Below, piece by piece: positions 1 through 64,000 of a stretch of DNA of 64,000 nucleotides. The translations under genes and the position numbers were made by a program. The notes under the pieces are model-generated. The model saw only the letters and a list, made by a program, of their open reading frames with translations, was not told the DNA's origin and made no database searches. Positions within the stretch are counted from its first letter, which is position 1, and each line of letters starts with the position of its first letter. Location: NCBI GenBank assembly GCA_004764695.1, contig SMSO01000032.1, positions 5,627,983 through 5,691,982 on the forward strand, written 5' to 3'. Source of the stretch: Schizochytrium sp. TIO01. Taxonomy: Eukaryota; Sar; Bigyra; Thraustochytrida; Thraustochytriidae.

Positions 1-3000
1 CGCTATTATTTGTAGAGATAGAAAGTAAAAATATTTGAGTTCCTAAGTACTATCATACTAGTAGTAGTAAATTTTAGTTTTTTATTATTAAAAAAAAGGC
101 AGAAAAAAGCAAAAAAACCAATGAAAAAACACATACTATGAAGTACTAGGTACCTACTACTAGGTGCTGGAAGAGAAGTCAGTGCCTTAGTATAAAATTT
201 ATAACTTCGCTCATGCACAACAGTTGGTTTGTGAAACTTGCTTCAATTACCGCTTACACTCTCCCCTCTGGGTGCTCTTGCTGTGCAAAGTCAGCTGCCA
301 GAGAGAAAGGTCGGCGAGGAAATCCCCAATGTGTCAGCAATATTGCCGCGTTGTAGGTAATGTGCTGTTTCCTCACTGGTAGCCCTCTCTGCCGAATTGA
401 TTATCAATATTTCGACTAGCACGTCTGCACATCGGGCGAGGAAATGGTCAAACCCGATACACATCTTTCATTTGTTTGCTTTCGCGTTTAAATATAGCTG
501 TTTCAAAATAGCACTGGCACGCCTCACTTGACGAGTGTCATCATCATTCGAAGACCACGTAATCCATACGACGACACCAACATCGATGATGGCAGTGTGG
601 CTATTCAAGATTGCCTTTGTCGCCCTCTGAGGGTTTTCACTCAAACTGATCTACCAGACTGTCGTCACTCCAGAACTTTGTGATACTCAAATATCGTGCC
701 CATGCCTTTAGGAAAGACCATCACTGTTGTGGCACGACCTCTTCAAATATCTAAAGCTCTGCTCGCATCTTAACAGGAGCATGTTTATTTTCAGTGCGAG
801 TAGGGCAGAGTTACGATTTTCTCTGATTTGAGCCATCGATTCTTTCATTCTCATTTTATGATTTTTTCTACTACGATTTCTCCGAATCAGAAGAATTGTT
901 ACAAAGACTACCGAACGTACCCCTTAATCAGTATTTATCCTATCACCCGACTTTATTTCTATTTTCCTTCTGTGTTCAGCATCGTGCCTTGCTGCATCGC
1001 ACAATACTCTTTGTTCATTTATTCCGAGCCATTTGAGTGACGGTTGGCTTGAAATCCTCGTTCGTCATGTATGAGCCATCAAGATACAAACTGTTCCAAT
1101 CAACATAACTCCTCTATGAATTGCATGTCAAGGGACCTACCTGTAAAGAACAACGGCACAATAAGAATGGCTCAAAACTATATTTTTTTACTGATAGCAT
1201 CACCAAAAACCCCATCCTCGCTAGAATGGGTAGTACGCATCTATTCTCTGCTCAGACTGCTAAGATTCATCGTCACCACGAAAGGGACCGCTCGGGGTCT
1301 TCCAGGCCACGTGCGAGCTGAGGGAGCTCTAAAAATTGTCTATATCTAGAGAAACTCCGCTCATAGTTGCAGGCACCTTGCTCACTGCGATGCTGCAAAG
1401 GCGAATGCACATGCAGACAAAAGGGAAAAGGGAAACACGCAGCTCAAACCTGCTCAGCAGAGTGGTCATCACGAGAGGAGATGCTGCACTACCTACTACT
1501 GCCTACCTAGAGGTGCTCACTCTATCGGAGGTAGGTAGGTAGCTAGCTACCTAGGCCTTGCTCCAACGACAAAGAGTTTCATGATACCCCTTCAAGTGTG
1601 TCCTGGCGCATGCCTATCAGGGTAATGTAGCCTGATGTGAATGATGGCCACGTGCAGGGTAAGGGCAATCAAGATACTCTTTGCATCTGAACCAGCATGC
1701 CTCTTGGTAAAGGTGTGCACAAGTTGCTAAAAGTTTACTAATGATCAATATAATATAAGGTTGGTAGAAAGGTCACTCTAGACCCTTTTAAAATAAAATA
1801 AAATTAAAATTAATAATTTAATTTAAAAAGAAAGAAATAGGCCTAGTTAGTGCACCTCGCTACTTCTTCTTTCCAAAGGTAATTTTAGAACATAATAATC
1901 TTTAATATTTTATAAAAATTAAAAAGGCCTCAAACCATTCAACTCTACGCACATCCACCATGACCACAACAGTATTCAATTGCCTCCTTTGTCCCTGTTT
2001 GGAACAATATTCATCTAGCTCGGGACAGGTGAGCTAGATCACAACGATTTAGGGAATGCCATGCTCGCGATAGTACTTTGACAAATATTTGACTCTGCCT
2101 TTTTTCCTTTTTTGAATTAAAAATGTCCATATCTTCAATCGCTCCGCATTCCTGATCCTTGACAGTTCAAGTTTGAGGTTCCTGAGAATACTACTGGGTA
2201 GCTACATAGTAGCTAAATAGCTTGATAAGACATAATCATACAATTTCTAGCCTGAGGCTCGAAAAAGAAAAGTTCTCTTCAAGAAGAAGATACCTCTGTG
2301 ACTACTTTTTAGAGTTGAATTGTTGCTCGTTCCCTGGTAAGAAGAAGGGAGATTTTACTTATCAGAGTATTGGCACAAGCTCCTTTTCAATCTTAGTAAA
2401 TGGAGTTGCGGCATTATAACATACGAACAAGAATATTATATTTTTAATTGAAGCCTCGGCGTCCTGAATCGCATATCATCAGCCGAGGTCGCAAGCAAAA
2501 AGGTAGTTTGTACCTAGGCAGCAGGGCACAAGCCAAGCTCGTTTGCTGGGACTGTTAGGAAGAAACGGCTTTCAGTCATCTTTGGAACGGAAGCTGGAGG
2601 GCCACGACGCATTTCATAAATGGCATCATTACCTAGCTAGCACCGTGGCCTAGCCTAGTTGATATCTACGACTAATATAGTAGTAGTAGAAATGGGAGTT
2701 GGTGTTGGACCTAGAGGCTTTTATCTAGTGTGTATCACGTAGGCTTACACTTGCCTGCGCAGCGCACACCTATCATGTCATGCAAGGTTTAAAATCGAGA
2801 AAGACATTTAACCTGAACAACAGCATGATGTCAGAAACCCTCGTTTCGTGAGAAAATGAATTATTCTAGTCTGGCCAAATATCTAGTGTCGCTTGTAGCT
2901 TGATCTCTCGAGTAAAAACTAAAAGTTCCGAGTCTGTTTGCTACTCATTAATCATGGAGACATCGGTCGATCAATCGATCCATCAACCAAATACCAAGTT

Positions 3001-3919
3001 GAGCAGGAGCTATTCATCACAGTGGTTTGAGTTTATATATCCTCGTGCTTCCAGTAGGTGAGTAATTCCTCAAGTTGGCTCATAACGATACAGATTAGTT
3101 TTGAAGGTTGCGCCCGTTTGAAGCTTGAACTTGGGAAAAAAGCTTTCATTCAAGTTTGGCAGATCTCACCTGAAGCAGGTGATGTATGTTTGTCGACTTT
3201 TGGGTAAGTAAGGGTACGTCGTTGTAGGTTCTTAAATGTCGTGTGTACTCAACTCTCCGCTATCATGATGTCATGCCTACCTACCTAAGGTAGAAAGAAG
3301 CAAACAAGCTATCTAGGTGGGTCTTTCACTTCAAGCCCAAAAAACACGGGTTCTACCTACTTCTAGTGGTGGATTTGTATTTATATTTCCTGGCTGTAAC
3401 TATTATTCGTACTGAGGGTTAGGTACTTAATTTTAACCACTCTTCAAATATCAGAATCAAGAGAGCACTCTGCGGACAGATATTTCACTTTGTGTATCTG
3501 GTGTGAATGCAAGTTTTATGATATAATTGTAAGCCGAATATGGAAAGAAAATCAAGGATAACTAATGATTTGATTTGACCTGAGTTCTCACATAAGTAAT
3601 AGGTGTAGCATCTGACCTGAGCAAGATTAGGAGCAAGAAGGTTCTGATAAATATTACATGTCAATAGGAGAACGCTCTAAATTGTTAACGTTTCATTTGA
3701 AGGGCAGTCCGGACATTAGTCTGAGCATGGATACCATGATAATCATCGTTGTTTTTCGTTTATAATTGGAAAAGACTATGTTAAATTCTTACGAATATAG
3801 TTCTTGACTTTAAGCGTCATATGATCCTTGGCACCAACCTTTTCATAACTACAAATAGTCCTCACAAGATTGTCAAGGACAGAAATAACGCGACCGAGCA
3901 CGGGAGTAGAAACTCAATC
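1..3919. other. Intergenic spacer, no supported gene
   Basis: No reading frame here looks like protein: the longest are under 100 codons and have no recognisable composition. The sequence is A/T-rich and dotted with short imperfect palindromes built from TAGG/CCTA words, for example around 143-168, 1490-1555, 2512-2520, 2630-2640 and 3275-3345. I saw no tRNA-like or rRNA-like sequence. It probably includes the downstream region of the minus-strand glycosyltransferase gene. Confidence 0.6.
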
Positions 3920-5953
3920 TTAAGCGCGACGCGTAGAAAAGAAGTAGGAAGCTGGCTTACGTTGAAAGATCTTGTCGCGAGCAAGCCTGATAGCAGCTGT
4001 GAAATCTTCATCGAAAGTGTAGTCAAAGTTCCCTTCATCAGTACGTGCTGAGCACCGCAGAGGTTGCTGGACGAAATGATACAAATCTGCGCTTGACGCA
4101 AGGGTGTTGCCAGTAGCGATATTACTGTAAACTCCACAAGTCACTTCGATAATAATTGTGCCTGGGCGAACAAACATTATATTACCGAATTGACCGCCAT
4201 GGGGCATGAGGATAATATCAGCTTCGTGGAACGCATGAGCTTGCTCCTCAGGTGTCAGTTTCGCAAAGTCTGGCACAGCGGTGATATCAACAAAGGGAAG
4301 TTTTTCCTTAGCCACCTCCAGGAAAGACTCAATATTCTCAAAGTCACGACGTCTCCCCTTTTCACCCTTGGTATGATGAGCATACATGAGCATTCTATAA
4401 CGCTGTTTAGATGTCTCAGAAGCGGGCATCGAAGATCCACTGACCACTGAATGAAGCATTTCAGCAAAGCGTTCATTCTCGGGTTGGGCACGATTCGGGA
4501 GAGGCAAACCGTATGTATCTCGCATACGCTGCTGCACCCATTTGATAAGAGGGGGTTCTGAATGTGGGTTACGACGATTCCATGCATTAGAAAGTACAAT
4601 TGCGTTTGAAAAGCATGACATTACATTTGAGAAGGTCGGTAAAAGATTGCCCATCTCTTTATCATCTTGAGGCTGGACAATGACTCCTAAATGACGCAAG
4701 ACATTACAAAGCCAGATGGACTCCTCACACATTGTTGTCTGGTGAGAAATAATATAGTCAAAATATTTCACACCATGTGTCTCTTGGGCCATCAAGATGG
4801 GAACAATGTTAAAAAAGGTGTCCCAAAGTTGGTGACCTGGATTTCCCTTCACATAGTTAAGAATCAGGACCGGTTTTGTGTAGTAAATTGCAGCGCGTAG
4901 ATCTTCACCAAGGTTACGAGCCCCAGGCGCTTGTCTCTGTCCAAATGCCTCGATCTTTGAGGCATGCTTGTCTGAGCATGTTTGGAAGTCCTTTAGTGAC
5001 TGTGCATTGATTTGGTGCATCCACATCATACCACAGGGGGTTGTGCTCCACTCAGAGTTAATTTGGGGATTTTGACAAGGTACACAACGCTGATCTTTGG
5101 TGTTCGAGGGGTCAAAGTAAACTAGACCCCGTTGCGCACGTTTATTGAGTGAGTCCTGGTTATATGTCACACAAACGTCATGAAAGGAGTAGGCTGAAGG
5201 GTTATCAAACCCCTCAGATTTTTTAAAGCCTGGTTGGCTCATCTCGTTGATAAGTTCTTGCCGACTAAAGCGTGGGTACGCCGGCAGAAATGCCTGGGGA
5301 TCCCATGAGCACAGGGTTTCGTGCTCTGGGCTAAGCAGCATCGCATCATTTTTCATTCCATGCAAATGGTTAGCAACATCCGCTGCAACCGTAGGTGGCA
5401 AGACACTCAGTTTGACATCGAGACTCGGCGCTGGATTAGTTTCATCCAAGAGGCGGGGACCTCGGCCTGTGCAGCCCCCAGGGTTCTGCAGAACCTCTCC
5501 AGAAAGCTTCGTTCTTGTCTTGTCAGACAAGACGTCAATATAACCTTTAGCTACGGCTACAGGATTTGAAGCACCAAGAATCAGAGGGTGATCAAGATAG
5601 TTTTTGAAGATATTACCCACATCAAATCCGCTCAAAGCAGACATCTCCGATAGAGACCGATCGGTTTTTACCATTTTGGATCTGGCATAAGGCTCGAGTG
5701 CGAGGTCAACGTTCTCCAGAGCCAAGCCATCATGACGGAGCTGCTTTGAATATTTGAAGGGATTCACCGCTGTGTAGATGAAAACAAGCACTAGAGCCGC
5801 CGCAATACTAGCTACAACGCGTTTCCTCGAATTGCCCTTGTAGAGTCCTCGGCTCTGGTCAGCATCTGCCTGGTTCAGAGGGTAGTCTCTGCCTGAACCG
5901 CGCGCATTCTGCGAATACCTTGAGCGGCGATTCGTGGGGGGTTTCCCAATCAT
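3920..5953 (-). CDS. GT61-family glycosyltransferase, type II membrane protein
   Basis: Single-exon gene of 677 residues. It has a basic cytosolic N-terminus (about 1-44), one transmembrane anchor (about 45-63, VVASIAAALVLVFIYTAV) and a long lumenal catalytic region, the layout of a Golgi type II glycosyltransferase. The family signature is near the C-terminus: a HEADIILMPHGGQFGNIMF segment (His585 in the PHG triplet) followed by RPGTIIIEV. This matches the GT61 pattern in which an acidic residue plus PHGAGLTN precedes PGS-x-hydrophobic-E. GT61 includes plant xylosyl/arabinosyltransferases and animal EOGT, so the likely role is adding a pentose or GlcNAc to glycoprotein or wall glycan. The acceptor cannot be told from sequence. 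Many cysteines in the middle (about 290-330) suggest lumenal disulfides. The ATG at 5953 is the only start that keeps the basic tail and anchor. Confidence 0.8.
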   Translation of the reverse strand: MIGKPPTNRRSRYSQNARGSGRDYPLNQADADQSRGLYKGNSRKRVVASIAAALVLVFIYTAVNPFKYSKQLRHDGLALENVDLALEPYARSKMVKTDRSLSEMSALSGFDVGNIFKNYLDHPLILGASNPVAVAKGYIDVLSDKTRTKLSGEVLQNPGGCTGRGPRLLDETNPAPSLDVKLSVLPPTVAADVANHLHGMKNDAMLLSPEHETLCSWDPQAFLPAYPRFSRQELINEMSQPGFKKSEGFDNPSAYSFHDVCVTYNQDSLNKRAQRGLVYFDPSNTKDQRCVPCQNPQINSEWSTTPCGMMWMHQINAQSLKDFQTCSDKHASKIEAFGQRQAPGARNLGEDLRAAIYYTKPVLILNYVKGNPGHQLWDTFFNIVPILMAQETHGVKYFDYIISHQTTMCEESIWLCNVLRHLGVIVQPQDDKEMGNLLPTFSNVMSCFSNAIVLSNAWNRRNPHSEPPLIKWVQQRMRDTYGLPLPNRAQPENERFAEMLHSVVSGSSMPASETSKQRYRMLMYAHHTKGEKGRRRDFENIESFLEVAKEKLPFVDITAVPDFAKLTPEEQAHAFHEADIILMPHGGQFGNIMFVRPGTIIIEVTCGVYSNIATGNTLASSADLYHFVQQPLRCSARTDEGNFDYTFDEDFTAAIRLARDKIFQRKPASYFFSTRRA

Positions 5954-6179
5954 CGCAGGGTCTAGATCAGCGTCGATTGCCGTAGCCGACTCTGATTTAT
6001 GTTGGTTTGCTTGCCTTTCTAGTTTCGTTTTATTTTGGCATCCAAGTCTTTTCCCTGAGTTGATATAGGAAATCAGATTTTAATTATAATTTTTTCTTTC
6101 CAATTTAAAAAAACGACCAAAGGCCTAAACTATTTCACTCAATGACAGTTTGGACCAGTATAGCCCTAGTTCTTTAAAG

Positions 6180-6218
<39 letters not shown>

Positions 6219-7269
6219 TTGATTTTGCTGTTACAATGGCTGCATCCGTCATCATGTGACATTGGATGATCTTTATGCAGCTTCTTTAGCAAAGGCTACA
6301 AAGTCATCTTCTTCATTTGAGGGCTAGCACTACCAGCCTTTCATCAAGCTATCCAACCTGGCAGAAAAATTATATGGAAAAAAGAAAAAAGGAAAAAAAG
6401 AAAAGAGAATTTGAAGAAAAGTTATAGAACCATATTCTTCGCGCTACTTTGTATGATCTGAGGTGGCATAATAGTAGTAGGCGCCCAGCCTTGGAAGCAT
6501 GAAGAGCAATGCAAAAAACAAGTTTGACATGGACATCTTTTATAAAAGTAGACTTAAGTACTCTATCATAAGAAGAACCTATTGAGCTGCTGATCCTCTT
6601 CATTCACATAGATGGGTGTGCAATTAATTTCAAAAGGACTTGCAGGATGGGACAAACGAAAGAGATTATCTGTTAGCCTCCTACCTACCCCGTGCCCGCG
6701 ACTGTTCTCATCACTGTCAAACACACCAGAAACGCAACATTTACGGCACCTTTCCTTCAAATGCTATATGTCCATTGATGATCACTGAGAAAAACGAACG
6801 TAGTGTCATTATGTATCCATTCAACTTTATTTACCGCATGCAATGATTTCAATCGGCACTTATTCTATTGACGTGAAAACCTGCAAAAGAAACTTGCATG
6901 GGGATTCGTCAATAAGGTTGTGATCACCATAGACTATAATGTCCTCTGATTAGATTGGTACGTTTTTAGGGAGATTTTATGCTGACAATTTTGAGATAAG
7001 CAGTTTGTATTAGATTTGAAAATAAATTGTATAGGCAAGTTAATCCTTTACATGAGATCAAGGTTAAGATGGCAATGGCACGCATCAAGCTTTAGTGACG
7101 GCTGGTATCATCCAAGGAATCTAACAGAAAGAGGGTAGTACGTGGTACCTGATAAACATAAAAAGAGAGTTCAAGATAGATGGTTTATAAGATAACAACA
7201 AAGTGTCTACTATGAAGAAGACGCAAAATCGTTGTAGTTGCTGTTTTCGTAGTCTTCGTCAAAAAAAAA
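5954..7269. other. Intergenic spacer between GT61 and eIF5 genes
   Basis: Holds the upstream region of the GT61 gene and the downstream region of the eIF5 gene (both minus strand). It contains one GATA/GA microsatellite and A-rich runs at about 6376-6415. I see no credible coding region. Confidence 0.6.
6177..6218. repeat. GATA/GA microsatellite
   Basis: About six GATA units run straight into about ten GA dinucleotides. It lies in spacer, upstream of the GT61 gene start. Confidence 0.9.
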
Positions 7270-8694
7270 TTAGTCCTCCTCGTCAGTGTCGCTCTCGCTA
7301 TCAGTATCGTCAGCATCCATGTTGACAGCACCAAAGACGGAGTTGCCAGCAGGGGCGCCAGTACCAGCGTCAGAACCATCCTCGTCATCAGAGCCGTCCT
7401 CGTCAGAGTCCTCATCAGAGCCCTCCTCAACAGAGTCGAGCCACTGGACAATGGGAGCAGCGTTCTTCTTCACAGCTTCCACGGTGGCGTCATCGACAAC
7501 AACACGGACGTGCTTGGGCACGAGGGTGCCGTTAAACCACTTGCGGATAACGTCCTCCTCAACGACCTCCTCGTCGTAGAGGCTCTTGAGTACGAGCGGC
7601 ACAATCTTGAGAGCGGTGGTGCGCTTGGCATCATCCTCAGCACGTGCAACAGACTCCTCGAGGCAGGAGAGCACCTCAAGCTGGAGGGGCTCGGACTGGG
7701 CCAGGAGAGCGAGTCCATCCATGTACTTGGCAATAGCAGTAGGCGGCTGGTCGGCAACCACAGCGTAAAAGTAGATTGCGATGGCATCGATCTTGCGAAG
7801 TCCGCACTTGCTCTGGTAGTTGAGGACTTGCTTGACGACATCGTCGTTGCTGAGGCTCGGGTTCTCGGCCACCGCAGCACGAAGCTTCTCTACAGAGTCC
7901 TCCAACGCGGCGGCATCCGCAATGGTAAGAACCTCAATCTCAGCCACCACACCGTTGACATCAGCCTCATCCTCAGAATCAGAATCAGATTCAACAGCCT
8001 TAGCCTTGGACTTGGATTTGTCCTTCTTCTCCTTCTTCTCCTTCTTTTCCTTCTTTTCCTTCTTTTCCTTCTTCTCCTTCTTTTCCTTCTTTTCCTTCTT
8101 CTCCTTCTTTTCCTTCTTCTCCTTCTTCTCACTGCGCTTGTCGGAGGAGGCAACAGACTCCTTTTCGGAATCGTCACCAGCCTCGCTTCCGCCCTCTTGC
8201 TTCTTCTTCTTGCGGTCCTTCTTACGGGTGGAAGTGTCAGTAGTAGCAGTGGCATCCTTGAGAATGGCAGTACAGAGCTTGTGGGAGTTGTCGGCCTCAC
8301 TGTCTGCGCCGCAGGCAATGCAGTGCAGCCAGATGGTGGCAGACTTCTTCTTGCCCTTGATGAACTGGTTAGTCTCGGGGTTCTGGCACGAGCCACAAAG
8401 CACGAACTTCTGGATGTACTTGAAAAGCATCTCCTGGAGATCCGCGGTCTCGAAGGCGCCGTTAACGATCGCACGGTCAGCCTTCTCCTCGTAGCGGCTC
8501 ATGGCGCCGAGCTCACAGCCAAAGAACTTGGTCACCTGAGCGGTGGGGCGGTGCAGAGCAGTGGCGATGTCGGAACAGTTCACGATCACGGTCTTGATAC
8601 CGTTGCCGCGGCCCTCGATCTTGCCCACGAGCTTGGGCATCTTGTAGCGGTACGAAGGGTCATCGGACCCGTTAATATTGAGCGTGGTGGACAT
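7270..8694 (-). CDS. EIF5: Translation initiation factor eIF5
   Basis: eIF5 is the GTPase-activating protein for eIF2 in the 43S pre-initiation complex and bridges eIF2, eIF3 and eIF1. The N-terminal eIF2B/eIF5 domain begins in the classic way, with YRYKMPKLVGKIEGRGNGI. Choosing the ATG at 8694 rather than the in-frame one at 8721 puts the catalytic arginine of YRYKMP at residue 16, as in other eIF5 proteins (Arg15). A C-x2-C...C-x2-C zinc ribbon follows (FVLCGSC ... CIACG). A Lys/Glu tract of about 35 residues, mostly KKE repeats, separates it from a C-terminal W2/HEAT domain and an Asp/Glu tail that binds eIF2-beta and eIF1 in known eIF5. The length of 474 residues exceeds the usual ~400-430 because of the KKE tract. 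Single exon. Confidence 0.95.
   Translation of the reverse strand: MSTTLNINGSDDPSYRYKMPKLVGKIEGRGNGIKTVIVNCSDIATALHRPTAQVTKFFGCELGAMSRYEEKADRAIVNGAFETADLQEMLFKYIQKFVLCGSCQNPETNQFIKGKKKSATIWLHCIACGADSEADNSHKLCTAILKDATATTDTSTRKKDRKKKKQEGGSEAGDDSEKESVASSDKRSEKKEKKEKKEKKEKKEKKEKKEKKEKKEKKEKKEKKDKSKSKAKAVESDSDSEDEADVNGVVAEIEVLTIADAAALEDSVEKLRAAVAENPSLSNDDVVKQVLNYQSKCGLRKIDAIAIYFYAVVADQPPTAIAKYMDGLALLAQSEPLQLEVLSCLEESVARAEDDAKRTTALKIVPLVLKSLYDEEVVEEDVIRKWFNGTLVPKHVRVVVDDATVEAVKKNAAPIVQWLDSVEEGSDEDSDEDGSDDEDGSDAGTGAPAGNSVFGAVNMDADDTDSESDTDEED
8021..8130 (-). repeat. In-frame KKE-coding trinucleotide tract in eIF5
   Basis: Low-complexity run of TTC/TCC/TTT on the plus strand that codes Lys-Lys-Glu repeats in eIF5. 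It creates long antisense open frames that are artefacts. Confidence 0.9.
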
Positions 8695-10883
8695 CTTGGC
8701 GAAGTAGGTTTGCTGTGCCACTAATGTCTTGAATTTATTGAATGTATTGAGTGTTTTGAGTCGAGATAGGTTGAATTGAGCGAGTGAATCCGCTCAAAAA
8801 CTCTCCTCTCGAATGCGAATATGCGAATTGAACCAAGTGGCAACGAGCGAGTGAACGCTTTGAAGTCTGTCTACCTTAACCGCGAGTTTCTCCGGTGTGG
8901 TCTGCGAAGCTGCTTAGAGAACAAAATTTTTGTTGGCTGCAATCACGACCTGCGAAAACAGTCCCCGTCAAGCTGTCGTATCCTCTCCACGTCCCGGGCA
9001 TACACCGTCATGCAGACACGATGGCGGCGTTAAAGAACTTTTTTCACGAACGAGAGGACTACCAGTCCTTTCTCCGCGACAACGGCGAAACGCTTGCTAC
9101 TCCTCACGAGCGACGTAACTGAACCAGACCTAGGTTTCCACGCACGAGATCAGGCTTTGATGCTCTTGGAGAGGCAGCAACCGGCGCTCAGGGAGCGAGA
9201 AAGAGGCGCGAAACAAAGAAGGAAACAAATAAAGAGGCGGAGAAGAAGAAGCAAGCAAACAAATAGACAAACAAATAGACAAATAGATAATCAATAACTA
9301 GATACTACAGTTTATCACTTATAGTCAAGCAATACATCAATCGATCAGTTTAAACCAAGAGAGTGAAACAACAGAGGGATAGTAGTGTGGTAAACCACTA
9401 AAGCCTACTTGCACCGAGGTATTTTCTACTGTGCGACCAGTTTGCTCCATTTGAAGGAAAGTTTATGTCACTTGTGAGGGGAATACTTCACTGTATCTGG
9501 CTCAAGGCCATTCATTCCTGTTGCTCAGTGGAGTAGGAGGGAGTTGCCACTGGACTAAAATATAGAGTTAGGAGGAGGTACAGAGGAATTTGACTTTGAA
9601 TTAGCAGAGTGGGAAACGCAGTGAGATACAGAGGAGTGAAGGGGGGGGAATTGTTGACAAAGCTGTAAGTGGGTACTTTTGAAAATAATCTTCAGTGGGG
9701 ACAAAACTTAAGCACACTGAGAATGAGATGACGCAGTGGAGAACAAAGAGAAGAAGATGAAGAGACTCATTGTAGGTTTAATAGGAGGTGCGCCCACTAG
9801 CTAACTGCTAACACCCACGTTATTACTTGCTTACCAGACGACTCGGAACACTAGGCACGTAGTTCAATCGTAGGCCTAATAACAATATGCTAACTGTGGC
9901 TATCCATCTTTCTATGTGGGTATTTGAGTCTTGGAGTTCTCCTCTTAGGCATATGCCTATTTATAACAGTGAAATCAATTGATTACGCGCATGGACAATT
10001 CAAGTGTGACCAAACTACGGGAAGCCTTAGGCGCGCAAGATGGAGCACCATCACACTCCTGTGTGGTAAGCGCAATTGTATAATCAGTCGAAAAAATATA
10101 GTCAACGTCCTGAGCTTTGCGGCCAGGTAGAATAGTCTGTTGAATTTTTGCCCTGTTCAACCTGGTGTTACTTTAACGGAGTTCGGTAAAATAGTAATAG
10201 GCACCATGGTAAATTTTTCTCAGGAGCAACTCACTCTTACCAATCAGAGGCAATGATAAGTTAAGATCTATACGTAAATAAAACCTCAAGTTAAACAATC
10301 ATTCATTGTGAGGATTTTGAACGATGATGAATGTTATAAAATTTGACTTGCTACAGTTCGTGCCTTGCAAATGTTACAATACAGTGCTATTTGCAATTTC
10401 TTGTGAATTGCTCAGTGCTGGATCTGTTCGCACTGCTCTTAGGTCCCAGAGATCTCTATTCATTGTTAAATATCCTCAGATGAAGATTCCAAGACCCATC
10501 CTACTCGCAGACCTCAATAATAAAAACAATTTCTTCACAACATATTTTGAAGCAACATGTTGAAACACATAGGCTTGCTGGTGAAGCCAGATAATTATGA
10601 TCGTCTAAAAATGCAAAGTACAACAGGTATATGGCACTCCTGTTCGCAAGCTTGTCAATGGAGCAACCGCATGGTAAGGGCATGTACTTGACTTTGTATA
10701 CTAGTGATTACCCAAGATGAGTTGGTAGAAGCTATTAGTGGCTAGGTAGTGTCTACTTAGTACGTAAAGTCAAGAATTCTAACCTGCGCAAAGGTTTAAT
10801 TTAAGAAACGCTGGACCTTGTCAACAGCTCTTGCTTCAAAGATTGTGAGCTGTGCTTGTAACTAAACTCACCCCAGTATTGTA
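8695..10883. other. Spacer between eIF5 and the dehydrogenase gene
   Basis: Upstream region of both the divergent eIF5 gene and the plus-strand dehydrogenase. A 33-codon ATG frame at 9021-9122 (plus) has gene-like composition and a clean ATG context. It matches nothing I know and could be a short upstream exon or chance. The region 9200-9300 is purine-rich with AAACAAATAGAC repeats. Nothing else is supported. Confidence 0.5.
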
Positions 10884-12023
10884 ATGCGTGGGGTGGTGTT
10901 ACGGCCTGGGCGTGGCGCGGTCTTCGAAACCGATGTGCCAGAGCCCGAACTGACCTGCGATGATCTCGGACACAGCTGGGCTCTCGTTCGTGTGCTTCGA
11001 GCAGGCCTCTGTGGCACAGATATTGAGATGGTTGAGGGCTATAAGGGAGGATTTGAGGGTGTCTTTGGACACGAATTTGTCGGCGAAGTAGTAAAAATCT
11101 CTGGCGAAAACCATGGCAAGATTCACATTGGTCAGCGTGTGGTAGGTGAGATCAACATGCCATGCCACAAATGTGCAGTCTGCGCAAAGGGCATGGATAC
11201 AGTGGCTGCTCGCAACCACTGTCTTGACCGCAAGTGTTTGGGGATCTGGAATCATGGTGGTACATTTGCTGAGTTCCTGACGCTGCCTGTAGCGAACCTC
11301 TTTGCAGTGGATGACTCTATCCCAGATGAGATCGCGTGCTTTGCAGAACCTGTAGCAGCTGCATGCCGCATCACCGAACAATTAGAAAAAGAGTTCTTTG
11401 TGGGAAATCCTTTGCCAAACGCTCCTCCTCAGATTAACGTTGCAGTGATCGGGGATGGGAAGCTTGGACTCCTCATCACTGCAGTTCTCTTGGAGCAGTT
11501 GCCACGCATCGTTTATGACAAAGGCGGGAGGTCCAAAGTGACACTATTTGGACGTCACCAGGATAAGATTGATATTATTGCGTCCCAACCTTGGAAGACT
11601 GAGTTTGAGGCTGTACAAAGCACACCCGAGGCAATTGCGGCGCACGAGTCCTGCTTTGATTTATGCGTGGAGGCGACTTCTGCTCCTGCAGGCTTTGCTG
11701 CAGCTACTCATATAACGCGGCCGCTGGGTACCATTGTATTAAAAACTACGTGTTCGCCTACTAAAACTGATGCAGGCGGTGCAGAAGCAACTCTTGCAAC
11801 GTCGAATCAGGCCCGCACAGCCCTTGTTGTAAAAGAGCAGCGTGTTGTTGGCAGTCGTTGTGGCCCCTTTGAGCCAGCTGTGGCCTTTTTACGCGACAGT
11901 TCCTCAATCAGAGCCGTGCTCTCACAAATGCTGCAACATGTATATCCTTTAGAAGAATTTGCTGCGGCCATGGCAAAGGCTCGTAGTAAAGGTGTACTTA
12001 AAGTTCAACTCCAAGTAGCTTGA
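10884..12023 (+). CDS. Zinc-dependent medium-chain alcohol dehydrogenase (MDR superfamily)
   Basis: 379 residues, single exon. The GroES-like N-terminal domain carries the catalytic zinc ligands Cys43 (GLCGTD) and His63-Glu64 (GHEFVGEV), with Glu155 (FAEPVA) as the likely further ligand. A structural-zinc lobe follows, with Cys94, Cys97, Cys100 and Cys113. A Rossmann NAD(P)-binding domain follows with G190-D-G192-K-L-G195. The GHEF, GI.NH.GTFAEFLTLP and AEP segments place it with the less-characterised MDR alcohol/threonine-dehydrogenase-like enzymes that oxidise a secondary or sugar alcohol; the substrate is unknown. The spacing between the third and fourth structural cysteines (12 residues) is longer than the usual 7. 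No targeting peptide is seen, so a cytosolic enzyme is likely. Confidence 0.88.
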   Translation: MRGVVLRPGRGAVFETDVPEPELTCDDLGHSWALVRVLRAGLCGTDIEMVEGYKGGFEGVFGHEFVGEVVKISGENHGKIHIGQRVVGEINMPCHKCAVCAKGMDTVAARNHCLDRKCLGIWNHGGTFAEFLTLPVANLFAVDDSIPDEIACFAEPVAAACRITEQLEKEFFVGNPLPNAPPQINVAVIGDGKLGLLITAVLLEQLPRIVYDKGGRSKVTLFGRHQDKIDIIASQPWKTEFEAVQSTPEAIAAHESCFDLCVEATSAPAGFAAATHITRPLGTIVLKTTCSPTKTDAGGAEATLATSNQARTALVVKEQRVVGSRCGPFEPAVAFLRDSSSIRAVLSQMLQHVYPLEEFAAAMAKARSKGVLKVQLQVA

Positions 12024-12461
12024 TGCAGCCCCTGGTCTTATGACAAGTATCAACTAAATATCTTTGATGTTCCTCACTTGTCTGGACCACCATTGTCTCA
12101 AAATCAAGTCAAGGCAGCTTGTTTATACTATCATAAAATAGACTATGAGGTCATATAGAGATAGCCAAGAACTGTGTGGGAACATTTCAAATAACGTTCT
12201 GATGGTTTGAGATTCAGATATACATTTGTACATAATTTTACAGCATAGTTTGTATCGGAACACTCCTTAGAAGTTGAGGGGGTGTCTTTTTAAATGACCT
12301 TTGTTCTTTTTGTTAAGAATATAAGATAAATTATATGCTGCGCTTCATGGTCATTGAGATTCGCAATGAGTAATGCTTCTTGAAATAATGTGGACGCTGC
12401 TTGGAATTGTCTTGATGTTATTACAAATGCCAGTAGAGATTTTCATATTCTACCATACTAA
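12024..12461. other. Short spacer after the dehydrogenase gene
   Basis: A/T-rich 3' region of the dehydrogenase gene. No coding or RNA signal was seen before the Crinkler-type remnant begins in frame after the stop at 12459-12461. Confidence 0.5.
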
Positions 12462-13690
12462 GCCTGTGCTAAATTTTCCAACTTCGACAAACGAGATACC
12501 ATTATCAGAAATGCCGAAGAAGCCGCAATTGAACGAGACGTTACTGTAGAACAAGTTCTCGAACATGAAGTTCTTCATCACGTGCATGGGGATCTTAAGG
12601 ATTACTGGGATCACTTCACGCCAGACAAGTACACGGACGACCAAATCAGAGACTTCAGGTCATCTATTGTACAGGTTTATGTGTACATGCTCCGTATGTG
12701 CGTCTGCTACGGTGTCTTGAGTACGACGGATCGCACTTGGTTTCTGAAACTGGACAAAGACAACAACTTACATGTTTCGCGGGTATTTAATGCCTCTGCA
12801 AACGGGAAAGATTCTGTCAAGCTTGCATACGCTGCTTTTGTTGTCAACCCGTTGAAAGAAGCAAAGCTTCATTTGACAGAGGAGCAACGAGAAAACATCT
12901 TCAATTCTGTTCCGTTTGATGGCGGTAAGGCGATCAAGGATATGAAGGAATGGGAAGACTCATACAACATACTTACCGGCAAAAGTTCTGGTAGCACTGG
13001 TATATTGAACTCAGTGGTCAAAGCAGCAAGGCACATAACAGGTAGAGGTAATAACAATGCTACCCAGAATATGAATACTACCACTTCCTCGAGCGACGAC
13101 GATGAATCGATGATCAAGAAGTTGAAAGCTCTCCAAGACTCACTGCTGTACACTGTTGCACAGTTCCCATATCGAAGCGGAGTTGAAGGTGTCGTTAAGC
13201 AGTACCCGATGGGTCAGTACCCGACCTCGGCGCATACAGTGGCATTCGGTGTCAATTATGTTGTCAAGGTTATGACTCCCAAGAACGACTCTAGGCAGTA
13301 TCAGATGGATGCGATTGCAAACTTCGAGAATGAAATGGCTGTGTATGAGGAACTGCGACCGCTGATGGGCATTTACCCCCGTTCTACTTGTTCGGTGGAA
13401 GGCACATGTTCAACAATTTACTGATTGCAATCTCGTACCACGGTGATGCACTTTCTCAGTTACCGAAAGCGTCGATCACCAGTGAGATCAAGCACAAGGC
13501 GCGTGTAGCACTGTCAGCTGTGCACGAGTATGGCGTTGCGCACAATGATATTCGGTTGAATAACTTTGTCGTTGACCACATTGAAGCGGTGAGGGTGATT
13601 GACTTCGGCATGGCAACGATTGGAGCAAGTGACAAGATGATTGCAGATGACAATGCTGCTTTTGACAAGCTCTTTGCATTTGTTGAATAA
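12462..13690 (+). pseudogene. Broken Crinkler-type gene: nuclease-like domain plus protein kinase
   Basis: An open frame without any ATG starts just after a stop at 12459. A frame break follows near 13376-13380, where a run of five C is one base off, and the product resumes in another frame to 13690. The first part carries the YGVLSTTDRTWFLKL segment, which resembles the PD-(D/E)XK-like region preceding kinases in fungal FunK1 and Crinkler/RHS-type effectors. The second part has a kinase N-lobe (VVKVM) before the break and, after it, the catalytic loop HNDIRLNNFVV and a DFGMA motif. Such proteins in oomycetes and fungi act in the nucleus and relate to mobile-element conflict or host targeting. 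The missing start plus the frame break argue for a 5'-truncated pseudogene; an unseen upstream intron or a sequencing slip in the C run is the alternative. Confidence 0.6.
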
Positions 13691-14534
13691 TAATAATAAA
13701 TCCCAAACAAACGAGCAAAGTTTTAGTTTTAGTTGGAGTCAATCTTTTAAATCGGCGGGACGCGGTGGGACCACACATTTCTGGACAGTAGCGATGGTAG
13801 TACGAGCATGCACGAAAACACTGAGCAACATTGCGCATCTCACCACCATAAGGATTTTGACCAAAAGGGAAGAATTTCGTCGCCACATGCAGGCGCAAAG
13901 CATGCTCTCTCATCTCCCTCCTCAAACAATCCGAGTAAAGCTTGACAGGAACTGTTTCAAATTCACGAGGAAAGCGGTTTATCCATGGGTAATATGCCCC
14001 TACTATACGGTTATAATGATATAGCGACACGCGTTGAGGATAAACAGGATTGATGTTTATCAATGCAGCAGTCCACTTGGAGTCTGAATGAATCGAACTT
14101 TCTACGCAAATATGAGCATCACATGCCCAGTTCGTGATAAGTAGCAACAAGTCTAATAACACATGCACAATACTGAATGACCTACGCACGGTACGATCAT
14201 AACCTTTATGCCCCGTAAAGGAAATCGTGAGAAACCGAGGACGTGCGATGCACACGCACTTTTTTAAGATCGCACGCATTGCTTTTGCATCCAAATCATC
14301 GATAGTAAACGAGAGAAAGAGGAACCTTGTGCTATGTGTACACCGTTCTTCTATCCATTGGTCACTGCATTGTTCGATGTTATCATGGAACGTAAACGAA
14401 AAGCCGTTAATAGCTTGCGATCGTGTACAGAATTCAGATTCTTCAAACACCCGTGTTTTCCTACCGTCGGGTTCGCCCGGGAAAGAATAAGGATCGAGTA
14501 GAGGTACGTGCAATGGTAATACAAACAGTAGCAA
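13488..14534 (-). CDS. Open frame of uncertain reality beside the Crinkler-type remnant
   Basis: A 348-codon frame with reasonably protein-like composition between about 13740 and 14450, but no domain I recognise. Its 3' third overlaps the kinase end of the Crinkler-type remnant on the other strand and is probably just antisense there. A plus-strand frame at 14423-14701 overlaps its 5' end and looks equally protein-like. It may be a decayed gene fragment captured with the effector remnant, or noise. Confidence 0.2.
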   Translation of the reverse strand: MLLFVLPLHVPLLDPYSFPGEPDGRKTRVFEESEFCTRSQAINGFSFTFHDNIEQCSDQWIEERCTHSTRFLFLSFTIDDLDAKAMRAILKKCVCIARPRFLTISFTGHKGYDRTVRRSFSIVHVLLDLLLLITNWACDAHICVESSIHSDSKWTAALININPVYPQRVSLYHYNRIVGAYYPWINRFPREFETVPVKLYSDCLRREMREHALRLHVATKFFPFGQNPYGGEMRNVAQCFRACSYYHRYCPEMCGPTASRRFKRLTPTKTKTLLVCLGFIIIIQQMQRACQKQHCHLQSSCHLLQSLPCRSQSPSPLQCGQRQSYSTEYHCAQRHTRAQLTVLHAPCA

Positions 14535-15896
14535 TCTACGGTCGACGAGACTTTGTGCTCGATACCAGGGGACCCGAAAATTACCAATTCAAGTTCTTCG
14601 AATTCACGATTCATAAAAGTCCTGCTATATACTTGTTCCAACGATTCGGTTTCATACAAAGGAGCGCCACTAAACTGATTCCCAATTGGGCGGATGTGTG
14701 AGACTTACTCACGAAATATTCTCCTTGGAACACCAACATATAGTGAAACTCTCGCAATATTGCGCGGTTTTCAATTCATGAGGCACCAACTCGAAACATC
14801 GTTTAAGTTGCTTCTACATCTCGTGCAAGAAAGAAGAGACCCAGAGTTTCGCCGCCGCGCGGAGCTTGTGTGAATCGGACTCGCTTTAAGGTTTTAACCT
14901 CTTCGCCAACCCACGAGGCACAAGCAAGGGAGCTTCAAATCGCCTTTCTGATAAACAGTCGAAGCATGTGGCACATAACGTTAGGAACTCGGTCATGGTT
15001 TGCTGATCTCGACCTTGGTATGTTCCTTTTTTAATTTGCTGTTGTCCTGAAGGGCATATACTAAGAGTAGCGAACTGAGATACTTGCGAGGTGGTTGTGG
15101 CATGTATATTCTTACGTCCTGCATTTGCGACTACTTATGTCGTTTCTATCGAAGGGTTTCCGCAAAACTTTCTTCTCTTCGTTTGCATATTTCTCGCTTG
15201 GTCGCCTGCAGTGTCAAGGTTCATGTTCATGCTTATGTTTATTTATTTTTTAATATCATTTTCTCTTTTTTTTATTCTTTTTTTTAAAAGAAAATAAAAA
15301 ACGTATTTTAAAAAAACAATTTTAAAAAAAATGCATTCTAAAAAATTAAATTAAAAAAAAAAAATCGAAGCAGAACATCGAGATCCATTGGTCAACCGTA
15401 GCCATCGCCGTGTTGCTGGTGCCGGGTCACACCTTTATCAGACAGAAGCTCACTTACCCAGCCAATTGGTGGCGCGGTTTCGATACCTCGTCCACGAAGA
15501 CTAAAGCGGTGGGCTTGGCCTTCAAGTTAGATTTTTCTCTTTCGCCAGTGCGATGCACTGTTCAACATTTAAATAATAATAAGAAGCAGAAAAATATTTT
15601 TTCTGTTTTGTGCCATTTTGCATTTTGAGAGGGCGATTGCAATCATGGACAATGTACATGGGTGCTCAGTGAGGTCCACGGAGTCCAACCATGAGCAGCA
15701 TGGACTCTTCACGCCGACGACCCCTACCTTCGTGTAACTGGTTTTGTTATAGTCAAAATTCGCATGCTTGCATGTTTCATGAATGAATGAGTGAATGAAT
15801 GTATATATGTACAACAAGAACACGCAATTAAGACAGCAAATAAGCCAACAAGCAGACAACCAGCTGCCTGCATTTGCGATGTTCAAATGATGGCGC

Positions 15897-15927
15897 GAAG
15901 AAGAAGAAGAAGAAGAAGAAGAAGATG
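15897..15927. repeat. AAG microsatellite
   Basis: About ten AAG units in spacer. Confidence 0.9.
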
Positions 15928-16125
15928 AAAAAAAGTCGCTGCTCTCGCAAGGGCGGGAGCCTGATGGCTTTAGGCAAAGAGTCTACAAGAGATGCAGTGA
16001 ACCGTGAACCATGCATGGAAGCGGGCCGACAGCAAAGTGCAAACAGAAGGTACATGGGCACCTGTAGCCTCCAACTTCCCTGCCAGCGAAATCTAACTCT
16101 GTAAAGGAGAGCTGAGGTGGAAATT

Positions 16126-16186
16126 GAAATCAAATCAAATCAGATCAAAACAAAACAAAACAAAACAAAACAAAACAAAACAACTC
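16126..16186. repeat. CAAAA/CAAAT pentanucleotide microsatellite
   Basis: Tandem CAAAT changing into at least eight CAAAA units. Confidence 0.9.
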
Positions 16187-17650
16187 AGTGAATCAGAGCC
16201 GAGCGGACGATGGCGTTAGTTATTTCGAAGTAACTACCTAGCGTAGATACCTACGTAGTGCTTCGCCACACCAGTGGTTCGGTTATGCAGTGTTCAGAAA
16301 ATGGCATCCAGCAGGCAGCTTTGATATTGAGCAATGAGCACTGAGCTGTATAAGAATAGCAGAATCGTGGTTCGCATTTTTGCATCATCTAGTGACGCCA
16401 CGGTGAACAACAGAGCATCTCGGCGAATACCACCAGCTCGTGGCTTTGTCTTGAGGAGTTAGCTTAGCTAGCTCTCTTATCCTCCTCAGGGAACCGGTAG
16501 CGGAAGGTCAAAGCTAGGCCCAGCTCGGAGAAGCCAGCCGTGATGTCTTCAAAGTCAGGAATTAATAAAGAAAGTGTGGCTTGCTCAAGAGATCTTCGTT
16601 ATCAGGTAGGGACCGACCTTAGGGCTACAGATTCAAGACGCTTTGAAGGAATGAGTGGACAGTGACCTCCCTTCAAGTCGAAGTGGCATGAGCATGAATG
16701 AAGAGATGTGCGAGGAAGCGAAGAAAAGGAGTGATGAGTGCATCTATCGGTGGATGTAAGTGCTCATCGAGTAGAAGTCAGAATGCAAGAGCTGGGCTCA
16801 CGTTGTTGAGCGCCGGGGAAGTTACAAACGATTTAAGTTGAACAAATTCGAGAGTTCGCTCTAGTCGCTCCGCAGAGGGGCCTAGTAGTCCAGCTTGAGC
16901 ATTATACTTGAGGTTACGTACCAATGGGAAAGTGAGGAGGAACGCTATTGTTCGAGTTTTGATTTTCTAGTATCTAGATATGCATTAGCTAGTCCTGCGA
17001 GGCTAAGCTTGAGAAAACTTGACTTACAGTGAAGTAAACAGCACCTCATTTCCGAACCTGAAAGAAGGAAGCTTCGTCAGCAGAGCCGAGGGATGGCCAG
17101 TGCTGCGTGAGGCAGCCTCACTTTGTTACAAAAGGCTGCTCACAAGGTCTGCTCATATGGCTCACGGGGTTCTCGCAGCGAACGCCCTTCCCTTCCCTTC
17201 AATTCTATCTTTGCTTGCTTTTCAGGCAGCTTTAGCTCTCAAAGTGCCTACCCCCACGCTCTCTATTAATCTGTCTCCCATCGATCGATGATCACGTAGA
17301 GATGGATGCCCATGGTAATGTCAGAAGCGGGGCACTCTTAAAAACGAAACGAGGTCCCGCGCCTTCTCCACCCTAGCTGCCACTACCACCTAGCTAGCTA
17401 GCTAGCTAACAACCTGGTGGCTGCGCACGAAGAAAGGGTTTCCGGCAAACGAGACTCAGAACTACTCAGTTGGTCGTGGCACGCTCCTGGGACGGTTGCT
17501 GTTCTCTGCTTCAAGTCAAGGCGAGGCAGACCAGCATTAGTGCGGAGTCCCGAGTCCCGAGGCTGGCTCCAGCCGTAGCCAACCAAGCAACCAACAAATC
17601 TAGCTGGCTGGCCAAGGGCTCGGCGGCTCATCATCCTTGAACAGCGAGGC

Positions 17651-17699
17651 ATTTCATTCATTCATTCATTCATTCATTCATTCATTCATTCATTCATTC
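17651..17699. repeat. ATTC tetranucleotide microsatellite
   Basis: About twelve ATTC units in spacer, following a TAGC/CTAG cluster at 17390-17412. Confidence 0.9.
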
Positions 17700-18436
17700 G
17701 AATTCTCCTCAGGTGGGATAGTATGTATATTCTGCACGAAATGCATTAAAATGCATCCACATCCATGTACTTACTTACTTACTATGTACCACGTGCATGC
17801 TTGCATTTCTATGAAAATGCAACCACCCGTGCATCCCGCAGCAGCGAAGAGGCGGGCAGAGTAGAAAATGGGCGGCGCGACACAGAGCGGGAACAGCGTT
17901 GGGCGCGGCTAGGATAGAATAGACGAGGCTGCCTCTTCTTAGTATTCTCTCGCAGCTTCGCCAGGGACCATTCCTTCGCACCGGGAGCTGAGCATTATTG
18001 GAGCTGACGTTGGATGGCACTTTCTAGATTTTTAATTTAAAATATTCTATATCTTTATTTACTTTTTTTTACCTGTTTGCTTTCAAAGGAATGTGCGAAA
18101 CACCGTTGTTTTCTCTGTCGTCTTTCTTGTTCTTGTTTCCCAGATCATGCAGCGAGAGTTGCGCGCAGATACTCGCTCACCTCGATAAGTACGTACCGCG
18201 AGCGGTTGGGGATAAACATATATTTGATGTATGGGCTAAACCCTCGTTGGTTCTTTATTCTTTCAGCCGCTCGCGAAAGGAAAGCATTGAGAAGGAACGA
18301 CGAACTTAAGGTCGAGGAAGAGCGAGCCCGAGTACTTTGCTCCGCAGGTCCGACTGTGGGAGCGTTCGCCTGGAAGCACGCCCTTCAGCCAGAAAGACAG
18401 CCGCCCAAGCCAGTGGAGTGAGTCAGCCAGCAAGCC

Positions 18437-18484
18437 AGACACAGACAGAGAGACAGAGAGACAGACAGATGGATAGATAGCTAG
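18437..18484. repeat. ACAG/GATA-type simple repeat
   Basis: Imperfect CAGA/GAGACA repeats passing into GATA units and then a TAGG cluster. Confidence 0.8.
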
Positions 18485-19557
18485 GTAGATTTACAGCTAG
18501 CTCTACACCATTGCCAAGGTAGTAGTGAGCGGGGATCCTTCACTGCGGGGAGAAAAGGAAGCTGCGGGAACCATACTTTATGTTTCTTTTATTTCTTGTT
18601 CTTCTTCTTTTTTTTCAAGTTCTACTTTTTGTAAAGTCGCGGTTGGCATTGTTGGTTTGTTGCAAAGAGGAAGAAGTTATAGCCCTCGCGACAAAATTGC
18701 ACCATAGATTTGTACATGCCGCAAGTTTGCATTTGATGAGGCAGTTGGCTTATGTCCTCGGGGTCCGTGAACTGTAATTTTGCTGCGTCCGAACATCTGC
18801 CAGAAGCATGGATCATCCGTTGATCGGCCAACAGCAATGTTACCATTGGAAGTGCTTGCAGACAGCCTTTTGCGCAAGCAAGCCGCAGCTTGAAGAATGT
18901 AAGGCGCAGGAAATTCAGGCCCGGGGCTCGTCGAAATCCGAACAATCGTTCCTTTCCTGCATCTTGCATACCTTGGATCCAAGGTAGAGAGCAAAGGTTT
19001 CCCCTCCTCTAGGTTTAGAAACTTGGCGATTTTTGTTGAAGCAGAGCTCGAGAGGCCTTATTTTACTTACTTCCTTGTTGGCTAATTTATTCCCGCTTTC
19101 AAAATCTAGCTCAGCGCAACTCACTTGTTTACGCAAGCCTCTCTGCGACAATGCCGAGGCGGCTCGATATATTTATATGATAAATATGTCTTTATTTTGT
19201 ATTTGTATACTGATTCATATGTTTTGAAGAAAAATGGGGCATGGAAATCAATGATCAGAATTCGGACTCCAAGGTTTAGCTAGCTTACTTTGGACAGTGT
19301 AATCTATATCGGGCTGGCGTTTCTGAGTAAAAACGATGACAAAGTTTACACAGTACCTGACCGGCCTTTGCACACTGAGCTTAAGCCGAATTCTGCAGAC
19401 GGGTGGTTGTCAACAACAACAACAACAACAGCAGCAACATCTCCTTCTAATATTACTAAAAAAAGCTGGGAGACCTTTTAATCTTAATCTTTCGATTCGC
19501 GTGAAATCTCGCCTTCTGAGTTGGAGGGCAACGCTGAAAGAGTCATTTCTACCATAT

Positions 19558-19558
<1 letters not shown>

Positions 19559-19588
<30 letters not shown>
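19559..19588. repeat. AAGC tetranucleotide microsatellite
   Basis: Seven AAGC units. A shorter CAA run lies at about 19412-19440. Confidence 0.9.
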
Positions 19589-21133
19589 ATTAACTATCCA
19601 TTTATTAGATGAAACTGCCTTCCTACAACTGATTCCGGAAAAAGCAGCGCTTACCTTGGAGGAAATGCAACCTCAGGGCGAAGAGGGATCACGTTGAGCT
19701 CGCACGCATGGATTTGGTCGGCCTGAAGTTAATTCCCAACTACGCACACCTAAGCAGTACGTAGTGGTTTGTTTGGACTGTTTGCTCCACCTCATAGGAA
19801 CACTGAGTTTGCTGGTTGACCAAAGGAGAAACACAGCGCATCCTCCGCTTGAGGCGTTTGAAACAATTAGCCTTAGGAGTCAGAGCGTGCATCATCTGCT
19901 GTGTGACATATGAAAGTTGGCGTGAAATGGGCCCTCGCACTCCTGAGCGCCTGGCGGGCACGGGGTTATGACCCGTAGTGGTGGACGTCGCAGCATAAGC
20001 ACGGCACGGCACGGAGGGCGGCCTTTCTTGAGCTGCCCGTGGCTGAGGAAATCTCAAGGAAACCAAGTAACCAATCGCCCTGCTGTTCCAACTTTTATTT
20101 CAGAGTAGACTCCAAGGCTAGACCAAAGGCGGCAGCCCAGTAGCAGATAGTAGGTGGACCCTACGATACGACTCGCGTTTGTAAGAGTGTAAATGGCTTT
20201 CTCTCTTTGTCTTTGAAAGAAATTGGCTCTTGGGGCGCAAAGGGTTTCAGCAAGCTACATCAGTGCATGCGCTTGATGGAAGATGGTCAAGGGCAGAATA
20301 GAACGTTCGTGAAGATGGCCATGTTTTCAATGTCTTGTGCAGGATATGGAGGCGCCAGGCAATGGATACAGAGGAAGGCTTGCTCACGAGACGTTTGGAG
20401 ATGTGCAAGTCAGTCTTGTGGTTCTGCCCAGCGGCTTTTTTTCTGATTGTTTAAGAAGATTATTTCCTCGAGGTTCCCCTCAGGCTTTATTTATTTTTAT
20501 TTATTATTTTCTTCAGACTCACTCGCAGGTTACTTTTTTTTGTTAATTTGTTAATTTGTTAATTCTTTAGTAAGATTGTTTTTTGGTTTTGTTTGTGTTT
20601 TTTTACTCGTGCCCATTTATGAGGGAAAGTTTTCAAAAACTCTGTCAATGAGCAGCTTTGGCCGAAGTAGGCGCCTTCCTTAGTATAGTATATTGTTCTC
20701 GCCAAAATTGTGCTAAAGCTGGTGGGGCGCTACCGACTTGTGTCGAGAAGAGGAAAGGACAATTAAAGGTGTCTGCTTTCATCGATGAAATCTTATTCTT
20801 CCTAACTCATATGCATAATCTAGCATTTGGAAGATAGTGGCGTATGTTCATGCTACTATGCACTGTATTTTGATTATTTTTATTAAGCAGTAATGATTCA
20901 AGTTGTTTCTTGGTTTTCCTTCTCTTTATCCCATCTGTTTTTTGTTTTTCAGGTATCAAGCAAACATTAAAAGGAGAACTTGAGGGGCTAGCCATATCCA
21001 AAGACCAAGATTGGAGGTCAAGCAAATCCGAAACTCAAGCAACAGCAACTAAGGCAAAGGATCTAAAGTCCAAGAGACAACACAAACTCTAGATTTAGGT
21101 AAAGCACCTCAGCTACTACTAATTAATATTGCC

Positions 21134-22177
21134 ATGGCTCCCATGATGAAGTCTGTAGTAGTTGCTCTGGCTGCCCTTGTGGCCCTCATGGGCTCCACTG
21201 AGGCCGTGACCATGCGTGGTCTCAGCGCCATGGAGGACCGTGAACTCGCGACCTCGTCTACTACATGCATTACTTCATGCCAAGAACATGCCGTGCTTCT
21301 TGACTCGGCCAAGGACAAGACTTGCCTAACTCAGTATTCTGACTGCAAGTGCCAGCTCCCCACCCTTGGCAACGGGTACTGCAAGGGCGCTGTCAAGACT
21401 GTGCAAACCGGCACCTACACTGCCACTTGCGAGCAGACTTTGACTCCATGCTCGGCATCCCCGACCTCTTCTGTGACTCAACCGGTTACCTCCTCCATGG
21501 AGTGCATCTCAAGCTGCCCGGCTAACAGTGTTGTGAAGGACGCTGCTAAGAACAAGAGCTGCCTCAACCAGATCACTGACTGCAGCTGCACTCTGCCCAA
21601 GCTCGGCAACGGCTACTGCTCTGGTGCCGTGAAGGGCGTCATTACTGGATCTAACACTATGCGCTGCGATCAGACTTTGACTCCATGCACAGCAACCCCG
21701 ACCTCTTCTGTGACTCAACCGGTCACCTCCTCCATGGAGTGCATCTCAAGCTGCCCGGCTAACAGTGTTGTGAAGGACGCTGCTAAGAACAAGAGCTGCC
21801 TCAACCAGATCACTGACTGCACCTGCACTCTGCCCAAGCTCGGCAATGGCTACTGCTCTGGTGCCGTGAAGGGCGTCATTACTGGATCTAACACTATGCG
21901 CTGCGATCAGACTTTGACTCCGTGCGCTAGCACCCCCTCGTCTCCTCCGACTGTGAGCCCCACACCCTTCCCGACCAAGTGCATCCGCAAGTGCCCCCGC
22001 AAGTCCATTCGCACTGAAGCCAGCGCTGGCAAGACTTGCATCAACCAGATGACCGACTGTGTCTGCCAGCTCCCGGCCAACAGCAATCCTCTCTGCACTG
22101 CTCACGTCCAGACAATTCAGACTGGAACCAACACGATGAAGTGCCAGCAGAGCAAGACCTGCACCAAGTCTGGCTAA
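21134..22177 (+). CDS. Secreted protein with four 8-cysteine repeats
   Basis: 347 residues. A signal peptide (about 1-24, hydrophobic VVVALAALVALMG, cleavage after STEA) is followed by a short propeptide-like stretch and four modules of about 65-79 residues. Each module has eight cysteines in the same order: C-x3-C, then single cysteines in the K[ST]C, DC and C[TQ]LP contexts, then YC (LC in module 4), C[DEQ]Q and a final C. Modules 2 and 3 are near-identical, with a 237-bp DNA period. They contain Asn-Lys-Ser sequons and are joined by Thr/Ser/Pro/Val linkers suited to O-glycosylation. I recognise no named family. The architecture fits a cell-wall, adhesive or defence-type extracellular protein with four disulfides per module. 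A functional guess beyond secretion is unsupported. Single exon; an in-frame ATG four codons later (Met5) is possible. Confidence 0.85.
   Translation: MAPMMKSVVVALAALVALMGSTEAVTMRGLSAMEDRELATSSTTCITSCQEHAVLLDSAKDKTCLTQYSDCKCQLPTLGNGYCKGAVKTVQTGTYTATCEQTLTPCSASPTSSVTQPVTSSMECISSCPANSVVKDAAKNKSCLNQITDCSCTLPKLGNGYCSGAVKGVITGSNTMRCDQTLTPCTATPTSSVTQPVTSSMECISSCPANSVVKDAAKNKSCLNQITDCTCTLPKLGNGYCSGAVKGVITGSNTMRCDQTLTPCASTPSSPPTVSPTPFPTKCIRKCPRKSIRTEASAGKTCINQMTDCVCQLPANSNPLCTAHVQTIQTGTNTMKCQQSKTCTKSG
21461..21934 (+). repeat. Two near-identical 237-bp coding repeats
   Basis: The unit at 21461-21697 is repeated at 21698-21934 with only scattered base changes. It encodes modules 2 and 3 of the cysteine-rich protein, a recent in-frame duplication. 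Confidence 0.85.
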
Positions 22178-22607
22178 TTAAGTACATATGCCGCTCGTTA
22201 GTAGTACCCAGCAGCACTATCTTAGTTTCCGATTCACCAAAGTATTATAGTCCCTCATGGATTGACCATAAGTCATGAATTTCCTTTTTTCTATTTCTGA
22301 AGTATTTTCTAGTTCTTCACCTTTCTAACCTAGTTTTGATGAAGTAGAACAGTCCGCTGGGTTTACCTCATGGTTAGAAAACTCTTTCACCAGCGCGTGT
22401 AGCTAGCTGGATATAGATACATGATTTCGTGCATAAAATAGTACGTTACGTAGGTCATGTACATTTGTAATATGGATTGCTAACCTATCGCAAAAACATT
22501 GGCACAAGCCAATCTCCGAACAAACTTGACTTATTTCTTTATAGATCTCTTTGTACTTCGAAGTGGTGATAGTGGTGATAGGTGGTTGAGAGCGGCACAG
22601 CAAATAG
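22178..22607. other. Convergent 3' spacer
   Basis: Lies between the 3' ends of the cysteine-rich gene (+) and the P450 gene (-). Nothing further seen. Confidence 0.6.
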
Positions 22608-24446
22608 TTACATCGTTAGCTTGCGAGGTACAACCTTCATGGGCAAACCAACCGGTCGTTTCTTGGCGATGCTAAATCCAGGAAATCCGTAAACGTATTC
22701 GGGTGCGGTGAGGTCTTGCGGCCCCATAGTACCATAATTGAGCCCAGTATAAGTTGTCGGATCAAACTTTGTCTTGAATTCAGGAGTCATTTCGAAGCTG
22801 AAACGCTGCAAAAGATTGGCCAGAATAAGGCGAGCCTCCATTTGAGCAAAATTTTTCCCGATGCAGTCACGTGGAGGGTGCATAAAAGGGGAAAATCGCC
22901 CCGAGGCTGGGTTATACGCACGCAAAGCATGTCCATGCCAAAGCTCTTCTTCAGTGAAGGCTCTATCGGGATTGAACTCATTAACATCCACGCCCCAGAG
23001 ATCTGGGTTGCGATGACGTGACCAGTTGATGATACGCACCAAGGTTCCTTTCTTCAAATTTACCTCCTTTCCATCAGGCCCTTTGATTTTTTCGTCGCGT
23101 ACTAACTCCCGGAAAGTCCCATTGGCAACAGCAGGGTATAGTCGAAGTGTCTCTGTAATACAGCGCGTCATAAAAGGGAGCTTTTGCAAGTCATCATAAA
23201 CGGGAGCGCGACCTTTGAGATGGTTGAACCAAGCGTCAACCTCTCTTTGAAGGCGCTTCTGGATGTCTGGATGATGCGCAAGCTCCAAAAGTAGCCAGGA
23301 AAGGGTATGGCCAGTAGTGTCGTGTCCAGCAAACTCAAGAATAAGAGCATTTCCCTCCATAACTTTGGGTGTAATTCTCGGATCTTCGGACTGTTTGTTT
23401 TTGAGGTCTCGAAGCATAGCACTGAGAGGACCGTGCGCCACAGGGCATTTCCCAGCCTTTACATCATCAGACAATGCGGGGCAGCTCACTTCTGGTCGAT
23501 CCACCCGCTCCACAACCTTTCGGCAAAATTTTCTTACAGAGTTTGGAGGAACCTGACCGGACATGGCCTTGCGGAACTGCTCGTTTGTAGATTCCATGAA
23601 TTCCTCAGATTCGCCGAAAAGCGCTAGTTGCAGCTGCGCCTGGGTCTCATTGAGGCAAAAGTCATTCATGTCTACCGTCTGGGTGCCCCCTTGAGCTAAC
23701 TCTGCAAGGCGGTCAGCACAGAATTTGGCACGGTCTGAGCTAATATTGAAAATCTGTTCCAATGAAGCTCTCGGTAGGAATGCCGGCGTGAGCTCATCAC
23801 GTTGCGTGCGCCATAAGTCGTTGTCACGTGTGCTGATGATGGATCCAAAAAAGAAAACGTTAAAGTTCGGCTGCTTCTTCAGATGCACGCGCGCAATACG
23901 GCGAGCATCTTCAGGGTCTCCAATGATGACTTCGTACGTGATAACTGGGTCTTTACGAGGACCCTCATCTCCGGAGCGCCCATGAAGCAAGTAGGGAACT
24001 ACAAGGTTCGAGGCAAGGCCCGCATCTCCATACTCACGCTGCCATTTAGCAAAAAGCACATGAGAGCTGCCGTCAATCAGGGCTTTGTGTAATTCGCAAA
24101 AGGTATCTCTCCATCCCTCTGGATACTTTTCAGTGTCTTTCACAGGGCTTGCGAGTTGCAAGCATGAGTCGCTGGTGCCTGGAAGGCGCTTCGAAAGTTT
24201 TGCGAAGAGTCGCTCAGGTGAGCTTCCCTGAAAATCCTGGGGCTGACCTGAGTCCTTGGAGCTCGATGCTAGGTTCGCCACTAAGTTTGACTCAATTGCT
24301 AACGGGTTTGGGGTGCCAGAAACTTCAAGGGCAATACCGGAGGAAGCAGCGTTAACAGAGAAGATGGAGGGGGCACAAAGGTGAGCTTGAAGTCGTGCGA
24401 GGCGGCGCGCAGCAGTGGTATCGCGTGGGTCTCTGGAAAAGGTCAT
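22608..24446 (-). CDS. Cytochrome P450 monooxygenase
   Basis: A heme-thiolate enzyme inserting oxygen into an organic substrate. Numbered from the in-frame ATG at 24593, the marks are the C-helix WRTQRDELTPAF, the I-helix AGHDTT (422-427), the K-helix ExxR (ETLR, 481-484) and the heme loop FMHPPRDCIGKNFA with axial Cys577. I chose the ATG at 24446 because the 49 codons upstream look unlike coding sequence; this gives 612 residues. About 100 residues precede the P450 fold. They contain no obvious membrane anchor; the first 25 are Arg-rich with few acids, which could be an organelle-targeting sequence. The heme loop has His-Pro-Pro where FGxGxR is usual, so subfamily assignment is not safe. The long interval between the C- and I-helices has CYP4/CYP704-like style, but the substrate is unknown. 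Confidence 0.9.
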   Translation of the reverse strand: MTFSRDPRDTTAARRLARLQAHLCAPSIFSVNAASSGIALEVSGTPNPLAIESNLVANLASSSKDSGQPQDFQGSSPERLFAKLSKRLPGTSDSCLQLASPVKDTEKYPEGWRDTFCELHKALIDGSSHVLFAKWQREYGDAGLASNLVVPYLLHGRSGDEGPRKDPVITYEVIIGDPEDARRIARVHLKKQPNFNVFFFGSIISTRDNDLWRTQRDELTPAFLPRASLEQIFNISSDRAKFCADRLAELAQGGTQTVDMNDFCLNETQAQLQLALFGESEEFMESTNEQFRKAMSGQVPPNSVRKFCRKVVERVDRPEVSCPALSDDVKAGKCPVAHGPLSAMLRDLKNKQSEDPRITPKVMEGNALILEFAGHDTTGHTLSWLLLELAHHPDIQKRLQREVDAWFNHLKGRAPVYDDLQKLPFMTRCITETLRLYPAVANGTFRELVRDEKIKGPDGKEVNLKKGTLVRIINWSRHRNPDLWGVDVNEFNPDRAFTEEELWHGHALRAYNPASGRFSPFMHPPRDCIGKNFAQMEARLILANLLQRFSFEMTPEFKTKFDPTTYTGLNYGTMGPQDLTAPEYVYGFPGFSIAKKRPVGLPMKVVPRKLTM

Positions 24447-26922
24447 CTTACTTTCTATCAGGTAAGCTGATAGGCTGTGTGGCGTCTTACGGAAGCAAAA
24501 AAAAGTACTTCTAATTGTAATGTGCGCAGGCTGCACTGCTTTCACTTCGATGGCGCTGAAGGGACAGCCCTTCCGTCCAAGGACTTCCTGCACGCGTAGC
24601 GATCACCTGCAGTTCCGGGTTTGCGATTTGTGCAAAAAGGACGCAGAGGCCAGAGATCCCTTCCTGTTCAGAAAACTTGTGCAGGTGCTCCCAAGACAAA
24701 AAGACACGCGTTACAGTCCTTGCATAGTGAAAACCTTACATGAGGGGCGTAGAGAATGAAACAGAGGGCTTGGTAGATAGTACCTTAGTACTAGGCTCAG
24801 ATAGACAAATGATAGGTAGTACTAGGTGCCCTCTACGCCAAAACTTAAAATAGATGCTGAAGAATTTGAAGAACAGTAATACCTAATTTTACCCAAGCTA
24901 AAAAAAATGATTAACTCGTTTCTTTGACTAGTGAGAGAGGTACCATTTTGAGAAGTTCACTTTCAGTACTCTTTTAAGCAGGAGTGTTGCGACCTGCGTA
25001 ACATAGTCCCACTGACGCTCCCCTCCAGGAAATATACCTGTCCAGCTCCGTATCTGTTTGTTTAGAAACCTCAAGATACGGAAATTGGAGATGTTAAGGT
25101 GAGTCGAAGCACCAATGTCAATCGTTGATTCTGTAGTCAAAGCCGTCCTCATATAACAGGTCGAGTTAGACAAGCTGATGCTGGTCAATAAAATTGTGAA
25201 GTATGCAGGCGCCGAGGCCATTACCAAACGGGGTGCTAATTTTGCTTGTTCAAGGAATGAATGAGATCTTTATATCCAGGACTCGATGATTACAAGCAGG
25301 GGTCTACTAGCGGAGCTAAAGTCGTTGAAGACCAATGGTGCTTTGCGGTGTCTCGGTTGTACGATCAAATCTAAGGGCGACATGACCTGGACCTTCCCTA
25401 GGCCCTCCTAACCTTCGAGTCGCTTTCTGCGATAATAAATTAGAAGGGAAAAACTCCAAAACTTGCAACATATATTAGAGGCGCTTGATAAATATCATTT
25501 ACAAACACCCAAGGTATCACATTTTTCATGTTTAACAACAATTTTGTACACGGCCAGAAAGCTATGGATTGCCCCTGATGAATATTCGATTTTCCTAGGA
25601 AGATCAGATAAATGCAACTTTGAGAAGCTAATAAAGCAAAAATCTGGAAACAGTTACTGCCCGGGCCTCGTACGCTCATTGATAACAAAAATAAATAGTC
25701 TGACTTTGAAGTTGACATAGGGGATACATGCATTGTCCTGCGAGCGTATCCCAAGAAGCCAAGTTTTATGACCGAAGAATGCAAAACATACGTAAGTAAT
25801 TTGTGTGAAGAGCCCACTAACTTGGAAGAACATTATATTTTAACAGACAAAATGTTGAATGCCCCTGGTCAAGTACGTTTTCCGCACGAAAGAGTAGGAC
25901 GGAGCGTTTCTTTCAAAAGTAAAAAAAAAACGAGGTAAACTACAAAAAGGAAATAACCCAATAACCCAATTAAATGTTGAACTTAAAAATGGAGGTTTGT
26001 TTTAAAAGAAGCCTATACGTACTCTAGAAACGTAGAAATCTCGTTGCTCGTTCTCTTTGCGTACTTGTTGAGGAGTTATTAAGTACAGGTGTTTGTGGGG
26101 AAGGCTGAGCAAGTAAGGATGATCCAAGTCAGTGCATGGCGGCGCCAAGTCACCTCGTTCGAGTAGCCACGCGCTCGATTCCCCAGTGCTGTTTGAGAAA
26201 AGAGGCATAAACTTTGCGATGCTCTCGATTAGGTTCACGTCTAATTGCTGAAGTAGTGCTTCAATTTATTTTCTTTATCAATCAAGAGCGCTAGCTGTTG
26301 TATAATTATATTCTTTTACTCAAATGTATAACTTGAACCCCCTAAATCTTTTTAGAAGTCCTCTTATTTGAGGGTCAAACAACATTACGTAGTACCTGTT
26401 TAATGAGAAGGAATCATTTTAATTTAAAAAAGCAAAAAAGCCATGAGTATCCAGGACACGCATAACTCAGCCAAAATAGTGCGTTTTGCGAGTATGTTGT
26501 CTCCCTAAAAGCATGAAATATACTGGTTGGGCAACATATTTATTACCTGCCCAATTTCACTCTCGCTAGTCAGAGGTGCCAAAATAATTACTCAGTACCT
26601 CTAACTACCTAGTTATAATAGTACCATGCAAGATACTAGCAATGTCAGTCTGAGTTATGAATAAAATCTTTTAACTTGGGTAAAAAAACTCAGGCCAAAA
26701 CATTCATATATATATATATACCAGAAATCGATTAGACAAGGAAAATGAAAAAGGAATTGATCATGTCGAAGCCAAGCAACAACAGTCAGAAGATAGTCCA
26801 GGCTTAGTAAATCTAGATCCGAGCCTCCAACAGGAGTGCTCTGCTCTTTTGAGCCACTCTGTGCAGGAGGTGTCCACAGCTCTACAGCAAGGGTTTCGTC
26901 CAACGAAATCAAAAAAGAGAGA
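24447..26922. other. Spacer between P450 and GH31 genes
   Basis: Shared upstream region of two divergent genes, about 2.5 kb. It contains a decayed coding remnant at 25463-25938 (separate entry), a TAGG cluster at 24780-24830 and a short TA run near 26705-26720. A minus-strand frame at 24928-25227 is not supported. Confidence 0.5.
25463..25938 (+). pseudogene. Possible decayed coding remnant, unrecognised
   Basis: Two protein-like segments lie in different frames with no clean join. The first is 25463-25720, with good composition around APDEYSIFLGRSDKCNFEK. The second runs from about 25698 to the stop at 25936-25938 and includes DTCIVLRAYPKKPSF and TDKMLNAPGQVRF. No splice pair of sensible length links them. 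Best read as a frameshifted fragment of a gene or transposable element. No family recognised. Confidence 0.3.
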
Positions 26923-29900
26923 ATGGCAGATGTGGACGCTTTGAAGACTCCAAAGGATAGCGAGGCTGTGAAGAGCCCCTTAGAAGCGAGCAAATGGAAG
27001 GTTCTCATGCCACTCTGCGGAGCGGGATTAGGAGGGATTGTGTGCGGTATCTTTGACTTTATATGGACCAGCCCTGCCTTTTCGCAGCAAGGCGAACCCG
27101 CAGAAGCTCGCACAGACCCGTTAAACTCAGGAGAGGTTAAAATATTGCGAATTCTGGCTCTTGTCTTTTGTGCATCACAAGTCTTTACGTCTGGAGCTGC
27201 GATTCTTGCAATAGAACAAGATCATTCTATAAGCAAAGCTCTGGTGAGGATCCATATGCTCGTAAGTCTCGTATTAGCAGTTGTTGTCCACACATCCAAT
27301 CGCTTGGCGAGCTGGCAGTTGAACCGTACAATGTATTGGCAAGGCCCATATTGGACATATACCCAGCACATATTCATGTCAACCCTTGCTATGTCACTTT
27401 TGGCAACTCATCGTGCCAATCTTAGCCACAAACCAAAGCGCAGAATGCCACAGAGGAACAATATGCAGCGTCAAACGGCTGGCGTTGGTGGATGCATACT
27501 ATGTCTTGCAGGCCTTGGCTTATTGGTCCTGGGTACCATCTTTTATCTAATTGAACCCTCAAAAGAAACTTATGGAAGCTTAAATGGCCACCTCAGCTAT
27601 TTAGAGTGGCAGTGTGGAGGAGGTGCATTTAATCTAAACTCTCCGTTGCAGGTGGTCTGGGGACCAGAGGTGGGTTTGCGCATAGGATACCCCATGGGAA
27701 AGACGATTCTGAGGACTGTGGGACCTCGCGCAGGTTTTCTCATTGCAAGCTTAAACCAAGGATCTGACTCTGCCGTGCGTTTGGAAAACTTTGGAGATGC
27801 AGGCACGTTTCAGCTTCGAGATAATCCAGGACGTTTTTCTACAGAACAAATCATCGAGCAAGTTGAATTTTACCCCGATGAACCTGCAATGGTGTTTCGT
27901 GGGTCTCTTTTCTTTGGTCCTTTACCAACTAGCCATCCCAAAACATCTCCATCACATTCATTTCGACAACAGCCAATGTCGCAGAGCTCAAGAGAGCCTC
28001 AAGAACTTGTCAAAACCTCATTTCGTTTTGTTGTGAATGCGTCAAGACACGAAGATTCCCTTTCACTGAAAGCAGACGAAGAACCTGGAATTCACATTCG
28101 CTTCTCTGCATATGGAGATGAGGCCTTAATTGATCGTTTGTACTTTGTTGTAGGATCAGATGAACAAGAAAATCTATATGGTCTTGGTGAAAGTTTTACA
28201 TATATGAATTTAAAAGGTGGGCAGGTTCCAATCCTTGCTCGTGAGCAGGGTATTGGGCGAGGGCTGGAGCCCTTAAGTTTTGTGCTGAACGCGGCGAGCC
28301 TATTGTCTACCAGCGTGACGCTATCTAGATCTTTATACATGCCATGGAGTTGGTTACTTAGCCGAGGAGAAATTGTTCAATTGGACACTAACAAGAATAT
28401 ACCAAGCGGTAGCGGGCTGGCCACTGGCTCTACCTACACCGCAATCCCGCATGTGACTACCTCGTTTCTGCGCAGTTTGTATTTATCCTCCTATGGGTAT
28501 AGTGTGTTTGATTTCTCTGAGAATGATCGAATCAGTATTGAGATTGCAGGTTATCAGTTCGAGGGAGGTGTTATTGAAGGCAAATCCCCTTTTCATCTCA
28601 TTGATACCTACACTGCGCAGGTGGCAGGTCATATGCGAATGCTTCCGGAGTGGACACAAAATGGAGCTATTGTGGGTATGCAAGGCGGGCGAGCAGCTGT
28701 TATGGAAAAATTAGATATTTTGCTCAATGCAGGAACCCCAGTTGCTGCGATTTGGCTGCAGGACTGGTCTGGGCAGCACCTTACTTCAGCAGGCTCGCGA
28801 GTCTATTGGAACTGGGAAGTTGACCACACACTATACCCAGACTGGTACAAGTGGTCAAAGGAACTCTTTCAGCTTTATGGAATTCGCATCGTGAGCTATG
28901 TAAATGCCCATTTGAGCGAGGATGGTCCCATGTTTAAGCGTGCAAAGGCATGCGAATGTCTTATCATGAGAAAGAATAAACCCCTTATACAATGGAGTGC
29001 GAGTCCATCTTTCCGTTTTGGCACAGTCAACATTTTTTCAGAAACTTGTGCACAATGGTTCATTGATATTTTGCGGGAGAATTTACTGGGTTCAGATCTG
29101 TCGCATCCTGCTGTGGGTGGGTGGATGGCTGATTTTGGGGAGAACCTTCCGTTTGATGTAGCTAGCCCTGATGCCCACAATCGGTTTCCAGAACGCTGGG
29201 CAGAACTCAATCAACGCGTTATTGCCTCAGCTGGTATACATGGGTGGAATTCCACAAACCTGTTCATGTTCACACGATCTGCATCCCTGTGTACGCCGAG
29301 GTTTACCTCTTTGCAGTGGATGGGTGACCAACTTCCAACCTGGGACAATCGCGATGGTTTACAAAGTGTTGTTGTAGCTCAGCTTGCTGGTGGACTTTCT
29401 GGGTTGGCGCATACGCATTCTGATATCGGAGGCTTTACAATGATTGAAGTGGGCTTGTTCAAATATTTGCGTACACCGGAATTAATGCAGCGCTGGATAG
29501 AACACAGTTCTTTTGCGGATAGTGTATTTAGGTCACATGAAGGTCTACTGCCTGAATCAACACTGCAAGTGTGGAATGCAAGCGTGATCCAGCACTTCGT
29601 TCGCTTTGCTCATTTGCATCGAGCTTTAGGGCCGATGCGCACAAGCTTTCACTCTCAGTGGCCTGGTCGTCCATGGATGCAAAGCATGTGGCTTCATTAC
29701 CCTGATGACCCGATGGTTGCAAATTTGAAAACGCAGTACTTCTTAGGTGGTCCCAAACTGCTTGTCTGTCCTGTCCTTGGCCCGAGCTTCACCTCTGTAC
29801 CATGCTACCTTCCTGGAAACTCGACCTACTCCCATGTTTTCTTCCCAAACGTGGTATATCATGGTGAACCAGGCATGGCAGGTCGCCATGTAGATTGTCC

Positions 29901-29991
29901 TGCTACCCTTGGGTCACCATGTGTTCTTACTGTTGGCCGCACACTAACAATGTTCTTACGCGATCTTGTGAATGCTTTGCCAACTTCTTAA
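26923..29991 (+). CDS. Membrane-anchored GH31 glycosidase, sulfoquinovosidase-like
   Basis: 1022 residues from the ATG at 26923, which has A at -3 and G at +4; the open frame upstream has no ATG. Five predicted membrane segments (about 26-48, 73-97, 106-124, 145-162, 186-210) precede a GH31 beta-sandwich and TIM barrel. The catalytic nucleophile is Asp737 (WMADFGEN) and the acid/base Asp802 (WMGDQ). The segments WLQDWSGQ, SRVYWNW, HNRFPERWAELN and HTHSDIGGFT follow bacterial sulfoquinovosidase YihQ closely. Gln613, Arg626 and Trp629 occupy the YihQ Gln288, Arg301 and Trp304 sites with the same spacing. Tyr508 is replaced by Phe838, again at exact spacing from the acid/base. The predicted reaction is hydrolysis of alpha-glycosides, plausibly sulfoquinovosides from algal or plant sulfolipid. 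Other GH31 activities remain possible. The catalytic domain follows the last membrane segment directly. Confidence 0.85.
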   Translation: MADVDALKTPKDSEAVKSPLEASKWKVLMPLCGAGLGGIVCGIFDFIWTSPAFSQQGEPAEARTDPLNSGEVKILRILALVFCASQVFTSGAAILAIEQDHSISKALVRIHMLVSLVLAVVVHTSNRLASWQLNRTMYWQGPYWTYTQHIFMSTLAMSLLATHRANLSHKPKRRMPQRNNMQRQTAGVGGCILCLAGLGLLVLGTIFYLIEPSKETYGSLNGHLSYLEWQCGGGAFNLNSPLQVVWGPEVGLRIGYPMGKTILRTVGPRAGFLIASLNQGSDSAVRLENFGDAGTFQLRDNPGRFSTEQIIEQVEFYPDEPAMVFRGSLFFGPLPTSHPKTSPSHSFRQQPMSQSSREPQELVKTSFRFVVNASRHEDSLSLKADEEPGIHIRFSAYGDEALIDRLYFVVGSDEQENLYGLGESFTYMNLKGGQVPILAREQGIGRGLEPLSFVLNAASLLSTSVTLSRSLYMPWSWLLSRGEIVQLDTNKNIPSGSGLATGSTYTAIPHVTTSFLRSLYLSSYGYSVFDFSENDRISIEIAGYQFEGGVIEGKSPFHLIDTYTAQVAGHMRMLPEWTQNGAIVGMQGGRAAVMEKLDILLNAGTPVAAIWLQDWSGQHLTSAGSRVYWNWEVDHTLYPDWYKWSKELFQLYGIRIVSYVNAHLSEDGPMFKRAKACECLIMRKNKPLIQWSASPSFRFGTVNIFSETCAQWFIDILRENLLGSDLSHPAVGGWMADFGENLPFDVASPDAHNRFPERWAELNQRVIASAGIHGWNSTNLFMFTRSASLCTPRFTSLQWMGDQLPTWDNRDGLQSVVVAQLAGGLSGLAHTHSDIGGFTMIEVGLFKYLRTPELMQRWIEHSSFADSVFRSHEGLLPESTLQVWNASVIQHFVRFAHLHRALGPMRTSFHSQWPGRPWMQSMWLHYPDDPMVANLKTQYFLGGPKLLVCPVLGPSFTSVPCYLPGNSTYSHVFFPNVVYHGEPGMAGRHVDCPATLGSPCVLTVGRTLTMFLRDLVNALPTS

Positions 29992-30514
29992 GATGATCTT
30001 GACATATGTTGATTGCATACATGCGCTGTGGAAAACTTACATTCAATGATCTTTCCTTTCTACCGAAATATGTAAGAAGAGGAGTTCAGAAATCAGGAAT
30101 TTGATCGATCATACGACATTGATCCATGAACGATACTTTCCTTCTCTGGATTTACTCATTCGAAACAACTGCATGTTCGGTCATTTTGTGCGTTGCGAGA
30201 CTCTCCGGCATGTCCAACATTGCAAGCAGAATAAATGGTTTAGCTGATGGAAAATATGTTGATATTAGTGAGAAGATTTAAAGTCCAGAGACCAAGGAGG
30301 AGGATCATAAGGAAACACTACACACCATTTTGTACTATGTATAAGAGGCTCAAGCAGTGCTGAATGATAATTACTAAGATATTCAGGATTTACTTGAACG
30401 GGTGTTGTGCAGATTTTGTTTCTTTGATGTGAGTGAAGATTATGTTTGTGACTTTGAAGAGTAATATTTTCGTCTGTAGTCCCGCTACAAGAGAATAAGA
30501 GTGAGGAATGATAT
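29992..30514. other. Convergent 3' spacer
   Basis: Lies between the 3' ends of the GH31 (+) and hydroxylase (-) genes. No feature supported. Confidence 0.6.
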
Positions 30515-32122
30515 TTATTGCTCCTTTTCCTCCTCCTGCCCACCTACGGCTGTATATTCTGCGGCATCTTCTGCCTCTTCTTCCTTGACCTCCTCCTCTT
30601 CTTCCTCCTCTTCTTTAATGTCCCCGTTTTCATTTTCGTCATCTTCCTCAAAATCTGACGTATTGACCTGATATGTCAGCCAAGCATCAAAACGAGGCGA
30701 CGGTGCGCGCTTGTTGACATACTTCACAAATGCCTGGGTGTCTGGGTCTCCACGGTAGACCATAGAGAGCATGTTTCCACGAGGGATGATTGTTACAAGG
30801 GGCTCCTCCTCTCCGTCAAGTGCGTAAACAACCTGACCACCTGTGGTACTCTCCTCGTCCTCCCAGAGATCATTGTCATCTACTGCGGTCCAGAACACAT
30901 CAAGCTCTCCCTTGTGAGCATCCTTATCTTGTGCAGAGCGATCATGCATAAGGGTGTAACACCCACGAGCAAATCGTCGAACATTAGCCACTACGGTGGT
31001 TAGTGGGACCGAAGTGAGTTTCGCAATGAGTTCTGCAAATTTCTGCGAACGTAGGAGAGAGTTCCACTGAGCGAGAATAGTATTCGCATTATTGTCTGTT
31101 GACTTGAAGATGTCAAATCGTTGTTTGTGGTAAGGGCCAATTGCTTGCCAGTCTGAGTCGGAGACGTCATCAAGGGCCTTACGGAGCTCCTCGTACTTTG
31201 ATTTGGCTAAGAAGTCCTGCAGTTCGACGCAGGACTCACTCTCAAATTTTTCACTCACCTGGGACTGTACAGATGCATCAAGGTAAATGGGAGTGATCCA
31301 GTCCTTAAGATAAAGCTCTGAAGCCTCAGGGGCGTGACTTTCGGGCTCTGGGATGATCTCGACAGCGTTGAGCTCAGGCTTGAGCGGAGTCCAGTCGGCA
31401 GGAGTCGGAGCGGAGGGTCCATGAAACCAACCTCCGATGGAGTGTCTTTGTTTATCGGAGAGAACCTCGGCGACTTGGTGATAAGAGCGGTCGCTGACCT
31501 CAAAGAACACCAAAGAGTTGCGCTTGGGGAGAATGCGTTTGAAGATTCCGTTAGGCTGTTTCTCAGCGTCGACCGTAAAGAGGTCGAGCCAGCCACCGTC
31601 CTCTTCTGCCCAATCATCTGGAACAAGGTAGAGGATATAAGCGATTCTACGACTGGAAAGTTCGTCGTCGTGGCAGAGCAGATGGCCACCCTCGGAATAT
31701 ACCGAACTGGTCAAATCGAACTGGTCGGTGATGCCTTTAACACCGGTAAGCTCGGTGAGGATGTCGCGAACTTGACGGCTGTAGAGAGCATTGACAAAGT
31801 CCTTGATAGCACCAGGGCTGCGGGACTTCTTTGCTGCAAGATCCTTGCTTTGCATGAAGGAGAAGAGATCATTCTCCTTGGGGTAGAAGAGCTCATCCTT
31901 CATAACTTCTTCCTGGAGTTTTTCAAGCACTGCAGGATCCTTGATGAAGTTCTCGATGCATCCATGCGGGAAAGGCTTGGCTGACTCAAAGGTACTCTTG
32001 AGCTTGCTCAGCCCGCTCTCATCGGCCCACTTGAGGTTGAGGATCTCAGAGGCATCGATCTCTTCAACGCGGCGGCGCTTCTGATCGCCACCAGTTTGTG
32101 ACGAGGAAGAAGGGGAATCCAT
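30515..32122 (-). CDS. uS12 prolyl 3-hydroxylase (Ofd1/Tpa1/OGFOD1 family)
   Basis: A 2-oxoglutarate/Fe(II) dioxygenase that in yeast and animals 3-hydroxylates a proline of ribosomal protein uS12 (Rps23), affecting decoding accuracy. 535 residues. A likely nuclear localisation cluster KRRR lies at about 15-18. The catalytic double-stranded beta-helix contains the iron ligands His151-x-Asp153 and His215 and the 2-oxoglutarate-binding Arg226 (RHSIGGWFHG), almost the same positions as human OGFOD1 (155, 157, 218, 230). A second, non-catalytic helix domain follows (about 260-480) and includes the family segments FARGCYTLMHD and IIPRGNMLSMVYRG. The Glu-rich tail is typical. Both domains are complete and no catalytic residue is missing. 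Single exon. Confidence 0.92.
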   Translation of the reverse strand: MDSPSSSSQTGGDQKRRRVEEIDASEILNLKWADESGLSKLKSTFESAKPFPHGCIENFIKDPAVLEKLQEEVMKDELFYPKENDLFSFMQSKDLAAKKSRSPGAIKDFVNALYSRQVRDILTELTGVKGITDQFDLTSSVYSEGGHLLCHDDELSSRRIAYILYLVPDDWAEEDGGWLDLFTVDAEKQPNGIFKRILPKRNSLVFFEVSDRSYHQVAEVLSDKQRHSIGGWFHGPSAPTPADWTPLKPELNAVEIIPEPESHAPEASELYLKDWITPIYLDASVQSQVSEKFESESCVELQDFLAKSKYEELRKALDDVSDSDWQAIGPYHKQRFDIFKSTDNNANTILAQWNSLLRSQKFAELIAKLTSVPLTTVVANVRRFARGCYTLMHDRSAQDKDAHKGELDVFWTAVDDNDLWEDEESTTGGQVVYALDGEEEPLVTIIPRGNMLSMVYRGDPDTQAFVKYVNKRAPSPRFDAWLTYQVNTSDFEEDDENENGDIKEEEEEEEEVKEEEAEDAAEYTAVGGQEEEKEQ

Positions 32123-33321
32123 GTTTACGCTAACTAGCTTCCGTGCGTGGTCGCCTTCCTCAGTTGCGCTTCGTCGTCTTCTTCAATTTCTTCTTTGCCA
32201 TACGACGTGAGAGCTCAAGGCCACTCCAAGCCACAGCAAGGGATGGAAAGCGTCCTTCTTGCACTCACAAAACCTACTCGCTCTGCTACCATTGATACTA
32301 GGAACCTGGGTGTGATTGGCTGGGCCTGATTGCTGGTTAAAGCTCTTCTAGGTACTCTAGAATAACCTCAAGGGCTATTTAAAAGAACTATGAACGATCT
32401 TGCTAGCAATAAGAGTAGTTAGTCATTTATTTACCAATATGCGGCCAAGCTTATGGAAGCAAGAGTATCTGTATCTGTGTTAGGCATAGTACTAGTAGGT
32501 AGGTATCGCTAATATAAAGAGGCTTTGTAGATCGGTTAATTACGAAGCTCTGTTATTAGGTCACGAACTCTATTATGATACCTTACTCCTGCTTGAAACC
32601 TCTAAAAGGTTCTCCAAATTCTTTCAACATAGGCGTGCCTTAAACACAAGTTCCCTGCATGTAAATTAGCTTCTTGAAGCGAGATATCGTTTACCATGTA
32701 GGACACCATATATCAAAATGCAATATACTCTCAAGATGCTAAAAACCACCACTATGAAGCTTTTGAGATGTTCTTAAAAAAGCTTGCCTTTGCAACAGCC
32801 TCAACCCCGTCTAACATCTAACATGAGACGTACTTCGATTCGTACGCGAGATTCATTTATCAAAACAACGTGATCCAGGACTTGCTTTTGGGGTTTTCAT
32901 CCTTCAAAAGGAGGCAATATATTTTGCGTGTTTTTTTCCTGCTTTACATTGAAATTAAGTCTGTTGTGGCAAATGTTAATGGCAGCTACCCAGTCTCCCA
33001 AAACCCTACACCCTGTCTTCATGAAACATGCTTGAGAAATTGTTGTAATAATTCTTTAAAATTGACAGTTGACCTGAGTACTATGTTATTGTAAAATTAC
33101 ACTATAGATTTTAAAAATACACCTTTCATGCGAGCAAAAGATTTTAAATTTGCTGTATCATGACGGGAATCAAGAAGTTTGTAAAGCGCCCGGGATGAAG
33201 ACAGGCAATATATCAAATTCAAAGAACAAGTTGCTATCTGTGGAAGGAGCTGGTTAAAAAAAAACAAAAAACATATTTTATTCCATTTTTCAACAAAGAA
33301 TCGAAACGAAAAACGAGATAT
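32123..33321. other. Spacer between hydroxylase and first CEMIP-like gene
   Basis: Promoter side of the hydroxylase gene and 3' side of the first CEMIP-like gene. A/T-rich, with a TAGG cluster near 32487-32510. No gene seen. Confidence 0.55.
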
Positions 33322-36300
33322 CTATAATTCGGGCATGACCACTACACGCCGATCTGCAGCAGGCAACCTTTGCGCTCGCTTGCGGTCTATGATTGCAGCA
33401 ACAGTAACTCCAGCAATTAAGACGAGAGCACCTGCAGCTGCAATTGGAATCGCAATGTATAAAACGTTGGTTGATGAAGTAGAAGATTTTTCGTCTTCTA
33501 CTAAAGAACGCTCGCTTTGGCATGCATCAAACGCTACTATAGAGGAATCGCTTTCAAAGCCATAATCTGAACAAATTCCATCAAGATTGTAGCTTGAGCG
33601 TGCACAATAGTTTGAGTTTGTCTCATTTAGCTCGGAGCAAGTCGCGGTCAATTCAACTGTTCCATACCATTGAATTGGTGGAATAAGGAGTCCTGCCATC
33701 TCAAAGTAGCTAAGAGAAAGGTAAGAATAGGTTTTTTCGCGGGTCAGATCTGGGTTGCACTGCCGCTGCAACACATAGCGAAAGAATAACAATCCACGAT
33801 CTGTATCGAAATAATACAGGTCCCCATTTCCATTGACAACTTCTGTCAAGTTAGAGGCGGCAGTAAATGGATAATCTGTAGTATCGCACCATGAGACACC
33901 AGAAGCAGATCGGTATGAAATATTGAATACAGTATCAGCTGGATAGGGCATCACAATGATCACGGTATCATCCACTTTCATTTGAGGTTTTCGAAATGTG
34001 GCACTTACTGGACTTCCGGAGTCAAACAGAAGGAGCCAACCAAGTCCGTTTGTTGCTCCACTTATGACTGCATCACCCTTAATAGGAAGACCAACTTCAG
34101 CAGGATTGCCTTCTTGACCAATGTACATGACTGACCCAACACGTGGGCAGGGCTCATCTCCGCCGTTCGTACAAATATCACCATTCTCGAACCCATCAAC
34201 AAGATCAGGGTCAAATTTGACAATGAATGATGCAACACTTCGTGATTTGCCTGTTACTGAGGACACAGCGTCACAAGCATAGTAGTCGTTTGTAAAAACA
34301 CAATTGTCATCTAATCTCCACCACGTAATGTTCTCTCGGCCTGAGCCAATAATACGCGGCCCGATGGCACCATTGTACTCCCCATTGATGGTTCCATCTG
34401 CATCAAACATGTTGGCATCAGCGCCACTCACTGTTAGGTGGCTCGACACAGTTTGGCCGAAAAGCGCACTTGTGTTGACATTGTCATAAGTGACATTGCG
34501 TACAATTTGAATAAAACCTGGCACGTATTTATCGGAATGAGTCAAAAATCGCCATACAGGAGAGTCACGCTCAACATCTCCACAATTGCGCATAATGATT
34601 CCATCAACAATGTGGTATTGATTTACATCGTAAAGTTCATAACCCACATAACTAGAAGAAAACCAGCGTTTTGAGTAATAGTCAGAACCTGACCGCACAG
34701 GCTGAAAGGATTCACTGCGGCAAACAAAAAGAAGATTATGTAAGTAATGCGTGCCTAGCACCGCAACAGGGCGCATCACGTCATGGGCCTCCAAACCGTC
34801 CATAATTCCTCGTTCACCCCAATTGTTTACACCCCAATTGCTCAGAAACACCTTTGTGTTGTTTAAAATCAATGGGCACTCGTACGAGTCATCTCCAGGG
34901 TCACACATGGTGTCTCGAGCATCGCTCTCTCGACCCGGGTTATACATGAGCAGTGACGATGAGGCGTTGACATGTTCCAAACGACCTCCGATGTAAATAC
35001 AACCTGCTCGACTCCACCAAAATCCAGAAGAATGGCACGTATTTCCATCAAACTCCAAGAATGGGCGATTGTGGGGTTGTGCCCCAGTAGGAAAGACCCA
35101 GTCTCGGTAGTCCATAATAGGCTCGGGGATCTTAACGATAGCAAAGCCCGAATATCCTCCAGAAGCAGCATTGCCATAAAAACGATTGTATGCACGTGTA
35201 ATGTAAAAGGGGCTAGCTGTCAGATCTGCAGGTTGGGTTAACGTGGAGTTTTGTATTACCGTATTCATGTATTGACTGCTACTTCTCTGAGGATAGCCAA
35301 GAAAATGAACATGCGCAGCAAGATTGTACGCGAGAGTGTTGTTCTCTTCCACGCCGTCCTCACCACTATAAAAGCAATGACCAATCGCATCATACGCAAC
35401 GTTGTCTGAAATCAACGAGTGATTTGTCCCATGAATCGTTGCACACCGGTAGAAAGTGTGATGCATACTTGAGTGCTTCAGGTACGAGTCTACACCACCT
35501 TCACCCATGTGGTGAAAGTGGAATGGATACCGAGCTAACACGTTTGTTTGACCCATGCGATACAGCTCTACACCTTCGAATCGCACGGTCGCATTTGTTC
35601 CGTTACCGAGCGTATGCCCACCGTAGCCTGTGAGATGCTTATCAATGCAAGGGTAGCTACCATACTCGCTGTTGTAGCAAATATCATCATCTGCATCAGT
35701 GCCCTCAGAAGTAATATCACCCTGGATGATGATGTTGTGCGAGAGCAGGCCAACTTCGGCTTGGTATTCCGATCCTCCGTAGTGGGTGTAATTTAATGCC
35801 TCGGTAACCGTAATACGGGAGAATTCCCCACTAATCTCTACGTTTGAGATCGTACGAACCTCGTTATGGTGCCAGTCTCTCGAGTCCTTGAGTTCGGTCG
35901 CTACTACAACGATTTGTTGGCCAGCTTGCCAGTTGACCTTGTGTTGCAAGTAGATTTGTGTGTCACTGGCAGAGGCTGTAGCAGCAAGCCGGGACCAGGT
36001 GGGATGAAAGATAGAGCCGTGTACATCAAGTACACCATTGCCCTGAGCAGTGATGCCTTTGTAGTGCTGCGAGACTGGAAATGAGGACGGCCTGGACCCA
36101 TGCAAGGTGATGGAGATATCACTGTGCAATCGGCATGTCTCAGAGCCTAATACAAGCTTGCCATCAACGCTGATGCCCGTAGTGTTGAGCATAATGTCTT
36201 CATCTGCGAACACAAGTTCTGAACTTGCAGGAATTGTAATGAGACCATAAACTGTATCGGCAGAGACTGAGCAACCACTGATGAGCACCCGTGAGTTTTC

Positions 36301-36609
36301 GGGTAAGGTTACGTCTTCGCCGTCTGCCGGGACAGCTGAGCCCCAAGTTGATGCATCTTCCCAAGGTAGGAGTTCATCAGCGTCTTCATCAAAAGGGCAG
36401 CTCGTACGTGAGTTCCAGCCATCCGGAGGGGAATTTGGTGTCACTCGAAGCTGAACGACTTCTGTAGCTTCTGCAATACCAATAAGTTCGGACGTGTCGA
36501 AGCCAGAGTCACTGGGATATGCTGGCGCAGTTGTGGTAGAGGTCACGGAACAGCAAAGTGCTGGAGTGCTGTATAGAAGGAGCAGCACACTGTAAACAAA
36601 TAGCTGCAT
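33322..36609 (-). CDS. CEMIP/TMEM2-like surface protein, paralogue 1
   Basis: 1095 residues from the ATG at 36609. I preferred it to the in-frame ATG at 36699 because it starts a proper signal peptide (MQLFVYSVLLLLYSTPALCC). Next come a G8 domain (around WEDASTWGSAVPADGEDVTL) and a long parallel-beta-helix region with the family core ARYPFHFHHMGEGG, SMHHTFYRCATIHGTN and AYDAIGHCFYSGEDGVEEN. A membrane segment (VLYIAIPIAAAGALVLIAGV) precedes a short basic tail ending VVVMPEL. CEMIP and TMEM2 are animal proteins with G8 and PbH1 domains linked to hyaluronan breakdown; here the polysaccharide target is unknown. Many N-glycosylation sequons. It is the last of three same-strand tandem copies, and its 5' half is almost identical to paralogue 3. 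Confidence 0.85.
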   Translation of the reverse strand: MQLFVYSVLLLLYSTPALCCSVTSTTTAPAYPSDSGFDTSELIGIAEATEVVQLRVTPNSPPDGWNSRTSCPFDEDADELLPWEDASTWGSAVPADGEDVTLPENSRVLISGCSVSADTVYGLITIPASSELVFADEDIMLNTTGISVDGKLVLGSETCRLHSDISITLHGSRPSSFPVSQHYKGITAQGNGVLDVHGSIFHPTWSRLAATASASDTQIYLQHKVNWQAGQQIVVVATELKDSRDWHHNEVRTISNVEISGEFSRITVTEALNYTHYGGSEYQAEVGLLSHNIIIQGDITSEGTDADDDICYNSEYGSYPCIDKHLTGYGGHTLGNGTNATVRFEGVELYRMGQTNVLARYPFHFHHMGEGGVDSYLKHSSMHHTFYRCATIHGTNHSLISDNVAYDAIGHCFYSGEDGVEENNTLAYNLAAHVHFLGYPQRSSSQYMNTVIQNSTLTQPADLTASPFYITRAYNRFYGNAASGGYSGFAIVKIPEPIMDYRDWVFPTGAQPHNRPFLEFDGNTCHSSGFWWSRAGCIYIGGRLEHVNASSSLLMYNPGRESDARDTMCDPGDDSYECPLILNNTKVFLSNWGVNNWGERGIMDGLEAHDVMRPVAVLGTHYLHNLLFVCRSESFQPVRSGSDYYSKRWFSSSYVGYELYDVNQYHIVDGIIMRNCGDVERDSPVWRFLTHSDKYVPGFIQIVRNVTYDNVNTSALFGQTVSSHLTVSGADANMFDADGTINGEYNGAIGPRIIGSGRENITWWRLDDNCVFTNDYYACDAVSSVTGKSRSVASFIVKFDPDLVDGFENGDICTNGGDEPCPRVGSVMYIGQEGNPAEVGLPIKGDAVISGATNGLGWLLLFDSGSPVSATFRKPQMKVDDTVIIVMPYPADTVFNISYRSASGVSWCDTTDYPFTAASNLTEVVNGNGDLYYFDTDRGLLFFRYVLQRQCNPDLTREKTYSYLSLSYFEMAGLLIPPIQWYGTVELTATCSELNETNSNYCARSSYNLDGICSDYGFESDSSIVAFDACQSERSLVEDEKSSTSSTNVLYIAIPIAAAGALVLIAGVTVAAIIDRKRAQRLPAADRRVVVMPEL
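35281..36546 (-). repeat. Homogenised tract shared with 45912-47177 (copy a)
   Basis: Aligns without gaps at a constant offset of 10631 bases to paralogue 3, with about ten base differences by eye. Similarity stops abruptly at 36546, just after the signal peptide, and decays through 35280-35100. Confidence 0.85.
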
Positions 36610-38642
36610 GGCCTCAACAGAGGTGGTGTAAGGACTTGTACAAGCCTTGAGCCTTTGACTGAGTTCGAGTTTTGCATTTGTGAACCTGTGTTCCTTCATG
36701 GTTTTTGTCCTTCCTTCGTCTATTAACAGGGACGATGTACTGTTACAAAGCCTTTTAATAGTGGTGGGGCCAGAAATGAAAGAAAAGACAAGAAGCAGTA
36801 CACGCTAAGAGCAAGTGCAATCCTTTTGAGTCAGATTGAAGTCATAATCGAGTAGAACAAACTTGTAAGATAGTTTTATTGTACGCACGACCAAACTGGC
36901 GCTCAATCTGAGTTTTGCGACAGCATGGTTGTCATCAAAACGTCTCCCTCAGGTAGAAAGTGGTCCGAGTCAGATCTTCTTTCCTTTCACTAAACAGTAG
37001 TAGAGGACCGCTTGCATTAAGAAAAGAAGTTTGAGTAATAAGAAAATTCAAATTAGAGTACTAATATGTACCTAAGAATTAGCTAGTAGGTAATTGCCTC
37101 CTTTTCGTTTCTTTTTTTCCTTCGTAATTTAATCTAGATATGCACACCTGCTCATACTTCTATTGAATTCAGTAAGTATTTGTCTATTAAAAGAATTAAG
37201 TAGAGGAAAACTGGCGTGCGCTCTGACTTTTTGTTTTTAGTTGTACCTGGAGGAGAGAAATAGCGACATCCTTTAAAGTTGTCAGAGAAGCTGACTTTAA
37301 CTATTCACTCCAATTGATTGGACAAAGGCACTTACTTAAGGATAATGAAAGCTCTTTTGGTGGGGAGGAACAGCAAAGGTGTGAATTGTTTTCTACAAAA
37401 TCACCGCCATTGTGCAAAAAGAATCCTGATGCGACTTATGACATAATGCAAGCAAAATTATATAGACATATATCCTTCCTACTGAAACAAAAAAACTAGG
37501 TCCGGCTGGAGATTTGAGAACCTAATGAATTCACTGTTTGAAACGACCGAGTTTGAGGCAGAAGAAAAGCTGCACAATGGCGTCAAGGTTATTCTTCAAC
37601 TTGTTTTTAGACATTTAGTCTCCTGAGTCATATAAATGTAAACTTATAGAGAGGCACAGTAAATGTTAAATGCAAAGTTTTGGATCTAGCTTTACCTCTT
37701 GATTAATCTTGAATATATAGTTAGTGTGAAATTGTCATCAACGTTCTAATAACCGCTATTCCAAAATGTTTAGACGCTACTTCGAATATTGGACGTATTC
37801 GCCTCAGAGTCCACCTCAAGGACTCATTTGTTTTTGTCTTGCTTGATTATTCTTGTCTTTAAATTTAATAATAATTATAAGAAGGAGGAAAGGATATATC
37901 ATTGGATGGTGGTAAAGTTGATCACACTCACTTTCCATGAATTGCTTCATCTTTCGGAAGGCATCAGATTAGTGAAATCATTGCATCTGTATAAAGTTAA
38001 AAATGTACTTGCTGGAGGCATAAATCATGTAGATTGAGTTTATTACAGGCTGCATAAGAAATCTAAATCATCATAACAAAGTTATCTAATTTTTCTATAT
38101 TATGAATTTAATGTCTAGAGTTTCTGCTTTTATACACTAGGCGTGGTCTTTATTAGATTTTAGCTTGTGTCGTGTTGAGCGTACAGATATAGAACATTGG
38201 CAAGTGATTGAACGATGGCTGTCGAGGAAGCATAAAGACTCCAGGACTGTATTCAGGCAATTGAGGTATTTCAGGTTCTGAATACAGGTTGAAACCTTCA
38301 AACTAGGCAGCCAAGCTAATTATTAGGCTAGGTTATACATTCTTTTCAAAATTGACTCTCTAGTCCATCGTCAAAGTTGTCATTATCATTAATAGCTAGT
38401 CCTTGAATTGGTTCGTTGCATCTAATATTGATAGCTGTTATTGTAGCGACTAAGACCTTTCTAATTGTATTCGAGACACTACCCTGTTTCCGCGCACATT
38501 CCTACTGCTTACAGGGCTACATTTTTGCATTTGCTAAAATCAAGCTTATTGAGATATGGCTAGAAATATTACCTACGTTAACAGATGTTACTTAGAAACT
38601 CGATTCCTAACTTGAACATCAAAGTCGTTATTCTATCCACAT
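36610..38642. other. Spacer between CEMIP-like paralogues 1 and 2
   Basis: About 2 kb, A/T-rich, holding the promoter of paralogue 1 and the 3' region of paralogue 2. No gene remnant between the copies was recognised. Confidence 0.55.
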
Positions 38643-41600
38643 TTAGCATTCGACACTACGGGCATCTGGCTTCACCACGACGCGTCCGCTATGCTGGCCC
38701 GGAGAGTTCAAATACATTGGTGTCCTTGCTTGGATTTGGCGACGGTGACGAAGCTTGATGAAGCCTATCGCGCCTGCAACAAGAAGCAAGAGTCCAACTA
38801 CAGCAGAAGGAGCAGCTATAACGAGTGCTTTCGAAAAAGGATTTTCGGAACTTTTCTCGGACGACCCTGTCGGAGTTAAGGAATCGACTACCGTATCAGC
38901 TGATTTGGTTCCTAAGCAGGAATCATAAGCCGCAATAGAAGAGTTTGCAGTGAAGCCATAATCTTCGCAAATGTTGGCCATGCTGTAATTTGACAGGACA
39001 CAGTATGTTGTGTCCGTTGCATTCAAATCACAATTTGCAACAAGCTGAATTTTCCCATAAGTTTGAGTGTATGGGATTCGCATGTCCTTGTATGTGTAGT
39101 AAGAGAGACCAAGATTACCATACGCTGGAGCTTGGGAAAAATCTGCATCTTCAAGGTCTTGAACAATATAACGAAAAAACAAGACGCCTCGATCTGTATC
39201 AAAAAAGTAACGATCCCCATTTCCGTTGATGACAGCATCTAGAGATGCTGCTGAAGTGAACTCGTGATAGCAGGTTTTAACTGAGATCCAATACCAACAC
39301 CAGTACGCTGCATAATAGGTTAGGTTAAATGATGTACCTGGCGGGTAAGGAATTGCAATCATAAGAAGCTCATCCTCATCTATTTGGGTCTTTTTAAACG
39401 TAATATTTGCAGGGCTTCCATTATCAAAGAGCATGAGCCAGCCAAGTCCCCCAGTCGGTCCATTGAGAGCTGTCAGACCTTCGATGGGGAGACCGACTTC
39501 TTGAGGGTTGCCTTCCTGCCCAATGTGCATAACCGATCCAACTCTGGGGCACGACTTTGATCGGTCCCCGTTGGTGCAAATCTGATATTTTGTCACCTGG
39601 GAGTCTAAGGTGGGATCAAAATTCATTTCAAAGCTGGCAATACCTCGAGATTTACCGGTGATATACGATACGGCATCGCAAATGTAGTAATCGTTGTGTT
39701 TGGTACAATTTTCATCAAGTTTCCACCACTCAATACCTTCGCGAGCTGATCCAAGAATTTGAGGTCCATTTCTGCCTGCTAGAATTGTTCCATCAGCATC
39801 ATAAATGCCTACATCGTATCCACTGATGGACAAATAGTCTTCCACCGTTTCTCCAAAAAGCATAGATTTGTCAATTTGATCATAGGTGACATTTCGAATG
39901 ATTTGCTGAAAGCCAGGCACATAACGGTCTGAATGCGTGAGGAACCGCCAGACAAAGGCATTGCTAGACTGGTTACCGCATTTGCGCATAATGATACCAT
40001 CAACAATATGTCTCTGATCAACATCATAAGTCTCGTAGCCTACATAGGCTCCAGTAAACCACCGGTACCCATAGTATCCAGTATCAGGCTGTTCCGGAAC
40101 GAAGTTCCCTGAGCGGCAGGTAAAAAGTAGATTTGTCAATGTATGCGAGCCTAGGATTGCAACTGGCCTACTGGTGTCATGAACTTCAAGTCCATCAATA
40201 AATCCACGCTGTCCCCAGTTGTTCACACCCCAGTTACTCAGGAAGACCTTGGTATTATTAAGAATAAGTGGACAATCCACTGCTTTCTTGCCAATACCAC
40301 AGAGAGTATTACGAGGGCTACTATCACGGCCTGGGTTGTACATGAGCTGTTTGGAAGTATCATTAACATGAAGCAGTTTTCCACCAATATAAATACAACT
40401 GGCCTGGTGCCACCAAAACCCAGAAGAATGACAAGAGTTGCCATTGAATTCTTGAAATGGCCGGTGTTGCGGAGAAGTACCAGAAACATAAGTAGTATTT
40501 CGATAGTCCATGATTGGTTTCGTGAGTTTTACAATAGCGAAACCGGCGTAACCTCCTGAAGCAGCATTGCCAACGTAGCGATTATAAGCTCGGGTGATGT
40601 AAAAAGGGCTCGCAGATACATCCGCTGGTTGGGTAAGATTTTCATTCTGATAAACTGTGCTCATGTATTGACTACCTGTGGTGGTCATTGGGTAACCCAA
40701 GAAATGAACATGCGCACCAAGGTTGAACGCGAGGGTATTCTTCTCTTCCACGCCATCCTCGCCACTGTAGTAGCAATGGCCAATCGCATCGTAAGCAACA
40801 TTGTTAGCGATGCGTGAGCTGTTGGTTCCATGGATAGTTGCGCAACGGTAAAAGCTGTGGTGAATGCTGGAATGCTTCAAGTATGAGTTCTTACCCCCTT
40901 CTCCCATATGGTGGAGGTGAAACGGATACCGAGCTAGAACATTTGTTTGACCCATGCGATATAGCTCCACACCCTCAAAGCGAACAACCGCGTTTGTTCC
41001 ATTGCCTAATGTGTGTCCACCAAAGCCTGTGAGATGTTTATCTTCACATGGATAACTGGGGTACCTTTCTGTGGAACATACATCATTTTCTGTATCAGAT
41101 CCTTCGGAAGACTCGTCACCTTGAATTATAACGTTATGTGAAAGCAATCCCACTTCAGCTTGGTACTCGGAACCTCCATAGTGGGTATAATCTAATGGCT
41201 CAGTCAAAGTAATTCGCGAGAAGGACCCGCTAAGTTCAACCTTTTGGATGATGCGAACTTCATTGTGGTGCCAATCTCGTGAGTCCTTAATCTCGGTGCT
41301 GATAATCACGATTTCTTGCCCAGCTTGCCAGTTTACCTTGTGTTGAAGGTAGATTTCAGTATCGCCAGATGCTACTGTGGTTGCCAAGCGGGTCCATGTT
41401 GGATGGAATATTGAGCCGTGGATATTGAGTACTCCGCTATTCTGCGCAGTGATCCCTTTATATGAAGGTGCTGCTGGGAGCTCTGACGAGGGGGGACGGA
41501 CACCATGCAGAGTGATAGAGATGCGACTATTGAGGCGACATGTTTCAGATCCCAAGACGAGCTCTCCGTAAACCGTGATACCAGTGGTATTGAAGGAAAT

Positions 41601-42011
41601 ATCTTCATCTGCGAAAATTAGCTTGGAATTTTCTGGAATTGTAATACCACCAAAGACCGTACCTGAAGAAACTGAACAGCCACTGAGCAACACACTTGCG
41701 TTCGTTGGTAGTGTTACATCCTCTCCTGCGATAGGGACCGTGTTAGATGGCCATGTAGTGGCATCTTCCCAGGCAAGGAGTTCTTCGTTGTCGTAAGGGC
41801 AGTCCAATTTACTATTCCAACCACTTGGCGGGTAATTTGGTGTTACGCGAAGCTTTATAATTTCGGTTGCTTTCTCGATGCTAATGAATCCGCTTGTGTC
41901 AAATCCAGTGTCTCCAGGATACCATGGGGCGTGCGTTGTAGAGGTTGGAATGCATGAATCCGCACAAGCATGATGCAGCAGTGCACTTACAAGAAACAGA
42001 GTTCGAAACAT
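38643..42011 (-). CDS. CEMIP/TMEM2-like surface protein, paralogue 2
   Basis: 1122 residues from the ATG at 42011, which opens a signal peptide (MFRTLFLVSALLHHACADSC). An in-frame ATG at 42068 would add 19 residues. Same architecture as its neighbours: G8 domain (WEDATTWPSNTVPIAGEDVT), beta-helix core with ARYPFHLHHMGEGG and AYDAIGHCYYSGEDGVEE, a C-terminal membrane helix (about 25 residues, ALVIAAPSAVVGLLLLVAGA) and a basic tail containing GRVVVKPD. This middle copy differs from the other two along its whole length, so the near-identity of the outer pair cannot be simple recent block duplication. The likely role is at the cell surface on an extracellular polysaccharide; the substrate is unknown. 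Confidence 0.85.
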   Translation of the reverse strand: MFRTLFLVSALLHHACADSCIPTSTTHAPWYPGDTGFDTSGFISIEKATEIIKLRVTPNYPPSGWNSKLDCPYDNEELLAWEDATTWPSNTVPIAGEDVTLPTNASVLLSGCSVSSGTVFGGITIPENSKLIFADEDISFNTTGITVYGELVLGSETCRLNSRISITLHGVRPPSSELPAAPSYKGITAQNSGVLNIHGSIFHPTWTRLATTVASGDTEIYLQHKVNWQAGQEIVIISTEIKDSRDWHHNEVRIIQKVELSGSFSRITLTEPLDYTHYGGSEYQAEVGLLSHNVIIQGDESSEGSDTENDVCSTERYPSYPCEDKHLTGFGGHTLGNGTNAVVRFEGVELYRMGQTNVLARYPFHLHHMGEGGKNSYLKHSSIHHSFYRCATIHGTNSSRIANNVAYDAIGHCYYSGEDGVEEKNTLAFNLGAHVHFLGYPMTTTGSQYMSTVYQNENLTQPADVSASPFYITRAYNRYVGNAASGGYAGFAIVKLTKPIMDYRNTTYVSGTSPQHRPFQEFNGNSCHSSGFWWHQASCIYIGGKLLHVNDTSKQLMYNPGRDSSPRNTLCGIGKKAVDCPLILNNTKVFLSNWGVNNWGQRGFIDGLEVHDTSRPVAILGSHTLTNLLFTCRSGNFVPEQPDTGYYGYRWFTGAYVGYETYDVDQRHIVDGIIMRKCGNQSSNAFVWRFLTHSDRYVPGFQQIIRNVTYDQIDKSMLFGETVEDYLSISGYDVGIYDADGTILAGRNGPQILGSAREGIEWWKLDENCTKHNDYYICDAVSYITGKSRGIASFEMNFDPTLDSQVTKYQICTNGDRSKSCPRVGSVMHIGQEGNPQEVGLPIEGLTALNGPTGGLGWLMLFDNGSPANITFKKTQIDEDELLMIAIPYPPGTSFNLTYYAAYWCWYWISVKTCYHEFTSAASLDAVINGNGDRYFFDTDRGVLFFRYIVQDLEDADFSQAPAYGNLGLSYYTYKDMRIPYTQTYGKIQLVANCDLNATDTTYCVLSNYSMANICEDYGFTANSSIAAYDSCLGTKSADTVVDSLTPTGSSEKSSENPFSKALVIAAPSAVVGLLLLVAGAIGFIKLRHRRQIQARTPMYLNSPGQHSGRVVVKPDARSVEC

Positions 42012-43215
42012 TCTTAAATCCGTGTGGACTCTCTGTCGAATCATTATTTGAGCTGCAGGTTCGAACAATGCGCTGTTAGGGAATTACATCATACCACTTT
42101 GTTGCTTTATGGTCCACACGTCTTGTCCTATAAGAAGTCCCTAGAAGATATATATATATTTATTTATTTTAATTTTAATTAAAAAAATTGATGGGCCCTA
42201 TAGAAATGAAATTAATTTCCTAGCACTTTAAAAAATAAATATTAAAAGATACTGCTGCTTAAATATTATATATAATGCTAGTCCTTTTTATTTACATCGA
42301 AGAGCTCCGCAAGCTAAACTTATACTTTTTGAATAAACGGCGTTTTTCATCGCAAGACCCAGACCACTTTACATAGAACCCGAACCTAACTCCTTCATTA
42401 ATTTGCTGTAATGAAATTCGATAATCGAAACCAACATTTTATCTGAGACAGATTGTTCAATTGTTCGCAAGATTTTGTATTTTAATTTCATTCAAAGAGA
42501 AAAAAAGTACTCATGTATATATTAATCGGTGTGCGAAGTGAACCAACCAAGTTGAAGGAGCGCACTTGAATTCAACTTGGAAGTGTGGAGTCTCCCAAAT
42601 TCTCTTGCACCCACACACAAAACAAGGTTCACTCGCTCATTTCGCTACAATGCTTACTCTGAAGGCCGAGCCCGTCTCTGTGAGTCCGGGTCTCTCAGCG
42701 TGTTCTGTCCACCAATCCAACTCAGTTCTCTGTTTTCTAAAAGGGGGCGCACGCCAACAATATCTGATAATGCAATGACGATCAATTGTATTAAAAACAT
42801 GTCAATCCTAGGAGTATTTTAGGAACTGGATACCTAAGTAGACTAATAGTAATAGTGATATGTATCACTCATTTTAGTTTGTTAATTAAAAGAATTGAAA
42901 TTTAAAAAAAATAAAATAATAATAATAAAAGGAACAAGAGAAGAAATATATTATTATTTAAACAGCCTAGTACAGGTAGCCGGTAGATAGGTATCAATCA
43001 AAGTTCAAAATTATATAATCTACACGGTAATAGTATCTCTAGACCACGCAGTCTCGGAGAAAAAGTCTCCACAATACATGGGAAAAGCGTCGACGGCCCC
43101 AAATCCTAAGTTTGGAGTGAACCGCTTTCACACGGCTTAGATACCGCCAATCGATCGGGCTCGTCAAAAAGGAGGTTCATTTTGAAATAAAGCAAACAAC
43201 CTAATATTGATCATT
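42012..43215. other. Spacer upstream of paralogue 2
   Basis: A/T-rich (42150-42260, 42890-42970), with no coding sequence recognised. It contains the promoter of paralogue 2. Confidence 0.55.
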
Positions 43216-43491
43216 TTATGAAGGTTTATAGTATACTATCATGTAATAGGCCTGAAGAACCCGATTGCCCTTGTATAGGCAGGCGGATTTCAGAGAAGGA
43301 TAGAGCTTCTTAATGCGCTGCACCAGGTTATCATCAGCATCCAAATGCTTGGATGTGCCGTGGAAGTATTCGCGAACCCTTGTCAGGAAATTCTTTGGGA
43401 ACTGCAAAGGGTCTCGCTCAAGCTCAGCGTCAAAAAACTGGCTATACGTACTGGGGATGGGGTTGTTGACGCTCAACGCTAAAGACCTCAT
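43216..43491 (-). CDS. Small hypothetical protein, 91 residues
   Basis: The start context CCAAAAATGAGG is favourable and amino-acid composition is balanced, with hydrophobic and charged residues interleaved (for example FPKNFLTRVREYFHG and LVQRIKKLYPSLKSA). No signal peptide, membrane segment or known domain. It sits between CEMIP-like paralogues 2 and 3 on the same strand. It could be a genuine small cytosolic protein, a last exon, or a remnant. Confidence 0.4.
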   Translation of the reverse strand: MRSLALSVNNPIPSTYSQFFDAELERDPLQFPKNFLTRVREYFHGTSKHLDADDNLVQRIKKLYPSLKSACLYKGNRVLQAYYMIVYYKPS

Positions 43492-43928
43492 TTTTGGCGT
43501 TTCTACGATTTCTCCAGCCCACCCTCCGCAGCTCAGGACGCACTATTTTTTCACTCAGCGGGCGACTTTGTCTCAGAGACAGCGTGCTAGGTATTTATGG
43601 AACTTTTTCAGATCTAATATCTATTAGTATGCAAAAAGTCTCTAGAAAACGAATTGTAAGATTCACTTTTTGTACATCTAGATCTTTAAGAATGGACTAC
43701 CTAGTAGAATAAATGAAGATTAAATGCCCCAAGCTCCTTATTATAATTAATTAAAGGAAAAAATAGAGTTCAACTTCAAAAATTCAGATAATAACATTAG
43801 AAAATTAAAAATTAAACATGACAACTTGAGAGAATTATTAGTTCTAAGTCACTTCTACATGCCCCCTTTTTTTTTCTTTTTTTTTAATTAAAAATATGTC
43901 AAAACTAATTTAAAAACAACTTAAACAA
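43492..43928. other. Short spacer before paralogue 3
   Basis: A/T-rich 3' region of paralogue 3 and upstream region of the small ORF; nothing further seen. Confidence 0.5.
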
Positions 43929-46900
43929 TTATGAATAATCTGGCTTGACTACAACATTGCCTTGTTTGATAACAACGCTTCCGGATTGACTACGATGAAC
44001 TCGCCTCTTTCTACGAATAATCATAAATGCGGCCACGGCTGCTACAATGGCAAGAGCACAAACAATTGCAACTGGAATAGCAATATATAGAGTTTTAGCA
44101 GAAACTGTGCTCTCAGTGGTTGTACTTGATGAAGACCTAGAGCTTTGACAGGAATCATAGGCAACGATTGAACTATCAGAGCTAAATCCATAGTCTTCGC
44201 AAATTCCATCGATATTGTATGTGGACAACTGACAATAGTTTGTATCTGTCTCGTTGAGAGTGCAGTCAACTGTTAGCGTAATATTTCCATAATATGAAGC
44301 GGGAGGAATGCGAAATCCAGCTCGCTCATAATATGTCAGCCCAAGCTGTCCATATGCTGGAGACTCTGAGTAATCAGCTCTCGAAGAACTCTGTGGTACG
44401 TAACGGAAGAATAACAACCCACGATTAGTATCAAAGTAGTACAGGTCTCCCGTGCCATTGATAACTGCCTGGAGCGAAGCAGCAGACGAAAAATTTTGCT
44501 CGCAATAGTCGAGCGAATGCCATGGGTAGCACCAATAAGCAGACCGATAGGTCATATTAAATACTGAACCTGCCGGATACGGCATAGCAATGATAAGAAG
44601 ATCATCTTCATCAATTTGAGCTTTGCGAAACACAGCCTCAACGGGACTACCCGAATCAAAGAGAAGAAGAAAGCCAAACCCGCCAGTGGCACCCGAGATA
44701 ACTGCATTACCTTCAATTGGAAGGCCAACTTCACTAGGCTCTCCTTCTTGGCCAATTCTCATTACTGATCCTACCCGAGGGCAGTCAATGGACTTGTACG
44801 CTCCATTACTGCATATACTGACCTCTGAAAATTGCTCTACCAATGTAGGATCAAATTGAACTGTGAAACTAGCAATGCCTCTCTTATTTCCTGTAATTGG
44901 AGAAATGGCGTCGCAAGAGTAATAATCATTTATCAATGTGCAATTATCGTCAAGCTTCCAGAACTCAATGCCTTCACGACCTGAACCAACAATACGAGGG
45001 CCATTTCCATCACCACTCAACGTTCCATCCGCATCTAACAGGTTAGCAAGGTATCCGCTAACAGAGAGGTAAGTGGAGACTGTCTGACTAAAGAGAAGTG
45101 TTTTGTTGCACTGGTCATATGTAACATCATTAATGACCTCTTGAAAACCTGGTACATACTCATCAGAATGCGTCAAAAAGCGCCAAATTGGTGAGCTCCT
45201 TTCCGGGTTGCCACATTTCCGCATAATTATGCCATCAATAATATGACGCTGATCTACATCATAGGTTTCATATCCAACATAACTCGAGTAGAACCAGCGT
45301 TTGGAGTACCAGTCTGTTCCAGATTGAACGGGTTCGAAGTTTCCAGAGCGGCAGACAAAAAGAATATTGTTCAAAAAGTGCTCACCAAGAATACCTACTG
45401 GGCGTGTAGTATCGTGAACCTCCATTGAATTAAAGGTTCCTCGTCTTCCCCAATTGTTTACACCCCAGTTGCTTAGAAATACCTTCGTATTATTCATCAC
45501 AAGTGGGCACGAGTAAGAGTCATCTCCAGGGTCACACATGGTATTTCGGCCGCTTACAATCCGGCCTGGATTATATTGCAAAAGAGAACTCGAGCTGTTA
45601 ACATGTTTTAGCTGTCCACCCACATAAATGCAACCTGCTGAACTCCACCAAAATCCAGAAGAATGACACGTATTTCCATCAAACTCCAAGAATGGTCGGT
45701 TTTCAGGTAAACCTCCACTTGGGAAGTCCCAATCCCGGTAATCCATAATAGGCTCGGGCAGCTGTACTATAGCAAAGCCCGAGTATCCTCCAGAAGCAGC
45801 ATTGCCGTAGTAGCGATTGTATGCACGTGTAATGTAAAAGGGGCTAGCTGTCAGATCTGCAGGTTGGGTTAACGTGGAGTTTTGTACAACGGCAGTAATG
45901 TATTGGTTGTTACTTCTCTGAGGATAGCCAATAAAATGAACATGCGCAGCAAGATTGTACGCGAGAGTGTTGTTCTCTTCCACGCCGTCCTCACCACTAT
46001 AAAAGCAATGACCAATCGCATCATACGCAACGTTGTCTGAAATCAACGAGTGATTTGTCCCATGAATCGTTGCACACCGGTAGAAAGTGTGATGCATACT
46101 TGAGTGCTTCAGGTACGAGTCTACACCACCTTCACCCATGTGGTGAAAGTGGAATGGATACCGAGCTAACACGTTTGTTTGACCCATGCGATACAGCTCT
46201 ACACCTTCGAATCGCACGGTCGCATTTGTTCCGTTACCGAGCGTGTGCCCACCGTAGCCTGTGAGATGCTTATCAATGCAAGGGTAGCTACCATACTCGC
46301 TGTTGTAGCAAATATCATCATCTGCATCAGTGCCCTCCGAAGTAATATCACCCTGGATGATGATGTTGTGCGAGAGCAGGCCAACTTCGGCTTGGTACTC
46401 CGATCCTCCGTAGTGGGTGTAATTTAATGCCTCGGTAACCGTAATACGGGAGAAGTCCCCACTAATCTCTACGTTCGAGATCGTACGAACCTCGTTATGG
46501 TGCCAGTCTCTCGAGTCCTTGAGCTCGGTCGCTACTACAACGATTTGTTGGCCAGCTTGCCAGTTGACCTTGTGTTGCAAGTAGATTTGTGTGTCACTGG
46601 CAGAGGCTGTAGCAGCAAGCCGGGACCAGGTGGGATGAAAGATAGAGCCGTGTACATCAAGTACACCATTGCCCTGAGCAGTGATGCCTTTGTAGTGCGA
46701 CGAGACTGGAAATGAGGACGGCCTGGACCCATGCAAGGTGATGGAGATATCACTGTGCAATCGGCATGTCTCAGAGCCTAATACAAGCTTGCCATCAACG
46801 CTGATGCCCGTAGTGTTGAGCATAATGTCTTCATCTGCGAACACAAGTTCTGAACTTGCAGGAATTGTAATGAGACCATAAACTGTATCGGCAGAGACTG

Positions 46901-47270
46901 AGCAACCACTGATGAGCACCCGTGAGTTTTCGGGTAAGGTTACGTCTTCGCCGTCTGCCGGGACAGCTGAGCCCCAAGTTGATGCATCTTCCCAAGGTAG
47001 GAGTTCATCAGCGTCTTCATCAAAAGGGCAGCTCGTACGTGAGTTCCAGCCATCCGGAGGGGAATTTGGTGTCACTCGAAGCTGAACGACTTCTGTAGCT
47101 TCTGCAATACCAATAAGTTCGGACGTGTCGAAGCCAGAGTCACTGGGATATGCTGGCGCAGTTGTGGTAGAGGTCACAGTGCAGCTTGCTGCCAAGGACT
47201 TGGGTATGATCAGGCAAACGAGTGCTGCAAGCGCAAGAACGGAGGACACGGCCCTTCGTTGTCTTGCCAT
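43929..47270 (-). CDS. CEMIP/TMEM2-like surface protein, paralogue 3
   Basis: 1113 residues. A signal peptide (about 1-28, VLALAALVCLIIPKSLAAS), G8 domain, parallel-beta-helix core with HFHHMGEGG and AIGHCFYSGEDGVEEN, a C-terminal membrane helix (TLYIAIPVAIVCALAIVAAV) and a basic tail with NVVVKPDYS. Most of residues 32-450 are nearly identical to paralogue 1, while signal peptide, distal beta-helix, stalk and tail have diverged. First transcribed of the three. As for its paralogues, a surface protein binding or cutting an extracellular polysaccharide is inferred from the CEMIP/TMEM2 family only. No catalytic residues can be named with confidence. Confidence 0.85.
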   Translation of the reverse strand: MARQRRAVSSVLALAALVCLIIPKSLAASCTVTSTTTAPAYPSDSGFDTSELIGIAEATEVVQLRVTPNSPPDGWNSRTSCPFDEDADELLPWEDASTWGSAVPADGEDVTLPENSRVLISGCSVSADTVYGLITIPASSELVFADEDIMLNTTGISVDGKLVLGSETCRLHSDISITLHGSRPSSFPVSSHYKGITAQGNGVLDVHGSIFHPTWSRLAATASASDTQIYLQHKVNWQAGQQIVVVATELKDSRDWHHNEVRTISNVEISGDFSRITVTEALNYTHYGGSEYQAEVGLLSHNIIIQGDITSEGTDADDDICYNSEYGSYPCIDKHLTGYGGHTLGNGTNATVRFEGVELYRMGQTNVLARYPFHFHHMGEGGVDSYLKHSSMHHTFYRCATIHGTNHSLISDNVAYDAIGHCFYSGEDGVEENNTLAYNLAAHVHFIGYPQRSNNQYITAVVQNSTLTQPADLTASPFYITRAYNRYYGNAASGGYSGFAIVQLPEPIMDYRDWDFPSGGLPENRPFLEFDGNTCHSSGFWWSSAGCIYVGGQLKHVNSSSSLLQYNPGRIVSGRNTMCDPGDDSYSCPLVMNNTKVFLSNWGVNNWGRRGTFNSMEVHDTTRPVGILGEHFLNNILFVCRSGNFEPVQSGTDWYSKRWFYSSYVGYETYDVDQRHIIDGIIMRKCGNPERSSPIWRFLTHSDEYVPGFQEVINDVTYDQCNKTLLFSQTVSTYLSVSGYLANLLDADGTLSGDGNGPRIVGSGREGIEFWKLDDNCTLINDYYSCDAISPITGNKRGIASFTVQFDPTLVEQFSEVSICSNGAYKSIDCPRVGSVMRIGQEGEPSEVGLPIEGNAVISGATGGFGFLLLFDSGSPVEAVFRKAQIDEDDLLIIAMPYPAGSVFNMTYRSAYWCYPWHSLDYCEQNFSSAASLQAVINGTGDLYYFDTNRGLLFFRYVPQSSSRADYSESPAYGQLGLTYYERAGFRIPPASYYGNITLTVDCTLNETDTNYCQLSTYNIDGICEDYGFSSDSSIVAYDSCQSSRSSSSTTTESTVSAKTLYIAIPVAIVCALAIVAAVAAFMIIRRKRRVHRSQSGSVVIKQGNVVVKPDYS
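45912..47177 (-). repeat. Homogenised tract shared with 35281-36546 (copy b)
   Basis: Partner of the tract in paralogue 1: ungapped, about ten mismatches by eye over 1266 bases. Ends at 47177, at the end of the signal-peptide region. Confidence 0.85.
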
Positions 47271-48342
47271 CTTGCGACTGATGTGTTAGTACAATGGTGG
47301 ACAGCTCTGTGCGACTGTTTCTTAAGTGGTCCCGCCAACTCTAGGCACAGCGTGGACGTGTGCAATTGGTGTTTTGCATTGCATCGAAAGTTTCTAAATT
47401 TGACGATTTCAAGGTACAACACCTTGATGATGGTGTATTGCCCCTCGGGGGTAGGTTATATACTTTTAAATTTTATCCACTAGAATCGGTAGTAATCCAT
47501 TAACTAGTGATAGTAATATCATATCCCTCATTCAAAGTTCGAGTCTTTTTTGAGTGTTTTTTATTTTCCAATTTTTTACAATAAAAAAAGAAAAGTACCT
47601 AGTAGGCCCGGTAGTAAAGGTATTGCTGTAGACACTTTCACTGACATTGGGAGCAAAAGCTACTACCTAGGTAGGTAGTACAGAGTGGTAATAATACTGC
47701 CCTTTGAAAACACTTTAGTCAGGGTACCTCCCTAGCTAGGTACCTACGTCCCAGAGAATTGGAAATGCTTGGATTCACATACGTATAGGCCTATATAGAA
47801 TCATTTTATGCTCGTTATCTTGGCTGTGAACTACCTTCCAATAGTTATATGTAACATCAATAATGCACACATTTTAAATTGTGATTTCATTCCTTTTAAT
47901 AAAATAATCATTATTTTTGTTTATAAAATTATATACACAGCCTCGCCAAAAGATCACGATGGGGTGTGTTTTTTATGTGCATATTATGAAAATGAAAAAT
48001 GTGCGCACGCCATCCACCCCTTTGTAATTCGTCTTGGAGAATGATACACAGTGGACAGGAGGTACACATTATAGAGCTGCAATAAAGCGCACGCCCAATA
48101 GTGAACTAGTCGTGTGTGCAACTTTAGAGCCACTCTCGGACTCAGCTCATTGCTGATATTGGCCCTTTTGCAAGATGGCGATTAGGATTACTTTCTTCCA
48201 TCATTCTTAAACAAGCAAGTACTTGCAGTGCAGTACAATCTTATCAAGCTGGACCAGAAAACAAAGGATCACTTTTGATCACACTCTATGGACGTTGTCT
48301 TCGTTAAAGGTGTTGACCATTAAGATGTTGCTCAACCTGTTG

Positions 48343-48346
<4 letters not shown>

Positions 48347-48392
<46 letters not shown>
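48347..48392. repeat. TA dinucleotide microsatellite
   Basis: Twenty-three uninterrupted TA units. Confidence 0.95.
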
Positions 48393-48396
<4 letters not shown>

Positions 48397-48790
48397 TATA
48401 AAAAACAACAAGGGTGGAGGTATTTCGACAGCAGAGATTTTAAGCATACTTGTAGCGAGTAAACAATGTTTTGAGTTGACATTTACTCTAGTTGAAAGAT
48501 CAATTTAGATATCCTCTGACTAGCAACATTGGTACGATGCGCTTGTCGGCTATCAACTCTCGTCTCCAGTTGATTCGTTTTAATAGCCCCATATGCAGAA
48601 CAGCTCATTTCAAACTCCTACCATTGAGTGACCGTACTGGGTTCAGTTTTTTTAAAACCAAAGTTTCTTTACTTACTTTTATTTTAAAATGACACGGACT
48701 AACATGCTGCGGAATACATGAGAGTCCTTCCTTGGATATGCTTTCTCATCAAGATTACAATTTAAAAAATTGAAAAAAAAAAAAAACGGG

Positions 48791-48797
48791 AAAAAAA
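48791..48797 (-). terminator. Pol III oligo-T terminator of the 5S-like gene
   Basis: Seven T on the minus strand, about ten bases after the 3' end of the 5S-like gene, followed by a longer T run. Confidence 0.55.
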
Positions 48798-48806
48798 GGT
48801 AAGGAA

Positions 48807-48924
48807 ACATTCAACACCGGGGCTTCGCATGCAGTCCCCTATCATACTACTGACCCGGCCCTACGCGACTTTACTTCTCAGTGCGAATGAGATGAGGTGT
48901 TACCCGCGTGGTATGATCGAATGT
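48807..48924 (-). rRNA. 5S rRNA-like gene, copy 1
   Basis: 118 nt. On the minus strand the ends pair as helix I (5' ACATTC with 3' GAATGT). The 5' half has the 5S CATACCACGC element. Helix III can form around CTCATCTCATTCGCACTGAG. The pol III internal control region is recognisable (GAGAAGTAAAGT then TGATAGGGGACTGCATGCGA). The GCCGGG/CCCGGT stem is intact. Compared with common 5S sequences the AAGTTAAGC box has lost a T, so a slightly degenerate copy cannot be excluded. It is identical to the copy at 59575-59692, while flanks differ. Confidence 0.75.
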
Positions 48925-51900
48925 GATAGAGTGAGTCGAATTGTGGTATTTATACTCTAGACCGTCATTTCATTCTTTTTATATAAAAAGTAACAACGCA
49001 GAAAGTAGCTTTCCTTCGAGTCTCTCTGGCCTCTGCCATGAAGACAAAAGCTTCCTTGCAGGCTTTCTGCTACGAAGTGTTTTATCTGTCTTTCTTGAGA
49101 TACAAGCTAATGCCGAGCGACAGTAAAGTTAGTAAACAGCAAGTCTGCTCTTTTTTTCGACAAAACAGAAACATATAACTTTCTCAACAAGTGATGAATT
49201 TCTGTTTTAGATTAACACTACTGAGAAGGAAAACTGACACAGTACTACGTCATGACTTCGCAAGGCTCAAAGGAACACCTCCATGACAAGACCATGGTGA
49301 AGCGTCAGTCAACATAGTGATGCGTCTATGTCACGGAAGGAAGGGGACGAAGCAAGCCTGGAAATGAGTTTGCAAGACAATCCGACAAGGTTAGTAAAGC
49401 TATAGGTCCTCTACTCTCTTATTTGAGTTGAAGCATGTGCCTTTCGAGCAATCGATTATTTATTCTGTGAATATTACAAATCTTTTGTGCATGATAAAGA
49501 AATGCCTCATATTTCTTTCCCAAGCACGAAAGTATCCGACATGATTGAGAAATTCCAGACCTGTCTTACATAGGTTAATGTTTATAAGTATTTGCTTTAA
49601 TCTAGTTTGCATGGTTTAAAATAATCACATTAAGAAAAAAATGAAATTTTACACTGTTTTTTAGTTGTGGTGTTCCTTATTGTTGAGATATGCAGGTCAG
49701 AAAAGAACATCATAAATCGGAACTGGTGTACCTGTTGTTTATTGTACAGCTTGCAGTTCTGTGCTAGAAGAAAAAGTCACACTTGTTCACTTCAAGATGT
49801 TCCTTTGCATGTCCAATTCTCACCGATATAGTTTGGCTCTCTCCTTCAGAAGATTCTTCCTTTCACAGATGCAAGATGTTCTACGTTCATGATTCATTGA
49901 AGCAGCTGTGTATTTCCTGAGAAACAACAACGAGCTAATTCCCCAAGCTTGAGACAAGAAAGAAAGTTACTGGGTACTACTATTCCTATTGAGTTAACCA
50001 CCTAGATAGAATATCTAGTGTTACAAAGTTGACTATAACGAGAAGTGCGTATAAAAGCAAATGAAGGAACTAGCCAAGCACGGTTGTGCGCATTCTGTTT
50101 GGCTGTGTACTCACATGTGTCTCAACTGCTTTGACACTGACTCGAACAGCAACCTTGATGTATGTTTGAAGAACAACACAATCTTCAGTGGGAGCACAAC
50201 ACTACACCATCACAGACATCTCGTGGGAGATGCTACCCACTTAACACTTTCGTTGACACTCTCGGCACATGTTGATTAAATATGCGTGCTCCCCTCTTGG
50301 AGGCATATTGCAAGTTAGCGTGAGGCGATCACCAAGAGATAGAAATGAAGGAAAAGAAAAGTTAGAATTAATATTCAGGAACTGCTGACAAGGCCTATTG
50401 TCAAAGTCTATAGGCTTTGGTCTTGTCTTCGGCACATTGAGATGATCCGTCCGACACATAACTGTAAAACTTCGATAAGGCATAAGTATGTAGAGTCAAT
50501 AGTTTCTTTCAACAGATAAATCATAATGTAGTGTTTTTAAATTCATCATTGTAGAATATGCCTTGGAACACTGCTAAAGCTTATCATGCGAGATTCTATT
50601 AAGTCAAGTAGCCAGATTAAAATATGCAGTTCATGGGGCGCAGCAAAATTTATATCATCTGAGCTGAGATTACCAATCAAAGAGTTCTGTGGAGAAGAGC
50701 CATTGTCACACTATTATAAGTCCTCGTAGTCTAAGACTTATAAGAATATGACTATCAGATACGAAGGAGTGAGAACAAAGGAAACTTATAAGTGAATGTG
50801 TAATACACAACCAAAGACTTGTGTTGAACAAACGAGCTAGCCTAACCCCTTGAGCTCCGAGTTTTAACAGTCTTAGTCTCATACTCAGGGTATGAACTGT
50901 TCCACCTGTTCAATATCTTTACGCAGCAGCAGCTGATCATTTACTAGGACAATAAATCCTTGAATGCACAAAACTCTTGAAGTTTTGGTGCTGAGTGTTC
51001 ATCTCCAAGGTTTGCAATCGCTAACTGTGTACGCCGAAGCATAAAAAGATGCCGCCATCTTCCTATGTAACCTCTGGCTGCTTAGAGCTCTTTTAATAGC
51101 GATTGTGCACTTACTTAATAGCTTCTGTGGTATCCACAATTCTGTCATTGTCTCGCAATCTCAGATTGATGGAGTAAACTAATTCCCTTATCACTCTGTG
51201 TGTTCTTGCAATGCTCTCTTCTATAAAATCTTTGAAGAACAACTTAAAGAGGCGATCAGGAAGGCAATGTTTTGCCTTTGGAGGTTCGTTGAGTCAACTT
51301 TGTTCTGAGGGCTTAAGATGTGGAAATTTAATGGTTTTCTTGAGAAGAGTCCATGCTTCGAATAGTAAATCTGGATACATGACATATCAAGATTAAAGAG
51401 TTTCGAGGATTAAATAACTAATGGTTTCCATCTAGCTTTCAAAAGTTGTCTGGAGTGCAAAGGCTTGTGTTCAGAGTCTGATCTCTACGATTGACTTATT
51501 GTGAAATAGTAAATAGTTACCAAGAAAGAACCCCAATCTCCCTATTACTCAGGTCGTCATAGGTTCGGAGAAAGGGTTGTGTCTATAATACTACTTTTGC
51601 TCTTGCCTTTGATGGAGTTCTTATGCAAATTGTAAACGCCTAGCACCTCGCAACCGAGAGGAAATCGTCGCTGCTGAAAGGTGATACTGATTAGCATGAG
51701 GTTGACTGTAAGAATGAAGGCAAGAAGCTTGATGAAGGTTATAAGAAGGTTGATTTAAGTGTTAGCGAACTGCTGTCCTGAGGAATGAATTCCAGGACAG
51801 ATGGAGTCATGTAGTAACTAGGGAGATTAAGACATTCTTGAATGTGGTTAGATATAATCGATGGGGTTAGGTTATCCAACCTTCTCCAACCATTGATCCA

Positions 51901-52615
51901 AGCTAAACCAAGCTTGGGTGTCCGTGATGTGCATTCACACTTCTAGTTCTTGGCTTCAGCATCCTCATGAGTCTGGCTGCCTATTCTTGTTCTAATGCAA
52001 ACCTTATCTCTATTGGGTTTTACAAAGGGACACCAAGAACTCTAGCAATGTCTTGTCCACTAGTTCCTTCGATTGGAGATCTCAGCAGTCACATTAAGGG
52101 TTTCAGTGTCGTTAGAAGAACTGCATTTTGGCTTTGATGAAAAAATAAATAAAAAATTGCTTTCCGAAATGAGAACTATTAAGAACTACCAAAGAGAGTT
52201 GAATGAAAAAAGTATTTTTGAGTTTATTTTGCGACGATTTGGCTTAAACATAGAGTTTCTGATACCTTGTGGTGTTGCTGAATAAAATTATCGGAGGAAC
52301 GGAGAGAGTAAAACAAAGAAAGGATTTGTATCTAATAATAAAGTAAATATGCTCTCCTCAAACTGGAAAAATAAAGTTCAGAAAGCATATATATCATCAG
52401 TGAAATGTTAACGAATCATTACACTGTTCAAAATTATGTTTAATTTATGTTAAGTTTTAGTACGTCCCCTCACCAAGAACCTTGCCAAAAAAAAAAACAT
52501 TATAAATTTTGATCCTGTTGGTAGACGTCGGTACTGTCTGGAGGAGAGCAATTACTTTCTCGCCTTCTAGTCAACAGCGCTTACGCAAAAGATAATCATT
52601 AAAAATTCGATTAAT

Positions 52616-55600
52616 TTATTCCAATCTGAAATTTGCGCCAACAATATCTGGTGTTAGCAAAGGCGACAATAACTCTTTCAAAACGAGTCGAAGATTTCTA
52701 TCCTGAATTTTTGCATTCCAGTACTCACGCAGACGTTCAGCGCGCAGCAACTGCCACGCCTCACGAACCTGCTCAAATGAATCAGCAAAAAATGGATCTT
52801 GCCCAAGTCTTCTTGAACAGGTTCTCACATGATCATGACATGCATCTTCATCCTGAGAACTGTAGCCAAGACACCAAGCGCAGAAGTGATGACCACAAGT
52901 CTCATTACCGCACTCTACAGCACAGCAACCGGCAAAATCGTGTACATATGCCTTACAGTTCGGACAACATGTGCTCAAGATCTTCTCTTGAATATGAAGT
53001 AAATGAAGCCGTGCGTCGCGATTCTGTTCATCAGCACGTAAAACTTGTGCTATGCGCCTTTGGATCTCCTTCTCCGCCCAAACTGCTGCTTCATTTTCTG
53101 CCTTCATCTTCGCAATCAACAAAAGATGATTCAAAGCGCTTGGTGCAAGACGGGTGATTTCTTGACCTGATATCCTTCCACTACATTCAGGTTTCATGCA
53201 TGCCATCGTTCCGTCAGCATCCACTCTTACGTTAGCAAGTGGCCGTGCCGCCGCTTCTACTGAAGATTCGATACAGTCTCTGCAAAGGAAGTCTCCCTCC
53301 TCGCAGCTCGTGCCCTCGGAAAGCAGATGCTCCTCCATGCATACTAGACATATCTTGACAGGGATCTTAGGAGCTCCAAAAGCTTCATGTTGGAGTGCTT
53401 GGCGAGCGGTTGGACGCTGGCCAGGGTCTGTTGCTGTAAGAGCATCGATAAGTTTCTGCATTGCAGCGGTTCGCTCAGTAGGATACAGCTCCTTTAAGCT
53501 TATGCCCACAGAGTACATGTCCATCGCTGTTTCAAACCTATCTACAGGCCCATTCTGCAACTCGGGGCAAATGTACCGTGGCGTGGCCTGGAGTGATGTG
53601 TAAGTTGCGATGTAGTCCGCAACCTTGATGCCGTCAAAGTCGCCGATCAATGGTGTCCCGTTGCTTGTGAGGAAAATGTTTTCTGGTTTGATGTCACAAT
53701 GCACAATGCCGTGGGTATGTAAATCCGCCACACCGATAAGCAGGCCCATAGCAAGTCGGTCGCGCGCTGCTTTGCCTTCGTTAGGATGACTCTCAATCCA
53801 CTTGGCAAGGTCACCTTGCTCGTAGAAAGGCATAATAATACAACCACGCGGTACTCCATGTGCCATGTCCACAAAAGCACCAGTGATACGGATCACGTGC
53901 TGAGACACCACTTTGCCCAGATTGGCAACTTGTCTGTAGAAGGTTTTAGATTGACTTAGATGTCCAAGCTGAAACTCTTTGAGAACCATAAGTTTATCAT
54001 CTCCATCAAATACTTTCTGGACTCTCTTGCCACCTCTGGAAGCAAGGGGCTCGCCGACAGGTTTGAAGTCCGTAACTGTGACATTCGTTAACCAAAGGTC
54101 AGAACATGCTACTTCAAAAACACCCTCTGCACTTACGTGAAGCCTTTCTAGCCAGGCTCTATCTTGCAGCAACTCTGGATAATGTTCCTGCGCGTGTTGC
54201 AGAGTCTCAGCAAGCTTATGACGAAAAGCTTTGCTAAGGTCGATAGGGTTGCCTTGAGAGAGAATGAGCTCTTGTTTCTTGATACGATTTCTAAAATATG
54301 CTCGCTCTTCCTCATCCAAGTCCTCTATTTCAAGTTCTTCTTTGGCTCTCTTCAAAATTTCTGTGGCTTTCCTCGACTTGTCAAGTTTCTGGAATAATGC
54401 TTCAACATCTGAGACAGAAGGTTCTTTCAAACCCAGTGCTGCATAGTCATACAGCTCAGAGAGCTTTTCTGGTGTGCACTTGCTCGTGTCATTCAATGAA
54501 GCACATTCAGTGTATCCTTCAAATCGAGCGAATGTTGAACTTATCGCGCAAAGTATTTCCCACAATTGGGTACGAAGTGTATCTCCTTGTAGAACTTCGA
54601 TCTCTTGCTTGAGAGCACTCTCAAGTTCAGACAATTCTGGTTCTAGCTCCATGGCCTGCTCAGGTGTCCTCAGGGCAACCGATAATCCATCACCAAGTTC
54701 TAGCTCAGACAATCGAGAGATCACGCGCTTTACAGCTTGTTGGCTTCGTTCACCAATGTTGTTGTGTTGGCCTTCTCCACTCCTCTTGTACCCTTCCACG
54801 CATTGGACAGCCTGAATAACGAGTTCTTGGCAGTGTTTGAAGTCATCTGTGCTGGTCTCTTCATCGACTGGTGCAAGGTCGATCTTTAGATCGTTTACCA
54901 AACTTTCAAGTCTCACTTTGAATTCTCGCACTGCACTCTCATCACTTTCGCAAAGGTTGGCGCGAACCCATGGGTACACGACCTGCAAAAGTGAGTGCAG
55001 GTGCCTCCGTTCGGTGTTCCGCTTTTCGATGAGGCTGGGCAAGCCATTTGCAGAGCTTGCACGAATCTGGTCTTGTAGCGTGTCAAGACTCTCTTTGGAG
55101 TTTTTGATGTCAGCAGAAACCTGTCGCAACTTCACTTGGCCAAAGTAGCCCTGGATCGCCGATCCTACGAATTCCTCAAGCAAGGCAATCCCAGTCTGCA
55201 GGGAGTTCCCTCTGACCCCGCCTCGGTCCGCGCGCAAGTCCGAGACTTTCTTGGCAAGCTGCACCACATCAGCGAAACTCACGCTCGCTCCATCCGCCCG
55301 TTCTCTGAGACGAACAAGAAGACGTAAGCAAACGAGCAAAATGATGTTGAACCAGCAACAAAAGCAGAAGCAAAAGTTAGGATACCCTCTATCTCAATAA
55401 CTCAATTCGTGGAATGACTGATTACACGATCCCAAACAAAGATTAACCGAATGAACTTACCCAGATCCATCCAAAGTAGCAAGCCCGGTGCCATCAATGC
55501 CGTCTTGCTCGTTCTTGGGCTCTGCAGAAGGCTCGCTTTCTGCCGACTCTATGGAAGCATAGGAATCGAGCTCTGACGAGAAATCTGCAATGTCCTCTCC

Positions 55601-58334
55601 AGGAGAACACATTTCGAACAATTGTTTTGGGGTCAAAGACAAATTCCAATTATAGAAACTGTGGCGTTTTGCAAACGAATGAACGAAAGAAAGAGAATAT
55701 AAGTGCTGGTTAGAAAAACGATGAACGCATCTAAAGACAGCCTCGAAAGTCCATGTTAAGACATGGAGAGAACCAGCGAAGGCAAGGCTCTGCACAAGCT
55801 GGGAAGAGCAGCAGAGGGAACGGAACTTACTAGATTTTAACAGAAGGACATGCTTTGTGCAGAGACTTTGCGACGGCCTTTGCGCCCTCATCGCCAATGT
55901 TGTTCTCAGAAAGACTGTGAGTATAAATGAATAAGTTTGTTTTTTCATTCGTTGTCAGGAAAGACAGGTCCAGTCAGTTGATCCTGTTTTGTTTTGTATT
56001 TCCTCACAATAAAAAGCAATCAGCTCTTCTTCTTCTTCTTCTTCTGCTGCTGCTGCTGCTGCGTATCAAATTATATAGATTTCGTTCTTCTCTTTGTAAA
56101 AAAGAAAAGACTTCTTTGCCTTTCTTTGCGTACCCAACTACGTAAACTACTTAGGTAGTGTACCAGCAGTACTACAAACACCAAGCACTCAAAAGAAAGA
56201 AAGAAAAAGCTTCGTCCTGACTATAACGATAGCTTTCCCTCGTGGATGATTCCACAAACGTACTGTAAAGTTTGAAGGTTCTTGCATCCCTTGAGTGCCT
56301 TTGCGACGGCCTTTGCGCCCTCATCGCCAATGTTGTTCTCAGAAAGACTGTGAGTATAAATGAATAAGTTTGTTTTGTTCATTCGTTGTCAGGAAAGACA
56401 GGTCCAGTCAGTTGATCCTGTTTTGTTTTGTATTTCCTCACAATAAAAAGCAATCAGCTCTTCTTCTTCTTCTTCTTCTGCTGCTGCTGCTGCGTATCAA
56501 ATTATATAGATTTCGTTCTTCTCTTTGTAAAAAAAAAAAAAGACTTCTTTGCCTTTCTTTGCGTACCCAACTACGTAAACTACTTAGGTAGTGTACCAGC
56601 AGTACTACAAACACCAAGCACTAAAAAGAAAGAAAGAAAAAGCTTCGTCCTGACTATTACGATAGCTTTCCCTCGTGGATGATTCCACAAACGTACTACA
56701 ATTGTTGAAGGTTCTTGCATTCCTCGAGTGCCTTTGCGACGGCCTTTGCGCCCTCTGAGCCAATGTTGTTCCCCCAAAGACTATGAGTAGTATAAATGAA
56801 TAAGTTTGTTTTGTTCATTCGTTGTCAGGAAAGACAGGTCCAGTCAGTTGATCCTGTTTTGTTTTCTTTTTCCTCACAATAAAAAGCAATCAGCTCTTCT
56901 TCTTCTTCTTCTGCTGCTGCTGCTGCTGCCTATCAAATTGTATAGATTTCCTTCTTCTCTTTGTAAAAAAAAAGAAAGACTTCTTTGCCTTTCTTTGCGT
57001 ACCCAACTACGTAAACTACTTAGGTAGTGTACCAGCAGTACTACAAACACCAAGCACTAAAAAGAAAGAAAGAAAAAGCTTCGTCCTGACTATTACGATA
57101 GCTTTCCCTCGTGGATGATTCCACAAACGTACACTAAAGTTTGAAGGTTCTTGCATCCCTCGAGTGCCTTTGCGACGGCCTTTGCGCCCTCATCGCCAAT
57201 GTTGTTCTCAGAAAGACTGTGAGTATAAATGAATAAGTTTGTTTTGTTCATTCGTTGTCAGGAAAGACAGGTCCAGTCAGTTGATCCTGTTTTGTTTTGT
57301 ATTTCTTCACAATAAAAAGCAATCAGCTCTTCTTCTGCTGCTGCTGCTGCCTATCAAATTATATAGATTTCGTTCTTCTCTTTGTAAAAAAGAAAAGACT
57401 TCTTTGCCTTTCTTTGCGTACCCAACTACGTAAACTACTTAGGTAGTGTACCAGCAGTACTACAAACACCAAGCACTAAAAAGAAAGAAAGAAAGAAAAA
57501 GCTTGGTCCTGCCTATTACGATAGCTTTCCCTCGTGGATGATTCCACAAACGTACTGTAAAGTTTGAAGGTTCTTGCATCCCTCGAGTGCCTTTGCGACG
57601 GCCTTTGCGCCCTCTGAGCCAATGTTGTTCCCAGAAAGACTGTGAGTATAAATGAATAAGTTTGTTTTGTTCATTCGTTGTCAGGAAAGACAGGTCCAGT
57701 CAGTTGATCCTGTTTTGTTTTGTATTTCCTCACAATAAAAAGCAATCAGCTCTTCTTCTGCTGCTGCTGCTGCCTATCAAATGATATAGATTTCCTTTTG
57801 CCCTTCCTTCTTCTCGTTCTAGAAAAAAGAAGAAAAGAGTTCTTTGCCTTTCTAAAGTACCCAGTCTACGTAAACTACGTAGGTAGTGTACCAGCAGTGC
57901 TTTCGTTTTGATTCCTTTCCCCTACTACAAACACCAACCACTCATAAGAAAGAAAGAAAAAGGTTGGTCCTGCATATTACGATAGCTTTCCCTCGTGGAT
58001 GATTTCACAAACGTACTCTAAAGTTTGAAGGTTCTTGCATCCCTCGAGTGCCTTTGCGACAGCCTTTGCGCCCTCATCGCCAATGTTGTGCCCACCAAGA
58101 CTGTGTTTGTTTGTTTGTTTGTTTGTGAACAAGTGAGAGTAAGTATATGCCATTTCCAACTTCTTCATTAGTGCCACTACTAGTTCAAAACTATTCTTCT
58201 TCTACAAAGCTGACTGCTGCAACACATCGACGACGCGATGCCTCCTTCTTCTTTCTCCTCCTTTCTCCATCGTGCACTTACTATATCTCCGTCGTATCTC
58301 CTTTGATGTCCTTAATTCTACGTGCCGTAGTCAT
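52616..58334 (-). CDS. LRR - protein kinase - RBR-like E3 ligase fusion (9 exons)
   Basis: Exons in transcript order: 58334-58282, 58100-58017, 57639-57556, 57216-57133, 56780-56697, 56347-56264, 55914-55831, 55658-55461, 55304-52616. All introns are GT-AG, all junctions phase 2, and the total is 3444 nt (1147 aa). Exon 1 gives 17 residues. Six 84-nt exons each give one LRR of the form L-x-x-NNIG-x-EGAKAVAKAL-x-x-C-x-x-L. Exon 8 is an acidic Ser/Glu linker. Exon 9 has a coiled region, then a kinase: Lys694 (VLKEF), catalytic loop HCDIKPEN with Asp789, and D807-F-D-G in place of DFG. From Cys904 comes a RING1-like zinc site, then a helical stretch, then an Rcat/RING2-like module (CCPNCKAYVHDFAGCCAVEC and CGHHFCAWC). 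This predicts sensing by the LRR and output by phosphorylation or ubiquitin transfer. The first exon is the least certain. Confidence 0.75.
55831..58100 (-). repeat. Tandem array of LRR exon-intron units
   Basis: Six 84-nt LRR exons start at 58100, 57639, 57216, 56780, 56347 and 55914, giving periods of 461, 423, 436, 433 and 433 bases. The introns between them are near-copies: each carries a CTT/CTG trinucleotide run whose length varies, a GGAAAGACAGGTCCAGTCAG segment, a TTAGGTAGTGTACCAGCAGT segment and an AAAGAAAGAAAG run (all as read on the plus strand). The most upstream intron (57640-58016) is the most diverged. Confidence 0.92.
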
Positions 58335-59568
58335 CGTGTTGCAGCAGTGAGTGTCACCTTTGATGGATGGATTGATCAATAGCGTTGATTGACTTTGCTT
58401 GTCTTTGTCTTCGCTTTGCTTTGGCGCTCGAAAGAAAGAGAGAGAAAGATAGAGAGAGTAGTTTGAGTCTTTGCTCGCGCTGCTGATCAGGAACGGAGAC
58501 TCCTGCTCTGTCTTCTTCTCCTTCTTCTTCTTCGCAGCAAGGAAGGAGGAACGGGCGGACTCCTCGCGATGCCTCGCAAGTGCTTCTGCAGACCAAGCCT
58601 CGCCCACGAGTAACGAACGCGTGGAGGGGTGTGGCGCGCGAGAGGCCGCGGGGGCGTGGATATCGTGCGTGCGCGCTGCCTCGTGTTGCGGGTTTGCGAG
58701 GATGGCTGGCTTTGGCGAGAGTAGTAGGTTGCTGGGTATGATAGTTGGTTGTATACGTAGGTTAAGCGCTGCTAGTGTTTTCGAAGGTCCGTTGAGTCAA
58801 TTTTTTCCTGAGAGCGCAAGGTGTGAAAATGGATTCTGCTCTTGAAGAAAGACGAGGAGGCGTTGTGCTTCTATCAAGTCACACACAATGCAGAACGTGG
58901 TAGGAAGGTCCCTATCCATTTGTGATCGTGTATGGGTGCTATTGTTTTGGTTTGATAATATATAGCATTGAGTAGGGTTTTGTTGAGCAGAAGGAGGTCG
59001 AGTTTCGATTGTCATGGCGTTTGTGTAACGAGTAGTAGGCAAGAAGAGGTCCTTGTTTCGGGGTCAATTTGACAGAAGAGCCGAGAACTTGCAGTCTTTT
59101 CGTTGGTTTTGGTGAGGTCTTAAAGCGACGAAAACTCGTAACTGAGTCATACAAGAAATAAATTGCTATCAGATAGTAATAGGTTTGTGATGCGATCTAT
59201 GATAGATTATCTTGAGATCGGGAAAGCTTGGGAAAGAATGGAGAGCAAGCTGTCGATTTTCGGATTTCACTCAAGTTGTTGGATGTTTGCTTCACGGCTT
59301 CAATGTGAAAAAAACAGAGAGGTGCCTTCAACGATCAGAGCTGCTGGCGGCTGCGACCAAAGGTGTGCCAGAAAGAAGGGAGGAAAGTTTCAAAAAGAGA
59401 AGCATCTTTGACCGAGAGTAGATGCCTAATTGACATTTTTATATAGTGCTTTTGATCCTCTTCGGGCAGGTTTTATTCTCATGAAATTAATCTTTGACGT
59501 GTATAATAATATTGTGATATCAACCGTGGAGTTGCTTTCTTGTAGTGCAACGATAAAAAATAAAAGGG

Positions 59569-59574
59569 AAAAAA
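59569..59574 (-). terminator. Pol III oligo-T terminator of the second 5S-like gene
   Basis: Six T on the minus strand directly after the helix I 3' strand, with further T runs beyond. Confidence 0.6.
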
Positions 59575-59692
59575 ACATTCAACACCGGGGCTTCGCATGC
59601 AGTCCCCTATCATACTACTGACCCGGCCCTACGCGACTTTACTTCTCAGTGCGAATGAGATGAGGTGTTACCCGCGTGGTATGATCGAATGT
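59575..59692 (-). rRNA. 5S rRNA-like gene, copy 2
   Basis: 118 nt identical to the copy at 48807-48924 (identity runs two bases further at the 3' end). It has the same helix I pairing and internal promoter elements and is immediately followed by an oligo-T stop. It lies in the divergent promoter region of the two LRR genes, an unlinked 5S arrangement rather than a tandem array. Confidence 0.75.
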
Positions 59693-60248
59693 ACTATCAA
59701 ATTGGTTCATACTCTACTTATACTTAGTATTGGTTTCGTTGTTATTTACTATTGCAACGAGATAGTGGCAGTGGAACGTCTGGAGCAAACATCACTGCAA
59801 AAGATATTAGAGTAGAAGTGATTAACTAGTTTGGTAAAGATAGGTCTAGTAGATATTGTTAGAAAGAACTCAAGTGCAGAAAAAGAAGACCAGCGCATGC
59901 AGAACCCAAGTGTCGCTGCAGAGATTGATCAAATCACTATTTACGACGGAACAGCAGGTGTGGCGCAGCAGAGAGCAGGGAGCATAGGCAACATCAGCAG
60001 CGACAAACAACACGATTGCTAGTCGGCGATCCCCTTCTTCGCGAGCGTTGGCTTAGCCAGGATTGACAAGAGACAAAGCTCGAACGAACGATCGGCGAGG
60101 GAGGGCGCTCTTTAAGTGCAGAATACAGAGGGAGCGTCTGATCGTGTAGCGTAGAAACGGGTGGCGAGAGACTAAGTGGAGTTTTCTTAGGTTCTTCTCG
60201 GAGTCAACTGTTGAAAGTACCGTCGCCAGGCACGAACGAGGGACGAAA

Positions 60249-63200
60249 ATGATTAGAGAAAACATGATTTCAGATCACTCTTGTGACTTCTTTGGCGAAA
60301 TGAACAAGCGGACGCTTCGAAAGCTTCGTGAAGGTTCGGTTACCAAAAATATAGAGTAAGTGTAAAAGTAAGAGAAGATCTTTGGACACAGAAACACCAG
60401 ACCAAGAATATCTAGCCAGTTAGTAAAAACTTGACTTCCCCGACTTGCGTGTTGATCTGCCGTGCGTGCTTTATTCATGTGCTGGATACAGATTTGAAAG
60501 GGTTGCTGACTTTGAGTTTGCTGATGATTCAAAATCTCTTTTTTTTTAATAATAGACTAAGTGGGTACCATTGGGCACGAGTTCAAATTAGCAACGAAGG
60601 TTGGCAAGCCTTGACTGAGGCAGTCAAGGAAAATCGTGTGGAATCAACCTTGAAGTGAGTTTTCGTTAAAGATTCCGTAATCGCGCGGCATTGTAGACGA
60701 TCACTAATGAATGACTGACGGAAGCTGTTCTTTCTCGGTGTTTCGGAGGAAATTCTCGATGAATAGACTCAAGAACATTAATATTAGCAATGATCATTGG
60801 GTTGCTCTCGCAAACGCACTGAAGGAGACTACAGTAATGTCTGGGCTCATGTAAGTGAGAATTAACATTTCGTGTGTTGAGGCAATGGATCTGATCACAC
60901 TATTTCATGTTTAATTACATATACACTAACATCAATGATTACCCGTCGAGGCACACAATACCATCCTTTGATGGTGGCTAACAAGCAGCTTGTGTAACGT
61001 CCCATTCACCACTGAAATGATCAAGGGCTTGGATGGTGTTCTCCAGAAGAATCGAGCTTTGAAGCGTTTGGGGTGAGTTCAGCTAAGTTAAGGTGAAATG
61101 CCATCTAGGTCCCACCTGTCAGGTTGTCTTTTTTTGACGAGCATGTCATTGGGGACGACTTTGTAGGATCATTATTTGAAAACTGCTAACAGTGAGATTA
61201 TTTGGTGGTTACTATAATACTGCTTATTATCAATGGGTGCGCAGGCTTTTGGATAACAATTTGGGGAGTGAAGCTTTTGCGATTTTGGTGGAAGCTCTGA
61301 AGATGAATGAGACGCTGAAATGTTTGGAGTGAGTTTGTTGAAGCAGTAAGACAAGATATGTGGTCTCTTTGCCGGTCATTAAAGAGTTTTTTGGTAACAA
61401 AATGAGAATGACGACTGACGATGGTATAAATTGATGTGGTTTTACTTGTGAGCGAGCAGGATTGAAAGGAATATCGGGGCTGACGATTGCGTCGTTTTAG
61501 CTGATTGTCTAAGGAACAACCAGTCACTGAGTACAGTAAAGTGAGTATAGTCGGCCTTTGCAATATTTGCTAGATGTTATGTCTTGTCGTGCATATAAGA
61601 GAGTTATATGATAGGTAGCTAACAAATTGTGCGATGCGTTGGCATGATGGTCTCTTGAATGAACAGTCTTGATGACAATACGATTGGCAGTAAAGGTTGT
61701 TTGGCTTTGGCCGAGGTGCTCAAGGTAAACGAAACGCTGAGAATTCTACAGTAAGTATATATAGTCTATGTATGCCGCCGGATACAAGAATGTTTCTGAT
61801 AGTCGTGCAGGAAGTTTGCTGACGTTACTGTCGATTGATTAAACGATACTGTTGCATAATGTTTGACAAGCGGGGGCTTACAGACTTCGTGGTAACAACG
61901 TTGGCAGCAATGCTTGTACAGTGTTGGCAGATACACTCAAGAAGAATAAGACGCTGACAGAGTTGGGGTGAGTTGAACAAGACTTTCAAGTATATTCATG
62001 TGTCTGTAAAATGGTGAACATGTGGGGCACAAGAAGAGGTTTTGCCTTGATCTTTTTAAAATTAAAAATGCATGGTGAGAAATGTTTGAGCAAGGTGGCT
62101 GACGTTCAAACTGGAGTGAAATCACTTTTAATTTTTCATTGTCAATTGTGGACCAACAGGCTGGGGAACAACAAGATTGACAACAAAGGTTGTGCAGCGT
62201 TGGCGGATGCGCTCAAGACAAACCATACGTTGACCATGCTAGAGTGAGTTGACTGTTATACCCTTTGCATGCATGCAACAAGAGGGTTAATCATATGATA
62301 TACTGACAGGAAGCATTGGAATGATTACGATTCTGAACACAATTTGTTGTCTTTGGCCGAGTACGGATGCGCAGCCTTACATCTAACAAAATCAACGACG
62401 AAGGATGGGTGGGCTTGGCGGAAGTACTGAAGGAGAACAAGACGGTGGAAACGTTGCTGTGAGTTAGACTAGCAATTTATCAGGCTATTGCCGGTACGAG
62501 AAGTTACCCATTGTAGCTTCTTTTGCAAGGGGATGACTGACTTTGATATGAATTGACGCATTTTTCTTTTTCCACAGGATGAATGGAAGCATTGTTGGCG
62601 ATAAAGGTTGTGCGACGTTTGCTGAGGTACTCCAGAAAAATCATTCGCTGAAAAACCTAGGGTGAGTTGAGCAATCTATGTGTCAGACCATTCTGAGAAT
62701 ACACGGGCCTTTGTTCAAATACTTGTCTGTTTCAAGTAAACGTTGGAATATTAGAAGCATAGAGTTGCAGATGTAGTGGGTCCGTACTAATTGTGCAGGA
62801 AGACTATTTGTTAAGATAGCTGACTTTCGTGTAAAAATGGAAACAAATGAAATAATTTGCTATTTTGTTTTGGACTAATAGTCTGGGTACGAAGTACTTT
62901 GATAGCACAGGCTTTCGCGCTTTTCTGGATGTACTCAAGGAAAACCAGGTTTTGAAAGCGCTATTGTGAGTTGAATGCCTTTTTGGGGGCTCTGACTGAT
63001 GCAGAAATGATCAGAGGGTCGAAAGAAGTTGTGCAATTACGTGTTTGATTCAAGCAAGTAGAGCAGGAAGCGATGTTTGTTTTTGAAACCATGAGGAAGC
63101 CATTCGTGACACTGTCAGAGGACTAACGTTGGATTGGAAGGGGTTATGGCACCCAACAACGTTTTGATTTTATTGCTAACTGCAATCTAACAGCTTGAGC

Positions 63201-63935
63201 GCAATGAGCATTGACGACAAGTTTTGTGTGGCTTTGGGTGAGGTGTTGAAGAAGAACAAGGTTCTGACAGCATTATCGTGAGTTAAACAAGTTATTTTTG
63301 GGCACAAAAGTGGTAAGGGTCAAAATCATTGGTGTACACTACTGCGGTTGATAAATATGGAACACTCGGAAGATATAAGAGAAAATATGGCAATGTCCTT
63401 GAAAATTGCAGTTCGATAGCAGAGATCTAACTCTATTCATTATTTGTAAATCGTGTTATAGTATCAATGGGAAGGACAGGAGCAGCACAAAAGGTCGTGT
63501 GGCGGTGATTGAAGGACTTCAGGCGAACCGCAGTATCACAGTCTTTGAGTACGTTGAAGAAAAACATGAAGAATGGGAATTGTTGGCTAACACAATGATT
63601 TGTTGATTGATAGACACCCCTGGCGAGGTGATAAAAGCATCCAAAGTGAGCTTGACCTGAATAATCAGATTTATGCTGAACAGGAAAGGAAGAAAAATCT
63701 TGAACAGGTAGCTCGTGAGCTTCGTTGCATCCATGCCGTGAACGGGACCCTAGCTATGCCGCTTGCAGGGAAACGTGGCAAACAAATTGTGCAGAGTAGT
63801 TTAACTAGCAACACGACCAATGTAGGAGGTAAACAGCAATGCCTTGATGAACAGAAGCTGGAAGTTAGTCGTTTAGAAGCTGCAAACAGTGTCCTAACGG
63901 CTTCATTGGGATTGCTGGGCACGTATCTTTGCTAA
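60249..63935 (+). CDS. LRR (ribonuclease-inhibitor type) protein, one LRR per exon (15 exons)
   Basis: Exons: 60249-60355, 60556-60654, 60767-60850, 60989-61072, 61245-61328, 61460-61540, 61667-61750, 61884-61967, 62160-62243, 62375-62458, 62578-62661, 62882-62965, 63194-63277, 63462-63548, 63614-63935. All introns are GT-AG (mostly GTGAGT donors), all phase 2; total 1536 nt (511 aa). Exon 1 supplies 35 residues (MIRENMISDHSCDFFGEMNK...). Thirteen exons of 81-99 nt, mostly 84, each encode one 27-33-residue repeat, for example LRGNNVGSNACTVLADTLKK. The last exon is an Arg/Lys/Glu-rich tail ending in a short coiled segment (LDEQKLEVSRLEAANSVLTA). No kinase, NACHT or zinc module is present, so it is probably a soluble intracellular binding or scaffold protein. 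It diverges from the LRR-kinase gene and shares its exon design, but its introns (65-228 bases) are unrelated to one another. Confidence 0.8.
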
Positions 63936-64000
63936 CCAGATAAATCATTTTCCAATCTAGCCATAAACTCTGACTTAAAATCTGGACTGCACAGGGTATT

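Follow-up and report, generated by a model that had tools for sequence, protein, structure and literature searches.

The minus-strand locus running from position 58334 to 52616 of the window, as we call the 64,000-nucleotide stretch of Schizochytrium sp. TIO01 DNA analyzed here, raises the question of whether leucine-rich repeats (LRRs), a protein kinase, and a ubiquitin ligase-like zinc module are joined in one protein and, if so, what such a protein would do. Joined from the genomic sequence, nine exons yield a single frame of 1,147 amino acids, and all eight introns are of the GT-AG type and in phase 2. Exon 1 of the gene model (58282..58334, 53 nt, MTTARRIKDIKGDTTEI) provides the start codon and has similar exons in relatives. 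It is followed by six LRR exons (58017..58100, 57556..57639, 57133..57216, 56697..56780, 56264..56347, and 55831..55914), each of exactly 84 nt and encoding one 28-residue LRR, which we take to be of the ribonuclease inhibitor-like type. The first of the six is a first-type exon with the acceptor caaacacag; the terminal one ends in SLHKACPSVKI and has the donor GTAAGT, in contrast to GTACGT at the internal LRR exons. An exon and its intron form the unit of a tandem array (55866..58105; 5.1 copies, 90% matches) that repeats about every 433 bp. Exon 8 (55461..55658) encodes a linker that is acidic by composition, as judged by eye, and exon 9 (52616..55304) encodes a long region that matches no Pfam family, the kinase, the zinc module, and the stop codon. 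The kinase domain, as delimited by Pfam (53483..54022), contains the motif HCDIKPEN (53678-53701), and the zinc module comprises a RING1-like cluster (53183..53350) and an Rcat-like cluster (52817..52966) with an invariant cysteine at the catalytic position (52925-52927). All of these features lie on the minus strand.

The Pfam matches are strong for both the N-terminal part (LRR_6, E = 4e-41) and the kinase in exon 9 (Pkinase, E = 8e-27), and no ROC-COR match was listed at E values up to 10 for exon 9 and the N-terminal 331 residues. Thus, the nine phase-compatible exons, the six LRRs, the kinase with HCDIKPEN, and the zinc module named in the sequence-only reading were all recovered in the 1,147-residue frame. 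By comparison of the genomic loci of the family described below, the gene is confirmed as real rather than a chance arrangement, with exon joining as predicted splicing, and the same comparison backs the claim that LRRs, kinase, and RING1/Rcat-like module belong to one putative protein. No signal peptide was seen by eye in the N terminus (MTTARRIKDIKG). Hydropathy indicates no membrane span (maximum over 19 residues, 1.22), and the protein is therefore probably intracellular.

The gene is one of many. A search with exon 9 of the 64.06-Mb genome (37 contigs) gave 51 matching pieces scored among 278 candidates, which merge into at least 44 places, fragments counted. The kinase and zinc module are open in 25 of the 30 loci fetched; the remaining five (L012, L015, L018, L022, and L023) are cut or contain stops, so that several copies of the family are broken. 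Start exons, defined by an ATG and a GT donor, were present in 13 of 15 gene stretches, a set that counts the window gene and takes in one near-copy pair (L015 and L002), and were not found in the other two (L007 and L025). When the genome was searched with one LRR, 150 matches were scored among 619 candidates, and 144 of these lie on the same strand as, and no more than 16 kb upstream of, a kinase/zinc exon of the family. Among the matches listed, LRR exons occur upstream at 29 of the 44 places, with 15 kinase places having none, and the number of scored exons per array ranges from 1 to at least 18. Four of the six remaining matches form an array on contig C5, followed by unread sequence. This array was considered as a reservoir consisting of LRRs only, an idea that was dropped because the sequence beyond its last exon soon reads N.

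These counts bear on whether the LRR arrays and the kinase/zinc exon might be adjacent but separate genes, as the long introns and the repetitive array could lead one to think. Such an arrangement is very improbable: intron phases match throughout the gene model, a terminal-type LRR exon with the GTAAGT donor precedes exon 9 in 18 of the 30 fetched loci in a strict 84-nt scan, and 144 of the 150 scored LRR matches lie upstream of a family kinase exon on its own strand. The arrays vary in makeup as well as in length. For example, a first-type exon lies within the array of L004, and the arrays of L002 and L003 are apparently out of register by one unit. Near-copies of family members are found across contigs (L002, L003, and L015; L016 and L017; 97.8 to 99.9% identity), which points to recent segmental duplication or to assembly ends left uncollapsed.

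The larger finding, absent from the sequence-only reading, is that the LRR arrays are hypervariable at particular codons. The analysis of variation used 54 internal LRR exons of regular length, which were taken from 11 stretches; terminal and irregular exons, L007, L008, L025, and the near-copy L015 were left out. All 54 of the encoded 28-mer peptides are distinct. Diversity peaks at codons 2, 3, 5, 25, 26, and 28, around the L-x-L-x-x-N-x motif, which by LRR geometry we take to form the concave face of the repeat. This placement agrees with the account in PMC11378527. All six positions rank within the top eight of the 28 codons by diversity (hypergeometric P = 7e-5, in a test run after the pattern had been seen); the other two are codon 8, which is roughly two-state (Ser or Asp), and codon 27, which encodes Leu in 50 of the 54 exons. 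The Nei-Gojobori dN/dS ratio is 1.73 at codons 2, 3, 5, 25, and 26 versus 0.42 elsewhere, the former value being unreliable because the variable codons are saturated.

The contrast with the surrounding sequence is sharp. Averaged over the 1,431 pairs of exons, p-distances reach 0.635 at codons 2 and 3 and 0.531 at codons 26 and 28, whereas framework codons 9 to 23 give 0.020, the 60 nt before the exon 0.087, and the intron after it 0.080. Moreover, the distance at codons 2 and 3 scarcely depends on that of the flanks: it is 0.614 at a mean flank distance of 1.4% and 0.642 at 7.0%, and stays between 0.57 and 0.67 across all flank-distance bins with more than one pair, from mean flanks of 1.4% to 30%. 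Codons 2 and 3 are identical in 24 of the 1,431 pairs, including the closest one (flank distance of 0, in L002). In L006, neighboring units match letter for letter over the 60-nt upstream flanks and differ by 0.6% in framework and downstream intron, yet at codons 2 and 3 they carry the unrelated letters CACAAC, TCTTAT, and CGTAGC. L025 and L026 differ at 120 of 1,712 aligned columns, gaps counted, and they have no base in common at one contact codon. Variation at the contact codons is thus decoupled from the sequence around them.

Part of this contrast could be overstated if the likeness of introns and framework were an artifact of assembly or polishing in repeats. Some copies do look like contig ends that overlap or are allelic (L002 and L015 are 99.87% identical over 4,510 aligned bp, and L002 and L003 are 98.4% identical), and the end of contig C35, inspected by eye, resembles an LRR intron. 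An artifact of this kind would flatten the variable codons too, so that the persistence of distances of 0.57 to 0.67 at codons 2 and 3 over flank distances from 1.4% to 30% counts against it, and we consider it decidedly improbable.

Homogeneity of the introns extends to comparisons between genes. Among seven genes, the LRR introns differ less than the fourfold sites of exon 9 in all 21 pairs, and when L009 is compared with these seven, the same holds for 7 of 7 pairs. Conversely, in every pair that involves L013 or L016 (17 of 17, and 17 of 45 overall), the LRR introns differ more than the fourfold sites. The introns therefore look homogenized in eight of the ten genes compared, and the likeness holds among most core genes, while the opposite outcome for L013 and L016 implies that homogenization does not reach the whole family. 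Such likeness is what an exchange of units between arrays at different loci would produce, and we infer exchange as the cause; constraint on the introns is another possible cause.

How the contact codons came to vary so widely can be explained in two ways, both of which fit the data: long-term diversifying selection on these codons combined with gene conversion and unequal exchange that keep the rest alike, or a codon-focused process. We consider the former more likely. A dedicated process, such as targeted mutation or exchange of very short cassettes, that rewrites the contact codons and leaves introns and framework untouched appears improbable, although the L006 units described above and the insertions or stop located at the hypervariable codons of a few exons speak for it; if it did exist, the family would amount to an adaptive-like repertoire of receptors coupled to a kinase and to a ubiquitin ligase-like module. 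Exchange within exons was tested for with low power, and one supporting 6-mer pair was obtained. Mutagenesis templated at adenines, of the kind associated with diversity-generating retroelements, is unsupported because the third positions of both codons 2 and 3 show each of the four bases.

Irregular LRR exons exist beside those of fixed length in the arrays of the family. Some LRR exons of L002, L003, L006, and the array on C5 (L042) have G/T-rich insertions of 12 to 15 nt or a stop codon at hypervariable codons. The in-frame insertions, of 12 and 15 nt, were found in two arrays, and the relative L003 has 13 nt. Untemplated addition was considered as their origin, but the 13 nt in L003 break the frame, so that slippage during decay of the exon is an equally likely origin.

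What the repeats might signal to depends on exon 9. In all 25 open members, the VAIK-type lysine (VLK), HCDIKPxN, and DFDG are kept; by these motifs, the kinase is of the non-RD kind, with all of the predicted catalytic residues present. The PDB matches shown for the kinase span many kinase families. Plant LRR receptor kinases and LRRK/ROCO proteins likewise place an LRR sensor and a kinase output in one chain, and non-RD kinases, in which the Arg of HRD is replaced, are linked to plant immunity. The Schizochytrium family resembles the plant LRR kinases in both respects, LRRs and kinase in one chain and replacement of the HRD Arg, but differs from plant LRR receptor-like kinases in lacking a signal peptide by eye and a membrane span by hydropathy. 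It differs from LRRK/ROCO proteins in having no ROC-COR listed by Pfam and in its C-terminal zinc module.

The zinc module is the part of the sequence-only reading that needed revision. An RBR-like E3 ligase had been proposed, and this is supported only in part: some resemblance to RING1 and Rcat exists and the cysteine is invariant, but no IBR (BRcat) is present and the catalytic His and Glu are replaced. In the window protein, the two clusters have nonsignificant Pfam matches (IBR_2, E = 2.2; zf-C3HC4_4, E = 5.8); among 17 members searched at E values up to 10, zf-RING_2 was matched in 8 (best E = 0.0012) and IBR_2 in 6 (best E = 0.0093). The first cluster has the eight-ligand spacing C-x2-C-x11-C-x3-[H/D]-x2-C-x2-C-x24-C-x4-C, which is like that of parkin RING1, with the His position occupied by Asp in 11 of 17 members and by His in 6. 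Over 25 members, seven of its eight ligands are invariant, as are all ligands of the Rcat-like cluster. The matches of the RING1-like cluster are weak: RNF4, whose two copies (E = 1.4 and 1.5) together reach an E value of 0.0082, is followed by a nitrile hydratase at 0.035, which is surely due to chance, and by TRIM34 at 0.073. A spacer of 72 residues runs from Cys 737, at the end of the RING1-like cluster, to Cys 810, at the start of the Rcat-like cluster, and neither a BRcat/IBR nor an invariant Cys was found in it in the 25 members.

For the Rcat-like cluster, the sequence comparisons point both ways. Its profile aligns without gaps to the Rcat of HHARI (E = 0.0012), and hhalign against RBR proteins of the same genome places it on Rcat with a probability of 53 to 55%. 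Against this, the same profile ranks RNF4 first (4.7e-6 summed over two RINGs, each 0.03 and gapped), it matches UBE3A zinc fingers from E = 0.007 upward, and in parkin chain 2m48 (summed E = 0.0012) it hits both the Rcat stretch (0.14) and the IBR stretch (1.2). All 25 open members keep the cysteine at the catalytic position. In the register given by the HHARI alignment, the residue two after this Cys is Ala in all 17 aligned members, and the position of the RBR Glu is occupied by His in 11 of 17 and by Glu in none.

According to PMC3940038, substitution of any residue of the catalytic triad inactivates RBR ligases in vitro, and the BRcat fold lacks a cysteine at the catalytic position. The module resembles parkin and HHARI in its RING1-like spacing and in an Rcat-like cluster with a cysteine at that position, but differs in having no BRcat/IBR, in the absence of the catalytic His and Glu, and in its fusion to LRRs and a kinase. 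Because there is no IBR and the RBR catalytic His and Glu are absent, the predicted module falls outside the definition of an RBR ligase; it may be a RING-type module that recruits an E2. A further reading, that the module is an E3 with a RING alone, or else a structural element or pseudo-ligase, and that the kinase is perhaps the sole enzymatic output, has a real chance of being correct, if somewhat short of even. The missing IBR between the clusters, the residues found at the His and Glu positions together with the inactivating effect of triad substitutions (PMC3940038), and the weak RING1 similarity all speak for it, whereas the gap-free HHARI Rcat match and the invariant catalytic-position Cys, a residue absent from the BRcat fold, speak against it. 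A single-sequence structure model of kinase and zinc module was unfit for a fold search (mean pLDDT, 33.6), and no relatives of the module were confirmed in viral contigs and prokaryote genomes. Two RBR-type open frames of the same genome (L045 and L046), unlike the module of the family, have IBR matches and the Rcat motif GCNHM; of these, only L046 shows a complete RING1.

Taken together, the family is judged fairly probable to be a germline-diversified recognition repertoire, akin to families of immune receptors, of probably intracellular sensors that relay to a kinase and a RING-type module. The sensor would be a chain of 28-residue LRRs, each encoded by one symmetric phase-2 exon, and in-frame gain, loss, and recombination of repeats would follow from exchange between arrays and loci. 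Such exchange would also keep the framework, and the introns of most genes, alike while the concave contact residues are hypervariable. Binding by the LRRs would be relayed to the non-RD kinase and to the RING-type zinc module, the latter possibly recruiting an E2, and the repertoire as a whole would recognize non-self or variable partners. Ligand binding, kinase and E3 activities, and a role in immunity or allorecognition are all parts of this proposal that we infer. The earlier suggestion of an innate-immunity-like receptor thus gains indirect support from the multigene family, the exon-modular arrays, and the concave hypervariability, with the immune role itself conjectural. The same signatures of multiple genes and hypervariable sites also fit a repertoire for self/non-self or mating-type recognition, or for variable host partners, in place of microbial defense. 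Nothing favors allorecognition over defense, however, and the absence of a membrane span by hydropathy fits an intracellular target; this alternative is possible, though rather unlikely.

Repertoires built from LRR exons have precedents, as described in reports on brown algae (PMC11378527) and ciliates (PMC6564038). The LRR-ROCO genes of brown algae encode one LRR per exon of constant length, in phase 2 and in tandem arrays, with exon shuffling and positive selection at four sites of the concave side (Teng et al. 2024, PMC11378527, where Zambounis et al. 2012 is cited). Fixed-length symmetric phase-2 exons, one per LRR, and tandem arrays of variable number are common to those genes and the Schizochytrium family, as is diversity on the concave face, the geometry here being assumed. 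The brown algal genes have 72-bp exons, 23-residue LRRs, and a ROC-COR output (PMC11378527), whereas the Schizochytrium family has 84-nt exons, 28-residue LRRs, and a kinase and zinc module with no ROC-COR by Pfam. According to PMC6564038, the LRR genes of Tetrahymena show fixed-length exons with a strong phase 2 bias, young arrays with similar units and longer introns, for which unequal crossing over was proposed, and enrichment in subtelomeric and pericentromeric regions. The fixed-length phase-2 logic and the young, homogeneous arrays are shared with the family described here, but Tetrahymena has 90-bp exons and thousands of genes, most of them reported to be under purifying selection (PMC6564038), compared with at least 44 places, a single kinase/zinc output, and hypervariable concave codons in Schizochytrium. 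The exon logic is thus the same in all three groups, which differ in the length of the exons and in the output domains.

Searches of open-license literature turned up no paper describing a protein with LRRs, a kinase, and a RING/Rcat module, which is weak evidence of absence, and LRRs are not mentioned in the available portion of PMC12221091. A further symmetric phase-2 case, with another LRR length and another output, would show that such repertoires recur in protists and that the logic by which they are built is not tied to one signaling domain. Furthermore, with contact codons nearly saturated while their flanks are almost identical, the origin of the diversity becomes directly testable.

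Finally, the position of the family in the genome was compared with contig ends. Nine of 42 places lie within 50 kb of a contig end, a zone that accounts for 2.1% of the sequence of the 12 contigs of known length considered (nominal P = 2e-7, with paralogues counted as independent). This enrichment is suggestive only, because the paralogues are not independent and only two ends are telomere-like. Eight contig ends were read: a TTAGG-type repeat is present at two, N at three, and neither of these in the letters examined at the other three; a TTAGGG 24-mer has no match in the genome. The telomere-like five-base repeat lies at L050 (start of contig C32) and L054 (end of contig C33). Elsewhere in the window, three related open frames of 1,113 to 1,141 amino acids lie in tandem at 33322-36699, 38643-42068, and 43929-47270, on the same minus strand as the LRR-kinase-zinc gene, each with a hydrophobic stretch, as judged by eye, near both ends.
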